A stretch of 64,000 nt of DNA from Roseivirga sp. 4D4 (GTDB taxonomy: Bacteria; Bacteroidota; Bacteroidia; Cytophagales; Cyclobacteriaceae), in NCBI RefSeq assembly GCF_001747095.1, contig NZ_MDGP01000001.1, positions 1,781,001 to 1,845,000 of the forward strand, read 5' to 3'. The notes under the pieces were generated by a model. It saw nothing but the letters and a program-made list of their open reading frames with translations. It was not told where the DNA came from and ran no database searches. The position numbers and the translations under genes were made by a program. Of the stretch, positions 1-64,000 are shown in pieces (the first letter of the stretch is position 1; the number at the start of each line of letters is the position of its first letter).

Positions 1-1
1 C

Positions 2-1618
2 TCGCTGGCAATGTTTCTGGCATTATCCACTTACCTGTTTCTAACTGGTAACATGTATTTCGCCATAGCTGTAATGCACATAACGATTCTAGTGCTTTCA
101 GCATTCGCTTTGGTTTTAATTGTTCGGGCAGCTAGAACCAATAACATCATAGCCAAGTATTTTGCCTACGGTACCATGTTCTTTTTGGCTTCTGTACTTA
201 TCGTGGTAGTTGGTCAATTAATTGAAGCTTCAAGTAACATCCCTATCCTTGTCCAAGGAGGCATCATTGTAGAAATTGTGGTCTTTAGTCTGGGAATAAG
301 CCATAAATTGAAACGCCAATTTGAGGATCATGACATTACTCAGCGATCGTTAATTCTACAGTTAAGAAAAAATGAGCGGTTACAAATTGACATTAATCAA
401 GAACTCGAAGAAATAGTCGCTGACCGAACGCAACAGATCAAGAAACAGAACCAGGCCTTGAAGGAAGCCCGGCAAGAGGCTGAAAAAGCTACCAAAGATA
501 AGTCAGACTTTTTGGCTGTAATGAGTCATGAAATTAGGACACCTCTCAATGCCATCATCAGTCTGTCCCATATCATGGAGATTGACAACAAGGACAAAGA
601 GATGAAGGAGTATATCGATGCGCTCAAATTCTCAGCTGAAGGTCTTCACTCTTTGATTAACGATATTCTAGATTACAATAAAATTGAGGCGGGTAAGCTT
701 AGATTGGAGTCTACAGAGTTCTCGCTTATAGATTTACTAAGAAACCTTGGAGAAAGCTTTAAATATAAAGCCAACAATAAAGGGATAGAACTCAAAATTG
801 AAATTGGGGAACACCTACCCGATCGACTCTTCGGAGACCCTACAAGATTGACTCAAATACTGAACAACCTTATCAGTAACGCCATCAAGTTCACTCATGA
901 AGGTCATATCCATATAAAAGCTGTGCTAGCCGGAATTAAAGATGAGACAGCAAAAGTAGCCTTTAGTGTGGCTGATACTGGTATAGGTATACCAGAAGAC
1001 AAGCTTCAAGCTATCTTCGAAGAGTATGAGCAAGCGAGTGAAGAAACCACCAGAGAATATGGTGGTACGGGATTAGGTTTATCTATTGTCAAGAAGCTAC
1101 TCGACTTAATGGAAAGCAAAATACAATTGAGGAGTATCGAAGATAAGGGCACCACTTTTGGTTTTGAGATTGACTTTAAGATAGACCCTGAGTTTGACAT
1201 GATCGACTTGCAACAGCAAGACAGAGACAAGGATTTGAATCAGCGAAAAATACTTGTGGTTGATGATAATGACATGAATCGCTTGGTCCTCAAGCGATTA
1301 TTTCAAATCTGGAATGCCTCTTTCGATGATGCCGACAATGGTTATGATGCACTTGACAAAATCCAAGAGACTGAATACGATGTGGTCTTAATGGATATCG
1401 AAATGAAACCAATCAATGGTTTTGACACCACAAACCAACTCCGAAAAATGCGTCCGGATGGCACCCCAAAAGTCATTGCAATGAGCGCACATAATGCTTC
1501 GGAATTTGAGATAGAATTGAAGCAGTTCGGTTTTGTCGACTTCGTTCATAAACCATTTGACCCAGAAGATCTTTTTCAAAAACTAAACCTCTACACTAAT
1601 CGACAAAATGAGCAATAG
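2..1618 (+). CDS. Hybrid sensor histidine kinase, 5' end outside window
   Basis: This is the 3' part of a membrane-bound hybrid kinase. The frame is open to the left edge, so the true start is outside the window. The visible N-terminus has about three membrane helices ending in GISHKLKRQ, as in 7TMR-DISM sensor modules (family recognition), then a coiled coil. A HisKA domain follows with the phospho-accepting His in MSHEIRTPLN (codon 527-529). The HATPase_c domain shows DTGIGIP and GGTGLGLS boxes. A C-terminal receiver has its Asp in VVLMDIEM (codon 1394-1396). It would autophosphorylate and relay internally to the receiver. It overlaps the next gene by 11 bp. Signal and downstream target are not visible. 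Confidence 0.93.
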   Translation, partial: SLAMFLALSTYLFLTGNMYFAIAVMHITILVLSAFALVLIVRAARTNNIIAKYFAYGTMFFLASVLIVVVGQLIEASSNIPILVQGGIIVEIVVFSLGISHKLKRQFEDHDITQRSLILQLRKNERLQIDINQELEEIVADRTQQIKKQNQALKEARQEAEKATKDKSDFLAVMSHEIRTPLNAIISLSHIMEIDNKDKEMKEYIDALKFSAEGLHSLINDILDYNKIEAGKLRLESTEFSLIDLLRNLGESFKYKANNKGIELKIEIGEHLPDRLFGDPTRLTQILNNLISNAIKFTHEGHIHIKAVLAGIKDETAKVAFSVADTGIGIPEDKLQAIFEEYEQASEETTREYGGTGLGLSIVKKLLDLMESKIQLRSIEDKGTTFGFEIDFKIDPEFDMIDLQQQDRDKDLNQRKILVVDDNDMNRLVLKRLFQIWNASFDDADNGYDALDKIQETEYDVVLMDIEMKPINGFDTTNQLRKMRPDGTPKVIAMSAHNASEFEIELKQFGFVDFVHKPFDPEDLFQKLNLYTNRQNEQ

Positions 1619-1997
1619 AACAAACTATTCATCCGGTAGCCCTTGGGAAGATATCGTTGGGTATTCTAGAGCGGTTCGGGTAGGCAACACCATAGAAGTA
1701 ACAGGTACGGTGGCTGATCACGAAGGTGAGTTACTCGGAGGCGATGACCCCTACCTTCAAACCAAGTACTCATTAGATAAGATAAAAGCGACTTTGGAGA
1801 GTGCCGGAGCAACACCTGAGGATGTGGTGAGAACAAGAATGTTTGTGACTAACATAGATCACTGGGAAGCGATCGGCAAGGCACATCAAGAGGTATTTGG
1901 TGATATAAAACCATGCACCACAATGGTGGAGGTTTCCCGATTGATTGACGATAAATATCTTGTGGAGATTGAAGCGACAGCTATTATCGATCAATAG
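1608..1997 (+). CDS. Rid-family (YjgF/YER057c/UK114) protein
   Basis: A 129-residue protein of the usual Rid length and pattern, with GNTIEVTGTVAD near the start and VEIEATA at the end. RidA proper hydrolyses reactive enamine/imine products of PLP enzymes using an Arg in a PARS-VEV context. Here that stretch reads KPCTTMVEV, so the Arg is replaced by Thr. The protein therefore more likely belongs to one of the Rid subgroups without proven deaminase activity (inference). Its ATG overlaps the upstream kinase gene by 11 bp, so the two are probably cotranscribed. Its last codons are copied in a 21-bp tandem duplication that runs into the convergent gene. Confidence 0.88.
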   Translation: MSNRTNYSSGSPWEDIVGYSRAVRVGNTIEVTGTVADHEGELLGGDDPYLQTKYSLDKIKATLESAGATPEDVVRTRMFVTNIDHWEAIGKAHQEVFGDIKPCTTMVEVSRLIDDKYLVEIEATAIIDQ

Positions 1998-2017
1998 ACA
2001 GCTATTATCGATCAATA
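1976..2017. repeat. 21-bp perfect tandem duplication across two convergent gene ends
   Basis: The unit beginning GACAGCTATTATCG occupies 1976-1996 and 1997-2017 without mismatch. The first copy holds the last codons and most of the stop of the Rid gene. The second copy holds the stop and final codons of the convergent Nudix gene, so the duplication separates the two 3' ends. Confidence 0.95.
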
Positions 2018-2653
2018 GATTTCATCGATAAGATGGACCAATTCGCTTAATATCATTGCGGTAGCTCCCCAAACCACTTCACCATCAATATCAAAGTACG
2101 GAGACTCTATGGTATAAGGTGGAAAGTGCATAGTCTTCGTACTTCTTCGGTTTGTATCCCTGAGTTCAGTCAAAGAAGGGGTCAGTACTCTGATCACTTC
2201 TCGAGTATCCGGGACAATTTCTGGCTGTGACCGGACCACTCCAACCGTTGGGTAAACTTTGAAATTGCTCGCAATTATAAACAGCTCGGATAGCTGACCG
2301 ATAACTTCGATGGATTCATTTTCTACACCGATCTCTTCCTGAGTTTCCCTTAGTGCAGTATGGACGATGTCTCGATCATTCTTTTCTACCTTTCCTCCAG
2401 GCAAGCTAATCTGACCACTATGCGCGCCTCGATAAACAGGTCTTTTGGTCAAAGGAAGATATATGTCACCATTCTCGGGGTAAAGCAACACCATTACGCC
2501 TCCAGGTCTTGCCGGATTATTTGGGTCTTCGCTAAACCTCTTCTCATCTATTGGCCTGGGCGCCATAATTTCTTGAGCTTTCCTACCAGGTAGCGGCTCG
2601 TTCAATCTTCTTGAAAGACTTTGTACAAAATGGTCGAAGGTGTTAGGGCTCAC
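2012..2653 (-). CDS. Nudix hydrolase, CoA pyrophosphatase type
   Basis: A 213-residue cytosolic Nudix hydrolase. The Nudix core is at residues 86-110 (GGKVEKNDRD ... ALRETQEEIGV) with the metal-binding REXXEE at 102-107. Directly before it, PLTKRPVYRGAHSGQISLPG matches the NuCoA signature of the NudL/CoA diphosphatase group, which cleaves CoA or acyl-CoA to phosphopantetheine and 3',5'-ADP. As in that group, the first Glu of the textbook box is missing. The longest frame starts at GTG 2651-2653 with an in-frame stop immediately upstream. An internal Met at residue 30 would lose conserved N-terminal sequence, so I keep the GTG. Its 3' end lies in the 21-bp duplication. Confidence 0.88.
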   Translation of the reverse strand: MSPNTFDHFVQSLSRRLNEPLPGRKAQEIMAPRPIDEKRFSEDPNNPARPGGVMVLLYPENGDIYLPLTKRPVYRGAHSGQISLPGGKVEKNDRDIVHTALRETQEEIGVENESIEVIGQLSELFIIASNFKVYPTVGVVRSQPEIVPDTREVIRVLTPSLTELRDTNRRSTKTMHFPPYTIESPYFDIDGEVVWGATAMILSELVHLIDEIY

Positions 2654-2745
2654 TTAACAAAAATGTGTTTTATTACTGATAATTAAATATAAACTTCAAA
2701 GACTATTAACCGTTCCAGTATTAAGAAGTTCCCAACCTCAGATAA

Positions 2746-3408
2746 ATGTTAAAGAAGTCAGCACTTTCATTGTTAATGCTTTGTCTCTCATTAAGCCTTT
2801 TTGGTCAAAAAGAGCAGTTGAAAATGGCCAAGCTCAAATATAATGGAGGGGGCGATTGGTATGCCAACAAAACCGCTCTACCCAACCTCGCCAAGTTTTG
2901 CAATGAAAACCTAAGGACATCATTTGATACTCAGGATGCCATCGTTGAGGCAGGAAGTCCTGAAATCTTTGAGTATGCTTATGTCTACATGACTGGCCAT
3001 GGAAATGTGGTCTTTAGTAATAGTGAAGCAGAAAACATTAGGAACTATCTGCTCGCTGGTGGCTTTCTCCACATTGATGATAATTACGGTCTTGATCCCT
3101 ACATAAGGTTGGAGATGAAAAAGATATTTCCAGAACTAGAATTCATACAACTCCCCTTTGACCACCCCATTTACCATCAGAAATTCAAGTTTGAAGATGG
3201 ACTGCCAAAAATTCATGAACATGATAACAAGCCACCACAAGGTTTTGGCCTGATTTATGAAGGGAGGTTAGTGTGCTTTTATTCTTATGAGTCAGATCTG
3301 GGAAACGGTTGGGAAGACAAAAGAATACACAATGACCCAGAAGAGGTACGACTAAAAGCACTTCGTATGGGAGCGAATATCATTTCATTCGCACTCACCC
3401 AATATTAG
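2746..3408 (+). CDS. Exported DUF4159 domain protein
   Basis: A 220-residue protein with a Sec signal peptide (MLKKSALSLLMLCLSLSLFG, cleavage likely before QK). The remainder is one DUF4159 domain. Landmarks are the N-terminal LKYNGGGDWYAN, then YVYMTGHGNVVFS and GGFLHIDDNYG, and a C-terminal half rich in aromatic residues. The domain has a class I glutamine amidotransferase/ThuA-like appearance (family-level impression), but no enzymatic role is established. In Bacteroidota and other phyla it often occurs near MoxR/von Willebrand genes; none is present here. It is followed by the operator and BlaI/M56 pair but has its own upstream region. Confidence 0.85.
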   Translation: MLKKSALSLLMLCLSLSLFGQKEQLKMAKLKYNGGGDWYANKTALPNLAKFCNENLRTSFDTQDAIVEAGSPEIFEYAYVYMTGHGNVVFSNSEAENIRNYLLAGGFLHIDDNYGLDPYIRLEMKKIFPELEFIQLPFDHPIYHQKFKFEDGLPKIHEHDNKPPQGFGLIYEGRLVCFYSYESDLGNGWEDKRIHNDPEEVRLKALRMGANIISFALTQY

Positions 3409-3427
3409 GCTGACCATTAGCAATAAA

Positions 3428-3463
3428 AACTAACAGGTTAGTTTGAAAACTAGTTGGATAGTT
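3428..3463. promoter_or_regulatory. Tandem operator of the first BlaI/M56 pair
   Basis: Two 16-bp sites lie 20 bp apart. The first is AACTAA-CAGG-TTAGTT (3428-3443), a perfect inverted repeat that extends one more base pair on each side. The second is AACTAG-TTGG-ATAGTT (3448-3463), with one mismatch per arm. They end 34 bp before the blaI-like ATG, where autorepression by a MecI/BlaI dimer is expected. The same AACTAA-N4-TTAGTT architecture recurs at 14886 and 33169. Confidence 0.72.
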
Positions 3464-3496
3464 GTATAATTGATTGATAGTATCAAAACAATAGTT

Positions 3497-3871
3497 ATGA
3501 AGGAATTGACAAAGGCAGAGGAACAGGTAATGCAAATTTTATGGCAGATTGAAAAAGGGTTTGTCAAAGATGTATTGGCAAAAATGTCCGAACCTAAGCC
3601 AGCATACAATACCGTATCTACAATCATCAGGATTCTTGAAAAAAAGGGATTTGTAGGCTACAAAGCCTACGGAAAAACCCATGAGTACTTCCCTATTATT
3701 GACAAGAAGACCTATAGTAACTTTTATCTGAAAAATTTCATCGGTGGATATTTTGGTGGATCATTTCAAAAGCTAGTTTCATTTTTTGCCAAAGAAAACG
3801 ATATGGACATCAATGATTTTGAATCATTAATGCAGCATGTTGAAGACAATTTGAAAGACAAAGATGAATAA
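3497..3871 (+). CDS. BlaI/MecI-family transcriptional repressor
   Basis: A 124-residue winged-helix repressor starting MKELTKAEEQVMQILW, the typical BlaI/MecI N-terminus. I chose ATG 3497 because the in-frame sequence upstream (from 3470) lies in the operator/leader region and does not fit the family. The recognition-helix region reads AYNTVSTIIRILEKKGFV. The C-terminal part should dimerise and be the target of proteolytic or regulated release. It is paired with an M56 peptidase gene 6 bp downstream, the classic two-gene BlaR1/BlaI arrangement, and probably represses its own operon through the palindromes at 3428-3463. Confidence 0.93.
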   Translation: MKELTKAEEQVMQILWQIEKGFVKDVLAKMSEPKPAYNTVSTIIRILEKKGFVGYKAYGKTHEYFPIIDKKTYSNFYLKNFIGGYFGGSFQKLVSFFAKENDMDINDFESLMQHVEDNLKDKDE

Positions 3872-3877
3872 GAGCTA

Positions 3878-5179
3878 ATGGGGAAGCATCCAACCATAGA
3901 ACTATTAGAAAGGCTTAATGACGCGCTCATTTATGCCCTTGAATCAGCTACTTGCTTGGCTATACTGTATCTGGCATATTACTTTCTACTCAGGAAAGAA
4001 AAGAGCTTTCAATACAATAGATTCTATTTGTTGGCAGCAATATTATTCTCGGTTTCTTTCCCATTACTGGAGATCGATTACAATCCTGCAAATACTCCTG
4101 CCGTACTCAATTCTATACACCAGGTGGGTAATGAAGTAGGGAGTGAACCAATAATTGAAGCAGACAGAGCCTACTCTTATACCATAACAGCGCAATCGGA
4201 ACGCCCATTCCTGCTCTGGTGGGAAGCACTATTAGTGCTATATGTGAGTGGAGTGGTCATTGGCTTATCCAAATTGCTACTGCAGATCAGGTCGTTTAAG
4301 GAAATCATTTGGTTTAAGAGACATAGAACACGGTATAAAGTAAAAGGAGACTACTTTCTCGTAAAAACGGATGGCTCCATGCCTACTTTTTCATTCTTCA
4401 AGTATTTGTTTTGGGACAATACAGTTTCTCTTACGCAAGAGGAGAAGCAACAGGTTATGGATCACGAAATGGTCCATATTAAAGAGAAGCACTCTTACGA
4501 TATCATGCTCATAGAGTTGTTAAAAGTGTTTTTCTGGTTCAACCCATTCATGTACCTATACAAGCTATTGCTGGAAGAAAGCCATGAGTATCTAGCCGAT
4601 AGAAAAGTCGCCCTAGAAAGAGGCAAAGAAGTGTACAGCAGACTATTGGTAAAGACGGTGTTCCGTAAAATGGGCTTAGAATATGGAAGTTACTTTGGCA
4701 AAAATCAAACAGTCAAAAGAGTTCAAATGTTGGCTAAAACCAAGAAGGTAAACTTCTTGAGATTGCTAATTCCTCTTCCTTTGATCGCATTATTGTTCTT
4801 CATTTTCTCTTTCGAAGCTGCCTTGCCTGATGGTTTGACTATCAATGGTTACCAGATTGAAAACAACACCTTTGGGGCATCTGATATTGCTCCAGCACCA
4901 GTCAAAGGGGCTAAAAACTGGGAAGAGTTTATCGAAGAAAATATCGCATACCCTGGTGAGGTGATTGCGAATCAATTGAACGGTGAAGTCGAAGTAAAAT
5001 TCACTGTAAACAAAGAAGGTCTTCTAGAGAACCTTCGCTTTTCTCAGAGACTTGGAGCGGAATACGAGAGACAAGTTATAAATGCACTTGCAAGAGCAGG
5101 TAAATGGACACCAGGTATTAAAGATGGCGAGGTTCAAGAGACGAACATTGTCCTTCCTATTGAATTAAAAAGATCTTAA
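3878..5179 (+). CDS. BlaR1-like M56 peptidase with TonB C-terminal domain
   Basis: A 433-residue inner-membrane protein. Helices lie near residues 18-37 and 47-62, then about 85-115, and again around 290-307. The M56 zinc motif is HEMVH (residues 196-200), followed by KEKHSYD and FWFNPFMYLY, typical of BlaR1/MecR1. The last 90 residues form a TonB C-terminal domain (EEFIEENIAYPGE ... GEVEVKFTVNKEG ... WTPGIKDGE) expected in the periplasm. In BlaR1 the equivalent position carries a penicillin-binding sensor. Here a TonB domain replaces it, a common Bacteroidota fusion whose ligand is unknown. It is cotranscribed with the repressor and overlaps the convergent next gene by 4 bp. Confidence 0.9.
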   Translation: MGKHPTIELLERLNDALIYALESATCLAILYLAYYFLLRKEKSFQYNRFYLLAAILFSVSFPLLEIDYNPANTPAVLNSIHQVGNEVGSEPIIEADRAYSYTITAQSERPFLLWWEALLVLYVSGVVIGLSKLLLQIRSFKEIIWFKRHRTRYKVKGDYFLVKTDGSMPTFSFFKYLFWDNTVSLTQEEKQQVMDHEMVHIKEKHSYDIMLIELLKVFFWFNPFMYLYKLLLEESHEYLADRKVALERGKEVYSRLLVKTVFRKMGLEYGSYFGKNQTVKRVQMLAKTKKVNFLRLLIPLPLIALLFFIFSFEAALPDGLTINGYQIENNTFGASDIAPAPVKGAKNWEEFIEENIAYPGEVIANQLNGEVEVKFTVNKEGLLENLRFSQRLGAEYERQVINALARAGKWTPGIKDGEVQETNIVLPIELKRS

Positions 5180-5622
5180 TACTTTCGATTGAAAACCTCA
5201 GAAGCCACAAAGGCTTTCTTTGCATCATCAAGACTTGAAAACATCTCTCTGAAATCTTCTTGATCGACTTCCTCCTCTATCTCATACCCTTTAAAAGAAG
5301 CCATAGGCTTATCCATCTTTCTTAGAGCAGGTTTTGGAGCTGGCTTAGGTGTATCATAAACCTTGACAGGGGGTGCAGGAACTTCCGGGACAGGCTCCAA
5401 CTGAGGTTCTTCACGAATCGTCCTTTGACCAGTAAATTCTTCCAGAAGTTCTTCAAAAGTAGGCTTCCTTGAGACAGGTGGTGGGCCTACCGTTTCCGGG
5501 TCAGAATGTCGCCCTCTTTTCGGCTGACTTTTACCCTGCTGATTCTTCTTTTTAGCACCAGTAAAAATAAAATATATGATTCCAAGAATTAGATAAAGAG
5601 CGGTGCTAAAGTCGAAGTCCAT
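5176..5622 (-). CDS. Small membrane-anchored Pro-rich protein of unknown function
   Basis: A 148-residue protein with one N-terminal membrane helix (residues 7-21, TALYLILGIIYFIFT). A basic stretch follows, then a long proline/glutamate-rich linker and a short conserved-looking C-terminus ending AFVASEVFNRKY. Endings of the form ..ASEILNRKY are frequent in uncharacterised Bacteroidota membrane proteins (recollection). The topology suggests a cytoplasmic tail on a single anchor. It is divergent from smc with 68 bp between them and overlaps the M56 gene at the 3' end. I cannot assign a function. Confidence 0.75.
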   Translation of the reverse strand: MDFDFSTALYLILGIIYFIFTGAKKKNQQGKSQPKRGRHSDPETVGPPPVSRKPTFEELLEEFTGQRTIREEPQLEPVPEVPAPPVKVYDTPKPAPKPALRKMDKPMASFKGYEIEEEVDQEDFREMFSSLDDAKKAFVASEVFNRKY

Positions 5623-5690
5623 GACACTAGCAAATCTAAGAATTAATTCTAATTTTGCTAGCTATACCTATTTTTTACGGATTCTAGTTA

Positions 5691-8600
5691 ATGCAACTTA
5701 CCAAACTTGAAATAAAAGGATTTAAGAGCTTTGGAGACAAGGTAGTAATCAATTTCGATGAAGGTATTACAGGCATTGTTGGCCCCAATGGTTGTGGAAA
5801 ATCCAACGTTGTAGATTCCATTCGCTGGGTTCTGGGAGAACAAAAAACGAGGATGCTCCGGTCTGAAAAGATGGAGAACATCATCTTTAATGGTACCAAG
5901 AAAAGAAAGCCAACGCAACTCGCTGAAGTTTCGCTTTCCTTTAAAAACACAAAGAACCTCCTCCCTACCGAATACACAGAAGTGACCATTACCAGACGCT
6001 ATTACCGATCAGGTGAAAGTGAATATCTATTGAATGGTATTAGTTGTCGTCTAAAGGATATCAATAACCTCTTTATGGATACGGGTATAGCCTCTAATAG
6101 CTATGCCATTATTGAGTTAAAGATGGTTGACAACCTTTTAAATGATAAGGACGACTCCAGGCGCGACCTCTTTGAAGAAGCTGCGGGTATCTCAAAATTC
6201 AAAAAGAGAAAGAAAGAGACCCTTAGAAAACTCAAGGATACTGATGATGATCTCGATCGTGTAGAAGATCTACTCTTCGAAATAGAGAAAAACCTGAAGT
6301 CTCTCGAAAAACAAGCCCGTCAGGCCGAAAAGTACTACAAGCTCAAAGAGGAATACAAAGTTGATAGTATTCAACTGGCAAGAAGAGCGGTCTCCGAGAA
6401 AACTGACAACTTCAAAAAACTGGAAAATGAGATAAAGCAAGAAGGTGACCGTAAGATTGAAATCGGTCAAATGATTGCCAATCAGGAAGCGAATATTGAA
6501 AAGGGTAAAACGGATCTCATTACAAAAGAAAAGCTCCTCGCCTCACGTCAACGCACCTTAAACGAACATGTCAATAAAATCAGGCAGTTCGAAAGTGATA
6601 GAAAAATCAAAAACGAGCGACTTACCTTTTTAGAAGACAAAAGCGACAATCTCAGAGAACAAATCGAGGCCGATCGCAAGAGCAATGAACGAGCCGCTTT
6701 TAGCCTGGAAAGCCTGAGAAAAGAACTTGATGAAGCCGAGAAGGAATTGCAATCCATTACCAATGAAGTAGGTTCGTTAGAGAAGATTTATCAAGAGCAA
6801 AAATCAATGTCTCAATCGGCTCAGGATGAGTACGAGGAAAAGAGACGAACTTTTGCCGACAAACGAGAAAAACTTTACACCCTCAAGAAAGACATTGAGA
6901 TAAAGGAGATTCAGTTAGAGACTTTGAAAACTGAGTTTGCCAAGACAGAATCTGATACTTCTGAGCAATCAGAAACCCTTGCTCAGTTTGATGAGAAGCT
7001 CTCAGGCCTACAAAAGGAATTTGATGAGAAAAAGAAGCTGCTTGACGATAGAAAGGCAGCTGAAGAAAAGCATACCAAAGCCGTTCAGCAAACATCGGAA
7101 ACTATCGATATTATTAGAGAAGAACTGACCGGTGTAAGTAGAAGCTTAGATTCAAAAAGAAACGAGTATAATCTTACTAAGTCACTCGTTGAAAACTTAG
7201 AGGGTTTTCCAGAAGCCATTAAGTTTCTTAAAAAGAAAGCCAATTGGAACAAGTCGGCCCCTCTCCTTTCTGATATCATTACCTGTGACGAAAAGTACCG
7301 TGTGACCATCGAGAACTATCTCGAAACTTATATGAATTATTATATAGTGGACACGGAACGTCAGGCGTTTGAGGCGGTGAATATTTTGAGTGATGCATCA
7401 AAAGGAAAGGCAAACTTCTTTGTGCTCGATGCTTTTGACCACTACGAAGCTAAGGAGTCAAAGCTCTTTGAAAACACAGTTCACGCTACTGAGATAGTCG
7501 AATATGAGCCAAAGTATAAAAAACTAATAGGCTTCATTCTCGAAAACGTCTTCATCGTTAATGGCGGTCCTGGAGATATACCTGTGGATGATTCAGCTGT
7601 TTTCATTACCGAAAGTGGGCAATATACCAAGCGTAAGTTTAGTGTATCGGGCGGTTCGGTAGGACTCTTTGAAGGAAAGCGGATTGGTAGAGCAAAGAAC
7701 CTTGAAAAGCTGGAAAAAGACATCAAGTCACTTGAAACTAAATCCGTTGATATCAAGGAAAAACTTGAGCATCGTCAACAGGAATTAGCACGTTTAAAAT
7801 CAGATACCTTCCGGTCAGAGATTGATCAGCTACAGACTGATTTCAACCGGGTTAATGAAGAGCTCATCTCTATCAAAACCAAGAAAGAGCAACTCGCTCA
7901 AATGCTCTCTAGTAGGGCCAATCGTAAAGAAGATATCGTTGCTAACATTGATAAAATCAGTGCATCATTAGATCAGCTTACTCCAACCGTATCCGAAGAA
8001 GAAGCATCTTTTGCTGAGGTAGAGGGCGTTATTGGAGCCCTAGAGGAAAAGGCGAAATCTGAGTCCCAAAAGTTAGCTGAGAAGTCTCAGGCCTTTAATG
8101 AACGAAATATCCTTTTCCATCAGAAGCAAAACAGAGTCAGTTCTGTGAATCAGGAAATTGGCTTTAAAGAAACGGCCTTTGAAGGTAGCAAGCAGCGGAT
8201 TGAAAAGAATCAGCTTGAGCTAAGTAATAACGAAGCCGAGATCAAACGTCTCATTGCCAATACCGAGTCCAACGATGACGAACTCATTGAAATGTACGAT
8301 GAGAAGGAGTCTATCGAAAAAGGTGTCAATGAAGCTGAAAAAGACTATTACGCGCAACGTGGTGATATAGATGTATCAGACAAAACACTCCGCGAGCTCC
8401 AGCGCAAAAGGGAGCACTCTGATACCCTCATGATGGAACTCCAAAACAGATTGAATGAAACAAAGCTGGAGCTAAGTTCTGTCAAAGAAAGACTTTCAGT
8501 AGAGTTCAATGTGGATCTTGATCAACTACTCCTTAATGAGGAAGAAAACTCATCAGAGAAATCACTCGATGAGTTAGAGAGAAACGTATTGAAATTGCGG

Positions 8601-9224
8601 GAAAAGTTAGAGAAGATAGGGCCAATCAACCCGATGGCCATGGAAGCTTATGACGAAATTAAGGAAAGACATACCTTCATTACCGAACAACGTGATGATT
8701 TGATTTCAGCTAAGGAGTCCCTATTGGAAACCATCAGTGAAATTGACACCGTTGCAAAAGAGACTTTCCTTGAGGCATTCGAAAACATCAAGTCTAACTT
8801 TATCAAGGTTTTCAGATCACTCTTTACTGAGGAAGATGATTGCGACCTGAGATTAGTTGACCCTAATAATCCTCTTGAGTCAGGAATTGAAATCATGGCT
8901 AAGCCGAAAGGTAAGAGGCCTTTGACCATCAACCAGCTTTCAGGTGGAGAAAAGACTTTGACTGCCACCTCTCTCCTCTTTGCTATTTACCTACTTAAAC
9001 CAGCTCCCTTCTGTATTTTCGATGAGGTGGATGCGCCACTGGATGATGCGAATATTGACAAGTTCAACAACATCATTAAGAAATTCTCCGGGGAGTCTCA
9101 GTTCATTATTGTGACGCACAATAAGAGAACAATGGCCTCTACAGACATTATTTATGGAATCACAATGATTGAACAAGGTGTTTCCAGAGTAGTACCAGTT
9201 GACTTACGAGAGTTAGCTGACTAA
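5691..9224 (+). CDS. smc: Chromosome segregation protein SMC
   Basis: An 1177-residue SMC ATPase of full family length. The Walker A motif is GPNGCGKSN (residues 31-39). Long coiled coils flank a hinge at about 510-660 (FLKKKANWNKSAPLLSDII ... SGGSVGLFEGKRIGRA). The ABC signature LSGGEKTLTA is near residue 1083 and Walker B with the D-loop (FCIFDEVDAPLDDAN) near 1107-1121. The protein forms a dimeric ring that works with ScpA/ScpB to organise and segregate the chromosome. No scp genes are next to it. The start ATG gives the canonical MQLTKLEIKGFKSFGDK beginning. No domain is missing. Confidence 0.98.
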   Translation: MQLTKLEIKGFKSFGDKVVINFDEGITGIVGPNGCGKSNVVDSIRWVLGEQKTRMLRSEKMENIIFNGTKKRKPTQLAEVSLSFKNTKNLLPTEYTEVTITRRYYRSGESEYLLNGISCRLKDINNLFMDTGIASNSYAIIELKMVDNLLNDKDDSRRDLFEEAAGISKFKKRKKETLRKLKDTDDDLDRVEDLLFEIEKNLKSLEKQARQAEKYYKLKEEYKVDSIQLARRAVSEKTDNFKKLENEIKQEGDRKIEIGQMIANQEANIEKGKTDLITKEKLLASRQRTLNEHVNKIRQFESDRKIKNERLTFLEDKSDNLREQIEADRKSNERAAFSLESLRKELDEAEKELQSITNEVGSLEKIYQEQKSMSQSAQDEYEEKRRTFADKREKLYTLKKDIEIKEIQLETLKTEFAKTESDTSEQSETLAQFDEKLSGLQKEFDEKKKLLDDRKAAEEKHTKAVQQTSETIDIIREELTGVSRSLDSKRNEYNLTKSLVENLEGFPEAIKFLKKKANWNKSAPLLSDIITCDEKYRVTIENYLETYMNYYIVDTERQAFEAVNILSDASKGKANFFVLDAFDHYEAKESKLFENTVHATEIVEYEPKYKKLIGFILENVFIVNGGPGDIPVDDSAVFITESGQYTKRKFSVSGGSVGLFEGKRIGRAKNLEKLEKDIKSLETKSVDIKEKLEHRQQELARLKSDTFRSEIDQLQTDFNRVNEELISIKTKKEQLAQMLSSRANRKEDIVANIDKISASLDQLTPTVSEEEASFAEVEGVIGALEEKAKSESQKLAEKSQAFNERNILFHQKQNRVSSVNQEIGFKETAFEGSKQRIEKNQLELSNNEAEIKRLIANTESNDDELIEMYDEKESIEKGVNEAEKDYYAQRGDIDVSDKTLRELQRKREHSDTLMMELQNRLNETKLELSSVKERLSVEFNVDLDQLLLNEEENSSEKSLDELERNVLKLREKLEKIGPINPMAMEAYDEIKERHTFITEQRDDLISAKESLLETISEIDTVAKETFLEAFENIKSNFIKVFRSLFTEEDDCDLRLVDPNNPLESGIEIMAKPKGKRPLTINQLSGGEKTLTATSLLFAIYLLKPAPFCIFDEVDAPLDDANIDKFNNIIKKFSGESQFIIVTHNKRTMASTDIIYGITMIEQGVSRVVPVDLRELAD

Positions 9225-9247
9225 ATTAGAGAAACACTTATTTTCTT

Positions 9248-9916
9248 ATGATCAAAAAGCTCAAACTGCTTTTCGCGCTGGCCTTACTCTTCTCAACAAC
9301 GACTATCATGGCACAAAAGACATACCTCGCATTGGGCGATTCCTACACCATTGGTGAAAGTGTAGATATATCTGAAAGATGGCCTGTTCAACTGGTGAAA
9401 ACGCTCAATGACCAAGGCACTGAGATGGCCGAGCCTAAGATCATCGCAACCACAGGCTGGCGAACCGATGATCTCCAAAAAGGTATCAGGGAAGACAAAG
9501 GGCTATTAGAAAACTATGACCTCGTGTCCTTATTAATTGGTGTGAATAACCAATATCAGGGCAAAGCCATTGCTCAATATAAAAAAGAGTTTGAAGAGCT
9601 GATCAATACCGCTATCAAGTTTGCAGGAAACAATCCAAAAAAGGTTTTTGTAGTCTCTATTCCAGACTACGGCAAAACACCATTTGGTGCAAAAAAGGAA
9701 AAACAGATCGCAAAAGAGCTCGATGAGTACAACCGAATCGCAAAGCACATTGCCCTGTCTTATGGCATTCCATTCTTTAACATCACGCCCATTTCTCGTG
9801 AGGCGAAGGAACGTCCCGAATTAATCGCTAAGGATAAACTTCACCCTTCGGGAAAGATGTATTCAGAATGGGTAGCACTATTTGCAGATGACGTAGCTAA
9901 AATTGTAAAGCAATGA
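9248..9916 (+). CDS. Exported SGNH/GDSL-family esterase/lipase
   Basis: A 222-residue secreted hydrolase with a signal peptide (residues 1-22, ending MAQ). Block I is LALGDSYTIGE with nucleophile Ser32. The block III Asn is in LIGVNNQYQ. Block V supplies Asp196 and His199 in DKLHPSG. All SGNH catalytic elements are therefore present. The substrate could be an acyl ester, lipid or polysaccharide acetyl group and cannot be read from sequence. It lies 23 bp after smc and overlaps the next gene by 4 bp (ATGA), so it is probably translationally coupled to the cyanophycinase-like peptidase. Confidence 0.93.
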   Translation: MIKKLKLLFALALLFSTTTIMAQKTYLALGDSYTIGESVDISERWPVQLVKTLNDQGTEMAEPKIIATTGWRTDDLQKGIREDKGLLENYDLVSLLIGVNNQYQGKAIAQYKKEFEELINTAIKFAGNNPKKVFVVSIPDYGKTPFGAKKEKQIAKELDEYNRIAKHIALSYGIPFFNITPISREAKERPELIAKDKLHPSGKMYSEWVALFADDVAKIVKQ

Positions 9917-10755
9917 GAATATTACTAAGCATTACTGCCGTTTTTATCTGCCTGGGACTTAGTGCCCAAAAGCAAACCACCGGACCTGAAAAGGGCCATT
10001 TGATCATTGCTGGAGGGGCATTGCGCGACCCAGGCGTTTATGCCAAATTCATGGAACTCGCTGGTGGAGAGGAGTCACATATTGTGGTGATACCTACGGC
10101 AGGTGGTTATGAAGTCACTAAAGAAAGAGAAGAAGGCTTGATCAAGTCCTGGCAAGCACGAGGTGCCGCAAAAGTGACTATCCTCCACACCACTGACCCA
10201 GAAGAAGCGGACACAGAAGCCTTTGCGGGAGTTTTAAAGGAAGCAACAGGTGTTTACCTGCCTGGGGGAAGACAATGGCGCTTTGCTGACTCCTATCTCA
10301 ATACAAAAGTTCAGGAATATTTATTTGATCTTTTGGATCGTGGGGGTGTCATAGCGGGTAGTTCTGCAGGTGCCACTATACAAGGATCCTACTTAGCCAG
10401 AGGCGATAGCAAAACCAACACCATCATGGTCGGTGATCATGAAGAAGGTTTTGGCTTTGTGAAGAATATTGCGATCGATCAGCATACATTAGCTCGAAAT
10501 CGCCAATTCGATATGTTTGAGGTGCTGAAGGTCTACCCTGATTTACTAGGCATCTCGATTGATGAAAACACCGCCATACTGGTGACTGGCGATGAATTTG
10601 AAGTGATTGGCCAAAGTTTCACCCTTATTTATGATGGAACACACTGGGATCAAACCAAAAACCAGTTTGTAAAGAATCAACCAGGCCAAGAACGATTTCA
10701 CGTACTTCGAAAAGGCAGAAAGTATGATATGGCCGAAAGAAGGGTGATTCGTTAA
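9913..10755 (+). CDS. Cyanophycinase-like S51 family peptidase, exported
   Basis: A 280-residue protein with a signal peptide (about 18 residues, ending LSAQ). The S51 fold is visible: GHLIIAGGALRDP at the N-terminus, VYLPGGRQWR, and the nucleophile elbow AGSSAGA with Ser151, followed by DQHTLARNRQFD and IDENTAILV. Cyanophycinases release beta-Asp-Arg dipeptides, and relatives cleave other Asp-containing peptides. Export means the substrate is probably external or periplasmic, such as cyanophycin from cyanobacteria or isoaspartyl peptides (inference). Its start overlaps the stop of the GDSL gene by 4 bp. Confidence 0.9.
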   Translation: MRILLSITAVFICLGLSAQKQTTGPEKGHLIIAGGALRDPGVYAKFMELAGGEESHIVVIPTAGGYEVTKEREEGLIKSWQARGAAKVTILHTTDPEEADTEAFAGVLKEATGVYLPGGRQWRFADSYLNTKVQEYLFDLLDRGGVIAGSSAGATIQGSYLARGDSKTNTIMVGDHEEGFGFVKNIAIDQHTLARNRQFDMFEVLKVYPDLLGISIDENTAILVTGDEFEVIGQSFTLIYDGTHWDQTKNQFVKNQPGQERFHVLRKGRKYDMAERRVIR

Positions 10756-10779
10756 ATACCAGTTTAGGACACTCCCTAA

Positions 10780-10812
10780 TTGTACTGTCTAGGTCTTCAA
10801 GACCATGTACAA
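10780..10812. repeat. Nested inverted repeat between cyanophycinase and sigma operon
   Basis: An inner arm pair GGTCTT/AAGACC (10792-10797, 10799-10804) sits inside an outer pair TTGTAC/GTACAA (10780-10785, 10807-10812). No T-run follows, so it is not an obvious intrinsic terminator. It lies 110 bp before the sigma factor gene and could be a regulator site or a cruciform. Confidence 0.55.
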
Positions 10813-10921
10813 CAGAAGAATTGCAAGCTTTTCGATCAATAAAAGGCGATTCTTATCTTTTTCTTAAATTCCTTCAAACTTTTTCAAAGCCACTGTCATC
10901 ATAAAGGCGGAACGAAAACCC

Positions 10922-11542
10922 ATGAAGGAAATCGACCTGATGCCACAAACCAACTTCTTAGTCACAGCAGCCAAGTCGGGTGATGTCATTGCCATGAATC
11001 AGTTAATTAAACAATGGCAAAAACGGATCTACAACTTTGCTTACAAATACTTCAATGATTACGACCTGGCAATGGAGGTGACGCAAAAAACCTTCATTTC
11101 TATGAATAAGAACTTGAAGACCCTGAAGGAAGAAGGTCGGTTTAAATCATGGATTTATAGAATAGCCGCCAATTACTGTCATGAAGAAGTAAGAAAGCAG
11201 CAGAAAAGGTGGGTTTTCCCTTTTATGAAGGTGCAAAACAATCAGGAAAATGTGCAGATCGAAAATTCGGTGAGCGCAACCAGAGGTGAAAACCCTGAAA
11301 AAGTCTATGGCAATGAGGAACTAAAGTCCCTACTGAAAAGAGCTTTGGCCACATTACCAGAAGAACAACGAATTGTGGTCATCATGAAAGAATATGAGGG
11401 CTTAAAGATTCGTGAAATCGCTGAGATAGTAGACATCTCAGAAAACACAGTAAAGTCAAGACTTTACTACGCATTGGGCAGTCTTAAGAAACTACTCGAT
11501 CAATGGAATATCAATAGAGAAACGGTGCATTATGAAGTATAA
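10922..11542 (+). CDS. ECF-type RNA polymerase sigma factor
   Basis: A 206-residue sigma-70-family factor. Region 2 spans about residues 25-95 (IKQWQKRIYNFAYKYFNDYD ... GRFKSWIYRIAANYC) and region 4 about 135-195 (LPEEQRIVVIMKEYEGLKIR ... ENTVKSRLYYALGSLKK). No sigma region 3 is present, as expected for ECF factors. The start could be ATG 10922 or 10940. It should direct polymerase to its own operon and perhaps others. It overlaps the next gene by 11 bp, the usual sigma/anti-sigma coupling, and is followed by two exported proteins, so the operon looks like a small envelope-response unit. Confidence 0.92.
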   Translation: MKEIDLMPQTNFLVTAAKSGDVIAMNQLIKQWQKRIYNFAYKYFNDYDLAMEVTQKTFISMNKNLKTLKEEGRFKSWIYRIAANYCHEEVRKQQKRWVFPFMKVQNNQENVQIENSVSATRGENPEKVYGNEELKSLLKRALATLPEEQRIVVIMKEYEGLKIREIAEIVDISENTVKSRLYYALGSLKKLLDQWNINRETVHYEV

Positions 11543-12308
11543 ACCTACCGAAGAGATATTAATGGCCTACCTATATGGCGAGCTTGACACAGATCAGGCA
11601 GGCCTAGTGGAAGCCTATCTAGAGGAGAACCCTGAAGAGAAACAAAAACTCAAAGCGTTGAGCGACACCAGGGTGATCTTTAACGAGCTAGAGGACGAAG
11701 AACTTCCAGGCCAGCTGGCGTTTATGGAACCTGCCAAAAACGAAGAGTGGCTCTACTGGAGAAAGTATGTAGCGATTGCTGCTACCCTACTACTCATCTT
11801 GACTTTTGGTTGGGCCACGGGCTTTAAAGTGAACTATGATGATGAAGGACTCTATCTTGGTTATGGAGAGATTGAAAGAGGCCTCTCTGAACAGGAGATA
11901 TCAGATATGATCTTTGAAAACAACGCATCTATGGCGGCCTATCTGCAAGACAACATGAAGTTGGGTCAAGACAGTCTGAATCTAAAGATTGATGCCTTAC
12001 AGGCCAATAACGATAATGAGGAAATTATTAAAGGAATTTTCGAAAGGGAAAAAGATGCCCTCATCACACAGATGGTCGGATTAAATGACAAACTCAGTGG
12101 TGACTATCGTGATATCCTTAGACAAATTGTGGTCAACTTTTCAAACAATATTGAATCCCAGCGCATCGAAGATTTAAGAGGCATTCAAGCAGCTTTCACT
12201 GAACTAGAAGATGCTACAATCAACAAGCAATTTCAACTTGAAAATGCTCTGGTAGATCTGGAAGAAAAGGTGAACACCGTGATTGCCAATAATTCAAACA
12301 ACAAATAA
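11532..12308 (+). CDS. Probable membrane anti-sigma factor with periplasmic coiled coil
   Basis: A 258-residue protein overlapping the sigma gene. The first 75 residues are cytosolic and acidic (YLYGELDTDQAGLVEAYL resembles anti-sigma N-termini). One membrane helix lies at about 78-98 (YVAIAATLLLILTFGWATGF). The rest is predicted periplasmic and helical with heptad-like spacing. No HxxxCxxC zinc motif is present, so it would be a zinc-free anti-sigma domain. The anti-sigma role is inferred from position and topology; I do not recognise the periplasmic part. Confidence 0.72.
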   Translation: MKYKPTEEILMAYLYGELDTDQAGLVEAYLEENPEEKQKLKALSDTRVIFNELEDEELPGQLAFMEPAKNEEWLYWRKYVAIAATLLLILTFGWATGFKVNYDDEGLYLGYGEIERGLSEQEISDMIFENNASMAAYLQDNMKLGQDSLNLKIDALQANNDNEEIIKGIFEREKDALITQMVGLNDKLSGDYRDILRQIVVNFSNNIESQRIEDLRGIQAAFTELEDATINKQFQLENALVDLEEKVNTVIANNSNNK

Positions 12309-12310
12309 CA

Positions 12311-12907
12311 ATGGTCAAATACTCAAAATATCTTTTCACTCTTGCAATACTTCTATGCGCAATTAACGTTGGAGCTCAATCCTTCAATGCGGTTCAGCGC
12401 GATATGGAAATAACAAGAGTGACCTTAGAGAATTTTCTTAAAAAGTGGGATGGTGATCCGCTACTCAACAAAATCACTAACACAGAAGCAGAATACAAGA
12501 AAGGCCAAGGAGTGACCTTTAAAGTAGATGCCCCGAATGCCGATATTCTAATGAATACTCAAGGCGGTGTTTTCAGGAGCGGTGATCAGGGAATGATGGA
12601 TACTTTCTATACACCAGAAATCATTTCACTTCAGCAGCAGCGTCTGTTGGATGCGATCATAAAGTTTGTCACAGACTTTTATAGCTACATACCCAATTTG
12701 GAGGGTAACGAAGACTTCAGGGTAATTTTTGAAGTCAAAGATTCAGAATTGAAGAAGAACGGTAAAGTGATCCCCCCATCACCCAAAGCCAGTGAAAGAG
12801 CTTACTTGATTACTGCCAAATGGAATATGAAGGATTTAAAAGATTTAAAAACAGGTAAGCTTGGAGCTGTCCAATTCGCAGAAAAAATTACAGTAGAAAA
12901 AGATTAA
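12311..12907 (+). CDS. Exported protein of the sigma operon, unknown family
   Basis: A 198-residue protein with a signal peptide (residues 1-23, ending VGAQ). The mature part starts with a helix (VQRDMEITRVTLENFLKKW) followed by YKKGQGVTFKV (62-72). A second helical section (AIIKFVTDFYSYIPNLEG) leads into RVIFEVKDS. This order of elements recurs twice in the next protein, so I regard it as a single copy of the same domain. It begins 3 bp after the anti-sigma gene. No enzymatic motif is visible. It could act as a periplasmic sensor or effector of the sigma/anti-sigma pair (inference). Confidence 0.7.
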   Translation: MVKYSKYLFTLAILLCAINVGAQSFNAVQRDMEITRVTLENFLKKWDGDPLLNKITNTEAEYKKGQGVTFKVDAPNADILMNTQGGVFRSGDQGMMDTFYTPEIISLQQQRLLDAIIKFVTDFYSYIPNLEGNEDFRVIFEVKDSELKKNGKVIPPSPKASERAYLITAKWNMKDLKDLKTGKLGAVQFAEKITVEKD

Positions 12908-12925
12908 AATCGAAATATCAGAATT

Positions 12926-14257
12926 ATGAAAAATCAAACAACAATAGGAAAATGGGCTTTGATAGTCATCGCACTATTTGCACTTAATATGAGTCCACTT
13001 GCCCAAAATGCATACACAGTGGCAGGGGTATCCGACAGCAGAAATACTCAAGATATCGCCAAACTGCCAAAAATGGAGAGGGATATTATCATCTTGCAAA
13101 ATGTGCTCAATGATTTATTCAGCCAAGGAAACCGTTTTTACTCTGCCAGTAGAGGTGCCAAAGGAATTTATGTACCCGGCAAAGGAGTAATCTTTAATTT
13201 TGGATCGGCTAGCAGAAGCAGTTATGATGTGATTTTTGCTGAAGAAATTATAGCCTCACAAAATGTTTCAAAGGAAGCAAAAGACGAGCAAACAGCAGAT
13301 GAGAAGAACAAGGAAAAAGAAGACAAAATCAAGTCACTATCCAAAGACTTCTTGGTCAACTATGGCAGTATTCTAAGTGATCTGAAAGCTGGAGAAAAAG
13401 TAATGCTTAATGTTAATTACTCCACGTTGAGACCAACTAAATCAGGCCAAAATGGGGTTACTGTTCAAGGAGGCTCCAATATAATTTATCATGGTGGTGG
13501 TAAAACAGATAAAAAGAGAATGGTCTCTTCCATTGATTTCTCCACCATTACAAGTTACCTAAATGGTAAAACAAGCCTTCAGGCCGCGAACTCTGCTATA
13601 GTTCAACGTAATGTAGAAAGTGAAATAAATTCAGTTCCGGATGCTAAAATTATGGCAGGAATTCTCGATGATCTATTCCAGTCCAACTTTGACGGAATTT
13701 ACCGTAGAAGCGGCAAAACCAACTGGACCTATTTTGAAGGTTTTGGCTTAATGTTCGATATGAACTTAACAGGGGCTCGTGGTGGCGTTAGATTTCTATC
13801 GGCAGACGCGGTAACTGTTACAGGTGTAAGAGCATCGAGCAATGATGAAAAGAATAAGGAAGTTGAAGAGGCCAACAAGAAAGTAGAAGAAAATTTTGAT
13901 GACCTGATTGAGCTGGTAAAAGAAAGTTTAGTGACTTACGGACGTACCTTAAGAAGCGTAAAAAGCGATGAGGTTGTTATACTAAACCTTAACCTAGGGT
14001 CTGCCTTTAGAAAAACTAAACTACCTAAGGCAATCAGGCTCCAGGTAACCAAGAGCCAAATCGAAGCTTACTCGAGAGGGCAAAAGTCAATTGATCAGCT
14101 AAAAAAGGAGATTGACATCACCACTTTAAAAGCAAGTACTGGAAGCTTCTCCCATTCGGGTTTCCCAGAGGCCATCGTCTATGAAACTGCTCCTGACCAT
14201 GAGGATCACCCAGTAGAAGTAATAGGTCATACAAGTCCAAAGAAAAAGTCTAATTAA
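12926..14257 (+). CDS. Exported two-repeat protein of the sigma operon, unknown family
   Basis: A 443-residue exported protein (signal peptide about 1-27, ending LAQ). It appears to contain two copies of the domain seen in the preceding gene. Copy 1 has MERDIIILQNVLNDLF, YVPGKGVIFNF (82-92), then FLVNYGSILSDLKAGEKVML. Copy 2 has AKIMAGILDDLF, YFEGFGLMFDM (near 269), then SLVTYGRTLRSVKSDEVVIL. A charged helical linker (EQTADEKNKEKEDK) interrupts copy 1. It is the last gene of the operon and is followed directly by a strong terminator. Function unknown. Confidence 0.72.
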   Translation: MKNQTTIGKWALIVIALFALNMSPLAQNAYTVAGVSDSRNTQDIAKLPKMERDIIILQNVLNDLFSQGNRFYSASRGAKGIYVPGKGVIFNFGSASRSSYDVIFAEEIIASQNVSKEAKDEQTADEKNKEKEDKIKSLSKDFLVNYGSILSDLKAGEKVMLNVNYSTLRPTKSGQNGVTVQGGSNIIYHGGGKTDKKRMVSSIDFSTITSYLNGKTSLQAANSAIVQRNVESEINSVPDAKIMAGILDDLFQSNFDGIYRRSGKTNWTYFEGFGLMFDMNLTGARGGVRFLSADAVTVTGVRASSNDEKNKEVEEANKKVEENFDDLIELVKESLVTYGRTLRSVKSDEVVILNLNLGSAFRKTKLPKAIRLQVTKSQIEAYSRGQKSIDQLKKEIDITTLKASTGSFSHSGFPEAIVYETAPDHEDHPVEVIGHTSPKKKSN

Positions 14258-14265
14258 GACGTTTC

Positions 14266-14312
14266 AACAAACAAAAAAAGCTCGGCTGGTCACCGAGCTT
14301 TTTTTGTTTGTT
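14266..14312 (+). terminator. Intrinsic terminator of the sigma operon
   Basis: A perfect 20-bp stem (14266-14285 with 14293-14312) has a GC core GCTCGG/CCGAGC and a 7-nt loop. Each arm carries an A or T run, so it can work on both strands. Confidence 0.92.
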
Positions 14313-14345
14313 CTCGTTTACATAAATTAAAGTCAAATCAGGGCC

Positions 14346-14828
14346 ATGAAGAAAGCACTTAAATACACCTTTGGAGCAGTTTTAGTCTCACTCGTTGTAA
14401 TACAATTTATCAAACGCCCGGAACGGATTAGTGAACCTGCTAACGATGATGATATCATCAATGCGCTCGAAATTGAAGGCCCCATAGCTTCCCTACTGAA
14501 ATCAGCATGCTATGACTGTCACTCTGACCAACCGCGTTATCCCTGGTATGCCAGTGTGGCTCCGGTGAGTTGGCGGATCGCGGAGCACATTGAACATGGC
14601 CGAGATGAACTGAATTTTTCAAAATGGGCCACCTACTCCGCCAGACGAAGAGATCATAAACTTGAAGAAATGATCGAGGAAGTTGAAGAAGGTCATATGC
14701 CCCTACCCAGTTATGTCCGAATGCACAGTGACGCCAGACTCAACACAGAGCAGATTACATCTCTCAAAACCTGGATAAATACCGAAAGAGAAAAAATTGC
14801 CGCTGAGCGGGCCCAGTCTAACGATTAA
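14346..14828 (+). CDS. Haem_bd (putative haem-binding) domain protein
   Basis: A 160-residue protein with an N-terminal anchor (residues 5-21). The c-type haem motif is CYDCH (residues 55-59), set in ACYDCHSDQPRYPWYASVAP, the signature of the haem_bd family. A second conserved part, HIEHGRDELNFSKW, follows. The protein should be exported and carry one covalently bound haem; the electron-transfer partner is unknown. It stands alone between the sigma-operon terminator and the second BlaI/M56 pair. Confidence 0.9.
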   Translation: MKKALKYTFGAVLVSLVVIQFIKRPERISEPANDDDIINALEIEGPIASLLKSACYDCHSDQPRYPWYASVAPVSWRIAEHIEHGRDELNFSKWATYSARRRDHKLEEMIEEVEEGHMPLPSYVRMHSDARLNTEQITSLKTWINTEREKIAAERAQSND

Positions 14829-14885
14829 GTGCTTTTTTCAGCCTGCTGATTACTTCAACAGACAGAGTTCTTTAAAAAAATTTAA

Positions 14886-14928
14886 AACTAACGTTGTAGT
14901 TTTAAACAGTATTTCTACATTTGTAGAA
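14886..14928. promoter_or_regulatory. Tandem operator of the second BlaI/M56 pair
   Basis: Two dyads lie 27 bp apart. AACTAA-CGTT-GTAGTT (14886-14901) has one arm mismatch to the site at 3428. TTCTACA-TT-TGTAGAA (14913-14928) is a perfect 7-2-7 inverted repeat with the TACA-N2-TGTA core known for BlaI/MecI operators. The second ends 19 bp before the repressor ATG, suited to autorepression. Confidence 0.78.
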
Positions 14929-14947
14929 TACAATTGACAAAAGTAGA

Positions 14948-15319
14948 ATGAACTTACCCAAGTCTGAAGAACAGTTGATGCAATACCTATGGCAAGCAGG
15001 GCCTTCATTTATGAAGGATCTGATAGAAGCCTACCCTGACCCCAAGCCAGCCTCGACTACCGTTGCCACCCTGTTGAAGCGTCTCCAGGATAAAGGAGCC
15101 ATTGGTTTTAAGAAATATGGAAATGTCAGAGAGTACTACCCTATTCTTAAGAAAGAAGAATACTTCTCAAAGCACTTCAACGGGGTAATCAAAAACTTCT
15201 TTAATGATTCAGTATCTCAATTCGCATCATTTTTCGCTTCTGAAAAGAACCTGACTGATGCCGAACTAGAGGAACTTCAAAAAATAGTTGAGGCACAGAT
15301 AAACAAGAGAAAGAAATGA
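14948..15319 (+). CDS. BlaI/MecI-family transcriptional repressor
   Basis: A 123-residue paralogue of the repressor at 3497. It begins MNLPKSEEQLMQYLWQAG, and its recognition region reads PASTTVATLLKRLQDKGAIG. The FKKYGNVREYYPI segment matches FVGYKAYGKTHEYFPI of the first copy. The C-terminal half is helical and dimerising. Its stop overlaps the ATG of the M56 gene (ATGA), so the two are translationally coupled. It probably binds the dyads at 14886-14928. Because the operators of the two pairs are alike, cross-regulation between paralogues is possible. Confidence 0.93.
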   Translation: MNLPKSEEQLMQYLWQAGPSFMKDLIEAYPDPKPASTTVATLLKRLQDKGAIGFKKYGNVREYYPILKKEEYFSKHFNGVIKNFFNDSVSQFASFFASEKNLTDAELEELQKIVEAQINKRKK

Positions 15320-17520
15320 TGATCTATATACTCAAGTTTATTGGTTGTTCAGGCCTACTGCTGCTTTTCTACTACGGTGTGTTGCAAAACGATAGGCTCT
15401 TTCGCTTTAACCGTTTTTTCCTACTTGCCATAGTTGCCATCGCATTGATAGTGCCGCTGACGGTCGTTAAAACCAAAATCATCGAGGTGCCAGTCGCTCA
15501 AGAAGTTCAGACATATGACAATCCGATCGGCATAGAGTCACTGAATTATGCACCGCCTCTTACCGAGCTTACACACGAGCCCGAAACTGCCTTCAGTATC
15601 CCTTGGGAGTCCGTACTTTGGGCCATTTATGCATTAATCACAGCGATCCTACTCATCAGGTTCACTCGCAATCTTCTTACTATTACCCGACTAAAAGACA
15701 AGGCACATATTATTTCAGACAAAGGAATAAAAATAGTCTTGAGAGAAGATATAAGGGCTTCATTCAGCTTTTTAAACCTAATGTATACGAACAAGATGCG
15801 TTACGAACAAGGCAATTTACCGGATGAGATCATTGAGCATGAAAAGCATCACATCACACAAAAGCATAGCTACGATATCATCTACATCGAGTTTGTTCAG
15901 TGCTTGCTATGGTTCAATCCCTTCATCTACTTTATTAAGAAAGCGATCAAACTCAACCATGAGTTTTTGGCAGATCAACATGTCTTGAAGCGTCAAAGCT
16001 CAGCTTATGAGTATCAAAAAATATTACTTGACATTACACGCAAGCAGCTAGCCCTGACCCCTGCCTTTGCGAGTAATCTCAATTACGGTTTTACTAAAAA
16101 ACGATTAAATATGATGACTAAAAACACAAACAAATTTAAGTCTATGATCAAGCAGATTGCAGCTGCTGGTATCATAGCAGGCACCTTCTGGATTGGTGGA
16201 GAAACACGCCTTATTGCTCAAGAAGTTGCCGTTGACCTTAATGCGAAACTTGAGCCCAATGTAAAGCTTGATACTCAAGCAAAACTAATGGTAAAGTCGA
16301 ATTTTCTGGATAGCATTACACTGGATCTGAAGCCAAAGCTGAAATTCGAACTCCAAGACACCACAAAAGGCGTGCGCATAAAACAATTCGGGGTGATTTT
16401 AAAAGGAAGGCGAGTCAGGTTTAATGACGAAAATGGGCAACAGATAGAAAAACAATACAATGAGCTATCCGAGGCTGAAAAGGAAAGATTTAAGAACCCA
16501 GATGCTAAGCCACAGTTCTACTTGCCCCCGCCACCCCCTAGCTATATGGATCAAAAAATATTGGATGACTTTTTTGATACCGAGAAATATGGCGTTTGGC
16601 TAAATGGGAAAAACGTTGAAAACAGTAGACTAAAGGATTATTCTCCTAATGACTTTTACTACTATACCAAAAGTAGACTGGGTAGAAATGCCAAAAACTA
16701 CGGCAAGCATGTATTTCAACTTGACATAGTCACTCGCGAACATTATGAGACACTACCGAATTCTAAAGGCTCATGGATTGATTATCAAAGGCCTATAATT
16801 ATTGAAATACCCGAGCAGAAATCAGCTAAAGAAAAAGTAAAAAACAAGCCTCAAATCAAAGAAATACCGGAGGTCAAGGAGCTTAAAGAGGTACCAGATG
16901 TCTTTGAAATTGAAGAAGTTCCAGAAGTCTATGAAACTGCGGAAGTCCCAAGCAAGGGGAAGCCTCAAAGTGTGAAAGAAAAACCCGCGGTGATTAAGGT
17001 TAAACCAAAAGCAGACTTAAAGGAAGTACCCAAAGTCAAAGAGGTAAAAGCAAAAGAGAAGAATCAAGCAGTAAGGGAAAAGGAAAAAGACTTAGATCAG
17101 AGACTTGCTCATTTGATTCCTCTCACTGTTAGGTTCAAAAATCGAAATGGTCAATATGTTGAAAAAAGCTTTGGTCAACTCAGTCTAAGTGAAAAAGAAG
17201 TCCTCATAAGCGAAGCAGGTGAGGGAAAATATCTAGTAGGTATCTGGAAAGAGAAATCGGTCAAGAGTGACCAACTTGAAAAGCATTATGATCAGGAAAA
17301 ATACCGATTGAATATAGATGATAAACAGGCTAATCTTTCACAAATAAAGAATCTAGATGCGGAGTCTTTAGTCTCTTTTTGGATTGCACCTTCATCTGGC
17401 TTTTTACCACAAGAGCTCATAACAATTTGGACTGAAGCATATTTCAAGGAGAACTATGAATTGACAGATAAAGGCCTGCTTTGGGCTAAACTATCAACCA
17501 TGGAACTATCAGGTATTTAG
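15316..17520 (+). CDS. BlaR1-like M56 peptidase with long duplicated periplasmic tail
   Basis: A 734-residue membrane protein, far longer than BlaR1-type relatives. Helices lie near residues 4-21, 32-50 and 96-116, with a further one around 275-295. The zinc motif is HEKHH (175-179), followed by TQKHSYDIIYIEF and WFNPFIYFIKK. The region after residue 300 is periplasmic. It contains two related modules (VRFNDENGQQIEK ... and VRFKNRNGQYVEK ..., each followed by an LSxxEKE segment and an EKYG/EKYR segment). A Lys/Glu/Val/Pro-rich linker (KELKEVPDVFEIEEVPEV) separates them. No TonB domain is present. The duplicated module may be the sensor (inference). Confidence 0.88.
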   Translation: MMIYILKFIGCSGLLLLFYYGVLQNDRLFRFNRFFLLAIVAIALIVPLTVVKTKIIEVPVAQEVQTYDNPIGIESLNYAPPLTELTHEPETAFSIPWESVLWAIYALITAILLIRFTRNLLTITRLKDKAHIISDKGIKIVLREDIRASFSFLNLMYTNKMRYEQGNLPDEIIEHEKHHITQKHSYDIIYIEFVQCLLWFNPFIYFIKKAIKLNHEFLADQHVLKRQSSAYEYQKILLDITRKQLALTPAFASNLNYGFTKKRLNMMTKNTNKFKSMIKQIAAAGIIAGTFWIGGETRLIAQEVAVDLNAKLEPNVKLDTQAKLMVKSNFLDSITLDLKPKLKFELQDTTKGVRIKQFGVILKGRRVRFNDENGQQIEKQYNELSEAEKERFKNPDAKPQFYLPPPPPSYMDQKILDDFFDTEKYGVWLNGKNVENSRLKDYSPNDFYYYTKSRLGRNAKNYGKHVFQLDIVTREHYETLPNSKGSWIDYQRPIIIEIPEQKSAKEKVKNKPQIKEIPEVKELKEVPDVFEIEEVPEVYETAEVPSKGKPQSVKEKPAVIKVKPKADLKEVPKVKEVKAKEKNQAVREKEKDLDQRLAHLIPLTVRFKNRNGQYVEKSFGQLSLSEKEVLISEAGEGKYLVGIWKEKSVKSDQLEKHYDQEKYRLNIDDKQANLSQIKNLDAESLVSFWIAPSSGFLPQELITIWTEAYFKENYELTDKGLLWAKLSTMELSGI

Positions 17521-17576
17521 AAATATGGTGATTATTCTTGTGTCCAAAAACAAGGAATGATATGAGGTAATAAAAC

Positions 17577-17603
17577 AAAAAGGGGAGCTTGAGCTCCCCC
17601 TTT
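17577..17603 (+). terminator. Intrinsic terminator after the second M56 gene
   Basis: GGGGAGCT (17582-17589) pairs with AGCTCCCC (17592-17599). The stem is preceded by an A-run and followed by CTTT, a moderately strong terminator. Confidence 0.75.
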
Positions 17604-17632
17604 CTGTTCAACTAAAAACTAGCAATTAAATA

Positions 17633-17769
17633 GTGTGGGTAATCCGAAAGGATTTATTAAATCTTCACTTCATCCATCAACAACTAACTCTACTTTTCAA
17701 ATCAAAGATCGTACCTTCCGGTACCCACACTTGATTGTCTTACTTATCTATATGATAGTATTACTATCA
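17633..17769. ncRNA. Candidate structured RNA, low confidence
   Basis: A 9-bp closing pair GTGTGGGTA/TACCCACAC (17633-17641 with 17722-17730) encloses AATCC-GAAA-GGATT (GNRA loop on the plus strand) and abuts GTACC-TTCC-GGTAC. A further hairpin TGATAGT-ATT-ACTATCA follows at 17753-17769. The parts resemble a multibranch RNA, but no promoter or T-run marks its ends and the strand is undecided. Confidence 0.25.
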
Positions 17770-17878
17770 AGATACTTATGTAACGATTCCCAGTTTTCAA
17801 AGTTTAGAGTTTTAAGTCTTATTTTTAATAATCCCACAGACGGTTGAATTTTACCGTAAATGGTCAAAACCTCACTCA

Positions 17879-18760
17879 ATGAATAAGTTAAAACTCTTTT
17901 TACTCACTTTCATCCTTTGTGCATGTAGTGCAGAAAATGATCAGTATTTTGGACAAACACCTCCTGGAAATATTCCTGAAATGTTTATGTCAGGCGTGAT
18001 TTCCAAACGTGACACCATTGAATTTGGCTCTGTTTTCTCAAAAGATGGTAAGTCTTTCTACTATGCAACTGGACCATCAGCTCGTCACGAGATCCACTTC
18101 AGTGAATCTGTTAATGGTCAGTGGACTCCTTTCGAACTACTCCTTAAACATCCTGATTACGGTTTCAACGACCCATTCCTTTCCAATGATGAGCAGCGGT
18201 TATTCTTTATTTCTAGAAAGCCCAGAGACGAACGTGATGTCCCTTCCAATTATGATATCTGGTATATTGAAAAAGAGGCTGATGGCTGGTCTGAACCGAT
18301 CAATGCTGGACCTCAAATCAATTCAGATAAGAACGAGTACTATATCTCCTTCTCAGAAGACGGTAGCATGTACTTTTCATCCAACAAGGAGACTGATTCA
18401 GACAGTAACTTTGATATCTACAGAGCAGAAGCAACAGATGACGGATGGGAAGAGCCAGTTAGACTAAGCGATGCTATTAATACAGAGGCCTATGAAGCTG
18501 ATGCTTTTATCGCTCCAGACGAGTCCTACCTCATTTTCACTTCCAGAGGAAGGGAAGATGGTGCGGGTGGTATTGATCTATACATCAGTTTCAAAGATGA
18601 GGATGGGAATTGGCTCCCTTCTAAAAATCTTGGCAGGCCCATAAACTCCAGAGGCCCAGATTATTGCCCTTTCGTCACGAAAGATGGTAAATACCTCTTT
18701 TATACCAGTTATAATGATATCTATTGGGTGAGTACCAAGGTGCTTGACCAGATGCGATAA
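17879..18760 (+). CDS. PD40/TolB-like beta-propeller lipoprotein
   Basis: A 293-residue protein with a lipobox leader (MNKLKLFLLTFILCACSAEN). The mature part has about five PD40-type blades with recurring FSKDGKSFYYATG, LSNDEQRLFFISRK, FSEDGSMYFSSN, IAPDESYLIFTSRG and VTKDGKYLFYTSY. Such propellers usually bind ligands or proteins in the periplasm or on the outer membrane, and no catalytic residues are evident. A short membrane protein gene follows after 10 bp and may be cotranscribed. Confidence 0.85.
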   Translation: MNKLKLFLLTFILCACSAENDQYFGQTPPGNIPEMFMSGVISKRDTIEFGSVFSKDGKSFYYATGPSARHEIHFSESVNGQWTPFELLLKHPDYGFNDPFLSNDEQRLFFISRKPRDERDVPSNYDIWYIEKEADGWSEPINAGPQINSDKNEYYISFSEDGSMYFSSNKETDSDSNFDIYRAEATDDGWEEPVRLSDAINTEAYEADAFIAPDESYLIFTSRGREDGAGGIDLYISFKDEDGNWLPSKNLGRPINSRGPDYCPFVTKDGKYLFYTSYNDIYWVSTKVLDQMR

Positions 18761-18770
18761 TTTAAAAGCT

Positions 18771-18947
18771 ATGAAAAACACAAAGTATATCCTCTTAGTC
18801 ATTGGTATTCTTGGAATGGGTGCTGGTGTATACGCTATTGTGACAGGAAAAGGTCCAAGTGAATATCTATTAGGGTTGATTTGCGGGGCTAGTCTGGTAT
18901 TTGGTTACACTGAACTGAGCAAACAGGCAGAATCTAGAAATGAATGA
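18771..18947 (+). CDS. Small two-helix membrane protein
   Basis: A 58-residue protein starting MKNTKYILLVIGILGMG. Two hydrophobic segments (5-24 and 32-46) are joined by TGKGPSEY, and the C-terminus is polar. I chose ATG 18771 because the longer in-frame start overlaps the preceding gene and adds no hydrophobic or conserved sequence. It lies 10 bp after the propeller lipoprotein gene. No family is recognised. Confidence 0.6.
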   Translation: MKNTKYILLVIGILGMGAGVYAIVTGKGPSEYLLGLICGASLVFGYTELSKQAESRNE

Positions 18948-19023
18948 TAATGCTGTCAATTCAGCAATAACTATCAAAAATTTTTTATGAAATCAGCCTA
19001 TCATTGCTTTATAATTAAAGCTC

Positions 19024-19908
19024 ATGAACCGCATTAGTGTTGAAAAGTCGATTGCCTATATAGAGGCAAACCTTCAAAACCCTTTATCATTGGAAGCAGT
19101 AGCAGATGCTGCATGTCTTTCCAAGTATCACTTTTCCAGAGCCTTTAAATCAGCTACAGGAGATAAAGTTAGTGACTACATCAGAAGACGAAGGATAACC
19201 CAGGCCGCATTCGACCTAATCAAATCACCTGATAAGATTGGCCAAATTGCTATCGACTATCAGTTCGACTCACAGGAGTCTTTTACACGATCTTTTAAAG
19301 GTGTCTATGGACTTACCCCTAATGAATATCGCAAGAATGGTGTCAACATATTGGCACATAGACGCAGTAGCCTATCTGCAGAAAGAATCGAGCATCTTCA
19401 ACAGAATGTTTCGTTAGAACCCACCATAGTTACCGAACCACAGCGTAAGCTTATAGGGATACACTGCCAAACCTCTTCGGTACAGAACAACATCCCTGTG
19501 CTTTGGCAGGTATTTATGCGAAGGCTACATGAAATTGACAACAGCCTAGATAATGGTCGATTTGGGATCAGTGGATATAAAGACTTTGACCCAACTCAAT
19601 TCTCAGCAAACGCAATGGTTGATAAATGGGCAACTGTAGAGGTAAGTGCTATTAAGGAAATACCTGAAGATATGGTGGCCTATGAACTCTCAGGAGGCAC
19701 CTACGCACGATTTAGTCACCGAGGTGGCAAACGTAATGTACAAATGACCTTCGAATACATCTACAGTACCTGGCTACCCAATTCTATCTATGAAATCGAT
19801 AATCGAGAACATTTTGAACATTATCCTAAAGACTACCAGGGGCCTGAAAATCCTGAGTCAGAATTATTTATCTTTCTTCCTATCAAACTGAAGAACCAGG
19901 TTGAATGA
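19024..19908 (+). CDS. AraC-family regulator with GyrI-like effector domain
   Basis: A 294-residue regulator. Residues 1-105 contain two helix-turn-helix units (LSLEAVADAACLSKYHFSRA and IGQIAIDYQFDSQESFTRSF ... GLTPNEYRK), the AraC DNA-binding domain at the N-terminus. Residues about 130-290 form a GyrI/SOUL-like small-molecule domain (ending LFIFLPIKLK), as in Rob/SoxS-like and BmrR-type multidrug-sensing regulators. It likely responds to a hydrophobic compound (inference from domain). It overlaps the next gene by 4 bp, so the pentapeptide protein is probably part of its output. Confidence 0.93.
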   Translation: MNRISVEKSIAYIEANLQNPLSLEAVADAACLSKYHFSRAFKSATGDKVSDYIRRRRITQAAFDLIKSPDKIGQIAIDYQFDSQESFTRSFKGVYGLTPNEYRKNGVNILAHRRSSLSAERIEHLQQNVSLEPTIVTEPQRKLIGIHCQTSSVQNNIPVLWQVFMRRLHEIDNSLDNGRFGISGYKDFDPTQFSANAMVDKWATVEVSAIKEIPEDMVAYELSGGTYARFSHRGGKRNVQMTFEYIYSTWLPNSIYEIDNREHFEHYPKDYQGPENPESELFIFLPIKLKNQVE

Positions 19909-20474
19909 AAGAATTAATTGAAGACGAAGAGTTCAAGGGAATAGACTTTTCAGCAAAGAAATTTCAGCATGCTGATTACGAATACTGCAATTTCATCGGG
20001 TGTAGCTTTTCGGGCGTTGATCTCTCTAACCTTAGTTTCCTAGAGTGCAGCTTCAAAGACTGTGACCTCACCTCAGCAAAAATACTTTCCACCAGCTTTA
20101 AGACCGTAAGCTTTAACAGCTGTAAGTTGTTGGGGCTTCATTTCGATCATTGCAACCCATTCTTACTAGAAATGTGCTTTGAGCATTGTCAACTTGACCT
20201 CTCCTCTTTTTATCAGCTTTCGCTCAAAAGGACTTTATTCCAAAGTTGTAGCCTCAAAGAGGTAGACTTTGTAGAATCAGACTTAACTGAAGCTCAATTC
20301 AATGACTGCGACCTGTTAGGAGCAATTTTTGAAAACACTAACCTTACCAAAGCAGATTTCCGTACCGCCTCAGATTACAACCTGGATCCAACTTTGAATA
20401 AGGTGAGTAAAGCCATGTTCTCCATATCCGGTTTACCTGGATTGCTCAATAAATACGATATCCATATTGAATAA
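19905..20474 (+). CDS. Pentapeptide-repeat protein
   Basis: A 189-residue protein made almost entirely of A(D/N)LxX-type pentapeptides, for example CSFSGVDLSNLSFLECSFKD and SDLTEAQFNDCDLLGAIFEN. They should form a right-handed quadrilateral beta-helix. Length and layout, with a GLPGLLNKYDIHIE tail, resemble Qnr/McbG-type proteins that mimic DNA and protect gyrase, but many pentapeptide proteins have no known role, so a resistance function is only a possibility. Coupling to a GyrI-domain regulator upstream through a 4-bp overlap makes the gyrase idea more interesting. Confidence 0.88.
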   Translation: MKELIEDEEFKGIDFSAKKFQHADYEYCNFIGCSFSGVDLSNLSFLECSFKDCDLTSAKILSTSFKTVSFNSCKLLGLHFDHCNPFLLEMCFEHCQLDLSSFYQLSLKRTLFQSCSLKEVDFVESDLTEAQFNDCDLLGAIFENTNLTKADFRTASDYNLDPTLNKVSKAMFSISGLPGLLNKYDIHIE

Positions 20475-20531
20475 TTGAATTTTTCTTTCGGCTATTGAGT
20501 TTTATCATCACAAGTTTGATAAGACTCTATC

Positions 20532-21125
20532 ATGGCAAAGAACTTTACCAATTTCGCATTTACGGATAGTGTAAAAGCAGAACAAGAGGCCCGAGGATCC
20601 AGGGCATCCTATGCTCGAATGGAAGAAAAGGATCAGTACAAGCTTTCTTTCAGAGAAACGACCTTCATAGACCAACAGCACGGATTCTATATGTCAACAG
20701 TGGGAGAAAAAGGATGGCCATATGTCCAATTTAGAGGCGGACCGACAGGCTTTCTAAAGGTAATTGATGCACAAGCCCTGGCTTATGCTGACTTTGGTGG
20801 AAATATGCAGTATATCAGTACAGGAAACTTGAAAACTTCCAAGAAAGCCATGTTATTCCTGATGGATTACTCTACCAGAACACGACTCAAAATCTGGGCA
20901 GAGACTGAGATTCTTGAACCGAAAGACAATCCTGATCTTTTGGAGATGCTAACCGATCCAGGCTACAAGGCCAAGGTAGAACGGATCATTGTCTTCCATA
21001 TCAAAGGCTTTGACTGGAATTGCCCCCAGCACATTACGCCCAAGTTTACTATTGATCAGATGAAAGACTTGGTGAAACAACACCCAGATCTACTGGAAGA
21101 GCTAAATAAAGCTGCAGAGGCATGA
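20532..21125 (+). CDS. Pyridoxamine 5'-phosphate oxidase-family flavoprotein
   Basis: A 197-residue cytosolic protein with the split-barrel flavin-binding fold. Landmarks are YMSTVGEKGWPYVQFRGGP near residues 55-75, YADFGGNMQYISTGNL, and FLMDYSTRTRLKIW. The subgroup resembles putative FMN- or F420-like oxidoreductases of unknown substrate rather than PdxH itself, since the PdxH C-terminal substrate motif is not visible. Its last codon overlaps the start of the following 81-codon gene by 4 bp. Confidence 0.85.
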   Translation: MAKNFTNFAFTDSVKAEQEARGSRASYARMEEKDQYKLSFRETTFIDQQHGFYMSTVGEKGWPYVQFRGGPTGFLKVIDAQALAYADFGGNMQYISTGNLKTSKKAMLFLMDYSTRTRLKIWAETEILEPKDNPDLLEMLTDPGYKAKVERIIVFHIKGFDWNCPQHITPKFTIDQMKDLVKQHPDLLEELNKAAEA

Positions 21126-21367
21126 TCATATTAAAGTATCCCGAGGGTTCTAAAGAGTTAAGTAATTGGAAGTCGAGGCTTGCAAGAATGACCGTGCCTC
21201 ACCTGCTAGTTGAAGAGTCAAATAGGCAACCATCCATCAAAGAAGGCAATAAGGCAGAAATTGTTGGAGCAGCCGCTATCGACTTATTCCTAAATCAATA
21301 TGAAAGGGATTTGAAGTCATGGAATCAGGATCGATGCGATATGTGGTTCTTTGACGAGAAAGACTAG
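21122..21367 (+). CDS. Short conserved-looking hypothetical protein
   Basis: An 81-residue soluble protein coupled to the flavoprotein gene by an ATGA overlap. It has an N-terminal beta-like strand (MIILKYPEGSKEL), a basic helix (WKSRLARMTVPHLLV) and a C-terminal helix ending WNQDRCDMWFFDEKD. Charge and aromatic content look like a real protein, and the coupling supports it. I do not recognise the family. Confidence 0.6.
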   Translation: MIILKYPEGSKELSNWKSRLARMTVPHLLVEESNRQPSIKEGNKAEIVGAAAIDLFLNQYERDLKSWNQDRCDMWFFDEKD

Positions 21368-21487
21368 TTTTCAATTTCACTTCTACATCTTCCAGTACAA
21401 TTCTAGAGAGTTCTTTCCACTTATCTGTCTTCTAAATCTGGTCATTTCTCTCTTATGCATTCGTGGCATAAACACCAGCCGAATAAG

Positions 21488-21519
21488 CAAAAAAGCCAGA
21501 CCTATTTCTAAGCCTGACT
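21488..21519 (-). terminator. Intrinsic terminator of the S9 peptidase gene
   Basis: On the minus strand AGTCAGGC pairs with GTCTGGCT through two G-U pairs and is followed by TTTTT (plus-strand A-run 21489-21494). The plus-strand complement does not pair, so it works only for the minus-strand transcript. Confidence 0.75.
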
Positions 21520-21526
21520 TTCTTAA

Positions 21527-21573
21527 TTCTAGCTTCTAGCTTCTAGCTTCTAGCTTCTAGCTTCTAGCTTCTA
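21527..21573. repeat. Tandem 7-bp repeat in the S9 peptidase 3' region
   Basis: The unit TTCTAGC is repeated six times (21527-21568) plus a partial TTCTA. It lies between the peptidase stop codon and its terminator, so it is transcribed as GCUAGAA repeats. It probably arose by slippage and may vary between strains. Confidence 0.95.
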
Positions 21574-21580
21574 AAGAAAA

Positions 21581-24559
21581 CTAGTTCTGTCCACCTTTTG
21601 TCTTCTCAAGCTTAAGGCTCTCGCCTTCTTCTACTTTCTCCTTAGACTCATCTATCAAGTCATAGCGCAATGTTCTACCCTTTAGCTTAGCCGGTAGACC
21701 ATAGGCCATCCACTCTGGCATTGGTTCTCCCTTAAGGTAATGGTTGAAGAATTGAGCCATTCTGATAGAAAGGTCTTTACGATTCTTACGTCTTCTCAGG
21801 TTGTGTGCCTCATCGTTATACGAAACCATCCAAGCTGGTTTTTGAAGCCTTCTCAGCGACATATAGAATTCAATACCCTGATACCAAGGTACGGCTCCAT
21901 CAGCATCGTTATGCATAATGAAAAGTGGGGTTTCAATATCCGGTACTTTGAACAATGGAGAGTTCTCAATGTAAAGATCAGGTCTATCCCAAAGTGTAGC
22001 TCCTAATCTACTTTGTGTTTTTTCATACTGGAACATACGGCTCATGCCACTGCCCCATCTTACACCACCATAGGCAGAAGTCATATTTACAACAGGAGCA
22101 CCTGCACCTGCAGCTTTGTAAAGGTTAGTTCTGGTCACCATATGTGCTACCTGATATCCACCCCAGCTTTGACCTTGAATGGCCATATTATCTTCATCCA
22201 CAAAACCCATGGCCATAACAGCCTTAGTGGCAGGTACCACGTGATTCATGGCACTTCTTCCAGGATGACCCAATTCATACTTGATATCCGGAACAAGTAA
22301 CAAATAGTCATTGCTCACATAGTAAGGGATGTTCACAGTACTGGCACTCGGTGCCGGACTTGGGTGACTATGCAAAGAATTTGATCTACGCTCATAGAAG
22401 TACACAATCATTGGATACTTCTTATTTGGATCGAAGTTCTCAGGCTTGTAAAGTATCGCCTGCATGGTTTCACCGTCATAGGTATTATCGAACTCGATCA
22501 ACTCGGCAGTACCCCAGTTGTACGGATCTTCCTGAGCACCCACATCACTAAGTTTCTTGAGGCCAGACATATCAACACTGTTCGCAGCATACAGCTCACC
22601 GTATTCCTCATAGGTTGACTTTCTGACTAGCACACGATCGGCATCTTTAGCTTTAATCAGACCATAGATACTCATATCTTCCATCACAACCATTTTCGGG
22701 TTGGCAGAACCCATCATGTCTGCAGTAACAAAACCAGATGCTTTTGTCCACTCGTTGAAAGCACTAAGTGTGGCAGGACCATCGGTAGCAATTGTTCTTG
22801 CTTCGCGATCCAAACGCTGATATCGCATTGTAATCTTATTCTCACGACCATAGCCATTGGTCACGTTCACTGGATCGCCTCCCTTAGGATCGAACCTCCA
22901 GATATCGTAGCGATCATATAGGAAGAAAGCCGCATCGTCATCGGCCCATCCTGGACCACCATATTGTCTGGCAAGTGATGGTGAGTCGTGCAATTCATTT
23001 GAGAAGGAAACACTCATTCCAGCAGTCAAGTTTTTGATATCTCCTGTAGCCACTGACATCATGTAATAATCGCCATCCTCAGGATTGTGCCAAGTCAGGT
23101 AGTTTCCTCCAGGAGACAATGAAGGAAAGCCTTTCGCTCCTTTAATCAACAACTCTGCCTCACCAGTCTCAGTGCTAACTTTGTAAAAATCTCTAGGTAG
23201 CTGGGTATCCCAAGTCATTTGAGTACGGTAGGGCTGATCGTTCATTGCCAAAACAAAATCGCGATCGCTTCTATAATCAATGGTAATAGATTCCAAATCT
23301 GGACCAGCCAACTGCACAAGCTTGCCAGTTTTGGTGTTAAGCACTACATCATAGGATCTATTCTTCTCTCTACCCGCCTGAAGCTTCTGCATGGGCTGGA
23401 TATAAGGATCGTTATAAGACCAAACATCAACATCTGGACGATCATCCTTCAACAAGGTGGTATCTGCTTCATAAGCATATTCAAAAGGCCTTGGAGCGGT
23501 ACCAAAGTAAAGTCGTTCGCCAGATTCAGAGAACCTGATATTACTATTACCACTTACCATCCAGTTTTCTGGAATACCCGCGGAAGTTGTATCTGCCACA
23601 ATACTCGCGCTGGCATTGCCTGCGCTCCAGTGCATCAGGCTGAAATATTTGTGGTCATCATCTTTTTCATTGGCAGAAGCAAAGAAGGCAATTTGGTTTC
23701 CTGCTTCATCAGTAGACATCTTCTTGTAGTCCGTCATTCCTTCATTCAAGGTTACTAAAGCACCCGTTGCTGTATTCATGGCATGAATACCAGAAGGATT
23801 CAAGGAGTCTACCTTATCATATTCAAAGAATAAGTGATTGCCTTTATCGGTCAACTTATATTCCATTACGCCAGTAATGCTCTTTGACTCACCTGTTTTC
23901 AAGTTGTAGAGTACTAATTCAGTGCCTTTAGACTTAGCACGAGGATCTTTAGGAGCTTCTGGTTCCTTTTTCTCTTCCTCCTTAGGAGCTTCTTTCTTCT
24001 TATTTCTTCTCTTCTTTTTCTTACCCTCTACGACAGGCTCCTCTTTTTCCTTATCATCATCTTTCTTAGCAGTCTTTTTCTTAGCACTTTTCAATGGCTT
24101 CTCATGAATCCATGCCATCCACTCTTCCGACTCGCTCGGTAGCTGGTAGCTTTTTACACGGGCTACTTTCTTGATATCACCAGAGTTGAGGTTGATAATA
24201 TAAAGAGAGTCCTTTGGCATCTTAGAAGCAGCCGTTTTCTTTAACTTCAACTCTCGTGTTTCCAGGTATGCTGGCTTGATCTCGGCAGCAACATACAGGC
24301 CATTGGAGGAAAAAGAATACCTTGAAACCCTATCAACGGAGATTGTCTCATTGGTATTGAGGTTTTTTAGTTCTAATACGGCATCGCCCACTTGTGGATT
24401 GATACGATAACCAGCCCAAACACCATCATTGCTAATGCTGACGGATGCCAGACTCTTCCAATCATCATAAACATCGTGTGTAAGTGGCTTTTTTTGTGCA
24501 AAAGCCAGAGACACTAAACACATGAGGCTCAGCATCAAAAGGGATTTTCTCGAAAACAT
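21581..24559 (-). CDS. S9-family prolyl-oligopeptidase-like serine peptidase, exported
   Basis: A 992-residue exported peptidase. I chose ATG 24557-24559 because it gives a clean signal peptide (MFSRKSLLMLSLMCLVSLAF, ending AQ), while the longer frame adds a polar unrelated head. An N-terminal beta-propeller is followed by an alpha/beta hydrolase with Ser798 (GQSWGGYQ), Asp887 (HNDADGAVPW) and His919 (DEAHNLRR). It should cleave peptides in the periplasm. The propeller contains a very charged Lys/Glu-rich insert near residues 156-208. It diverges from the metalloprotease gene at 24665 with about 105 bp shared regulatory space. Confidence 0.93.
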   Translation of the reverse strand: MFSRKSLLMLSLMCLVSLAFAQKKPLTHDVYDDWKSLASVSISNDGVWAGYRINPQVGDAVLELKNLNTNETISVDRVSRYSFSSNGLYVAAEIKPAYLETRELKLKKTAASKMPKDSLYIINLNSGDIKKVARVKSYQLPSESEEWMAWIHEKPLKSAKKKTAKKDDDKEKEEPVVEGKKKKRRNKKKEAPKEEEKKEPEAPKDPRAKSKGTELVLYNLKTGESKSITGVMEYKLTDKGNHLFFEYDKVDSLNPSGIHAMNTATGALVTLNEGMTDYKKMSTDEAGNQIAFFASANEKDDDHKYFSLMHWSAGNASASIVADTTSAGIPENWMVSGNSNIRFSESGERLYFGTAPRPFEYAYEADTTLLKDDRPDVDVWSYNDPYIQPMQKLQAGREKNRSYDVVLNTKTGKLVQLAGPDLESITIDYRSDRDFVLAMNDQPYRTQMTWDTQLPRDFYKVSTETGEAELLIKGAKGFPSLSPGGNYLTWHNPEDGDYYMMSVATGDIKNLTAGMSVSFSNELHDSPSLARQYGGPGWADDDAAFFLYDRYDIWRFDPKGGDPVNVTNGYGRENKITMRYQRLDREARTIATDGPATLSAFNEWTKASGFVTADMMGSANPKMVVMEDMSIYGLIKAKDADRVLVRKSTYEEYGELYAANSVDMSGLKKLSDVGAQEDPYNWGTAELIEFDNTYDGETMQAILYKPENFDPNKKYPMIVYFYERRSNSLHSHPSPAPSASTVNIPYYVSNDYLLLVPDIKYELGHPGRSAMNHVVPATKAVMAMGFVDEDNMAIQGQSWGGYQVAHMVTRTNLYKAAGAGAPVVNMTSAYGGVRWGSGMSRMFQYEKTQSRLGATLWDRPDLYIENSPLFKVPDIETPLFIMHNDADGAVPWYQGIEFYMSLRRLQKPAWMVSYNDEAHNLRRRKNRKDLSIRMAQFFNHYLKGEPMPEWMAYGLPAKLKGRTLRYDLIDESKEKVEEGESLKLEKTKGGQN

Positions 24560-24664
24560 AAGTCTAAATTTTGATTTAGTAACCTCACAAATATAATTGT
24601 ATGGTTGTGTTTGCAAAGACTTCTTATATTGATGGCATCGGATAAATTTTAACCTGAAAAAGAA

Positions 24665-27103
24665 ATGCTGAAAAAATCACTTATCGCAATACTGCTTTGC
24701 CTTTTTACCACAGTGTCCTTCGCTCAGAAGACAATCGCTGAGCTGACAAAAGGCATGACCAAAAAGGAAGGCTACTTTGATTACTACTGGGATGAAAAAG
24801 GTGGCAAAGTCTGGCTTGAAATCGAGAACCTCGATTCTGAATTCTTATATGTCAACTCCCTTTCCGCAGGTATCGGTTCAAATGATATTGGTCTAGATAG
24901 AGGTCAACTAGGAAGTACGCGTATAGTGGAATTCAGACGCGTTGGGCCGAAAGTAATGCTTGTTCAGCCGAACTATTCCTACAGGGCCATTTCTGACAAT
25001 GCAGATGAAGTAAGGGCTGTGAAAGAAGCCTTCGCTGAGTCAGTGTTGCAAGGCTTTAAAATTGCCGGAGAAAGTGATGGAAAGATTTTAATTGATATTA
25101 CTCCCATGCTGCTTAGCGATGCGCACGGAGTGGCAGGTCGTTTGAGAAGTCAGGGAAGCTATCGCATGGATGCCAATCGATCGGCCGTCTACCCTCCTAT
25201 GCTCAAAAACTTCCCGAAGAACTCCGAATTCGAAGCAACAATAACTTTTGCAGGTACACCTACAGGTCGGTTTATCCGAAGTGTAACACCTACCTCAAGC
25301 GCTGTGACGGTGAGAATGCACCACTCTTTTATAGAGTTGCCGGACGATAATTATCAAACGAGAAAAGCAGATCCCCGATCAGGTTATGGTTCAATTCGTT
25401 ATATGGACTACGCCACTCCTATTCAAGAAAACATTGTCAAGCAATACATCCGAAGACATAGGTTAGAAAAGAAGAATCCTGGAGCCAGAATGAGCGACCC
25501 TGTAGAACCCATTCGCTATTATGTGGATCGAGGTGCACCAGAACCAATCAAATCAGCATTGATTGAGGGTGCACGCTGGTGGAACCAAGCTTATGAAGCA
25601 GCGGGGTACAGAAATGCATTCATCGTTGAAGAGATGCCGGAAGGTGCTGATCCGTTAGATGTACGCTATAATGTAATCCAATGGGTGCACCGATCGACTC
25701 GCGGATGGTCTTATGGATCGTCAGTGACAGACCCTCGAACGGGTGAAATCATTAAAGGTCATGTGAGTTTGGGATCATTAAGGGTTCGTCAGGATTTCCT
25801 GATTGCGCAAGGTCTTTTGACGCCCTATGAAAATGGTACAACTCCTGATCCAGAACTATTGAAAATGGCCTTAGCACGACTCAGACAACTTTCTGCACAT
25901 GAGGTAGGCCATACAATTGGACTCATGCACAATTATGCTTCCAGCGTAAACGACAGGGCTTCGGTTATGGATTATCCTCACCCAAGAATAGACTTGAAAA
26001 ACGATCAAATCTCATTGGACAATGCCTATGATGTTGGTATTGGTGAGTGGGATAAGGCCGCTGTGACTTGGGGTTACCAAGATTTTCCTGACAGGGTGAA
26101 TGAAGATGAAGCACTTAACAAACTCATCGAAGATCAAATCAAAAATCAACTGTACTTTATTACTGATGCCGACTCTAGGCCTATCGGCAGTAGTCATCCT
26201 GAAGCCCACCTGTGGGACAATGGAAAGAACCCTGTGGATCAACTGAATCATTTGATGAAAGTGAGAGAGAAAGTATTGGGTGACTTCTCTGAGAAGAACA
26301 TCCCTGTTGGCGTGCCAATGGCTAAGCTAGAAGAAGTCTTAGTACCCATGTATATGATTCATCGCTATCAGCTAGAAGGCGCTGTAAAAGTAATTGGTGG
26401 CACCTATTATAACTATAAGTTAAGAGGCGATTCACAGCCTGAACAACGTACTGTACCTAGAGCTGAGCAAGATGCTGCCCTCGATGCACTTCTTAACGTA
26501 GTCAACCCAAGAAATCTTGCATTCCCTGATCACATTATTGCTATGATACCTCCACGCCCTCCGGGAAATGGCAGGTCAAGAGAAACCTTTAAAGTAAGAA
26601 CAGGATTGAACTTTGATCCAATTGCGCCTGGTGAAACTGTCGCGGGTGCAGTTATGAGTTACATCTTCAACTCACAAAGAGCGACAAGACTAGTACAGCA
26701 AAAAGCACTTGACCAGAGTCAAATGGGCCTCACGGATGTTATCAATAAGGTATTAAATGACATTTCTGGCAGGACCTACAGCAACTATTACTACCTAGAG
26801 TTAAAACGTGCTACCGAAAAGCAATTAGTAAATGCACTCATGAATCTTTATAACAGCAACAGTGCTTCTTCTCAAGCTAGAGCTGAAGCTATGCTAGGTT
26901 TGAAGACCATTGCCAAACGTATGGATAAAGCAAACAATGATGGAACTGCGGATGAGGCTCACAGGATGTACATCACCAACCTAATTACAAGGTTTTTTGA
27001 TGATCCAGGAGACCTTCAGATACAAAGAGCATTGACGCCTCCTGACGGTTCACCGATCGGAACAGATTTACAAGATTGGTGCTCATTCGGCACTGGCCAT
27101 TGA
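24665..27103 (+). CDS. Exported zinc metalloprotease (DUF5117/DUF4953 type)
   Basis: An 812-residue protein with a signal peptide (residues 1-20, ending SFAQ). The metzincin-like motif HEVGHTIGLMHN lies at residues 412-423 and is followed by a Met in ASVMDYPHP. The N-terminal part (YFDYYWDEKGGKVWLEI ... FLYVNSLSAGIGSNDIGLDR) and the C-terminal part match the DUF5117/DUF4953 architecture of large Bacteroidota periplasmic or surface proteases (family recognition; boundaries approximate). Substrate unknown. It is divergent from the S9 peptidase gene, which suggests a shared extracellular-protein-degradation theme. Confidence 0.9.
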   Translation: MLKKSLIAILLCLFTTVSFAQKTIAELTKGMTKKEGYFDYYWDEKGGKVWLEIENLDSEFLYVNSLSAGIGSNDIGLDRGQLGSTRIVEFRRVGPKVMLVQPNYSYRAISDNADEVRAVKEAFAESVLQGFKIAGESDGKILIDITPMLLSDAHGVAGRLRSQGSYRMDANRSAVYPPMLKNFPKNSEFEATITFAGTPTGRFIRSVTPTSSAVTVRMHHSFIELPDDNYQTRKADPRSGYGSIRYMDYATPIQENIVKQYIRRHRLEKKNPGARMSDPVEPIRYYVDRGAPEPIKSALIEGARWWNQAYEAAGYRNAFIVEEMPEGADPLDVRYNVIQWVHRSTRGWSYGSSVTDPRTGEIIKGHVSLGSLRVRQDFLIAQGLLTPYENGTTPDPELLKMALARLRQLSAHEVGHTIGLMHNYASSVNDRASVMDYPHPRIDLKNDQISLDNAYDVGIGEWDKAAVTWGYQDFPDRVNEDEALNKLIEDQIKNQLYFITDADSRPIGSSHPEAHLWDNGKNPVDQLNHLMKVREKVLGDFSEKNIPVGVPMAKLEEVLVPMYMIHRYQLEGAVKVIGGTYYNYKLRGDSQPEQRTVPRAEQDAALDALLNVVNPRNLAFPDHIIAMIPPRPPGNGRSRETFKVRTGLNFDPIAPGETVAGAVMSYIFNSQRATRLVQQKALDQSQMGLTDVINKVLNDISGRTYSNYYYLELKRATEKQLVNALMNLYNSNSASSQARAEAMLGLKTIAKRMDKANNDGTADEAHRMYITNLITRFFDDPGDLQIQRALTPPDGSPIGTDLQDWCSFGTGH

Positions 27104-27106
27104 TAA

Positions 27107-27229
27107 TCATTACCCTAAGGAAAAATCGTCACCCTGAATTCATTTCAGGGTCTTCGGAAAATTGGTAACAAACTGAATAGATTCCGAATCAAGTTCGGAA
27201 TGACGTGTAGAGAAGCCTTAGGGTAATGA
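27107..27229. repeat. MITE-like repeat with nested hairpins
   Basis: A 123-bp element bounded by perfect 14-bp terminal inverted repeats (27107-27120, 27216-27229; TCATTACCCTAAGG). Inside are CGTCA/TGACG (27127-27131, 27201-27205) and two hairpins with 5-nt loops, ACCCTGAA/TTCAGGGT (27131-27151) and ATTCCGAA/TTCGGAAT (27181-27201). The cores resemble intergenic GTCATTCCGAA... repeats I know from many Bacteroidota genomes. It starts 3 bp after the metalloprotease stop, and a T-run follows, so it may also terminate transcription. Confidence 0.82.
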
Positions 27230-27295
27230 CTTTTTTATATTTTCACGTTACTTTTTACCACGTTGGTACGTCAATAGCTTATTGAATTAGACTTT

Positions 27296-27814
27296 ATGAA
27301 CGTTAGAAACATCATTGCCTTTGTATTAATCATTGCCTCATTGCTTTGCCTCTACCCTGGCTTGACCGAACCGATGCTAAGCATACGCATTGCAGCAAAG
27401 ATTCCACTCATAGGTGATTTTGAATTGTTTGAACGTACACAAAGTGTAATTGAAGCGATCCGATCACTTTACGACTTCGATAATAATCTGGTGGCTACAC
27501 TCATTCTGATTTTCTCTGTGGTCATCCCAGTGCTTAAGGCCGTATTGCTACTTATCGTCCTGGCGGCTAAAAAATGGCGATTTAGAAAACACCTATATAG
27601 ATTCGTTGCAGCGATCGGTAAGTGGTCCATGGCTGATGTCTTTGTGGTAGGTGTATTCCTGGCCTATCTGGCAACGGCTTCTGAAGAGAGTATTTCGGCC
27701 GAAATATTTGTTGGCTTCTACTATTTCACAGCTTATTGCATTATCTCAATCCTTGGCATTCAAATCATGGATTTAAGGGAAATCAAAAAAACTTTGAGTC
27801 CTTATAATAACTAA
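27296..27814 (+). CDS. Paraquat-inducible protein A-like membrane protein
   Basis: A 172-residue protein with four membrane helices (about 4-20, 65-88, 103-122 and 138-158). The sequence GKWSMADVFVVGVFLAYLA is the signature of PqiA-type domains. In proteobacteria PqiA works with MCE proteins in lipid trafficking between membranes. Here the protein is a single half-length domain with no MCE neighbour, as usual in Bacteroidota. Function in this lineage is not established. Confidence 0.85.
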   Translation: MNVRNIIAFVLIIASLLCLYPGLTEPMLSIRIAAKIPLIGDFELFERTQSVIEAIRSLYDFDNNLVATLILIFSVVIPVLKAVLLLIVLAAKKWRFRKHLYRFVAAIGKWSMADVFVVGVFLAYLATASEESISAEIFVGFYYFTAYCIISILGIQIMDLREIKKTLSPYNN

Positions 27815-27950
27815 TCAGTTTCCTAGTAGAGTTTACCTGTTTGTATAGTGAGCAGCCTTTACTTTAAAATAAAGGTATTAGTATGTGAATGCTTTATATT
27901 GAGTTCAAACTTCACAATTGAGTATTCTCTAGACCTTAGATTAACAAATC

Positions 27951-29513
27951 ATGGAAACAGTTTCAGCAATCCCTTGGTGGGCTTGGGTTCTTTTTGGCCT
28001 ACTCCTCGTTGTAATTCGCGATGTCCTTCAAAAAAGGCATGCTATTAGTCACAACTACCCTTTAGTCGGTCACCTGAGATATCTACTCGAAAAAATCGGG
28101 CCTGAACTCAGACAATATATAGTCGCTAATAATAGAGAGGAACTTCCTTTTAACCGAAGTCAACGATCTTGGGTCTATGCCTCATCTAAGAGACAAAATA
28201 ATTATCAAGGGTTTGGAACGGATCAAGACCAAAGTGCACCTGGCTTTATTTTCATCAATCCGGCCATGATTCCCCATAAATTGGAAGAGGGACACCCCAA
28301 CTTAGAGGATAAAAACCTTTTGCCCTGTGCAAAAGTAATGGGCGAGTTTAATCAGCGCAAAAGGCCCTATCGTCCGAAATCCATTGTCAATATTTCTGCG
28401 ATGAGTTATGGGTCTCTTTCGGCTAAGGCGGTAGAATCTTTAAACAAAGGTGCTGCCCTATCCGGTTGCTATCACAATACAGGCGAAGGATCCTTATCCA
28501 AACATCATCAACACGGATCGGATATCGTTTTTCATTTCGGCACGGGCTACTTTGGCGTTCGTGATGACGAGGGCAATTTCTCTATGGATAAAATGATCAA
28601 GTTAACCCAGGATTTTCCACAAGTCCGAGCCATAGAGATAAAGCTCTCTCAGGGTGCCAAACCTGGAAAAGGTGGCGTTCTACCAGCTTCCAAAATCACC
28701 AAAGAAATTGCTGAAATCAGACATGTGAAATTAGGCGAAGATGTACTGTCGCCTGCCAGTCACACGGCCTTTTCAAATATTCCTGAAATGCTCAGATTTA
28801 TTGAAGATATAGCTGATCACACAGGTTTGCCCGTTGGCTTTAAGTCTGCCGTGGGTAAGCTCGAAATGTGGGAAGAATTGACCGATCTCATGCTCAAAAC
28901 TGGAAAAGGGCCTGATTTCATAACCATTGACGGTGGCGAGGGAGGAACAGGTGCCGCACCTCCAGCTTTTGCTAATCATGTGGCCTTGCCATGGGTTTAT
29001 GCATTTGCGGCTGTCTACAAAATCTTTGAGAAAAAAGGACTCACGGATCGTGTGGTATTCATAGCTTCTGGAAAATTAGGTTTCCCTTCCAATTCATTAA
29101 TGGCTTTTTCGATGGGAGCTGACCTCATCAATGTGGCGCGAGAGGCAATGTTGTCTATCGGCTGTATTCAGGCCCAGGTATGTCATACCAATAACTGCCC
29201 TGCAGGAGTTGCCACACAAAAGAAATGGCTTCAAAATGGCATTGACCCCACCCTAAAGTCGGAACGCTTTGCCAGCTATGCTCGGACGCTCAGGAAAGAA
29301 ATCCTAGAAATATCGCATGCTGCCGGTTACGAACATCCTTGCCAAATGACCATGCAAGATGTCGATATGAGCATGGGCGATAATAATTACACTACCACAC
29401 TGGAAGACGTATTCAAATACAAAAAGACGCCAGTTCCTTTTAGAAGTACGCAAGCACTCTTGGATTGCGAGCATTTGGGAAGCAAGCACACCGACTTAGC
29501 AGTACATGCTTAG
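27951..29513 (+). CDS. FMN-binding glutamate synthase-family protein with membrane anchor
   Basis: A 520-residue protein with one N-terminal helix (residues 7-24) followed by the glutamate synthase central/FMN domain. Typical elements are ISAMSYGSLSAKAVESLNKG, EIKLSQGAKPGKGG, TIDGGEGGTGAAP and the [3Fe-4S] cysteines in CIQAQVCHTNNCPAGVA. There is no N-terminal glutaminase domain, so it is not a complete glutamate synthase. It belongs to the stand-alone GltS-like group whose reaction is not known, perhaps an amine- or NAD(P)H-linked oxidoreductase. It appears monocistronic. Confidence 0.9.
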   Translation: METVSAIPWWAWVLFGLLLVVIRDVLQKRHAISHNYPLVGHLRYLLEKIGPELRQYIVANNREELPFNRSQRSWVYASSKRQNNYQGFGTDQDQSAPGFIFINPAMIPHKLEEGHPNLEDKNLLPCAKVMGEFNQRKRPYRPKSIVNISAMSYGSLSAKAVESLNKGAALSGCYHNTGEGSLSKHHQHGSDIVFHFGTGYFGVRDDEGNFSMDKMIKLTQDFPQVRAIEIKLSQGAKPGKGGVLPASKITKEIAEIRHVKLGEDVLSPASHTAFSNIPEMLRFIEDIADHTGLPVGFKSAVGKLEMWEELTDLMLKTGKGPDFITIDGGEGGTGAAPPAFANHVALPWVYAFAAVYKIFEKKGLTDRVVFIASGKLGFPSNSLMAFSMGADLINVAREAMLSIGCIQAQVCHTNNCPAGVATQKKWLQNGIDPTLKSERFASYARTLRKEILEISHAAGYEHPCQMTMQDVDMSMGDNNYTTTLEDVFKYKKTPVPFRSTQALLDCEHLGSKHTDLAVHA

Positions 29514-29560
29514 CTAATCAGAATTATCGGTAAATTGGTTAGGCAATCAGCGCCTGACTA

Positions 29561-31141
29561 ATGAAAAAGACTCTACCCATAATTGCATTGTTCTTCTTGA
29601 GCAACAGTTGCTTCTTGTTCTATGATAAATATGACACGCTCTTATTGAACGGGCTGGTATTTGATGGACAATCTCTTTCAGAGCAACCCCTTGATGTAGG
29701 TATTAAGGATGGTAAAATAATTGCCATTGGCGATTTGGAAGGCCAATCTGCTTACCGTACTGTCATGCTCAACGGTACGGAGATCATCAGCCCGGGCTTT
29801 ATCGATGTTCACGCTCATATTGAGAGAATAATGCGTATGCCTGATGCCACAAGCTTTATCAGACAAGGTGTAACAACAGTTTTGGCTGGCCCGGATGGTA
29901 GAGGCCCCTCTCCTATGGGCGAATACCTTGATAGCCTGGAAACCTACGACTTAGGCATCAATACTGCCTGGCTAGTTGGACACAATACCATTAGAAGAAA
30001 AGTAATGGGTACAGAGAATCGTGCCCCCTCTAGTGATGAACTTCAAGCCATGAAGGATCTGGTAAAAGAGGCCATGGATAACGGTGCTTATGGCATCTCC
30101 ACGGGTTTGAAATATGTACCCGGCTCTTTCTCTTCATTGGAAGAGGTGATTGAATTATCGAAAGTAGCCGCAGCACAAGGGGGCATCTATACATCTCATC
30201 TCAGAGAAGAAGGGCTTGGATTGATTGAAGGTGTCAGAGAAGCATTAGTCATTGGAAGAGAAGCCAATATTCCAATTGTTCTTACGCATCATAAGGCCAT
30301 AGGCAAGCCTATGTGGGGTGCCAGTACTAAAACTTTAGCCATGGTGGACTCGGCAAGAAAAGTCGGCATTGACGTCATGATGGATCAGTACCCCTATACT
30401 GCTAGCTCAACAGGCCTTTCCGTATTGATTCCTACTTGGGCAATGGCCGGTGGGCAGGAAGAGTTCAAGAAGAGGGTCAACGATCCTGTTACTAGGAAAC
30501 GCATTCATCGAGAGATCATGTTCAATATTGAGAATGATCGCGGTGGGGCGGACTTGAATGTGGTACAGTTTGCAAATGTTAGCTGGAAACCAGATTTGAA
30601 TGGAAAAACCCTGAAAGATTGGGCTATTGAAAAAGGTCTGGATCCGTCTTTTACCATAGGCGCTGACTTAGTCATAGAAGGCCAACTAAATGGCGGAGCC
30701 CAATGTATCTTCCATGCCATCGGTGAAGAGGATGTTCAGCGGATTATGCAACACCCACTCGCTATGGTAGCCTCAGATGGAGGTTTGGTAGAACCAGGAA
30801 GAGGACATCCTCATCCTAGAAGCTATGGCACCTTCCCTAGAGTATTGGGTTATTATGTGAGAGATAAAGGAATTATAAGCCTGGAGTTAGCCCTCAGAAA
30901 AATGACCTCCCTCCCAGCCGAAAGATTGGGATTTGAGGATAGAGGTTGGATAAAAGAAGGTATGCAAGCGGATATCACCGTATTCCACCCAGGCTTAATA
31001 AATGAAAAGGGTACATTCGAAGACCCACACCATTACCCAGAGGGCATTTCTATGGTATTTGTGAATGGTAAACTGACCTATCAGGGAGGTCTGGAGGGAC
31101 CTCAATTTGGAGGTGAAGTACTACGAAAAGGAGATGATTAA
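29561..31141 (+). CDS. N-acyl-D-amino-acid deacylase-like amidohydrolase, lipoprotein leader
   Basis: A 526-residue amidohydrolase of the D-aminoacylase group. The first metal-binding His pair is in DVHAHIE (residues 84 and 86). Other family markers are SHLREEGLGLIEGV, THHKAIGK, DQYPYTASSTGL and ASDGGLVEPGRGHPHPRSYG. The family hydrolyses N-acyl-D-amino acids or D-aminoacyl ends and acts on D-residues released from peptidoglycan (family knowledge). The leader ends LSNSC, a lipobox, so it probably works in the periplasm. Its stop directly abuts the stop of the convergent next gene. Confidence 0.9.
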   Translation: MKKTLPIIALFFLSNSCFLFYDKYDTLLLNGLVFDGQSLSEQPLDVGIKDGKIIAIGDLEGQSAYRTVMLNGTEIISPGFIDVHAHIERIMRMPDATSFIRQGVTTVLAGPDGRGPSPMGEYLDSLETYDLGINTAWLVGHNTIRRKVMGTENRAPSSDELQAMKDLVKEAMDNGAYGISTGLKYVPGSFSSLEEVIELSKVAAAQGGIYTSHLREEGLGLIEGVREALVIGREANIPIVLTHHKAIGKPMWGASTKTLAMVDSARKVGIDVMMDQYPYTASSTGLSVLIPTWAMAGGQEEFKKRVNDPVTRKRIHREIMFNIENDRGGADLNVVQFANVSWKPDLNGKTLKDWAIEKGLDPSFTIGADLVIEGQLNGGAQCIFHAIGEEDVQRIMQHPLAMVASDGGLVEPGRGHPHPRSYGTFPRVLGYYVRDKGIISLELALRKMTSLPAERLGFEDRGWIKEGMQADITVFHPGLINEKGTFEDPHHYPEGISMVFVNGKLTYQGGLEGPQFGGEVLRKGDD

Positions 31142-31561
31142 TTAGTCTCCAATAAATTTATTCTGAGAAGTCACCAGTATTGTAATGGACTCTTGGTTGG
31201 CATCAGTAATCACAAAACTCAGTAAAGCGTTTCCTTCGAGATCCAGGATACTGACTTCATTTCTTTCATCATTGAAACTCCACCGTCCCTCTTGTAGATA
31301 GTGGGCATCATTACTTGCCAAGACCAGATAATCACAAGTAAAATCAGCACGAAATTCAAAGACTTGCCTAAATCGGCTTGCCGGGAAAGATTGACTTTGG
31401 CAACCGCGATAAATACCATCGCCCTCTTCATATGAATTCGTCCAGCAGCCAACCAAGGCACTTTCATCTAAAGATTCAATGGATAATTCATCCTCATTTT
31501 CACAGGAAAATGATCCACCAGCGATGAGCAGAATTAGGAAGACATACTTTATGGTTTTCAT
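31142..31561 (-). CDS. Small lipocalin-like lipoprotein, hypothetical
   Basis: A 139-residue lipoprotein (leader ending GGSFSC). The mature part begins acidic, then ALVGCWTNSYEEGDGIYRGC and a run of short beta-strands (VFEFRADFTCDYLVL, GRWSFNDERNEVSIL, SITILVTSQNKFIG). The strand order resembles lipocalin-like/META-type barrels often found as Bacteroidota lipoproteins. No function is known. It is convergent with the D-aminoacylase gene with no gap and divergent from the beta-lactamase-like gene. Confidence 0.72.
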   Translation of the reverse strand: MKTIKYVFLILLIAGGSFSCENEDELSIESLDESALVGCWTNSYEEGDGIYRGCQSQSFPASRFRQVFEFRADFTCDYLVLASNDAHYLQEGRWSFNDERNEVSILDLEGNALLSFVITDANQESITILVTSQNKFIGD

Positions 31562-31645
31562 CGGTTTTGTTTACCCTTTTCTCCTTTGACTACACAAATG
31601 CCAAAATGGTTGTAAATTGAATCAGTCAATTTAGCCTTTAAAGCC

Positions 31646-32725
31646 ATGAAGAGATTCTTGATTCTTTTACTTACTGTCTTACCTCTGGCGCTTACAGCCC
31701 AGTCAAATGAAGCAATAGCTGACGAAAAGCTGCAAGCGTTTGTCGAAAGAACCAAAGTTCCTGGATTGAGTATCTCAATCTCTCAAAAGGGAGAGCTGGT
31801 CTACTCAAAAGGCTTTGGCTATGCCGATCGTGAAAAGAAGATTCCAGTCGATCCATCAAAGTCTAAGTTCCGCATAGGAAGCGTATCCAAGACACTCACC
31901 GCAGCAGGACTTGCCAGGCTGTATGAAGATGGGAAGGTGGACCTGGACGCACCTATTCAAAAGTATGTGCCAGCATGGCCAGACAAAGGTGAAACTATAA
32001 CATTGAGAATGCTCGCAGGACACTTGGCTGGCATAAGGCATTATCGAGGTGCTGAATTCATGAGCCGTGTGAAATACGAAGATGTGGTTGACGGACTTGC
32101 TATATTCATCAATGATCCACTCATCAATAAACCGGGAACGGAATACTCCTACTCATCCTATGGTTGGAACCTGATTTCTGCTGCCATGGAAAATGCAGCA
32201 GCCCCCCAAGCCAGCTTTCTCTCCAGTAAAAACTTCTTGTCCATTATGCAACAAGAGGTCTTTGATGCCATTGGAATGAAAAACACGGTACCTGATCATG
32301 CGGATCACGATATTGCCAATAGAACACAATTCTATCAGAAGAGAAATGGTGAGGCAGTGATTGCACCCTATGTAGACAATAGCTATAAATGGGCTGGTGG
32401 TGGCTTCGTGGGCACTACCGAAGACCTTTGCAAGTTTGGTCAAGCACATATGAAGGCGGGTTATTTAAAACAGTCTACTCTAGATGAATGGATGACTTCT
32501 CAGACAACCACGGATGGCAGGGAAACCAATTATGGAATTGGTTGGAGAACCTTAAAAAGACCAAGCGGTAATACATTTTATGGTCACAGTGGTGGATCTG
32601 TAGGAGGAACCACATTTTTCATGATCCACCCAGAAACCGAAACGGTCCTGGCAATAGTCGGAAATATGTATCCATTGAACTATGGTGGACTCCAGTACGA
32701 GCTGATGGAACTCTTTATCAAGTAA
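31646..32725 (+). CDS. Serine hydrolase, class C beta-lactamase/penicillin-binding-like
   Basis: A 359-residue exported protein (signal peptide 1-19, ending LTAQ). The SxxK motif is S79-V-S-K82 in RIGSVSKTLTAAGL, and the C-terminal HSGG box is GHSGGSVGG. The middle Tyr-containing motif is in YSYSSYGWN. This family includes esterases, D-aminopeptidases and AmpC-type enzymes, and the motifs do not separate them. I therefore do not infer antibiotic resistance. It lies 1.5 kb from a TonB lipoprotein gene with a BlaI-type operator but lacks such an operator itself. Confidence 0.88.
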   Translation: MKRFLILLLTVLPLALTAQSNEAIADEKLQAFVERTKVPGLSISISQKGELVYSKGFGYADREKKIPVDPSKSKFRIGSVSKTLTAAGLARLYEDGKVDLDAPIQKYVPAWPDKGETITLRMLAGHLAGIRHYRGAEFMSRVKYEDVVDGLAIFINDPLINKPGTEYSYSSYGWNLISAAMENAAAPQASFLSSKNFLSIMQQEVFDAIGMKNTVPDHADHDIANRTQFYQKRNGEAVIAPYVDNSYKWAGGGFVGTTEDLCKFGQAHMKAGYLKQSTLDEWMTSQTTTDGRETNYGIGWRTLKRPSGNTFYGHSGGSVGGTTFFMIHPETETVLAIVGNMYPLNYGGLQYELMELFIK

Positions 32726-32767
32726 GCCAGCAGACCTATAGGGACAAAACCTGATCAAAATGACTTG

Positions 32768-32791
32768 ATTATGTGACTTAAGTCACATAAT
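32768..32791. promoter_or_regulatory. Crp/Fnr-type operator before the DUF2892 gene
   Basis: A perfect 24-bp palindrome (ATTATGTGACTT and its reverse complement) with the core TGTGAC-TTAA-GTCACA. It matches the E. coli CRP form TGTGA-N6-TCACA and the TGAC-N4-GTCA form of other Crp/Fnr regulators. It sits 30 bp before a tiny peptide frame and 129 bp before the DUF2892 gene. A half site GTCACA follows at about 32799. Confidence 0.8.
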
Positions 32792-32820
32792 GATTTGGTC
32801 ACATTGTTGAAATTCATCCC

Positions 32821-32913
32821 ATGAAAAGTAAAATCATCAAGTTTTTGATGGTATGTCTGATCTGTACAGGCATCATTTTCGGTATTTCAATTTTGATAGA
32901 AACCTTAAAATAA
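32821..32913 (+). CDS. Possible 30-residue membrane peptide
   Basis: The frame MKSKIIKFLMVCLICTGIIF ... LIETLK has a basic start, one hydrophobic helix and a short tail. It lies 30 bp after the Crp/Fnr-type palindrome and ends 6 bp before the DUF2892 start, so it would be cotranscribed. The composition fits a real small membrane protein, but length alone allows chance. Confidence 0.4.
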   Translation: MKSKIIKFLMVCLICTGIIFGISILIETLK

Positions 32914-32919
32914 AAAGCG

Positions 32920-33126
32920 ATGAAAAAGAACATGGGATCCATTGACAGAATCGTGAGATTAGTAATTGTAGCTGCGTTAGTAGCACTCTATGCCACAGGA
33001 ACTGTAACGAGTCTTTGGGGTACAGTCGCGCTCGTTGCCGCAGGTATCTTCACATTGACAAGCTTAACAGGCTTCTGCCCTATTTATGCCATTTTCGGTG
33101 TGAAAACATGTAAAGTGACTTCATGA
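32920..33126 (+). CDS. YgaP-like DUF2892 membrane protein
   Basis: A 68-residue protein with two helices (about 10-30 and 33-52). The DUF2892 signature is complete: N-terminal MGSIDRIVR, then TSLTGFCPIY and VKTC at the C-terminus. The two Cys could bind a metal or form a disulfide. In other bacteria this domain occurs fused to or beside rhodanese and Crp/Fnr regulators. The palindrome at 32768-32791 supports Crp/Fnr control, perhaps in response to oxygen, NO or redox state (inference). Confidence 0.9.
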   Translation: MKKNMGSIDRIVRLVIVAALVALYATGTVTSLWGTVALVAAGIFTLTSLTGFCPIYAIFGVKTCKVTS

Positions 33127-33132
33127 CAAACG

Positions 33133-33159
33133 AGCCATACCTCGGTGTGGCTTTTTTTT
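33133..33159 (+). terminator. Intrinsic terminator after the DUF2892 gene
   Basis: AGCCATACC (33133-33141) pairs with GGTGTGGCT (33144-33152) with one wobble and is followed by a run of eight T. It ends the small Crp/Fnr-controlled unit. Confidence 0.88.
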
Positions 33160-33168
33160 GTAACAATT

Positions 33169-33204
33169 AACTAATATATTAGTTCTGTATTTAATTAATT
33201 AGTT
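33169..33204. promoter_or_regulatory. BlaI-type operator before the TonB lipoprotein gene
   Basis: A perfect 16-bp palindrome AACTAATA/TATTAGTT (33169-33184) has the AACTAA-N4-TTAGTT arms found at 3428. Twenty bp on, ATTTAA-TTAA-TTAGTT (33189-33204) keeps one arm. The second site ends 13 bp before the ATG. Position, arms and 20-bp spacing copy the blaI-like operator at 3428-3463. Confidence 0.7.
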
Positions 33205-33217
33205 AAACAACCCTGCT

Positions 33218-33769
33218 ATGAAAAAACTATCCCTATTATTAGCCATTGTCATTATTGTTTCGTGTGAAGATGCCGAAATGTTTGTAGAACCCGAAGGAAG
33301 CGATTACGAAGTCGGTTCAACAATTCACGAAAAGCCTGCAGACGACAAAGTCTTTCTGGTTGTTGAGCAAGATCCTACCTTCCCTGGAGGACTAAAAGCT
33401 TATAGAAAATTTCTTGGTGAAAACTTAATCTATCCTCAAGAAGCAAAAGAAAAAGGCATTGAAGGAAATGTATATATGACCTTTATTGTAGAAACTGATG
33501 GATCACTGAGTGATTTTAAACTACTTAGAAACCCTGGTGGTGGATTAGGTGAGGAAGCACTAAGAGTGTATATGGACGGCCCCAATTGGGTACCTGGCAC
33601 GCAAAAGAACCAAGCCGTGAGAACTAGATTGACGGCACGAGTTGCTTTTAGAATGAATGACAAAAACCTCAGCGTAATTCAAATCCAAGAACCGAAGAAA
33701 GTGGACGAGGTGATAGTCTATGAACAAAAAGACAAAGCAATCATCTACGAAACAGAAGAAAACAATTGA
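33218..33769 (+). CDS. Lipoprotein with TonB C-terminal domain
   Basis: A 183-residue lipoprotein (leader ending IIVSC, mature CEDAEMF). After about 45 polar residues comes a TonB C-terminal domain (VEQDPTFPGGLKAYRKFLGE ... EGNVYMTFIVETDGSL ... GPNWVPGTQKNQAV) ending near residue 150, then an acidic tail. The domain is the same type as the one fused to the M56 peptidase at 3878. With a lipid anchor it cannot span the inner membrane, so it is not an ordinary energy-coupling TonB. Its operator suggests joint control with the BlaI/M56 pairs. Confidence 0.87.
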   Translation: MKKLSLLLAIVIIVSCEDAEMFVEPEGSDYEVGSTIHEKPADDKVFLVVEQDPTFPGGLKAYRKFLGENLIYPQEAKEKGIEGNVYMTFIVETDGSLSDFKLLRNPGGGLGEEALRVYMDGPNWVPGTQKNQAVRTRLTARVAFRMNDKNLSVIQIQEPKKVDEVIVYEQKDKAIIYETEENN

Positions 33770-33787
33770 GTCCAAAGGTCATGGAAT

Positions 33788-33815
33788 AAAAAAAGCCTCT
33801 TATGAGGCTTTTTTT
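33788..33815. terminator. Bidirectional intrinsic terminator
   Basis: Seven A, GCCTC, loop TTAT, GAGGC and seven T form a perfect hairpin. It serves the TonB lipoprotein gene on the plus strand and the fatty acid-CoA ligase on the minus strand, whose stop is 2 bp away. Confidence 0.93.
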
Positions 33816-33816
33816 A

Positions 33817-35496
33817 TTAGCTATCCTTTGCTGCTTCCATCTCCTTCAACTTTCTCCTGAGAATCTTCCCGACATTGGTCTTTGGGAGTTCATCGACAAA
33901 CTCGATATACTTCGGCTTCTTATACCCGGTCAGCTCTTCTTCGCAGAAATCTCTTAATTCTTTCTCGGTCAGAGATGGATCACCTTTAACTACAAAGGCT
34001 TTTACACATTCAGAAGACTTTTTGTCAGGAATACCGATAACAGCCACCTCTAAAACCTTCTCATGATCGGCAATGACGTTTTCTACTTCATTCGGGAATA
34101 CGTTGAAGCCAGACACATTAATCATATCCTTCTTCCGATCGACAATCTTGAAGAAACCATCTGCGTCCATTTGTCCAATATCCCCAGTCCGAAACCACCT
34201 ACCTTCAAAGAAGACACCTGAGTTGTCCTTTTTCCAATAGCCACTCATTACTTGTGGACCTTTAATACAGATCTCCCCTACCTCACCCTGTGGTAAGTGA
34301 TTGCCCTCATCATCACAAATCGATAATTCAGTTGAAGAAATCGGTAGACCAATGGTGCCCATCCGATGACTTCCATCCAGAGGATTACAACTGGCCACAG
34401 GAGACGTCTCGGAAAGGCCATAACCTTCGACCAAAGGAGATTTCGTTTGTTCTTCCCACTTCTTAGCCACAAAATCTTGCACTGCCATACCTCCACCGAT
34501 AGCTCCTTTTAAATGACTCCAATCCACCTCACCAAAATTTGGTTGATTTAGCAGTCCATTGAAAAGTGTATTTACTCCCGTAAACAATGTGAAAGGATGC
34601 TTCTTCAATTCCTTGATAAAGCCCGGCATATCCCGAGGGTTGGTAATCAAGACATTCTTGGCTCCAATGTGCATCATGAAAGTACAGTTTACATTCAGAG
34701 CAAAAATGTGATAGAGCGGAATGGCAGTAATCATCAATTCTGTCTGTCCTTCTTGAAGCAATGGCGTAAACCAATTGTTTATGGCGAAAGTATGTGCCAC
34801 TACATTACTGTGAGACAAAGTAGCGCCTTTCGATACTCCAGTAGTTCCGCCTGTATATTGTAAAAAGGCAGTATCTGATGACTGAACTTCTGGCTTGGTA
34901 TATTTCATCCGTGCCCCTTTCTTCATTACCGCATTGAATTTCTTAGCCGTTGGTAAAGAATAGGCAGGCACCATTTTCTTCACATTCTTCACCACAAAAT
35001 TCACCAGCTTACCTTTCAGGCCACCTAGCAAATCACCCAACTCTGTGACGATCACATGTTCAATTTTAGTCTTGTGAAGTATTTCCTGGAGACTATGGGC
35101 AAAGTTGGCAATGATGACTATGGCCTTGACTTCGGCATCGTTGAACTGATGCTCCATTTCACGAGGTGTATACAGCGGGTTAGTATTTACAACGACACAA
35201 CCTGCCTTTAAAGCCCCAATCAGGACAATAGGATACTGTAGACAATTAGGCATTTGAATGGCAATACGATCCCCCTTCTGGACATTAACTTCATTTTGTA
35301 GATATGCCGCGAAGAAATCTGACTGAAGGTTGATTTCCTGAAAGGTTAAGACCTTTCCCATGTTTTCAAAGGCCTCTCGGCTTCCGAAGCTTTTGAAAGC
35401 TTGATTAAACAGTTCAAGTAAGTTTTCCGGTCTGTCTTCTGAGATTTCTGCCGCTATCCCCGCGGGATAATTGGCGATCCAAGGGTGAGTACTCAT
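33817..35496 (-). CDS. fadD: Long-chain fatty acid-CoA ligase
   Basis: A 559-residue AMP-forming acyl-CoA synthetase of normal length. The P-loop is LQYTGGTTGVSKGATLSH. The adenine-binding motif is EGYGLSETSP, the hinge region RWFRTGDIG, and the FACS signature lies in GFFKIVDRKKDMINVSGFNV. The catalytic Lys is in the C-terminal ELPKTNVGKILRRKL. It would activate fatty acids with ATP and CoA for beta-oxidation or lipid reuse. It is monocistronic, bounded by a shared terminator, with its promoter in 35497-35560. Confidence 0.95.
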   Translation of the reverse strand: MSTHPWIANYPAGIAAEISEDRPENLLELFNQAFKSFGSREAFENMGKVLTFQEINLQSDFFAAYLQNEVNVQKGDRIAIQMPNCLQYPIVLIGALKAGCVVVNTNPLYTPREMEHQFNDAEVKAIVIIANFAHSLQEILHKTKIEHVIVTELGDLLGGLKGKLVNFVVKNVKKMVPAYSLPTAKKFNAVMKKGARMKYTKPEVQSSDTAFLQYTGGTTGVSKGATLSHSNVVAHTFAINNWFTPLLQEGQTELMITAIPLYHIFALNVNCTFMMHIGAKNVLITNPRDMPGFIKELKKHPFTLFTGVNTLFNGLLNQPNFGEVDWSHLKGAIGGGMAVQDFVAKKWEEQTKSPLVEGYGLSETSPVASCNPLDGSHRMGTIGLPISSTELSICDDEGNHLPQGEVGEICIKGPQVMSGYWKKDNSGVFFEGRWFRTGDIGQMDADGFFKIVDRKKDMINVSGFNVFPNEVENVIADHEKVLEVAVIGIPDKKSSECVKAFVVKGDPSLTEKELRDFCEEELTGYKKPKYIEFVDELPKTNVGKILRRKLKEMEAAKDS

Positions 35497-35560
35497 TCAA
35501 TAAAATTTGGCTAACACCAAATATAAGAGAAATGTAGTTTCATCAATTCAATATCTTAAC

Positions 35561-36052
35561 TCACTTACTCCTTCTTAAGGCCTGTGCTGCCCGGGCATTC
35601 ATTTCAAAGTCAAAATCCGATACCTGGCTATCGATCTTGCCCATAATTGATTTGATGGCTGAATAAACCTCACCTAAATGTGCATAGTTGTCCTTGACCT
35701 GAGGACTCCCTGCATCTAAACTTCTTTCTTGGCACCAAACATAGTAATCATCGGCATATTCATAGCCTTCCAATTCCCTAAGTACCAAACAGAGGTTGAG
35801 CAGTGGATAGTTGTTTCTAAAATCATCATACTCATCATCGACAAACAGGTGAAATTTTTTGCCTGAGAATTTAAAATCCACTCTTGGATAATATTGCTGA
35901 TCACCCAAAACCTGGCTTCTATCGATCTTGATATAAACCTGATGGGCAATGTAGATATCATTTAGGGCGACTATCTCCGGATAGTTAGAATCCATAACAC
36001 AATCTATTTCATCTGTAATAGGAAAGCAAGCAGCAGGATTATTCGCACTCAT
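35561..36052 (-). CDS. Hypothetical soluble protein
   Basis: A 163-residue cytosolic acidic protein without signal or helix anchor. It is rich in Tyr, Asp and Asn (DDEYDDFRNNYPLLNLCLVL, YEYADDYYVWCQERSLDAGS) and has a helical C-terminus ending ARAAQALRRSK. The sequence looks like a genuine folded protein, and codon use matches its neighbours. I do not recognise the family. It lies 65 bp upstream of the ligase gene in the same direction and could be cotranscribed with it. Confidence 0.65.
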   Translation of the reverse strand: MSANNPAACFPITDEIDCVMDSNYPEIVALNDIYIAHQVYIKIDRSQVLGDQQYYPRVDFKFSGKKFHLFVDDEYDDFRNNYPLLNLCLVLRELEGYEYADDYYVWCQERSLDAGSPQVKDNYAHLGEVYSAIKSIMGKIDSQVSDFDFEMNARAAQALRRSK

Positions 36053-36123
36053 AAGCTACGTAGCACGCCCCCTGGTGTCCCGAGACCTCGGGATCAAACC
36101 GAGATTCTCGTCTAAAAAGAGTA

Positions 36124-36150
36124 TAAAAAAAAGAAACCGAAATGGCTCCC
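36124..36150 (-). terminator. Terminator after the tRNA 3' fragment
   Basis: On the minus strand GGGAGCC-ATTTC-GGTTTCT (several G-U pairs) runs into a long T-run. It is a diverged copy of the terminator at 36266-36292. Confidence 0.65.
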
Positions 36151-36160
36151 TTTTTAAGAT

Positions 36161-36177
36161 GCTGTAGGAGAAGGATT
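36161..36177 (-). pseudogene. 3'-end fragment of the tRNA-like gene
   Basis: The minus strand reads AATCCTTCTCCTACAGC, which is the 3' half of the T-arm, the acceptor strand and G73 of the tRNA-like gene at 36303. Upstream sequence no longer pairs. With the following terminator it forms the end of an 85-bp duplicate. Confidence 0.75.
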
Positions 36178-36265
36178 ACTCATACGCGCAAGGCATGCCG
36201 CACTGCCCCTCGTGAATCTTCGCTGCGCTCGATGTCGAACCGAGGTTCTCATCCAAAAAGAGTGT

Positions 36266-36292
36266 ATAAAAAAGGAAACCGAAATGGTTCCC
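36266..36292 (-). terminator. Terminator after tRNA-like gene copy 1
   Basis: On the minus strand GGGAACC-ATTTC-GGTTTCC is followed by six T, starting about 8 nt after the encoded CCA of copy 1. One G-U pair makes it strongest on this strand. Confidence 0.82.
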
Positions 36293-36299
36293 TTTTGAA

Positions 36300-36412
36300 T
36301 GGCTGTAGGAGAAGGATTCGAACCTCCACGGAGTGATTAGGCCGATTGGCTTTATTTCAGAACCTCCACCCTCGAGAAAGGAGGGCACGGCTGCCTGTTT
36401 CGTCACCCTACA
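36300..36412 (-). tRNA. tRNA-like gene copy 1 (class II body, nominal UUC anticodon)
   Basis: The minus strand folds as a cloverleaf. The acceptor is TGTAGGG/TCCTACA, followed by U8-G9. The D-arm is ACG-AAACAGGCAGC-CGT with G18G19, then G26. The anticodon arm is CCCTC-CTTTCTC-GAGGG, giving UUC at 36378-36376 but a pyrimidine at position 37. A long variable region is closed by GGAG/CTCC. The T-arm is GGAGG-TTCGAAT-CCTTC, then G73 and an encoded CCA. The D-arm resembles tRNA-Leu, while G73 and the long arm fit seryl-tRNA. UUC would read Glu codons, and no Glu tRNA has a class II arm. It may be a non-canonical or decayed tRNA, or a tRNA-derived regulatory RNA. A terminator follows. Confidence 0.62.
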
Positions 36413-36481
36413 GTGTTTCTCAACATTGAGTGCCTGATTGCAAGACACTCACTATTGATACTAATCATACTAAAACGTTAT

Positions 36482-36494
36482 GCTGTAGGAGAAG
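36482..36494 (-). pseudogene. Short 3'-end fragment of the tRNA-like gene
   Basis: The minus strand reads CTTCTCCTACAGC, identical to the T-arm/acceptor 3' end of both complete copies. It abuts the palindromic sequence at 36495-36514, which seems to replace the rest of the gene. Confidence 0.6.
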
Positions 36495-36514
36495 CCTGCC
36501 TGTAGGCAGACAGG
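36495..36514. repeat. Short palindromic repeat next to tRNA fragment
   Basis: CTGCCT-GT-AGGCAG (36496-36509) with flanking CC/AC bases resembles short GCCTGCC-type palindromes dispersed in Bacteroidota genomes (recollection, not tested). It interrupts a tRNA-like 3' end. Confidence 0.5.
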
Positions 36515-36583
36515 GACTTCTTTAGAAGGCCCCAAATCTCCAATAACTTTTATTCACTCCCTTCAGGAATGATCTTCATTGTG

Positions 36584-36702
36584 CTGTAGGAGAAGGACTC
36601 GAACCTTCACGGAGAGATTAGCCTTACTTAGGTAGTTTAATTTATTTCTTGTTCTCCACCCCCGGGAAAGGAGGGCACGGCTGCCTATTTCGTCATCCTA
36701 CA
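36584..36702 (-). tRNA. tRNA-like gene copy 2 (class II body, nominal UUC anticodon)
   Basis: The minus strand has the same cloverleaf as copy 1. The acceptor TGTAGGA/TCCTACA is fully Watson-Crick. The D-arm is ACG-AAATAGGCAGC-CGT. The anticodon arm is CCCTC-CTTTCCC-GGGGG (UUC at 36668-36666, C37). The variable region, about 50 nt, is closed by GGAGA/TCTCC. The T-arm GAAGG-TTCGAGT-CCTTC is perfect, followed by G73 and CAC instead of CCA. Where it differs from copy 1, pairing is kept or improved (acceptor pair 7, T-stem, variable stem), which argues for selection on structure. It is the upstream member of the pair. Confidence 0.6.
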
Positions 36703-36740
36703 GTGTGTCAATTCAACGTGTTTCTCGTTTGAAACTGTTT

Positions 36741-36748
36741 CAAAGTTA
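36741..36748 (-). promoter_or_regulatory. Possible -7 box for the tRNA-like genes
   Basis: TAACTTTG on the minus strand fits the Bacteroidota TAnnTTTG box and lies 39 nt before the 5' end of copy 2. No TTTG is found at the usual -33 distance. Confidence 0.3.
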
Positions 36749-36802
36749 ATAGATCAAACGATTTTGATATAATATCATTAACATAATAGCTTAATTTTTA
36801 CA

Positions 36803-36828
36803 GATTAATTAATTAATCATTAATTTTG
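36803..36828 (+). promoter_or_regulatory. Lrp-family gene promoter with palindrome
   Basis: A 16-bp perfect palindrome GATTAATTAATTAATC (36803-36818) is followed by a TAnnTTTG box TAATTTTG (36821-36828), 30 bp before the ATG. A palindrome directly upstream of the -7 box fits autorepression by the Lrp/AsnC protein. Confidence 0.55.
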
Positions 36829-36858
36829 ATACATATACCATAATTTAGATAGTCAATC

Positions 36859-37326
36859 ATGCCCGATAATTACGAAATCGATAACGTTGATCTGAAGATT
36901 CTATCGCTACTACAGCATAATGCGAAGAAACCATACACCGAAGTAGCCAAACAAGCCTACGTCTCAAGCGGTACTGTCCATGTGCGAATGAATAAGCTTG
37001 AAAAATTGGGCGTGGTCAAAGGGGCTTCACTCGATTTGAATTTGACTGCCCTTGGTTATACAGTTGGTTCATTCCTTGGCGTCTTCCTTTCTAAAAGCTC
37101 TCTCTATGATAAAGTAGCAGAACAGCTAGCCAAAATCCCTGAGATTACCTCCATTCATTATACCACTGGTAACTATAGTATGTTTGTAAAGATTTATGCT
37201 AAAAGCACTGATCACTTAAAGGATATACTACATGACAAAATCCAAAAAGTAAGTGGCATCGAACGTACAGAAACATTTGTGATTTTGGAGGAAACATTAA
37301 GTAGAAGTATCGAGTTAGATGGCTAG
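36859..37326 (+). CDS. Lrp/AsnC-family transcriptional regulator
   Basis: A 155-residue regulator. The N-terminal helix-turn-helix (DNVDLKILSLLQHNAKKPYT ... VSSGTVHVRMNKLEKLGVV) is followed by the RAM/Lrp ligand-binding domain (LGYTVGSFLGVFL ... ITSIHYTTGNYSMFVKIYA ... GIERTETFVILEE). Family members form octamers or dimers that sense amino acids. It is 120 bp upstream of the suf operon in the same direction, but a separate TAnnTTTG box before sufB suggests independent transcription. Direct control of suf is possible but not shown. Confidence 0.93.
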   Translation: MPDNYEIDNVDLKILSLLQHNAKKPYTEVAKQAYVSSGTVHVRMNKLEKLGVVKGASLDLNLTALGYTVGSFLGVFLSKSSLYDKVAEQLAKIPEITSIHYTTGNYSMFVKIYAKSTDHLKDILHDKIQKVSGIERTETFVILEETLSRSIELDG

Positions 37327-37410
37327 TCTTAAGGCATTTTTTAATTAACAATTTCTATATCCCATTTATAAAAAAGAAAGTCTGAAACCTTTCATTACGG
37401 TTTTAGGTTG

Positions 37411-37418
37411 TACCTTTG
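37411..37418 (+). promoter_or_regulatory. Probable -7 box of the suf operon
   Basis: TACCTTTG matches TAnnTTTG and lies 28 bp before the sufB ATG at 37447. The -33 element is weak. No IscR-type site is recognisable. Confidence 0.5.
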
Positions 37419-37446
37419 TATTTGAAATCATTCTAAATAAGATTTG

Positions 37447-38892
37447 ATGAGCAATGACGACCAGATTTTAGAAGAATTCACCTCGAAAGAGTATGAATTT
37501 GGCTGGACAGTAGACTTAGAAGCAGATGAAGCTCCCAAAGGGCTCAATGAAGATATTGTTAGATTCATTTCCGCTAAGAAGGAAGAGCCAGAATGGTTGC
37601 TTGAATGGCGACTTGAAGCCTTTAGGACTTGGCAAAAAATGACAGAACCAGAGTGGCCTAATGTTGACTACCCAAAAGTCGATTATCAAGACCTTATCTA
37701 CTACTCTGCTCCCAAACAAAAGGTGAAACCAAAGTCACTAGACGAAGTTGATCCAGAGTTATTGGCGACATTCGAAAAGCTTGGTATTTCATTAACAGAG
37801 CAAAAGAGGCTCACTGGAGTAGCCGTAGACGCAGTGATCGACTCCGTATCTGTTGCCACTACATTTAAAGATACGCTAGGTAAACTTGGTATTATTTTCT
37901 GCTCATTTTCTGAGGCAGTAAAAGAGCATCCAGAACTAGTAAGAAAACACATGGGTACAGTAGTACCTACTTCTGATAATTACTTCGCTGCATTAAATTC
38001 TGCAGTCTTTTCGGATGGCTCATTTGCCTATATCCCCAAGGGAGTAAGATGCCCAATGGAGCTTTCTACTTATTTCAGAATTAACGCTGCTAATACAGGT
38101 CAGTTTGAACGAACACTGATTGTAGCAGACGAAGGGTCTTATGTAAGCTATCTAGAAGGCTGTACAGCACCACAACGTGATGAAAACCAATTACATGCCG
38201 CTGTAGTGGAGATTAAAGCTGCTAAAGATGCGGAGGTAAAGTATTCGACTGTTCAGAACTGGTACCCTGGTGATAAAAACGGCAAAGGAGGTATTTACAA
38301 CTTTGTGACCAAGCGTGGTATTTGCGAAGGCGATAACTCCAAAATTTCTTGGACGCAAGTTGAGACCGGTTCAGCCGTTACATGGAAGTACCCGTCATGT
38401 ATCCTCAAAGGAGATAATTCTCAAGGTGAGTTCTATTCCGTTGCGGTAACAAACAACTACCAACAGGCGGATACAGGAACAAAAATGATCCACATAGGGA
38501 AAAACACCAAATCGAGAATCGTTTCGAAAGGTATTTCAGCTGGTTATTCTCAGAATAGTTATCGTGGCCAAGTTCAGGTGATGAAACGTGCCGAGAATGC
38601 AAGAAACTTTTCACAATGTGACTCATTATTAATGGGTGACAAATGTGGAGCGCACACTTTCCCTTATATCGATATTGAGAACTCATCTGCACAAGTAGAA
38701 CATGAGGCAACGACATCGAAAATCGGTGAAGATCAAATCTTCTACTGCCAGCAAAGAGGTATCGATGAAGAGTCAGCAGTAGCCCTTATTGTAAATGGCT
38801 ACGCCAAAGAAGTATTGAATCAATTACCAATGGAGTTTGCCGTTGAGGCACAAAAACTACTCGCATTGACCCTAGAAGGCTCAGTGGGATAA
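37447..38892 (+). CDS. sufB: Fe-S cluster scaffold subunit SufB
   Basis: A 481-residue SufB of full length. ATG 37447 is preferred to a TTG one codon earlier. Typical elements are [60 protein letters not shown] and YVSYLEG. The conserved Cys region ([20 protein letters not shown]) with the C-terminal QRGIDEESA is present. SufB forms the SufBC2D scaffold on which sulfur from SufS/SufE is combined with iron. It is the first gene of the suf operon. Confidence 0.97.
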
Positions 38893-38926
38893 TCACACTC
38901 CTATTTCAAAAAGACAAAAGAGTAAA

Positions 38927-39685
38927 ATGTTATCTATAAAGAATTTAGAGGCCAGAATCGAAGAGAAAGAAATTCTCAGAGGTATTAATCTAGAAGTAAA
39001 ACCTGGAGAGGTTCATGCCATCATGGGACCTAATGGATCGGGGAAAAGTACACTTGCTTCTGTACTTGCTGGTCGTGAAGATTACGAGGTTACTTCGGGA
39101 GATGTTGACTTCCTAGGTAAGGACCTTTTGGATATGGATGCGGACGAAAGAGCACGAGAAGGTATCTTTTTGGCATTTCAGTATCCTGTAGAAATCCCAG
39201 GAGTTAGTACTACTAACTTCATGAAAACAGCCATCAACCAAGTCAGAGAACATCATGGCGAGAAGCCATTAGATGCAGTTTCTTTCTTGAAGTTGATGAA
39301 AGAGAAGATGAAGCTCGTTGAAATCGATCAGTCATTACTAAGCCGATCTTTAAACGAAGGTTTTTCTGGTGGTGAAAAGAAAAGAAACGAGATATTCCAA
39401 ATGGCAATGCTCGAGCCGAAGTTGGCCATCCTTGATGAGACTGATTCGGGCCTCGATATTGATGCCCTTAAGATTGTAGCAAACGGTGTGAATGCACTTA
39501 AGTCTAAGGATAATGCGACTATTGTTGTGACACATTACCAAAGACTACTGGACTACATTGTGCCGGATTATGTACATGTATTGTACAAAGGGCGCATCGT
39601 TAAGTCTGGCACCAAAGACTTGGCCCTTGAATTAGAGGCAAAAGGCTACGATTGGATTAAAGAAGAAGCTGACGCAACTGTTTAA
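38927..39685 (+). CDS. sufC: SUF ATPase SufC
   Basis: A 252-residue ABC ATPase. Walker A is GPNGSGKST, the signature LNEGFSGGEKKRNEI (the SufC form), and Walker B LAILDETDSGLDIDAL. The Q-loop is AFQYPVEIPGV. It binds SufB and SufD, and its ATP cycle opens the complex for cluster assembly. There is no membrane partner. It lies 34 bp after sufB and 3 bp before sufD. Confidence 0.97.
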   Translation: MLSIKNLEARIEEKEILRGINLEVKPGEVHAIMGPNGSGKSTLASVLAGREDYEVTSGDVDFLGKDLLDMDADERAREGIFLAFQYPVEIPGVSTTNFMKTAINQVREHHGEKPLDAVSFLKLMKEKMKLVEIDQSLLSRSLNEGFSGGEKKRNEIFQMAMLEPKLAILDETDSGLDIDALKIVANGVNALKSKDNATIVVTHYQRLLDYIVPDYVHVLYKGRIVKSGTKDLALELEAKGYDWIKEEADATV

Positions 39686-39688
39686 GCA

Positions 39689-41014
39689 ATGGACAAATTA
39701 TCAGGTCAATCTATTTTAGATGCACTGACTGGTAGATTCGAGGCTTTTGAAAAAAGCTTAAACGGTCAGAGCAAGTCAGCCATTCATCAGGTTAGGAAAA
39801 ATGCTTTCGAAGCATTGAAGGCCAATGGCTTCCCTGCGCCTAAGGATGAAGAATACAAGTTCACTAACCTCACCAGAGCCTTAGAAAAGAACATAGACTT
39901 TCATACGCAGGCCTCTGCCCCATCGATCACTACCAAGCAAATCGAAGGCGTTAAGATTCCAAATCTCGATGCATACAACTTAGTATTTATAAATGGAGAA
40001 TTCTCGGCAGAGAAATCTGATGACTTCTCAGTTGAAGGCTTAGAGGTGAATACTTTCGAGCAGGCTTCAAAGGAAAACGCGGACCATGTAGCTGATTACT
40101 TTGGCAAACAGGCAGATTTTGAGAAAGATCCATTCATAGCCTTAAACACGGCATTCAGTCATAATGGAGTAGTCATAAATGTTGGAAACAATGTCGTTGT
40201 CGATAAGCCAATTGCATTGTATTTCGTCAGTGATAGTTCTAGTGAACAGCCTATTTACAATACAAGAAACATTGTCGTTGTTGGAAAGTCTGCCCAAGTG
40301 ACTGTTCTTGAGAAATTTGATACGCTTGGTAAAGAGAAGTCATTTACCAATGCCGTTAATGAGATCTTTGTTGCGGAAAATGCAAACGCCAAATACTACA
40401 AAGTAGAGAACGATGCCGATGCTACTTATCATATTTCAAATGTGAATGTAGCGCAAGACAGAAATAGCAATTTTACAGCAAATACTATCGCCTTAAATGG
40501 TGCCATGGTACGTAACAACCTCGACATCAAACTGAATAGCGAAGGTTGCGAAGCACACATGAACGGGCTTTATGTTTTGGGAGGAAAAACGCATGTTGAC
40601 AACCACACCACGGTTGATCACACTATGCCAAATGCCTATTCCAACGAGCTCTATAAAGGCATTATGGACGACAAGTCAAAAGGAGTTTTCAATGGTAAAA
40701 TCTTTGTTAGAAAAGATGCTCAAAAAACTAATGCCTTCCAGTCCAATAAAAACATTTTAATGACCAATGATGCCACTGTGAACACTAAACCGCAGTTGGA
40801 AATTTGGGCTGACGATGTAAAATGTTCGCATGGATGTACCACTGGCCAGCTTGATCAGGATGCGTTGTTCTATTTGCAAGCCAGAGGTATCAGAAAAGAA
40901 AGAGCAAGAGCCATACTATTGCATGCTTTTGCAAGTGATGTAATCGAGAACCTAGAGATTAAGGCCATTCAAGATTACGTAGAGGAGATTATTACAGCCA
41001 GGTTAGAAAAGTAA
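39689..41014 (+). CDS. sufD: Fe-S cluster assembly protein SufD
   Basis: A 441-residue SufD with the SufB/D beta-helix core (NVVVDKPIALYFVSD ... DNHTTVDHTMPNAYSNELYK ... GVFNGKIFVRKDAQKTNAFQ) and the C-terminal DDVKCSHGCTTGQLDQDALF, which holds the His/Cys positions of the family. It pairs with SufB in the SufBC2D complex and is needed for iron acquisition. The spacing of 3 bp on each side indicates tight cotranscription. Confidence 0.96.
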   Translation: MDKLSGQSILDALTGRFEAFEKSLNGQSKSAIHQVRKNAFEALKANGFPAPKDEEYKFTNLTRALEKNIDFHTQASAPSITTKQIEGVKIPNLDAYNLVFINGEFSAEKSDDFSVEGLEVNTFEQASKENADHVADYFGKQADFEKDPFIALNTAFSHNGVVINVGNNVVVDKPIALYFVSDSSSEQPIYNTRNIVVVGKSAQVTVLEKFDTLGKEKSFTNAVNEIFVAENANAKYYKVENDADATYHISNVNVAQDRNSNFTANTIALNGAMVRNNLDIKLNSEGCEAHMNGLYVLGGKTHVDNHTTVDHTMPNAYSNELYKGIMDDKSKGVFNGKIFVRKDAQKTNAFQSNKNILMTNDATVNTKPQLEIWADDVKCSHGCTTGQLDQDALFYLQARGIRKERARAILLHAFASDVIENLEIKAIQDYVEEIITARLEK

Positions 41015-41016
41015 TC

Positions 41017-42258
41017 ATGTCAAATACACTGACTGATCACCATATCGATGTAGAGCGCATTAGAAAGGAGTTCCAAGTACTTGATCAAGAAGTCAATGGA
41101 AAGCCTTTGATTTATTTTGACAATGCGGCTACCAATCAAAAACCTCAACGGGTAATTGATGCATTGGTACATCATTATCAAAATGATAACGCCAATATTC
41201 ATCGAGGCATTCATACCCTTGCAGAAAGATCTACAGCAAAGTTTGAAGAAACCAGAAAAGCGGTTCAAGAATTCATTGGTGCCAATGAGGCTGAAGAAAT
41301 TATCTTCACAAAGGGTACTTCTGAAAGCATTAACCTTGTCGCTAGTTCATGGGGACGAAAGTTCTTGAACCAAGGTGATGAAGTATTGATTTCGGCCATG
41401 GAGCACCATTCCAATATCGTGCCCTGGCAAATGATCTGTGAAGAACGAGGTGCTATTTTAAAAGTAATGCCCATTAATGAGGCTGGAGAGATTATTCTGG
41501 AGGAAGTAGAGCAACTCTTGACAGAGAAGGCCAAAATGGTCGCTTTCAACCATGCTTCCAATACGCTGGGCACCATTAACCCAGTAAAAAAGATCACCAA
41601 AATGGCGCATGCCGTTGGTGCAAAAGTGCTGATAGACGGTGCACAGTCTACCTCTCATCTAGAGGTGAATGTAAAAGATTTGAATGTTGACTTTTTTGCC
41701 TTTTCGGCACACAAAATGTATGGCCCGACAGGCCTTGGCGTGCTTTATGGTAAGAGAGGCATTCTAGAAAAAATACCCCCATACCAAGGCGGTGGTGAGA
41801 TGATCAAGGATGTTTCATTTGGTGGAACGACATACAATGACATTCCTTATAAATTTGAAGCAGGTACTCCTGACATTGCCAACGTCATCGCTTTGAAGAA
41901 GGCAATCGAGTTTATCGATGAGTTGGGCAAAGAGAACATTTCGGCTTACGAGGAAGAACTCCTCTCCTATGCGACAGAGCAGTTGTCAGCAATCGAAGGC
42001 TTAAGGATTATTGGGACTGCACAAGAAAAGGTCAGTGTTGTTTCTTTTGAAGTAGAAGGAATCCATCATTTTGACCTTGGTATGTGGCTAGATGCGAAGG
42101 GAATTGCTGTGAGAACTGGCCACCACTGTACTCAACCATTAATGGATCATTATTGTATTGAGGGAACTGCCAGGGCTTCGTTTGCTGTTTATAATACCAA
42201 ATCTGAGATAGACACTTTTGTGTCAGCTCTGAAAGACATAATCACCAAATTCAAATAA
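41017..42258 (+). CDS. sufS: Cysteine desulfurase SufS
   Basis: A 413-residue PLP enzyme of the group II desulfurases. The PLP Lys is K233 in FSAHKMYGPTG. The persulfide Cys is C371 in RTGHHCTQPLM. Cofactor-binding HHSNIVPWQ and DGAQSTSH are present. It converts cysteine to alanine and passes the persulfide to SufE, encoded next with a 1-bp overlap (TAATG). It supplies sulfur for the operon's scaffold. Confidence 0.97.
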   Translation: MSNTLTDHHIDVERIRKEFQVLDQEVNGKPLIYFDNAATNQKPQRVIDALVHHYQNDNANIHRGIHTLAERSTAKFEETRKAVQEFIGANEAEEIIFTKGTSESINLVASSWGRKFLNQGDEVLISAMEHHSNIVPWQMICEERGAILKVMPINEAGEIILEEVEQLLTEKAKMVAFNHASNTLGTINPVKKITKMAHAVGAKVLIDGAQSTSHLEVNVKDLNVDFFAFSAHKMYGPTGLGVLYGKRGILEKIPPYQGGGEMIKDVSFGGTTYNDIPYKFEAGTPDIANVIALKKAIEFIDELGKENISAYEEELLSYATEQLSAIEGLRIIGTAQEKVSVVSFEVEGIHHFDLGMWLDAKGIAVRTGHHCTQPLMDHYCIEGTARASFAVYNTKSEIDTFVSALKDIITKFK

Positions 42259-42695
42259 TGAGTCAGGCAATCAACCAAATACAGGATGAGATCATAGATG
42301 AGTTTTCTATGCTAGATGGCGATATGGAAATGACCATTAGCTACATCATGGAGCTTGGTGAACAATTGCCTGAGATGACCGAAGCAAACAAAACTGAGGA
42401 CAACATAGTGAAAGGCTGTCAGTCAAAGGTTTGGATGAAAGCTGGCCTGGAGGATGGAAAGGTAGAGTTTGAGGCAGACAGCAACACGGCCATTACCAAA
42501 GGTTTAGTGAGTTTACTGGTAAGAATTCTTTCGGGTAAATCTCCTCAGGAGATAATCGATGCGGACTTATACTTCATTGATAAGATTGGTTTGAATCGAT
42601 TCATTGGAACGCAAAGATCAAATGGCTTTGGAGCAATGATGAAGCAGATGAAAATTTATGGCTTAGCCTTTTCTACCAAAACACAAAGTGCTTAG
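42258..42695 (+). CDS. sufE: Sulfur acceptor SufE
   Basis: A 145-residue SufE. The sulfur-accepting Cys54 is in NIVKGCQSKVW, as in the family. The C-terminal RFIGTQRSNGFGAMMKQMK is also typical. It takes persulfide from SufS and delivers it to SufB. Its start overlaps the sufS stop by 1 bp. Confidence 0.96.
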   Translation: MSQAINQIQDEIIDEFSMLDGDMEMTISYIMELGEQLPEMTEANKTEDNIVKGCQSKVWMKAGLEDGKVEFEADSNTAITKGLVSLLVRILSGKSPQEIIDADLYFIDKIGLNRFIGTQRSNGFGAMMKQMKIYGLAFSTKTQSA

Positions 42696-42696
42696 T

Positions 42697-43017
42697 ATGG
42701 CGGAAGGATTGAAAGAAAACTTGAGAGACGAAGTCGTTGCTGCGATAAAGACAGTCTACGACCCTGAAATACCTGTAGACATTTATGAATTGGGCTTGAT
42801 CTATGAGATCAATGTATTTCCAATAAACAATGTTTATGTGTTAATGACACTCACCTCTCCCTCTTGCCCAGCAGCAGAGGTTATTCCGGAAGAAACAAAA
42901 CAAGCAATAAAAAAAATAGAAGGTGTAAACGATGTTGAGATTGAACTGACATTCGATCCGCCTTTCACCCAAGACATGATGTCTGAAGAAGCCAAGTTAG
43001 AGCTCGGCTTTATGTAA
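42697..43017 (+). CDS. SUF-associated DUF59 (MIP18/SufT-like) protein
   Basis: A 106-residue protein starting [20 protein letters not shown], with ATG 42697 chosen over an upstream GTG that overlaps sufE. The DUF59 motif [17 protein letters not shown] is complete and [14 protein letters not shown] carries the conserved Cys. Relatives help mature Fe-S proteins and are regularly found in Gram-positive and Bacteroidota suf operons. It probably acts as carrier or assembly helper. It starts 1 bp after the sufE stop. Confidence 0.93.
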
Positions 43018-43039
43018 TAAGAATATAAAAAGTAGAGAT

Positions 43040-43456
43040 ATGTACCCAGAACATTTATTAGTCCCATTTAGACAAGAATTGACTGAAGCGGGCTTTTCAG
43101 AATTAAAAACAGCAGAAGCTGTTGAAGAGCACCTATCAGATCACAAAGGAACATCTTTGGTAGTAATCAACTCAGTATGTGGATGTGCAGCTGGAACGGC
43201 AAGACCAGGTGTTAAAATGGCCTTAAAGCTTGCTGATAAACAACCTGATAACTTAACAACTGTATTCGCTGGTGGCGACCTTGAGGCTACGGCAAAGGTG
43301 AGAGAATTCCATTTACCTTTCCCTCCTTCGTCTCCTTCAGTTGCGCTTTTTAAGGACGGTGAGTTGGTTCACTTTGTAGAACGTCACCATATTGAAGGTA
43401 GATCTGCAGAAGTAATAGGAAACCACTTAGCAGATGTGTTCGAAGAGCACTGCTAA
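43040..43456 (+). CDS. BrxA/BrxB-type bacilliredoxin
   Basis: A 138-residue thioredoxin-fold protein. The active site is [13 protein letters not shown], a CGC motif with C47 and C49, as in YphP/YqiW bacilliredoxins. [11 protein letters not shown] and the C-terminal [16 protein letters not shown] match the family. In Bacillus it removes bacillithiol from proteins, and the CGC protein may also act as a disulfide isomerase. Position at the end of the suf operon suggests protection of thiols in Fe-S assembly. A terminator follows. Confidence 0.94.
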
Positions 43457-43478
43457 TCCAAAAGCATAGATCATAAGA

Positions 43479-43511
43479 GAGCCATCCCGACCTGTCGGGG
43501 TGGCTTTTTTT
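43479..43511 (+). terminator. Terminator of the suf operon
   Basis: GCCATCCCGA (43481-43490) pairs with TCGGGGTGGC (43495-43504), one wobble, loop CCTG, then seven T. Confidence 0.93.
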
Positions 43512-43608
43512 ATACCCATCAAAATTTCTTTAAAAATCTTAGATGTTTGTACATATACTATCCTGTCGTTCACACTCAATTCGTAACTACTTACAGACAA
43601 AAAGTCCA

Positions 43609-43640
43609 TTTCGGGGACCCAAGAGCCTTTTTTACATTTG
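43609..43640 (+). promoter_or_regulatory. Promoter of the orphan small RNA candidate
   Basis: TTTC (43609-43612) lies 20 nt before TACATTTG (43633-43640). This fits the Bacteroidota -33 TTTG / -7 TAnnTTTG promoter, with one mismatch in the -33 box. Confidence 0.5.
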
Positions 43641-43645
43641 GTTGG

Positions 43646-43752
43646 TTCACAAATGCATCTTATAATTGTTGTACCCTAAACATCTGAGATTACTTTGTAC
43701 ACTCAGTAAAATTCGAAAGAGGGTTGCCATTAATTTGGTGACCCTCTTTTTT
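43646..43752 (+). ncRNA. Orphan small RNA candidate, about 107 nt
   Basis: Transcription from the promoter at 43609-43640 would start near 43646 and stop at the hairpin 43716-43749. That hairpin is a 14-bp stem with two G-U pairs, so it is stable only on the plus strand, and it runs into seven T. An internal hairpin CTGAG/CTCAG lies at 43684-43706. No coding frame longer than 8 codons fits. I find no match to 6S, tmRNA, SRP or RNase P from memory. Confidence 0.45.
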
Positions 43753-43778
43753 GTAAGACCAGTCACATGTCTCTTTAA

Positions 43779-43812
43779 ACAAAAAGGGCGCTCAATGAGC
43801 GCCCTTTTTGTT
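43779..43812. terminator. Strong bidirectional terminator
   Basis: Perfect 17-bp arms (AACAAAAAGGGCGCTCA and its complement) meet at a single base. A and T runs flank the GGGCGC core on both strands. It ends the minus-strand gene at 43828 and blocks read-through from suf. Confidence 0.93.
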
Positions 43813-43827
43813 ATAGTCTGAATAACC

Positions 43828-44226
43828 TTACAAATCCAGTCTATAGTATTTAATGTTATCATACTCAGTTAAGAAATCACTCGCATTCAAAAGCTTTCTT
43901 AAATGCTTATTCTTAGCCTGTTGTAATTTTCTGATTGGTGCTTCTAACAACAATTCATCGTTGTTATCATATACTTTAATAATCTGAAGCGGTTGAACTT
44001 CCTCGAACATTCCCTCTTCATCAAAAACCAATACTGGTTCGTAAGTTGCGAGTTCCAATTCTTCAGAAATCATAGAAATTAATTCTTTGGCTTCTTCTTT
44101 TGTTAACCTTGCTCTGTCCTCAATCGGATTCGCAAGTACCATTGTGCTTATTCCCACTAAGATTCCGATTGCTAGTATGAATCGTCTCTTCAAAGTGCTT
44201 AAGTTGTTTAATGCTATTGAGTTCAT
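43828..44226 (-). CDS. Small exported protein, unknown family
   Basis: A 132-residue protein. ATG 44224-44226 is preferred because it gives a basic start and hydrophobic leader (LKRRFILAIGILVGISTMVL, ending ANP), whereas the longer frame is in the leader region. The mature part is acidic and helical at first (RLTKEEAKELISMISEELEL), then has strands (VLVFDEEGMFEEVQPLQIIK) and a basic helix. No domain is recognised. Its 5' leader closely resembles that of the next minus-strand gene. Confidence 0.68.
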   Translation of the reverse strand: MNSIALNNLSTLKRRFILAIGILVGISTMVLANPIEDRARLTKEEAKELISMISEELELATYEPVLVFDEEGMFEEVQPLQIIKVYDNNDELLLEAPIRKLQQAKNKHLRKLLNASDFLTEYDNIKYYRLDL

Positions 44227-44500
44227 GACCTTTTGTTGTTTTATTTTGAGTTTCGATCTTTTAGTGTTGCTGACCAAAGCAACTGACCTGCCATTCTAGT
44301 TCCAATGCTTGTGCCAAAAACATTAAAATACTGATTATCAATTGTTTATATAATTTTCTTGTGCCAGAACGACTAGATACTTGTACAAAAACGTACACTT
44401 ATTGTCACATATGATACAGTGTAACATTTACCTAGGTTTGTCGTCAAGGCATAAAAAAACCCCGACAAGTCGGGGTCTCCTCCATTTTAAAATTGCACTT
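44227..44500. other. Upstream region of the small exported protein gene
   Basis: It holds the leader at 44231-44253 (minus AACTCAAAATAAAACAACAA), the terminator of the next gene at 44453-44475 and an AT-rich spacer with TGTCACA and GTACA words near 44386-44410. No TAnnTTTG box is certain. Confidence 0.5.
44453..44475 (-). terminator. Terminator of the exported protein gene at 44501
   Basis: CCCCGAC/GTCGGGG (44460-44466, 44469-44475) on the minus strand is followed by a run of seven T (plus-strand A-run 44453-44459). Confidence 0.88.
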
Positions 44501-45088
44501 TTAATCTAGAGTGATTGTATGATAAAAGCTTCTGCCGTCTGCAGTAAACTGAATATTATATTTTCCTGATAGCTTAGACACATCGTATCTTTTCAAGGCG
44601 CTACCTGCTTCTACCTTATCTTTGAAGGCAACATCGCCATACTGGTCTAATACTGTAATTTTCATGCCAGACTCCCCTTCTCCGAAGTAAATTTTCATTG
44701 ATTCACCGTTATGCTTAACAATTGGCTTCTGGAAAACCTGCTCACTACCTGATTTTATTGAGGCAGCACTTTCTGTCACTTCAATTGACATGATTTCAAG
44801 CGTCTCTTCATTTTCGATTTCCAATTGTAATTGGCCTTTTTCTAAACGTGACAAGTTGAAAACTTTACCATACTGATTTGCATCAGCTTTGTCTTCGAAC
44901 AAGAGCTTACCATTTTCATCTCTTAAAGAGATTTGGGTTCCTGCCTTGATGTTGTTCATTTGTAGGACAACTGCTTTTTGATTTTCAGTTGACAATGAGA
45001 TTTCTCTTTCAGATTCGTTAGCTGAGGCCAAGAATCCACTAGCCAATAAAACGATGGCTGCTACTGCTTTTGTGATTTGCTTTTTCAT
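44501..45088 (-). CDS. Exported two-domain beta-sandwich protein
   Basis: A 195-residue protein with a signal peptide (MKKQITKAVAAIVLLASGFL, ending ASAN); ATG 45086-45088 is chosen for it. Two similar halves follow. The first has GTQISLRDENGKLLFEDKAD and FNLSRLEKGQLQLEIE. The second has MKITVLDQYGDVAFKDKVEA and YDVSKLSGKYNIQFTADG. Each resembles the DUF3244 or type IX secretion sorting-domain fold (GKY-type C-terminal strand). There is no long protein in front, so it is not a sorting tail in the usual sense. Function unknown. Confidence 0.72.
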   Translation of the reverse strand: MKKQITKAVAAIVLLASGFLASANESEREISLSTENQKAVVLQMNNIKAGTQISLRDENGKLLFEDKADANQYGKVFNLSRLEKGQLQLEIENEETLEIMSIEVTESAASIKSGSEQVFQKPIVKHNGESMKIYFGEGESGMKITVLDQYGDVAFKDKVEAGSALKRYDVSKLSGKYNIQFTADGRSFYHTITLD

Positions 45089-45421
45089 TTTTGTTGTTTT
45101 TGAGTTTTTGTTGTATTTGATCTTCATAAGTCTTCGCGATAACCTTTTTGCGAATTCTTATTCAAATGAACGGGGGTTTCGACAGGGGTTTGTCATGGAA
45201 GGGTAAACGAATGTCACAAGATGTCACAAAGCCATCTTAAGTTGTAAAACTGTCCTTGAATAATCACGAAAATGAAGGAAATAAGTCTTAGGGCATGGCC
45301 TTACAAAACCTCATAAACACCTTACTACCAACCTATTAAGATCAATACCACTTGCCAAAAAATCTTTTTTTCATTAAACTTTGACTAAACGGTTATTTTT
45401 TCAACAATCCTCTACCAAAAC
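45089..45421. other. 333-bp intergenic region
   Basis: It contains the minus-strand leader at 45089-45112 (CTCAAAAACAACAAAA before the ATG) and two adjacent 10-bp repeats ATGTCACAAG and ATGTCACAAA (45211-45230), possibly a regulator site. No promoter box or coding frame is recognised in the rest. Confidence 0.5.
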
Positions 45422-46963
45422 ATGAAAAAGCACGTCTTCCAACTCCTACTTTTCATTTTTTCTCTAGCTTTTGTTGCTTGTAACAATAAAACCAACCCAA
45501 CGGTAGACGCCAGTGACGCAATAATTTCCATAGATGAAAACCCTCAGGCGGGCATGTCTGTAGTCACAATAAACGCCAACATAAGTGGCGGAAACGTGCA
45601 GTTCAATTTAGTCTCACAGTCTGTTTCTGGTGCATTCAACCTGGATTCCAACACTGGAATCCTTTCAGTGGCCGACCCTCAGGCTTTCGATTTCGAAACT
45701 AACCCTACCCTAACCGCCACAATTGAAGCCTCAATCGGAAGTGTTACTGACAATGCGACCATTACAGTAAATCTTAATAATGTATTGGAGGTAGTAAGTA
45801 CACAGGATGAAACGATTACGATCGATGAAAACCCATCGAATGGAGACATTTTAGTTACGGTTACAGGAACAACAGATTTGGGATCGGTAAGCTTTGATCT
45901 TGATGATGAGAGCGTAGCAGGAGCCTTTGCATTAGACATGAGCACTGGAGTATTGACGGTGGCAGACGCAAGCTTATTCGACTATGAATTAAATACGAGC
46001 CTCACTGCCACCATCAACGTGTTTAATGGATCACTGAGCCAGACATCTATAGTGACAGTTAATCTTAATGATCTCTTCGAAATAGCTTGGACGCAGGCAA
46101 CAGCCAATGCGGCTTTCGGAGGATTATACGGGCATAAAATTGTCGACTTAAATGGAACATTATTCTCGATAGGCGGAATAAGGGGAATTGATCGAATCAA
46201 TGAAGTCTGGTCCAGTACTGATGGGATTACTTGGACTCAAGTGAACACGACTAATGCCTTTGCGCCACGCAACGGGCATGAAGCTGTAATTTTTGATAAC
46301 AAAATCTGGGTTATAGGAGGCTTTACTGCCAATGGCAGAACTAATGATGTATGGTCATCACCTGATGGAGCTAATTGGACACAGGTAAATACACAAGGTA
46401 TCTTTAGCCCCAGAGCAGACCATGCAGCAGTTGTTTTTAATAACAACATCTGGGTTGTTGGAGGAAGTGATGGGGCTTTCAAAAACGAAGTATGGATGAG
46501 TTCCAATGGATCAACTTGGAGCCAAGTGACAACAACCGGAAATTTATTTACACCAAGACTAGGTCATTCATTGACGGTGTTCAATGGCCAAATGGTCCTA
46601 ATTGCAGGTACCGATCTGGATGGCGATCAATTACAGAGACAACGCAATGATATATGGATGAGCACTGATGGTATCAGTTGGACAGAAGTCTTCGTAAGCG
46701 GCAACCTCTTTGTTGAAAGGTGGTTACACGGAGCCATAGCGTACAATAACCTCTTATGGGTTATTGGTGGGGATGATGATACAGGCAACCGTTTTAATGA
46801 CGTTTGGACTTCCCCAGACGGCCTGAATTGGACTCAGCAAGACACGAACCCAATATTTGATGTTCGAGATCAAATGGCCATTTTCTCATTTAACAATTCC
46901 ATTTGGGTGAGTGGTGGAAGTAACAATAGTGGAATCCTTGAGGATATTTGGAGGACTAACTAG
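45422..46963 (+). CDS. Cadherin-like and kelch-repeat lipoprotein
   Basis: A 513-residue surface or periplasmic lipoprotein (leader ending AFVAC). Residues 35-220 carry two cadherin-type repeats (IISIDENPQAGMSVVTINAN ... VSGAFNLDSNTGILSVADP and a second set TITIDENPSNG ... AGAFALDMSTGVLTVADA). Residues 225-513 form a kelch-like beta-propeller with repeated GHEAVIFDNKIWVIGG, DHAAVVFNNNIWVVGG, GHSLTVFNGQMVLIAG and RWLHGAIAYNNLLWVIGG units, each ending in NDVWSSPDGxxWTQV. Such proteins bind glycans or other proteins. No enzyme motif is present. It is probably monocistronic. Confidence 0.88.
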   Translation: MKKHVFQLLLFIFSLAFVACNNKTNPTVDASDAIISIDENPQAGMSVVTINANISGGNVQFNLVSQSVSGAFNLDSNTGILSVADPQAFDFETNPTLTATIEASIGSVTDNATITVNLNNVLEVVSTQDETITIDENPSNGDILVTVTGTTDLGSVSFDLDDESVAGAFALDMSTGVLTVADASLFDYELNTSLTATINVFNGSLSQTSIVTVNLNDLFEIAWTQATANAAFGGLYGHKIVDLNGTLFSIGGIRGIDRINEVWSSTDGITWTQVNTTNAFAPRNGHEAVIFDNKIWVIGGFTANGRTNDVWSSPDGANWTQVNTQGIFSPRADHAAVVFNNNIWVVGGSDGAFKNEVWMSSNGSTWSQVTTTGNLFTPRLGHSLTVFNGQMVLIAGTDLDGDQLQRQRNDIWMSTDGISWTEVFVSGNLFVERWLHGAIAYNNLLWVIGGDDDTGNRFNDVWTSPDGLNWTQQDTNPIFDVRDQMAIFSFNNSIWVSGGSNNSGILEDIWRTN

Positions 46964-47087
46964 ATCATCTCCCCTATTCTATTTTTTATTAATGCCTAGC
47001 TGAACAATTCTCTACCACCTTGTGTTAAAGGACCAGTGAAACAAATTGAGTAGTAAGCAAACTTCTTACTCTATAAAACAATCACGA

Positions 47088-47495
47088 ATGAAAGTAGCGG
47101 TTTTTAGAAAGGAGCATTTTAATGCTGCCCATAGATTGCACAATCCCAATTGGTCGGAAGAAAAGAACGAGCAAGTATTTGGGAAGTGTAATAACAAGTA
47201 TTATCACGGCCATAATTACGAGTTAATTGTCAAGGTAAGTGGTGAACCTGACCCTGAAACGGGTTATGTATATGACATGAAGGTATTGAGCGACTTAATC
47301 AAGGAGAATGTTTCTGACAAGCTTGATCATAAGAACCTTAACCTCGATGTCCCTGAGTTCGAAAACCTAAACCCTACGGCTGAAAATATTGTTGTCGTGA
47401 TTTATAACATCCTAAGAGAAAAAATCGAGCCTGAACTCGATCTGAAAGTAACATTATATGAGACAGAACGAAACTATGTTGAATACCCAGCTTAA
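47088..47495 (+). CDS. 6-pyruvoyltetrahydropterin/6-carboxytetrahydropterin synthase family
   Basis: A 135-residue enzyme; ATG 47088 is preferred over an upstream TTG. Zinc-binding His residues are in FNAAHRLHNP and KYYHGHNYEL, and the catalytic Cys is in FGKCNNK. PTENIV-like PTAENIVVVI and YETERNYVEY close the active site. The family makes tetrahydropterins or, as QueD, the 7-deazapurine precursor 6-carboxytetrahydropterin. The overlap with folE, which supplies dihydroneopterin triphosphate, supports either route. The Cys-containing FGKCNNKYYHGHNY form resembles eukaryote-type PTPS (tentative). Confidence 0.93.
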   Translation: MKVAVFRKEHFNAAHRLHNPNWSEEKNEQVFGKCNNKYYHGHNYELIVKVSGEPDPETGYVYDMKVLSDLIKENVSDKLDHKNLNLDVPEFENLNPTAENIVVVIYNILREKIEPELDLKVTLYETERNYVEYPA

Positions 47496-48153
47496 CGGTT
47501 TGACAGTAGAAGAGATTGGTGATGAGCATATAGGTACTAGCTATGATACCCCGCTCAAGGAAGGTGCATTCGACATGGATGATAACCTAAAGATGAACTT
47601 GATCGAAGATAAGTTCAGAGATATTATGGAAATCATGGGCTTGGATTTGACTGATGATAGTCTGAGCGGAACTCCAAAAAGAGTGGCCAAGATGTATATC
47701 CAAGAAATCTTCAGCGGATTAAACCCAGCCAACAAGCCTAAAGTGGCACTATTCGAAAATAAGTACCAGTACAATGAAATGCTGGTTGAAAAGGATATCA
47801 CTTTCTATTCTAACTGTGAACATCATTTTGTTCCTATTATAGGAAAGGCACATGTCGCCTATATATCGAGTGGTAAGGTAATTGGACTATCGAAAATCAA
47901 TCGCATCGTCAACTATTACGCAAAAAGACCGCAAGTGCAAGAGCGACTTACTGTCCAAATTGCCAATGAGCTCAAAAGCATTCTTGAAACAGAAGATGTG
48001 GCAGTCATAATTGACGCGGAGCACTTGTGTGTGTCTTCTCGTGGTGTTCAAGATGTGAACAGCAGTACAGTTACTGCCCAGTTTGATGGGAAATTTAAGG
48101 AAGACAGCACAAAGAACGAGCTTCTGACTTACATAGGGAACAAACTCAAATAG
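47458..48153 (+). CDS. folE: GTP cyclohydrolase I
   Basis: A 231-residue FolE (213-225 residues if it starts at ATG 47476). The zinc and catalytic centre is CEHHFVPIIGKAHVAYI with Cys near residue 120, and HLCVSSRGVQD supplies the second Cys and His. It converts GTP to 7,8-dihydroneopterin triphosphate for folate and pterins. Overlap with the PTPS gene by 20-38 bp shows cotranscription and a direct product-substrate link. Confidence 0.96.
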   Translation: MRQNETMLNTQLNGLTVEEIGDEHIGTSYDTPLKEGAFDMDDNLKMNLIEDKFRDIMEIMGLDLTDDSLSGTPKRVAKMYIQEIFSGLNPANKPKVALFENKYQYNEMLVEKDITFYSNCEHHFVPIIGKAHVAYISSGKVIGLSKINRIVNYYAKRPQVQERLTVQIANELKSILETEDVAVIIDAEHLCVSSRGVQDVNSSTVTAQFDGKFKEDSTKNELLTYIGNKLK

Positions 48154-48276
48154 CCAATTTCTATAATGACGAGTGAATCAAACTGTCAAGTGACAGTTTG
48201 ATTCACTTGATTTCGAATTCTTAATCATGGATTCATATTAAAAGATTACCTTTGCGGCTTCAATTAGAAAGCGCTC

Positions 48277-50082
48277 ATGCAAAGCATCAGAAATATCGCC
48301 ATCATTGCCCACGTTGATCATGGCAAAACTACTCTTGTAGATAAGATTATCCACGCCTCTAAACTCTTTAGGGAGAACCAAGAGTCTGGAGACCTAATCC
48401 TGGATAACAACGACCTCGAGAGAGAAAGAGGAATTACCATTCTTTCAAAAAACGTTTCTGTAACCTATAATGGTGTAAAGATTAACATCATTGACACTCC
48501 AGGTCACGCAGATTTTGGTGGCGAGGTAGAACGTGTTCTGAAAATGGCGGATGGTGTGCTCTTGTTGGTCGATGCTTTTGAAGGTGCTATGCCACAAACG
48601 CGATTTGTACTTAGCAAGGCTTTAGCCCTTGGCCTTACTCCTATTGTAGTGGTTAACAAGGTGGACAAAGAAAACTGCCGACCTGACGAAGTGCATGAAC
48701 AAGTCTTCGACCTGATGTTCAACTTGGATGCGACCGAAGAACAGCTTGATTTTGAGACCATGTACGGATCTTCAAAAATGGGTTGGATGAGTGATGATTG
48801 GCAAAAGCCTACAGATACCATCACTCCTCTTTTAGATAAGATTATTGAAGTAATTCCTGAAGCACCATCTCCGGAAGGAACACCACAATTTCAAGTAACA
48901 TCTCTTGACTATTCTTCCTTCGTAGGCCGAATTGCAATTGGCAGAGTCTACCAAGGAACATTAGAAGAAGGAAAATCAATGGGCTTGACAAAAGCCGATG
49001 GTTCAATTCAGCGTGTAAGAATCAAAGAACTTCAAGTATTTGAAGGTTTAGGAAGACAGAAGGTAAGCTCAGTGAAAGCCGGTGATTTATGTGCAATCGT
49101 AGGGCTTGAAAACTTTGAGATTGGTGATACACTCACCGACTTTGAAAACCCAGCTCCTCTTGATCGTATATCAATCGATGAGCCAACGATGAACATGCTT
49201 TTTACAATCAATAACTCTCCTGGTTTTGGTAGCGAAGGTAAATTTGTGACCTCGCGCCACTTGAGAGATCGCTTGATGAAAGAAACTGAGAAAAATCTGG
49301 CTCTTCGTGTTGACCCGACTGATTCTGAGGACAAGTTCCTTGTTTATGGCCGTGGCATACTCCACTTGTCTGTTTTGATCGAAACCATGAGACGAGAAGG
49401 CTATGAATTAATGGTTGGGCAGCCTCAAGTGATCTTTAAAGAAATTGATGGTCAACGGTGTGAGCCTATTGAAACCCTTGTGGTAGACGTGCCAGATGCG
49501 GTTTCAGGTAAAGTAATTGAACTTGCTACTCAGCGTAAGGGAGAGCTAAAGATCATGGAGCCAAAAGGTGATCAGCAGCACTTAGAGTTTGACATCCCTT
49601 CTAGGGGCTTGATTGGCTTGAGAAACAATGTATTGACTGCTACAGGTGGCGAAGCGGTAATGAATCACAGGTTCAAAGAGTACCAGCCATTTAAAGGTGA
49701 GATTAAGGGGCGTATCAATGGATCGCTGATCTCAATGGAAAATGGACCTGGAACACCTTATTCAATTGACAAGCTTCAAGATAGAGGCTATTTCTTTGTC
49801 GCACCTGGAGAAAACCTATATACAGGTCAGGTAATTGGAGAGCACAATCGTGAAAACGATATTGTTGTGAACATTCAAAAAGGAAAGCAATTGACTAACA
49901 TGCGAGCTTCTGGTTCGGATAGTAACTCTAAAATTGCCCCTCCAAGAAGGTTCTCACTAGAAGAATCCATGGAATACATCCAAAAGGATGAATACCTTGA
50001 AATCACGCCAAATAACATCCGTATGAGAAAGATTTACTTAGATGAGCATACAAGGTCAAAAATGGCTAAGACGCTAGCCTAA
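48277..50082 (+). CDS. typA: Ribosome-binding GTPase TypA/BipA
   Basis: A 601-residue translational GTPase of normal length. G1 is AHVDHGKTT (residues 9-17), followed by RERGITI, DTPGHADF and NKVDKENC. The C-terminal TypA-specific domain shows ENLYTGQVIGEHNRENDIVV and TNMRASGSDSN. TypA acts on the ribosome during assembly and stress. It is monocistronic and followed by a terminator. Confidence 0.97.
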   Translation: MQSIRNIAIIAHVDHGKTTLVDKIIHASKLFRENQESGDLILDNNDLERERGITILSKNVSVTYNGVKINIIDTPGHADFGGEVERVLKMADGVLLLVDAFEGAMPQTRFVLSKALALGLTPIVVVNKVDKENCRPDEVHEQVFDLMFNLDATEEQLDFETMYGSSKMGWMSDDWQKPTDTITPLLDKIIEVIPEAPSPEGTPQFQVTSLDYSSFVGRIAIGRVYQGTLEEGKSMGLTKADGSIQRVRIKELQVFEGLGRQKVSSVKAGDLCAIVGLENFEIGDTLTDFENPAPLDRISIDEPTMNMLFTINNSPGFGSEGKFVTSRHLRDRLMKETEKNLALRVDPTDSEDKFLVYGRGILHLSVLIETMRREGYELMVGQPQVIFKEIDGQRCEPIETLVVDVPDAVSGKVIELATQRKGELKIMEPKGDQQHLEFDIPSRGLIGLRNNVLTATGGEAVMNHRFKEYQPFKGEIKGRINGSLISMENGPGTPYSIDKLQDRGYFFVAPGENLYTGQVIGEHNRENDIVVNIQKGKQLTNMRASGSDSNSKIAPPRRFSLEESMEYIQKDEYLEITPNNIRMRKIYLDEHTRSKMAKTLA

Positions 50083-50100
50083 TTAAGATATTTAGATCAT

Positions 50101-50137
50101 AAAAAAGGGAGTGAATTATTCACTCCCTTTCTTTTTT
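50101..50137. terminator. Bidirectional terminator between typA and the phytase gene
   Basis: GGGAGTGAA (50108-50116) and TTCACTCCC with a 3-nt loop are preceded by an A-run and followed by a T-rich run, serving both convergent genes. Confidence 0.88.
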
Positions 50138-50155
50138 GTCTTCACGGGTCTCGTT

Positions 50156-51205
50156 TCAGTTGATATCCAATATATCTTCTACTCGATAATATTGAAAAGT
50201 CTTGTTATCAGACATGGCTACGAAAATACCTTTCTTGAAAGTGGCGTTGAAACTGACATTACTGATTTCGGAACCATCACTCTCATTCGTTGAAACATAA
50301 ACCATCTTTGTGACTTGATGACTATGTGGATCAGTCGCTGTTCCTTCTCTCGGAAAAATATGAAAGGCATTTGCCTGTTGATCAGACACTAAAATAAAAC
50401 CTTTACCATTACCTGAATCAAAAATCGATATTCCTTCATGATCCTGTGCAAAGCCCTCCGTTCCAAATAGTGCCAATTCTTGATTACCTTTTTCGGGGTC
50501 AGCATAGTACTTTCTAACTCCGACACCTTCGTCAGAATAATAGACATATCCTAACTCGTCATCCACAGCAATCGCCTCTATTTCAAATTGACCACTGTAT
50601 TTGCCAAACTTCCTGACCAATGTAGCCTTTACTAAACCTGTTTCAGTACCCTCAAGGCGATATTGCCATAAGTAAGTGCCATCTGTCGGTCCAGTTTTTC
50701 TTCCCATAATAACAAAGACCGCCCCATCTGAAGAACGTTTATAGAGTGCAACACCCATTAGGTCTCTATATTCCACTTCAGTTTCCCCCACAAACATAGG
50801 TATCCCTCCGCTGTCAATTGGTTTCATATCAGGAACTGAAAACACTCTTAAATTATGTGTGAGTCTCTCGCCAGTTACCGCTATATCAATCGTGTCATTT
50901 CCCAAAACAAAGCCATGAACTAAGTCAACATTGTTGGGCCTTTTTAAGCCTCTTACTACCTTGTCTTGAACAATTTTTCCTTCGAGATCGAATGCATAGA
51001 GTGCACCATCTTCATTCTTGTCGGTCCCAATAATCAGACTTTTAGATGCATCCTGTGGGTTTACCCATATTGCAGGGTCATCGGTATCATATTTCACCGA
51101 CTCAGTAATAATTACCGGTTTCACGGCATCCTTATGAATTTTCGGACCACTACACCCCGCCATAATGAGGGCAAGGCAGGTCATCAGAGCTTTCTTTTTT
51201 ATCAT
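50156..51205 (-). CDS. Beta-propeller phytase lipoprotein
   Basis: A 349-residue lipoprotein (leader ending LIMAGC). The propeller begins DTDDPAIWVNPQDASKSLII and continues with GTDKNEDGALYAFDLEG, RPNNVDLVHGF and FEIEAIAVDDELGYVYYSDE. DHEGISIFDSGNGKGFILVS and DQQANAFHIFPREG complete the family pattern. These enzymes remove phosphates from myo-inositol hexakisphosphate in a calcium-dependent way. It lies 76 bp downstream of the TonB receptor gene in the same direction, so uptake and hydrolysis are probably coexpressed. Confidence 0.93.
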   Translation of the reverse strand: MIKKKALMTCLALIMAGCSGPKIHKDAVKPVIITESVKYDTDDPAIWVNPQDASKSLIIGTDKNEDGALYAFDLEGKIVQDKVVRGLKRPNNVDLVHGFVLGNDTIDIAVTGERLTHNLRVFSVPDMKPIDSGGIPMFVGETEVEYRDLMGVALYKRSSDGAVFVIMGRKTGPTDGTYLWQYRLEGTETGLVKATLVRKFGKYSGQFEIEAIAVDDELGYVYYSDEGVGVRKYYADPEKGNQELALFGTEGFAQDHEGISIFDSGNGKGFILVSDQQANAFHIFPREGTATDPHSHQVTKMVYVSTNESDGSEISNVSFNATFKKGIFVAMSDNKTFQYYRVEDILDIN

Positions 51206-51281
51206 ACTATTAAAAAATGTGTAGGAGGCGACCTAAGCCACCCCCTACCATCATTAAAGAGCAATATATGATGATGAATTT

Positions 51282-54050
51282 CTAGTTATTGAACAGATCA
51301 AACTTCAAACCAGCATTGAATCTCACATTGTAATATTCAGCTTGCATAGTCCTAGAACTGATCCCTTGATAATATCTCAATGGTTGGTTCGTAAGGTTGT
51401 TCACCTCGAAGAAGAATCTCCAATTAGGTTTGAATGCATATGAACCATTCAAGTCTAAGAAAGTCTGCTTATCGTAAAAACGATCTTCGAAAGCCTCGCC
51501 CCCTAACTCGTCAATATAATCGCTGGCGTAATTCAGAGACGCTCTCAATACCAGCTTATCCGTTTCGTAAGAAAGAGAGGCATTGAACATATTCTCGGCA
51601 GTACCAGGAAGTGATAAGTCATCATTCTCTCTTCCTTGAATACCTGTCGTGTTTGATTGAGTATAGGTATAGTTCAAGTAGATACCCAAGCCCTTCCAAA
51701 TCTGTCTTTGGAGAGATAACTCAAATCCATAAATTTCAGCTGTACCACCATTCTCAAATGTTGTGAACTCAAGGTCATTGCCAAACTGTGGATCGTTGAA
51801 ACCTTCTTGAACCTGCTCATAGATAAAGTTATCAATGTCTTTGTAAAAGAAGCCTCCAGAGACAATACCGATGTTTTGGAAGTAGTTCTCATACATCAAA
51901 TCAAAGTTGGTAGAAGTAGCAGCTTCCAAGTTCGGATTACCTCTTACGAGTTCCTCATCGTCCGGACTGAACTCCGCATAAGGTACCAAATCGAAATAGT
52001 TGGGTCTTGCAATGGTATTAGTATAGGCAAACCTCAATACTGAGTACTCAGAGAAATTATAGTTTAAATGCACGCCCGGCATGAAGTTACTGTAATCCTG
52101 AGAAGCTGATTCTTCAGTGAACGTATCATTATCGACATCCAATAAAAACCCTGAATAATCAATGCTTGTAGACTCTAACCTTAAACCTACAATACCAGAC
52201 AGCTTATCACTGAATTGAATATCAGACATCACATAGGCACTGAAGATGTTCTCGTCTGCATTATAGTTACCTGGTAAATACTCACCTATTTCATCTGATT
52301 GATCAAAAAGAGAGGCATTGGTCAGGTCTAGTCCTCCTAAGAACTCCGGGCTGACAAAGTTTCCAATTTGGTACTGACTACCAGCAAGGTAATCAGCATC
52401 AGAAAAATTAGTGTTTGGAAGATCTCCAAGGGTCGCACCAAAGGTATTTAGGTCGACCGGTTCGTAAGAAAAGAATGAATTGGTTCTTACCTTATTTTTA
52501 GTTCTCAACCGAGTTCCGAATTTCAGGATGGCCTTCTCAGAAACTGGCAAAGTGAAATCAATTCGAGTATTGAAATCCTCGTCATAAGTATCTTGAAACT
52601 CCTCAGTGATTTCGTGGAATCCGATATTAAAATTATCATTAGGATTGGTCAACGTGGCAATCGGAAACTCAGGGTTTCTTAAATCCAAACTCACATTTTG
52701 ACCACTCTCTCGATAGCTGATGTAACGTTCATTAGGCCTTTCTTCAGAGGCTCTTGCATAGGTAGCAAACCAATCAACCTTTAACTTATCAAATTGATGC
52801 TCACCTTTAAGTGTCACATTCCTGTTGCGCTGATCTTCCAGTCTTCTATTATCAACTCTATCGTTTCCAATACCACCTTTAGTTTGGTATTGAACCCTTG
52901 CCGGTAAAGTCCATTGATTTGCACCGGTAAGCACTGCATCTCCATCACCAAAGGCATCATCAATCTGCGAAACACGCATTCTATATCTATTCTCCCAGTC
53001 GTCTCTCCAATTGTAAGTTCCAGAGAGGATTAGCTTATGGTTATCATTGATCTCGTAGTCCAAAGCCAGGTTAAAGCTTCTTCTTACTCGCTGAACACGA
53101 TATTCTCTGATATCAAACTCTTCGATAAGCGCTTCGCCATTATCACCTTCGAACCAGACTGCCTCTACATTGTCCGATCCAAAATTGTGATTGTTGTAGC
53201 TTGCAGAAAATACAGCTCCTAGTTTATTATCTGCAAAACGATCGGACAAAACCACCGTGCCTGTCCAAATCGGCTTATTAGATAAGAAGTTATATCCTGA
53301 AGCTAGAGTTCCGGATACTCGCCTACCAGTTGGTGCCGAACGCGTCACTAGATTCACCGACCCACCGATTGCGTCAGCATCCATATCAGGTAGCACTGCT
53401 TTATTTACTTGAATAGTTTGAATAAGGTCTGAAGGAATCAAATCCAACTGAATATTTCGATTGTCGCCTTCGGCAGATGGTATACGCTCACCATTCAACA
53501 TCACAGAATTCAATTGAGGGGCCAAGCCTCTAATGATGATGTTTCGAGCTTCTCCTTGATCGTTTTGAATCGTGATACCAGGAATCCTTTTCAATGCATC
53601 TCCAATATTCGCATCTGGGAACCTACCAATTTGATCAGCAGCTACCACATTGGTAATATTCGCATTGGTGCGTTGTTGATTCAAAGCCTTGGCTTGGCCT
53701 TTCAGTCGATCGCCTAGGACAATTACTTCACCGCCTGCCGTAAATCCTGGCTCCATCTTTATGTTGATGACTGTTGTTTCCCCAGCGATTACTGTAATGT
53801 CCTGTTCTATTCTCTTGTAGCCAATAAATGTGGTTATCAGTTTATAGGTACCTGCGGGTATATCCACAATAGTATAATTACCATTGTCATCAGAAGGCAT
53901 TCCCTTCTCTATTGATGTTATCATTACACTTGCACCCGGTAATGGTAAACCAAGCTCGTCTGTAATTTTTCCTCGAATAATTCCGTTTTGAGCAAACCCG
54001 AATGTGGTAAACGTCAAAAGAAATAAAAGTGTGGTTAAGGTTCTTTTCAT
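51282..54050 (-). CDS. TonB-dependent outer-membrane receptor
   Basis: A 922-residue receptor. Signal peptide 1-20 (ending FAQ), then a carboxypeptidase-D-regulatory-like domain (IRGKITDELGLPLPGASVMI ... GTYKLITTFIGYKR), a plug domain (NIGDALKRIPGITIQNDQGE ... RGLAPQLNSVMLNG) and a C-terminal barrel ending in FNAGLKFDLFN. No SusD gene follows; instead a phytase lipoprotein does. The natural ligand may be phytate, inositol phosphates or another organophosphate (inference from the neighbour). Confidence 0.93.
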   Translation of the reverse strand: MKRTLTTLLFLLTFTTFGFAQNGIIRGKITDELGLPLPGASVMITSIEKGMPSDDNGNYTIVDIPAGTYKLITTFIGYKRIEQDITVIAGETTVINIKMEPGFTAGGEVIVLGDRLKGQAKALNQQRTNANITNVVAADQIGRFPDANIGDALKRIPGITIQNDQGEARNIIIRGLAPQLNSVMLNGERIPSAEGDNRNIQLDLIPSDLIQTIQVNKAVLPDMDADAIGGSVNLVTRSAPTGRRVSGTLASGYNFLSNKPIWTGTVVLSDRFADNKLGAVFSASYNNHNFGSDNVEAVWFEGDNGEALIEEFDIREYRVQRVRRSFNLALDYEINDNHKLILSGTYNWRDDWENRYRMRVSQIDDAFGDGDAVLTGANQWTLPARVQYQTKGGIGNDRVDNRRLEDQRNRNVTLKGEHQFDKLKVDWFATYARASEERPNERYISYRESGQNVSLDLRNPEFPIATLTNPNDNFNIGFHEITEEFQDTYDEDFNTRIDFTLPVSEKAILKFGTRLRTKNKVRTNSFFSYEPVDLNTFGATLGDLPNTNFSDADYLAGSQYQIGNFVSPEFLGGLDLTNASLFDQSDEIGEYLPGNYNADENIFSAYVMSDIQFSDKLSGIVGLRLESTSIDYSGFLLDVDNDTFTEESASQDYSNFMPGVHLNYNFSEYSVLRFAYTNTIARPNYFDLVPYAEFSPDDEELVRGNPNLEAATSTNFDLMYENYFQNIGIVSGGFFYKDIDNFIYEQVQEGFNDPQFGNDLEFTTFENGGTAEIYGFELSLQRQIWKGLGIYLNYTYTQSNTTGIQGRENDDLSLPGTAENMFNASLSYETDKLVLRASLNYASDYIDELGGEAFEDRFYDKQTFLDLNGSYAFKPNWRFFFEVNNLTNQPLRYYQGISSRTMQAEYYNVRFNAGLKFDLFNN

Positions 54051-54375
54051 GGGTTTTAAAATTTACCCAAAGGTGTAAAGCACCTTAGACTTGAATGTGT
54101 GCGATTCTTTAAGAAAAGAATTAAGAAATCAAGTAGGCTTGACTCAAATGATAACTTTCTGTGAAAATTGTGAAGGGAATATTAAGAAGGCCACCTATCC
54201 ATCTGATTATTAAATACTTAAAATCAAATAAGCAAGAAACATCATGAAATCAATCGGTTTGTAAAGCTGTATTTACATTCTATGATTTACCGAAAAGCTC
54301 AATGCATTTTTTGCTAAAACTCGGTCTTTCTTAATTGACGTTTGGCTTTCCAATAGCCCCAAAGTAGCTTGGGGC
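54051..54375. other. 325-bp region between divergent-to-convergent genes
   Basis: It contains the upstream region of the receptor gene and the 3' flank of the SDR gene. I see no exact TAnnTTTG box, no hairpin with T-run and no coding frame. A direct word TGTGAA repeated at 9-bp spacing near 54162-54176 was noted but is too short to call. Confidence 0.45.
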
Positions 54376-55245
54376 CTATGACTTTTTTCCTCTTCCGGCT
54401 TCTAGCATATCCCACATGGCCTGTGGTACTTTTTCCAGATGACTAAATTCGCCAGCGCCCATCAGCCATTCTCCCCCATCGATGGTCACCACTTCACCAT
54501 TCACATATGCAGAAAAATCAGACATAAGATAGGCCGCCAGGTTGGCTAGTTCCTGATGTTCTCCTACTCTGCCTACCGGAACAAGCTTGGCCGGATCAAA
54601 TTTATCAATTAGGTCACCTGGTAATAAGCGACTCCATGCACCCTCCGTTGGGAAAGGACCTGGTGCGATGGCATTGAGTCTGATCTTGTATTTCGCCCAC
54701 TCTACAGCCAGTGAGCGTGTCATAGCCAACACACCAGCTTTTGCACATGCTGAGGGCACGACATAACCCGAACCGGTCCATGCATAGGTCGTTACTATGT
54801 TGAGAACGGTACCTGCTTGCTCAGCAGCGATCCAACGCTTGCCTAAGGCTAGTGTGAAATTGGTAGTTCCCTTCAGAACAATATCAATAATCGTATCAAA
54901 TGCTCTGTTGGATAACCTTTCGGTAGGACTGACGAAATTTCCTGCCGCATTATTCAAGAGGCAATGTATTTGCCCAAAATGCTCCTCAGTCTTTGTGAGT
55001 ACATTTTCCACTTGGTCATAATCTCGGACATCACACTGTACTGGTAATACTTTTCCTCCAGTCTCGGCTTCAAGTTCTTGAGCTGCCTTTTCCAAAACCT
55101 CCATCTTACGACTGGTGATGACCAAGTTGGCCCCCAGCTCTAAAAAGTACTTACCCATGGCACGTCCAAGGCCAGTACCCCCACCAGTAACTATGATCGT
55201 TTGGCCCTTCAGGGCATCATCCTTTAGCATTCCATCAGTTCTCAT
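54376..55245 (-). CDS. SDR oxidoreductase, 2,4-dienoyl-CoA reductase-like
   Basis: A 289-residue short-chain dehydrogenase. The cofactor loop is TGGGTGLGRAMGK, and NNAAGNF is the NNAG-type motif. The usual YxxxK reads SACAKAG, so the Tyr is missing while the Lys is kept. The same replacement occurs in peroxisomal/mitochondrial 2,4-dienoyl-CoA reductases, and LAVEWAKYKIRLNAIAPGPF also matches them. It would reduce dienoyl-CoA with NADPH during oxidation of unsaturated fatty acids, consistent with the acyl-CoA ligase elsewhere in the window. Confidence 0.88.
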   Translation of the reverse strand: MRTDGMLKDDALKGQTIIVTGGGTGLGRAMGKYFLELGANLVITSRKMEVLEKAAQELEAETGGKVLPVQCDVRDYDQVENVLTKTEEHFGQIHCLLNNAAGNFVSPTERLSNRAFDTIIDIVLKGTTNFTLALGKRWIAAEQAGTVLNIVTTYAWTGSGYVVPSACAKAGVLAMTRSLAVEWAKYKIRLNAIAPGPFPTEGAWSRLLPGDLIDKFDPAKLVPVGRVGEHQELANLAAYLMSDFSAYVNGEVVTIDGGEWLMGAGEFSHLEKVPQAMWDMLEAGRGKKS

Positions 55246-55380
55246 AACAAAGCTTTAAATCAGTGGCTTTAAGTTAGAAAATATTATGCATGCAGCATAA
55301 TTTTAATAATGGCCGATGAGTATATAGCACATGACAATCTCAACCGAATTGAGCATATTTGTACAACCCAAATCGATCTT

Positions 55381-56334
55381 ATGAAGACCTTCTATAAAAA
55401 AGCTGCACTCTTGACAACCTTTGTAATCCTCTTAGGTTCCTGTGTTGCTAAAAAAGACTTCGATACAGTTGTCAGCGAAAAGAACGCCTTAGAAAATGAC
55501 AAGACAAGACTGCAAGAGCAGCTTGCAGTGGTAAATGAAAAGGCAAAACGCCTAGAAGTTCAGGTCGAAGATTTAAAAGGAAAAAACACAGCCCTTCAGA
55601 GTGACTTCGATCTAGTAAGTAAAGAATTAAAGGACGTTCAAGGGGAATACACCCGTATCAAACAACTTTATGACAATCTGCTTACCAATAGTAGTCAGTT
55701 AAATACAGATTTGGCCCAGCAACAGCAGCGGCTATTAGCAATTGAAGATGATTTGGAAATTGAGCGAAAAAAGAATGAAGAATTGGCTATTGACCTTTCA
55801 AAAAGAGAAGCGAAGGTGGCAGAGCTTGAGCGATTGATTTCTGAAAAAGACAAAGCTGTTCAACAACTGAAGAAACGAGTAACAGATGCTTTGCTCAACT
55901 TTCAAGCAAGCGATCTATCGGTAGAAGTGAAAAACGGAAAAGTCTATGTATCGCTGGCCGAAAAACTACTTTTCAATTCAGGAAGCACCAAAGTAGATGC
56001 TAAAGGTGAAGATGCCCTGAAACAACTAGCCAATGCCTTAAGCGGAAATACTGACATCAACATTATGGTTGAAGGCCACACCGACAATGTACCTCTATCA
56101 GGGTCTGGGAAATTTGCCGATAACTGGGACTTAAGTGTGGTAAGAGCCACCTCTATTGTAAGAATCTTGGTCAGCAATGGCATTAGTTCAGAAGTAATCA
56201 CTGCCTCGGGGCGCGGTGAATTCTCTCCAGTAGCAGAAAATACTACTGCAGAAAACAAGGCGCTGAACAGGCGTACCGAAATCATCTTAACCCCAAAACT
56301 GGATGAGCTCTTCCAATTATTAGAAACCTATTAA
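55381..56334 (+). CDS. OmpA-family lipoprotein with coiled coil
   Basis: A 317-residue lipoprotein. ATG 55381 is chosen because it gives a lipobox leader (MKTFYKKAALL ... LLGSC), while the longer frame adds a polar head. A coiled coil (about 25-185, EKNALENDKTRLQEQLAVVN and onwards) is followed by an OmpA/peptidoglycan-binding domain (INIMVEGHTDNVPLSG ... LNRRTEIILTP). It likely bridges the outer membrane and the cell wall. A small membrane protein gene follows after 31 bp. Confidence 0.92.
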   Translation: MKTFYKKAALLTTFVILLGSCVAKKDFDTVVSEKNALENDKTRLQEQLAVVNEKAKRLEVQVEDLKGKNTALQSDFDLVSKELKDVQGEYTRIKQLYDNLLTNSSQLNTDLAQQQQRLLAIEDDLEIERKKNEELAIDLSKREAKVAELERLISEKDKAVQQLKKRVTDALLNFQASDLSVEVKNGKVYVSLAEKLLFNSGSTKVDAKGEDALKQLANALSGNTDINIMVEGHTDNVPLSGSGKFADNWDLSVVRATSIVRILVSNGISSEVITASGRGEFSPVAENTTAENKALNRRTEIILTPKLDELFQLLETY

Positions 56335-56365
56335 ACAATTCGGTTAAGCAGGTAATTTAAGAAGC

Positions 56366-56632
56366 ATGTCAGATCAAAACGAGTTCTCAAACCACAGCAT
56401 AGAAGAACTAAAACAGAAACAAAAGAAGTTCAAGGCAATTCAAAAAGTCATTATGATCTTATGCCTGATTACGGCTTCGATTGCCATTGCAGTGTCTATT
56501 TGGAAAGAAACCAGTGAGCTATATCCCGTTATAGGTTTGATGCTCATTATTGGCATAGCCTACCCTATTATGGCTTTTGGACCAATGCAAAAGAAGATAC
56601 AAGCAGAACTGGATAGTCGACAAGGCATCTAA
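56366..56632 (+). CDS. Small two-helix membrane protein, hypothetical
   Basis: An 88-residue protein with helices at about 26-44 and 51-70. The start is polar (MSDQNEFSNHSIEELKQKQK) and the C-terminus is basic. Such a HSxEELKxxxK start with two helices is common in short Bacteroidota redox-sensing or envelope proteins without known function. It overlaps the convergent DUF819 gene by 4 bp. Confidence 0.7.
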   Translation: MSDQNEFSNHSIEELKQKQKKFKAIQKVIMILCLITASIAIAVSIWKETSELYPVIGLMLIIGIAYPIMAFGPMQKKIQAELDSRQGI

Positions 56633-57882
56633 GGAGAAACGCCTGCCATCAATTGAGCACAAAGCAAAGCCCCATAAGTTCCAAGCGCGTAACCTAAAAC
56701 TGCCAACAGTACACCTACTGGCGCCAAAGCTGGACTGAAAGCCGAAGCCACTACAGGTGCTGATGCTGCTCCACCAACATTGGCCTGGCTGCCCACAGCG
56801 ACAAAGAAGAATGGTGCCTTGATCAATTTGGCTACAACGATCATAATGATCACGTGGAAAAGCATCCAGGTGATACCGATTGCGAAGAGCCCTAGGTTAT
56901 CAAAAACCTCCCCTACGTTCATTCTCATTCCAATGGTCGCCACAAGGATGAAAATGAAAACACTACCTAATCGCGAAGCGCCCGCTCCTTCGTATTTCCT
57001 CATCTTGGTAAAGGAAAGACCTACTCCGATGGTCGTAGCAATTACCACAAGCCAGAAAAACCCTGAGGTAAGTGATTCTAAACTATATTTTGCGAGCCAC
57101 TCACTCCTTGCTTCCATCAATGGGGCAATGACATCCGCACCCCAATGCGCCAGGGCTGTTCCACCAAAAGCGATCGCGAGAATTGTCATCACTTCAGAAA
57201 GGGTTGGAATTTTGGCGATACTCGCCTGATAGTGCTCCACTCTATCTCTCAAATCATCGATTGCGGTTGTATCAGATTTCAGCCACTTATCAACTTTTTG
57301 GGTCTTACTGGCCCCGTATAACAAGAAGCCCGTCCATATATTTGCACAGATAACATCCACCACTATCATAGTCGCAAATAAGCTATCGCTCACTCCAAAG
57401 ATCTCTTTCATTGAAGCTTGATTAGCTCCTCCACCAATCCAACTTCCGGCCACCGTGGTTAAACCTCTCCACACTTCTTCACCACTTCCCACGTCCAATA
57501 CATCAGGTGCCACGGTAGAAATAATGAGTATAGCCAAAGGTCCGCCTAAAACAATACCAATGGTGGCCGCAAAGAACATTATGACTGCCTTGGGGCCTAG
57601 GTTGATGATTCCTTTGATGTCAATACTTAGACAGAGCAGTACCAAACTAGCAGGCAGTAAATATCTTGAAGCAACAAAGTATAGATTCGACTCCTCTCCT
57701 GAGACCAAGCCTAGGGGCCAATTGAGTAAGCCAGGTAGAAAGTAACACAAAAGAATACTAGGTACGTAAGTGTAGAACTTTTTCCACTTCGGGTTCGAAG
57801 AAGAAGATGTATGAAATACAGCAGCAACGATGATGACCAATAGTCCGAGAACTACTGCGTCATTGGTAAAGAATGGTTCCAT
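56629..57882 (-). CDS. DUF819-family membrane protein
   Basis: A 417-residue protein from ATG 57880-57882 (MEPFFTNDAVVLGLLVIIVA), preferred over a longer frame whose head has no hydrophobic or conserved features. About ten membrane helices are visible. Family markers are GSWIGGGANQASMKEIFG and VGSQANVGGAASAPVVASAF. The domain is thought to be an anion or small-molecule permease of the ion-transporter superfamily, and the substrate is unknown. It is divergent from the sodium-dependent transporter gene. Confidence 0.88.
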   Translation of the reverse strand: MEPFFTNDAVVLGLLVIIVAAVFHTSSSSNPKWKKFYTYVPSILLCYFLPGLLNWPLGLVSGEESNLYFVASRYLLPASLVLLCLSIDIKGIINLGPKAVIMFFAATIGIVLGGPLAILIISTVAPDVLDVGSGEEVWRGLTTVAGSWIGGGANQASMKEIFGVSDSLFATMIVVDVICANIWTGFLLYGASKTQKVDKWLKSDTTAIDDLRDRVEHYQASIAKIPTLSEVMTILAIAFGGTALAHWGADVIAPLMEARSEWLAKYSLESLTSGFFWLVVIATTIGVGLSFTKMRKYEGAGASRLGSVFIFILVATIGMRMNVGEVFDNLGLFAIGITWMLFHVIIMIVVAKLIKAPFFFVAVGSQANVGGAASAPVVASAFSPALAPVGVLLAVLGYALGTYGALLCAQLMAGVSP

Positions 57883-58073
57883 GAAGTGATTTTCAAAACA
57901 CCAATAATAGCTGTTTTTCGTGAAAGTTGTCGATTGCATTGTTCCTTGAGTGCTCATTCCATCCAATTCAAGCATGTCAGAATTGTCATATCAGTATTTA
58001 CAGCTACTTTTTTGATGAATAGGAACAATTGAAAACAAGAATCCCATATATTCGGATTTCAAAATTTTTCAGA

Positions 58074-59465
58074 ATGGCACCTAGAGGAGGTTTTTCAAGT
58101 AGAATAGGTTTTATCGCAGCTGCAGCAGGTTCTGCTGTGGGTTTAGGAAACATTTGGGGCTTCCCATTCGAAGTAGGTGAAGGCGGTGGTGCTGCTTTTG
58201 TAGTCATCTACCTGATGTTCTGTTTTATTCTTTGCTTCCCGGTAATGGCCACTGAGATCGCTATCGGAAGAAAAACTCAGAAAAACCCTGTGGGTGCATT
58301 TACTGCCTTAGGTTATAAAAATTGGAACTGGGTCGGAAAACTCGGAATCCTAGCTGGCATTCTTATTCTTTCATTCTATAATGTAATCGCGGGTTGGGCC
58401 TTTGGGTACATCTTCGAAATGGCTGCTGGCCATTTTGGCGGTGGTGAACAGTTTGGTGAATACACACTCAAGATATTTAAAGTGGGTGGTTATGGACTCG
58501 CTTTTATGGCTACTACGGCACTAGTGGTTTCAAGAGGTATCTCAGGTGGTATTGAAAAAGCCGCTAAGATGCTTATGCCAACACTTGTGGTTATGATGCT
58601 GGCGATGGTTATTTACTCTCTGACATTACCTAATGCCATGGATGGTATTCGCTTTTACCTAGTTCCGGACTTTTCTAAAATTAATGCAGGGGTTGTTTAC
58701 AATGCCATGGGGCAAGCCTTCTTCTCATTATCGCTTGGTATGGGTGCATTGATCACTTATGGTAGCTATGTTAATAAGAAAGAGAATATCGTATCAGCAG
58801 CTGCGCTGATCACGCTAGCAGATGTTGGTATTGCAGTAATAGCCGGTTTGATGATTTTCCCTTTAATAGGTTTTATGAGCGGAGGAACTATGGAAGGTGC
58901 TGCCGGTGGACCAGGACTGATCTTTGTTACTCTACCTACCATTTTTGGAACACTAGGCTCAATTGGCCCGGTAGTAGGAACTTTATTCTTTGTACTGCTT
59001 TGCTTTGCAGCTCTAACCTCTACCGTTTCACTTCTTGAAGTACCGGTAGCCTATGCTGTAGACGAATTAAACATCAAACGAAATAGAGCGGTATGGATTG
59101 TTGCGGGTATCATTTTCGCGATTGGTATTCCTTCGCTGTTAGGCTTCGGCTATTCTGACTTCTTTAGTACCGCATTCACTACTTATAAAGAAGGAGGGAC
59201 AGATACCGATTTTCTTTCTTTTATTGCCTCTCTGGCAAATGATAGTATTCTTCCACTCGGTGGATGTATGATAGCCTTCTTTGCAGCTCACGTTTGGAGG
59301 AAGCATAACTTAGATGATGAGCTAGCTGAAGGTTCTCCAAATTATAAGGGTTCATTTGTTCAAAAGTACTTGAACTTTGCCGTTGGTTATCTTGCTCCAT
59401 TTGTATTGGCAGTTGTGTTTGTGCTGACCGTGTTATTCAAATTCTTTGGAATCAGCATATTCTAA
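58074..59465 (+). CDS. Sodium-dependent NSS-family transporter
   Basis: A 463-residue symporter. ATG 58074 gives MAPRGGFSSRIGFIAAAAGS, the family start, with the unwound TM1 motif AGSAVGLGNIWGFPF that binds sodium and substrate. About 11-12 helices follow. NSS transporters of bacteria take up amino acids or related amines with sodium; the ligand cannot be read. It is monocistronic. Confidence 0.93.
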   Translation: MAPRGGFSSRIGFIAAAAGSAVGLGNIWGFPFEVGEGGGAAFVVIYLMFCFILCFPVMATEIAIGRKTQKNPVGAFTALGYKNWNWVGKLGILAGILILSFYNVIAGWAFGYIFEMAAGHFGGGEQFGEYTLKIFKVGGYGLAFMATTALVVSRGISGGIEKAAKMLMPTLVVMMLAMVIYSLTLPNAMDGIRFYLVPDFSKINAGVVYNAMGQAFFSLSLGMGALITYGSYVNKKENIVSAAALITLADVGIAVIAGLMIFPLIGFMSGGTMEGAAGGPGLIFVTLPTIFGTLGSIGPVVGTLFFVLLCFAALTSTVSLLEVPVAYAVDELNIKRNRAVWIVAGIIFAIGIPSLLGFGYSDFFSTAFTTYKEGGTDTDFLSFIASLANDSILPLGGCMIAFFAAHVWRKHNLDDELAEGSPNYKGSFVQKYLNFAVGYLAPFVLAVVFVLTVLFKFFGISIF

Positions 59466-59529
59466 TTAACTCACAGATAAGTACTTACCCTTTTAATTCT
59501 AGCGAAGATTAGATATCTTGAGGCTAGTT

Positions 59530-60648
59530 ATGCATCAATCAAAACTGACGGATAAGGTTGTTTTCAGGAACCACACTCTCGCATTTGTGTTCCTGTGCCT
59601 GAATTTCCTTTTCTTTTTAAGTTGTGAAAATGAAGAACCTCAACCTACTGTCCAAGATGCGGATAGGATTGAATTCGCCAGTAGCGCTACCTTCTTGGTT
59701 GCTGATGGAAGCTCAACCGCAACTTTCGATATTGGCTTTTTCGATCAATATGGTCGTGTTATTGAGGAGCTTCAAAGTATATCTTCCGTAGTACAGAATG
59801 GACAAGTTGTTTCCAGTGGGGAAAGAGAATATAGCTTTACGCCTGAGACTCCGGGTAGCTATAAGTTTCAACTCTTAGTTGATAACGAGATTGTAGCCAA
59901 TCACATCATATATGTATTGGAAAACCAAAAAGTTGAAATACCTGTCATCTTCCATGTATCAGAAAATGAACCTGGCGATATCAGTGAACGGATGCAGGAA
60001 TTCATTGACAAACTCAACGCAAAGTTCTCATTCCAACCCCTTGACATAAGCAGTAGCCAAAACTTACCAAGCCAATTCAGTTTTGTTCTGGCAGAAGTTG
60101 ACGAGGCAGGACAGGCTTTGAATGAAATAGGAATCGATAGGTATAACAGTCAGCATGAAGTCTTTTCTCAGTCTATAGAAGTATGGCAACGAGAGTATTA
60201 TTGGAATCCGGAGTCCTACGTTAACTTCTGGATTGGAAAAAGAGCTATTAATGCAGAATCTGCGGGCAGAACGCATTTTCCTGATGACTATCATTTCTCA
60301 TTGCCCGATGTTGAACTTCCACAACCCCGTTGGGAGTATAGAATTGATTATGGAGATACTCCACCCACTCACCAGCCAGAGGGCATCAAATATGGCTATA
60401 GAGATGGTCTGGAGGAACTGACCGAGAACAATTCTGTTCTGAACTATATCACGCTTCTGACAGGTAAGTTTATGGGCCTTGAGGTTCAGGTGACGACTAA
60501 TGAGCTAAGTGAATCGAATTATATGGCGTATTATGGTAGTGACCAAAAAGACCACTTTACAGCAGGACAAAACGGACGAATGTGGTTCATAATTAATTAT
60601 GCAAGGTGGCGTGCACGAAAAGGACTAGTGCATATACCGATTAATTAA
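59530..60648 (+). CDS. Lipoprotein with degenerate M43-like peptidase fold
   Basis: A 372-residue protein with a lipobox leader (FLNFLFFLSC region); ATG 59530 is preferred over a TTG upstream. Residues 30-120 look like an Ig-like domain. The remainder follows the order of M43/cytophagalysin peptidases (EIPVIFHVSENEPGDISERM, FSFVLAEVDEAGQALNEIG, YVNFWIG). The zinc motif position reads TLLTGKFMGLEV near 308 instead of HExGHxLGL, so all catalytic residues appear lost. I infer a non-catalytic binding protein, but the relation is by pattern only. Confidence 0.65.
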   Translation: MHQSKLTDKVVFRNHTLAFVFLCLNFLFFLSCENEEPQPTVQDADRIEFASSATFLVADGSSTATFDIGFFDQYGRVIEELQSISSVVQNGQVVSSGEREYSFTPETPGSYKFQLLVDNEIVANHIIYVLENQKVEIPVIFHVSENEPGDISERMQEFIDKLNAKFSFQPLDISSSQNLPSQFSFVLAEVDEAGQALNEIGIDRYNSQHEVFSQSIEVWQREYYWNPESYVNFWIGKRAINAESAGRTHFPDDYHFSLPDVELPQPRWEYRIDYGDTPPTHQPEGIKYGYRDGLEELTENNSVLNYITLLTGKFMGLEVQVTTNELSESNYMAYYGSDQKDHFTAGQNGRMWFIINYARWRARKGLVHIPIN

Positions 60649-60745
60649 TTCAACCCAAACCAAGCATCTATTATTCAATTGGTGGCTTAGATTTAATCAG
60701 TTTTTAGGATATTGAACCCATTCCAAAATCGGAATATGTTTATCC

Positions 60746-61834
60746 ATGAAGAAGTTTCTTACCCTATTATTCATTTTGGCCATTACAAATACATGTTTGG
60801 CCCAAATTAAATTGATAGAAGGAAGAGCTTATGCTGCCAAACATACCATTGACAATATCTCGGTCGATGGACTCGGAACAGAGGCGTCTTGGCAAAAAGC
60901 CTCTTGGAGTGAGTATTTCGTTGATATAGAAGGTAGTAAGAAGCCTGCCCCCTATCACAAAACCAGAGTTAAAATGCTCTGGGATGATAAGTACTTCTAC
61001 TTCTATGCTGAAATGGAAGAACCTCATATATGGGCCAAACTTACCGAACGTGACGCAGTCATTTTCCATGATAACGACTTTGAGATTTTCATCGATCCTG
61101 ATGGAGACACTCATAATTATTATGAATACGAAGTCAATGCCTTCAATACTGTTTGGGACCTTCTATTGACTAAACCTTATCGAGACAATGGTCATGCCAT
61201 CAACAATTGGGATATTAAAGGGCTTAAGTCTGCTGTTGATATTATAGGGACTATCAATGATCCAAGCGATCAGGATGAAGGCTGGTCATTGGAAGTAGCA
61301 ATTCCCTGGAAGGCTTTGAAAGAAGCGACAAGGGCTGCCGTACCTCCAAGGAACAATGATGTTTGGCGAGTCAACTTCTCCCGAGTTCAATGGGAAACCG
61401 AGATCAAAGGAAGGTCCTATTTAAAGAAAAAGAATCCAGAAACCGATAAGAACCTGCCAGAACACAATTGGGTTTGGTCTCCTCAAAGAGCGATCGCCAT
61501 GCACGAACCTGAATTCTGGGGGATGGTTGTTTTTTTTGATGTCCCTGTGGGTGAGAACATTGATTTTGTATCTGACTTTGGATCGGAAGAGGTGAGACAA
61601 TTGCTCTTTGATGTACATAGACAGCAAATCGCTCTGAGAAGAAAAAAAGAACCTTATAGTAATGAAAAAGAGTCCTTGATCAGGCACAAAGTTTTTAATG
61701 TAGGCCGAACAATACAATGGGAAATTGAAGCTGACAATTATGGATATCATGCCATAATGCAACACCCATTTAACAAGTCTATCGTTTGGCACATTAACGA
61801 AACAGGTAGGCTTTGGAGAGAAATAAAAAAGTAA
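60746..61834 (+). CDS. CBM9-like carbohydrate-binding protein
   Basis: A 362-residue exported protein (signal peptide 1-19, ending CLAQ). The main part is a family 9-type carbohydrate-binding module (VDGLGTEASWQKASWSEYFV ... RVKMLWDDKYFYFYAEMEEP ... IFHDNDFEIFIDPDGDTHNY ... WSLEVAIPWKAL). Aromatic residues for sugar stacking are abundant. No catalytic domain is present. Its stop overlaps the start of the glycosidase-like gene by 1 bp (TAATG), so both act together, probably on a plant or algal polysaccharide. Confidence 0.88.
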   Translation: MKKFLTLLFILAITNTCLAQIKLIEGRAYAAKHTIDNISVDGLGTEASWQKASWSEYFVDIEGSKKPAPYHKTRVKMLWDDKYFYFYAEMEEPHIWAKLTERDAVIFHDNDFEIFIDPDGDTHNYYEYEVNAFNTVWDLLLTKPYRDNGHAINNWDIKGLKSAVDIIGTINDPSDQDEGWSLEVAIPWKALKEATRAAVPPRNNDVWRVNFSRVQWETEIKGRSYLKKKNPETDKNLPEHNWVWSPQRAIAMHEPEFWGMVVFFDVPVGENIDFVSDFGSEEVRQLLFDVHRQQIALRRKKEPYSNEKESLIRHKVFNVGRTIQWEIEADNYGYHAIMQHPFNKSIVWHINETGRLWREIKK

Positions 61835-62922
61835 TGAACAAAAGAAAATTCCTTAAGCAACTGGGCCTCGGTTCTTTCGCAATAGCCGCTACCCCTACTC
61901 TCGTTTCATCTTGTGAATCAACTACACCTGAAGATTTCAAGCTTTGGATGTGGGTTGGTGGTGGAGCCAATAAGCCGGAGAAAGAATGGCGTGAGCAATT
62001 TACCCGACTTAGTGAATTAGGATTTTATGGAGTGCTAGCTGGTGGGAATGTTGAGACACTAAAGACAACCGTACCATTGGCTAAGTCATTAGGTCTAGAG
62101 ATTCATTCCTGGCAATGGGTAATGAATCGTCCCGGAAATAAGGAGGCCATGGCACACCCGGAATGGTATGCTGTAAGCCGAAATGGAGATTCAAGCCTGG
62201 ATGTGAATCCCTATGTTGGATATTATCAATGGCTTTGTCCTTCCAAACCTGAAGTACAGGACTATATCATTAAGGGCATGACTGAAATAGCAGAAGTTGA
62301 AGGGCTGGATGGTGTACAGCTCGATTACGTTCGTTATTGCGATGTAATTCTGCCCAGAGGGTTATGGGAAAAGTATGACTTAGTTCAAGATCATGAAATG
62401 GCAGAATACGACTTCTGCTATTGTGACACTTGTAGAAATAAGTTTAGGTCAGAAAGCGGATATGACCCCTTAGATCTCGAAGACCCAAGTCAGGATGAAC
62501 AATGGCGGCAGTTTCGATATGATTCTATTACGAATCTAGTGAACCGAATTGCCAAGGAAGTTCATGCCAGAGATAAAAAGTTATCGGCTTCGGTATTTGC
62601 AACACCAACCTTGGCCCGCAAGTTTGTAAGACAAGCTTGGGACGAATGGGATTTAGACTTTGTTTTCCCAATGATCTATTATGATTTCTATGCTGAACCG
62701 ATCGACTTTGTCAGAACGGCTACAGCAGAAGGAGTCAAAGCACTCAAAGGTTCAAAACCGCTTTATACAGCCCAATACCTTCATGACAAGACTACCGAAG
62801 AGGTCGCTGTGATGATCAAAGAAGCAAAAGCCGGTGGATCGAATGGCTTAGCATTTTACGATTATGGTTTACTCAATGAGGATAAGGCCAAGGTTCTTGA
62901 AGACCTCAAGAATACAAAATAA
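61834..62922 (+). CDS. GHL10-type glycosidase-like protein
   Basis: A 362-residue protein starting MNKRKFLKQLGLGSFAIAAT, a Tat-like or lipoprotein leader ending SSC. The rest is a TIM barrel of the GHL10/DUF187 type (LGLEIHSWQWVMNRPG, GLDGVQLDYVRYCDVILPRG, LSASVFATPTLARKF, FVFPMIYYDFYAEPIDFV). Asp and Glu residues at strand ends (QLDYVRY) are candidates for catalysis. The substrate is unknown. ATG 61834 overlaps the CBM9 gene stop. Confidence 0.83.
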   Translation: MNKRKFLKQLGLGSFAIAATPTLVSSCESTTPEDFKLWMWVGGGANKPEKEWREQFTRLSELGFYGVLAGGNVETLKTTVPLAKSLGLEIHSWQWVMNRPGNKEAMAHPEWYAVSRNGDSSLDVNPYVGYYQWLCPSKPEVQDYIIKGMTEIAEVEGLDGVQLDYVRYCDVILPRGLWEKYDLVQDHEMAEYDFCYCDTCRNKFRSESGYDPLDLEDPSQDEQWRQFRYDSITNLVNRIAKEVHARDKKLSASVFATPTLARKFVRQAWDEWDLDFVFPMIYYDFYAEPIDFVRTATAEGVKALKGSKPLYTAQYLHDKTTEEVAVMIKEAKAGGSNGLAFYDYGLLNEDKAKVLEDLKNTK

Positions 62923-62966
62923 AAAAGGCCCCGACCCTCAAAGTTTCGGGGGTCGAGGCCTTTTTT
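62921..62966. terminator. Bidirectional terminator
   Basis: GGCCCCGACCC and GGGTCGAGGCC arms enclose a loop rich in T/A. Six A precede and six T follow, so it ends both the glycosidase gene and the convergent partial gene. Confidence 0.9.
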
Positions 62967-62982
62967 ATTTTATTAACTGAGC

Positions 62983-63999
62983 CTATTTCTTTCTCTCTTT
63001 CAAGATAATGGCATCAACAGATTTGTCTTTTACTAGCTGATTGAACGCTGGTAGATCATTTTCCATCAGCCCTTTCAGCGTAGCCAACTCTGCATCAATC
63101 TGCTTGGTCAACTCAACCCTCACTGTTTCGGCCTGAGCAGTTGGTCTCCATTCTCCCCCGCCAGCAACACCAAGTAGTGCAGCTAGCTTGTTATTCAATC
63201 GAATTGGGAAGTTCAATGGATCTTGACCAGACCTGTTCTTGGTCTGATACAACGCCTCTTCAACAGCGGTCATCTTCTTCATCAGTTCTTTGCCAGACTT
63301 GACTACATCTTCATACTTGTCATCACCTTTGATTTTAGCCATCAGGCCATCCATTTGCTCTCTTGCAGCACGGATATCTTTAATGGCTCGGTGTGTCTCA
63401 GTCACTTTATCTCGAACTTTCATCAAGAAATCAAACTGTGCTTGAATATCAGCGTCCGTTGATGGGTAACGAGGGTCTCTAATCAATTTGAATTTGGTTT
63501 CTTGAGACTCATCACCCACAATAAGCTTAGCCGTATACTCTCCTGTAGGAGCAGCTGGCCCAGGCCCTCTGATAGAAGCAGCCCACATGATAAGACCTTC
63601 AAAACCTTCTGCATTTTCATATCGCATGTTCCAATTGAAGGAGTTCATTCCTTTTTTGGCCTTCTGCTTAAATGACTTCACTAGTTCACCTTTCTTGTCG
63701 TAGATTTCAATTGCGACCTTCGTCCCTTTTTCTACTTCATCTTTCATGTAGTAGTAGATCATAGGTCCAGCAGGCTTATTCTTACCATAAAGCAATGATG
63801 CGTTTCCACCACTACGCCCGAAGCGACCTCCGCCTCCACCAAGCCTATAGGCATCCATTGGCTTAAACATATGGAAGTTCTTAGCAGCTATTTCATCTGA
63901 TAACTGGTGTAAGATGGTCAAATCATCGATCATCCAGAATGACCTACCTTGTGTGGCCGCGATAAGGTTATCGTTTTTAATAGCCAAATCCGTGATCGG
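62983..63999 (-). CDS. C-terminal part of sortilin/BNR-repeat type exported protein, truncated by window
   Basis: The minus frame stays open to the right edge (…PITDLAIKNDNLIAATQGRS), so only the last 338 residues or so are seen. DLAIKNDNLIAATQGRSFWM is the end of a beta-propeller blade of the kind found in large VPS10/BNR-repeat proteins. An FN3/Ig-like domain (KVAIEIYDKKGELVKSFKQK ... GEYTAKLIVGD) and an alpha-helical tail follow. Such proteins are typical large exported proteins of Bacteroidota, often annotated as glycosyl hydrolases without proof. Confidence 0.8.
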   Translation of the reverse strand, partial: PITDLAIKNDNLIAATQGRSFWMIDDLTILHQLSDEIAAKNFHMFKPMDAYRLGGGGGRFGRSGGNASLLYGKNKPAGPMIYYYMKDEVEKGTKVAIEIYDKKGELVKSFKQKAKKGMNSFNWNMRYENAEGFEGLIMWAASIRGPGPAAPTGEYTAKLIVGDESQETKFKLIRDPRYPSTDADIQAQFDFLMKVRDKVTETHRAIKDIRAAREQMDGLMAKIKGDDKYEDVVKSGKELMKKMTAVEEALYQTKNRSGQDPLNFPIRLNNKLAALLGVAGGGEWRPTAQAETVRVELTKQIDAELATLKGLMENDLPAFNQLVKDKSVDAIILKERKK

Positions 64000-64000
64000 A

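Follow-up and report, generated by a model that had tools for sequence, protein, structure and literature searches.

What is the RNA encoded twice, in tandem, on the minus strand of this stretch of Roseivirga DNA, with the look of a class II tRNA and a nominal UUC anticodon? The window, i.e. the whole stretch of 64,000 nucleotides analysed here, had received a sequence-only reading which described two tRNA-like copies outside the standard tRNA families, and proposed for them either a serine-charged, misreading allo-tRNA or a non-decoding RNA. We find both copies at the place and on the strand given there, the interval proposed for the first one, 36300-36412, including the three bases of CCA; two relics of the 3' end close by go unmentioned in that reading (Table 1). 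Both copies (110-119 nt) have a 7-bp acceptor, U8, G18G19, a long variable arm, a 5-bp T stem and G73; their 7-nt loop reads C-U-U-U-C-Y-C, so that the anticodon is UUC, U33 is kept and position 37 is a pyrimidine, U in copy 1 and C in copy 2. Folding energy by itself gives no support to either copy (z of 0.23 and -0.26).

Table 1. Features of the locus, in coordinates of the window.
Feature	Position	Strand	Details
tRNA-like RNA copy 1	36300..36412	-	U1 at 36412, G73 at 36303, encoded CCA at 36302-36300
tRNA-like RNA copy 2	36584..36702	-	U1 at 36702, G73 at 36584; followed 3' by CAC, CCA not encoded
Loop 32-38 of copy 1	36374..36380	-	CUUUCUC, i.e. U34 U35 C36 U37 C38
Loop 32-38 of copy 2	36664..36670	-	CUUUCCC
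Variable arm of copy 1, 38 nt	36330..36367	-	covarying basal stem of 4 bp; internal loop GAAAUAAA / CUAAUC, conserved; hairpin GCC/GGC
Variable arm of copy 2, 47 nt	36611..36657	-	
17-nt relic	36161..36177	-	exact match to the 3' end of copy 1 (BLAST)
13-nt 3'-end relic between the copies	about 36482-36494	-	by eye
Possible terminator, hairpin and T run 3' of copy 1	36262..36297	-	by eye; not among the calls of the terminator scan
Possible operator, a palindrome TTTGAAACTGTTTCAAA lying 5' of copy 2	36728..36744	strand-neutral	by eye
AsnC/Lrp-family regulator, divergent neighbour	36859..37326	+	ORF and domain search

The tools commonly used for tRNA genes pass over this element. ARAGORN calls no tRNA and no tmRNA in the whole window, where Rfam at its gathering thresholds gives no match either. 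In a scan of 801 bases the Rfam tRNA model reaches 28.1 bits on copy 1 (E 0.0013) for a gathering score of 29, and copy 2 is absent from the same scan. Ten related loci gave no Rfam family at gathering on the element, and 42 other matches did pass. An exception appears: the short variant of genome G036, which ARAGORN calls a tRNA-Asp(AUC). The model that we built for the family also matches the ordinary tRNAs of the window's own genome, those for Leu included, at 24-49 bits. These results agree with the earlier view that the copies belong to no standard tRNA family. As no description of such an RNA was found in the open-licence literature, searched by title or abstract start, the family, widespread in Bacteroidota and their phages, is apparently undescribed.

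The family is conserved well beyond this genome. BLAST finds copies in at least 28 of the 39 genomes searched, the own genome included (the 29 loci read cover 27 of them, and G003 is counted for having the same BLAST hit as G005); two genomes of the same genus, G004 and G011, gave no clear BLAST match to the RNA. Over 30 sequences the 24 pairs of the cloverleaf are 99.6% paired and seven pairs are changed on both sides, whereas with slid partners pairing drops to 53-64%. In a larger set of 220 distinct sequences, in which the search pattern mis-delimited some variable-arm rows, covariation is seen in the acceptor stem and in those of the D, variable and T arms. This covariation supports the cloverleaf and, with the score of copy 1 against the Rfam tRNA model, bears out the class II-like fold read from the window; it also provides the covarying homologues that the same reading had proposed to look for in related genomes. 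A core pattern retrieves at least 119 stretches of named bacterial genomes, with Cytophagales, Saprospiraceae, Chitinophagales, a few Flavobacteriales and others among the titles of the matches listed, as well as 84 viral contigs. Of the cellular loci read, 146 of 148 match this core, with one to five copies each. In many longer members (e.g. the viral loci L249 and L258 and the cellular loci L113 and L122) the variable arm ends with a shared motif, GGGUNGACCAC; GACCAC is present in 90 of the 220 sequences, 49 cellular and 41 viral, and the window copies are without the GGGUNGACCAC motif.

Does this RNA decode? The cloverleaf with its 7-bp acceptor, the 5-bp T stem and the T loop are those of an elongator tRNA; the combination of U33 and a purine 37, on the other hand, is no rule of the family. 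A purine 37 is found in 2 of the 225 distinct copies versus 338 of the 341 ordinary tRNAs that these loci contain by ARAGORN, and U33 in 196 (lost in 29) versus 339 of 341, a control somewhat biased since ARAGORN favours canonical loops. The abnormality of position 37 noticed in the window thus extends to the family, and the RNA, judged by its sequence, does not look like a decoding tRNA; the second proposal of the sequence-only reading, a possible non-decoding RNA, holds up. The 3' half of the loop behaves otherwise. Positions 32, 35, 36 and 38 are imposed by the core pattern, yet in a 51-sequence alignment with 10 members from outside the pattern U35, C36, C38, G39 and G73 are invariant. G34 is present in 16 of 16 pattern-free members; these vary at position 33 (U, C or A), and compensating changes distinguish some of their anticodon stems. 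Among the 225 distinct copies, 182 have G34; the remaining 43 include both window copies, U34 being found in the window's own genus and A34 or C34 in others.

We also considered that the window loop CCUCCUUUCU, which we take to resemble the 3' tail of 16S rRNA, could mimic the anti-Shine-Dalgarno sequence, and rejected this idea since positions 33-34 vary across the family. A 9-kb rRNA stretch, which is without the 16S tail, shows at most 9 nt of exact complementarity to the copies or to the consensus, and the 16S search of the own genome gave no match.

The acceptor end is conserved too. The pair U1-A72 is found in 217 and G2-C71 in all of the 220 distinct sequences; G10 is mostly absent, the first D pair being mostly A-U or U-A. 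Position 74 is C in 224 of 225 copies, the remaining one having no sequence there, and the ordinary tRNAs of the own genome, as delimited by ARAGORN, also end in the discriminator followed by C, which suggests that the 3' end of the RNA probably matures like theirs. The variant of G036, which is without the long arm and has a different anticodon stem, keeps the loop CUAUCUC, G73 and U1-A72: the long arm is thus dispensable, whereas the acceptor end is kept, as is the loop in its 3' half. These positions are reminiscent of aspartate. The bacterial aspartate determinants listed in PMC9976931 are G73, G34, U35, C36, C38 and G10, with G2-C71 as a minor one, and the amidation of Asp-tRNA(Asn) is described as conferred by U1-A72 and prevented by G1-C72 with U20a (PMC9976931; PMC4206432). 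The RNA thus combines most determinants of AspRS with the GatCAB determinant U1-A72, a combination found neither in the own tRNA-Asp, which starts with G1-C72, nor in the own tRNA-Asn (anticodon GUU, U1-A72). Against an aspartate reading count the U34 of the window's own genus, the other copies deviating from G34 and the rarity of G10.

For co-occurrence, a single sample of 296 genomes from the phylum, 73 of them in the window's class, was searched with the RNA model and for GatB. A genome was counted as having the RNA if its best match stood under 1e-16 and exceeded a tRNA in length, as in 29 of the 73 class genomes, and short variants scoring like tRNA-Leu may escape this count. GatB is found in all 29 genomes with the RNA versus 4 of the 44 without it, the other 40 having no GatB (Fisher p 2e-16, a statistic that ignores kinship and is not the probability of independence). 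All 73 class genomes have AsnRS over the cut-off, and 69 of them also GlnRS; among the 69 having both, 27 carry RNA and GatB, none the RNA only, 2 GatB only and 40 neither. The link is not that of one clade, since the families f16 and f17 each hold genomes with both and genomes with neither. Of the 223 genomes outside the class, 220 have GatB but only 2 the RNA (G311 and G319, both without GlnRS over the cut-off), so that GatCAB does not require the RNA.

The four genomes scored with GatB and without the RNA are G036, G079, G191 and G238. The first, re-read after the scoring, holds the short variant already mentioned. G036 and G079 are without GlnRS and would therefore need GatCAB for Gln-tRNA; the same applies to two genomes with the RNA, G203 and G309. 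In G079 the 1,588,900 bases searched yielded, besides matches to ordinary tRNA-Leu and tRNA-Ser, no more than two weak matches, of 14.9 and 16.3 bits; a long 'tRNA-Asp' call in this genome was rejected as a variant of the RNA, as it has no T loop. G191 and G238 have, by their ORFs, gatA and a GatB-AspRS fusion, beside which no RNA was found. The fusion genes, of 1110 and 1116 aa, follow gatA in L314:6896-11628 (G191) and L315:6929-11676 (G238), Pfam domains having been checked in the gene of G191 only, and both genomes carry a second AspRS-like gene. This arrangement looks like a covalent transamidosome. No homologue of gatA, gatB or aspS appears in the loci fetched around the RNA.

A histidine in AspRS is, we presume, a sign of relaxed specificity, i.e. 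of a non-discriminating enzyme. The ordinary AspRSs of 10 genomes with the RNA and 7 without it, as well as those of G036, G079 and G191, are without this residue, which is present only in the two GatB-fused AspRSs, from genomes where no RNA was found. This distribution would fit two solutions, one pairing a strict AspRS with a carrier RNA, the other relying on the fusion of GatB with a relaxed AspRS. AsnB of the E. coli type is found in none of the 29 class genomes with the RNA versus 35 of the 44 without it, this type being a class of our own (best piece ending at model position 384-389, or pieces summing to that) drawn from matches complete to about E 8e-24, with one copy, in G067, containing an internal stop. 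The idea that genomes with the RNA are without any asparagine synthetase was rejected: 68 of 75 genomes have AsnB-like proteins of some subtype (TIGR01536) over the cut-off, and only the E. coli-type subtype separates the groups. As AsnA is moreover found in 3 genomes with the RNA (and in 5 without), a need for asparagine is only suggested. Four genomes with the RNA, G034, G285, G187 and G305, have neither AsnA nor TIGR01536 over the cut-off; G055, G083 and G152, with neither RNA nor GatB, have no AsnA and no E. coli-type AsnB.

The regulator next to the RNA in the window matches PF01037 (70.1 bits) and an AsnC-type HTH (46.6 bits). Among the 146 cellular loci, 125 of which extend at least 1 kb upstream, 85 have a divergent AsnC/Lrp gene a short way upstream of the RNA, at a median of 175 nt from the core; none occurs in the 84 viral loci. 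AsnC of E. coli activates asnA, an activation abolished by asparagine (PMC4482635), and PMC8707732 mentions AsnC as a local regulator lying divergent to the gene it controls. By analogy the neighbouring regulator probably controls the RNA; membership of the family does not reveal its ligand. The palindrome of the window was rejected as a family-wide operator, being limited to close relatives: a related pattern occurs in 14 of the 85 loci, and inverted repeats overall are not clearly above shuffles. Downstream of the regulator, SufB and other suf-like genes occupy positions 37444-43456 of the window, and a SufB-like cluster is present in 48 of the 146 loci, so that the neighbourhood is conserved beyond the regulator.

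Phages carry the RNA in another setting. ARAGORN finds other tRNAs or a tmRNA in 53 of 84 viral loci, always within 1 kb of the element, and in 43 the nearest such gene lies within 300 nt on the same strand; by contrast, 0 of 189 cellular copies have an ARAGORN tRNA within 1 kb. The viral element often stands directly after a tRNA-Ser. A tmRNA, separate from the element, is found in 13 of the 84. Several viral loci (e.g. L252, L263, L279, L306 and L307) hold large tRNA arrays, several with a tmRNA of their own, whose tag peptides are long, such as AEELSSFTFEDAMAFVGADYAVAA; in L252 a GOLLD RNA (6933-7342, plus strand, 268 bits) shares the phage contig with the tRNA-like RNA, a tmRNA and about 25 tRNAs. 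In annotated plasmids and phages, two queries of phage type met short partial matches only, the longest of them covering 27% of its query, and a single host query met none. The family also adds to the translation gear carried by phages a member missed by ARAGORN and by the Rfam cut-off.

The best explanation, which could equally turn out right or wrong, is a non-decoding RNA that would carry Asp through its amidation to Asn. A tRNA(Leu)-like body would be used outside decoding, its loop and acceptor end offering AspRS an aspartate set (U35, C36, C38, G73, G2-C71 and usually G34), so that the RNA should be charged with Asp. Through U1-A72 the Asp-RNA would become a substrate of GatCAB and give Asn-RNA; as the RNA lacks the normal features of decoding, Asn would not be inserted at Asp codons. 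It might be released or handed on, supplying asparagine where the ordinary AspRS probably cannot charge tRNA(Asn). We know of no step for releasing Asn from such an RNA. What mainly speaks against this reading is the U34 of the window's own genus and the presence of AsnB-like proteins in most genomes; the rarity of G10, the loci around the RNA without gatA, gatB or aspS, the genomes G055, G083 and G152 and the many genomes outside the class with GatB but no RNA count against it as well. Phages, carrying it with their tRNA sets, would presumably keep the function going during infection.

An unlikely alternative is that a non-decoding aminoacyl-tRNA, instead of supplying asparagine, passes its Asp or Asn to an acceptor other than the ribosome (lipid, peptide or cell wall), in the manner of the non-decoding tRNA(Gly) species of staphylococci. 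Decoding features would be lost and identity elements kept alike, and AsnB-like proteins are present in most of these genomes; however, the first 25 neighbour clusters, judged by sequence, contain no conserved acceptor-transferase gene, and the phage tRNA arrays with tmRNA, like the AsnC-family neighbour, better fit translation or amino-acid supply. That the RNA remains uncharged, as a structural or regulatory RNA of translation (ribosome-bound, a tRNA mimic) tied to GatCAB by shared ancestry, seems to us quite unlikely. The strong conservation of the 3' half of the loop and the phage arrays speak for it, and GatCAB and the RNA could have been co-lost in the same lineages, but the mixed composition of f16 and f17 argues against this, as do the CCA-type 3' end, the conserved acceptor pairs, G73 and C74. 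It is improbable that GatCAB simply acts on tRNA(Asn) via a relaxed AspRS, the RNA having another role: the ordinary AspRSs of the 10 genomes with the RNA are without the presumed histidine signature, and the AspRS-type loop and U1-A72 of the RNA are left unexplained, even if the own tRNA-Asn does carry U1-A72. In its favour, this use of a relaxed AspRS was shown for Bdellovibrio bacteriovorus and suggested for some Bacteroidetes (PMC4206432).

A decoding tRNA for Asp or Glu codons, or the serine-charged misreading allo-tRNA of the sequence-only reading, is very improbable. The 7-nt loop with UUC or GUC suits the former, and G73, G2-C71 and the large variable arm are common to tRNA(Ser). The bacterial serine set indeed includes G73, G2-C71, R4-Y69, a large variable region and C72 (PMC9976931). 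All of these are found in the RNA except C72, replaced by a nearly fixed A72, and the short variant of G036 is missing the large variable region; the leucine identity is in turn disfavoured by G73. Moreover the branch is 7/5, not 8/4 or 9/3, the loop is of aspartate type, ordinary tRNA-Asp and tRNA-Glu genes exist in the own genome, and, as U33 and a purine 37 are not kept, efficient misreading is unlikely. By its sequence, the serine proposal is not supported. Decayed tRNA copies or a functionless phage attachment site, which the short 3'-end relics nearby might evoke, are scarcely credible in view of the compensatory changes, the wide conservation, the conserved neighbour and the phage copies.

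Returning to the asparagine carrier, we tentatively propose, with somewhat more doubt than hope, a class of RNA for amino-acid synthesis, a tRNA having shed the features of decoding and uniting what AspRS recognises in tRNA(Asp) with what GatCAB recognises in tRNA(Asn): where AspRS is strict, bacteria would make asparagine on an RNA without mistranslation, and phages would bring their own copy. If true, this would be an RNA devoted to making an amino acid, and it would explain why GatCAB persists in some Bacteroidota that possess both AsnRS and GlnRS; PMC4206432 raises this question for bacteria at large. The model also predicts that G004 and G011 are without GatCAB or have a diverged copy of the RNA.

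Compared with known molecules, the RNA resembles tRNA-Leu by its D-arm and long variable arm and differs from it by G73 instead of A73, the aspartate-type loop, U1-A72 and a longer, structured variable arm (38-47 nt in the window, longer elsewhere). With tRNA-Asp it shares U35, C36, C38, G73, G2-C71 and usually G34; U1-A72 in place of G1-C72, the pyrimidine 37 and the unrelated body set it apart. In staphylococci, non-decoding tRNA(Gly) species serve cell-wall synthesis: there too a tRNA is kept as an amino-acid carrier outside translation, but for another amino acid, with other enzyme partners and with no known link to GatCAB. A tmRNA joins a tRNA-like domain to a tag-encoding one, unlike the window RNAs, which are of 110-119 nt and receive no tmRNA call. 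The long variable arm and G73 recall allo-tRNAs, which are 8/4 or 9/3 species (PMC7609411), and tRNA-Sec, with its 13-bp domain; in both the acceptor/T branches are lengthened or rearranged, whereas the RNA is 7/5. The nearest system is the tRNA-dependent synthesis of Asn, by a non-discriminating AspRS and GatCAB on tRNA-Asn, which can rescue an Asn auxotroph of E. coli (PMC4206432). The RNA would likewise use AspRS, GatCAB and U1-A72; on the other hand, the carrier in that pathway is the decoding tRNA(Asn) and AspRS is relaxed, whereas here it would be a separate, non-decoding RNA with a loop of aspartate type.
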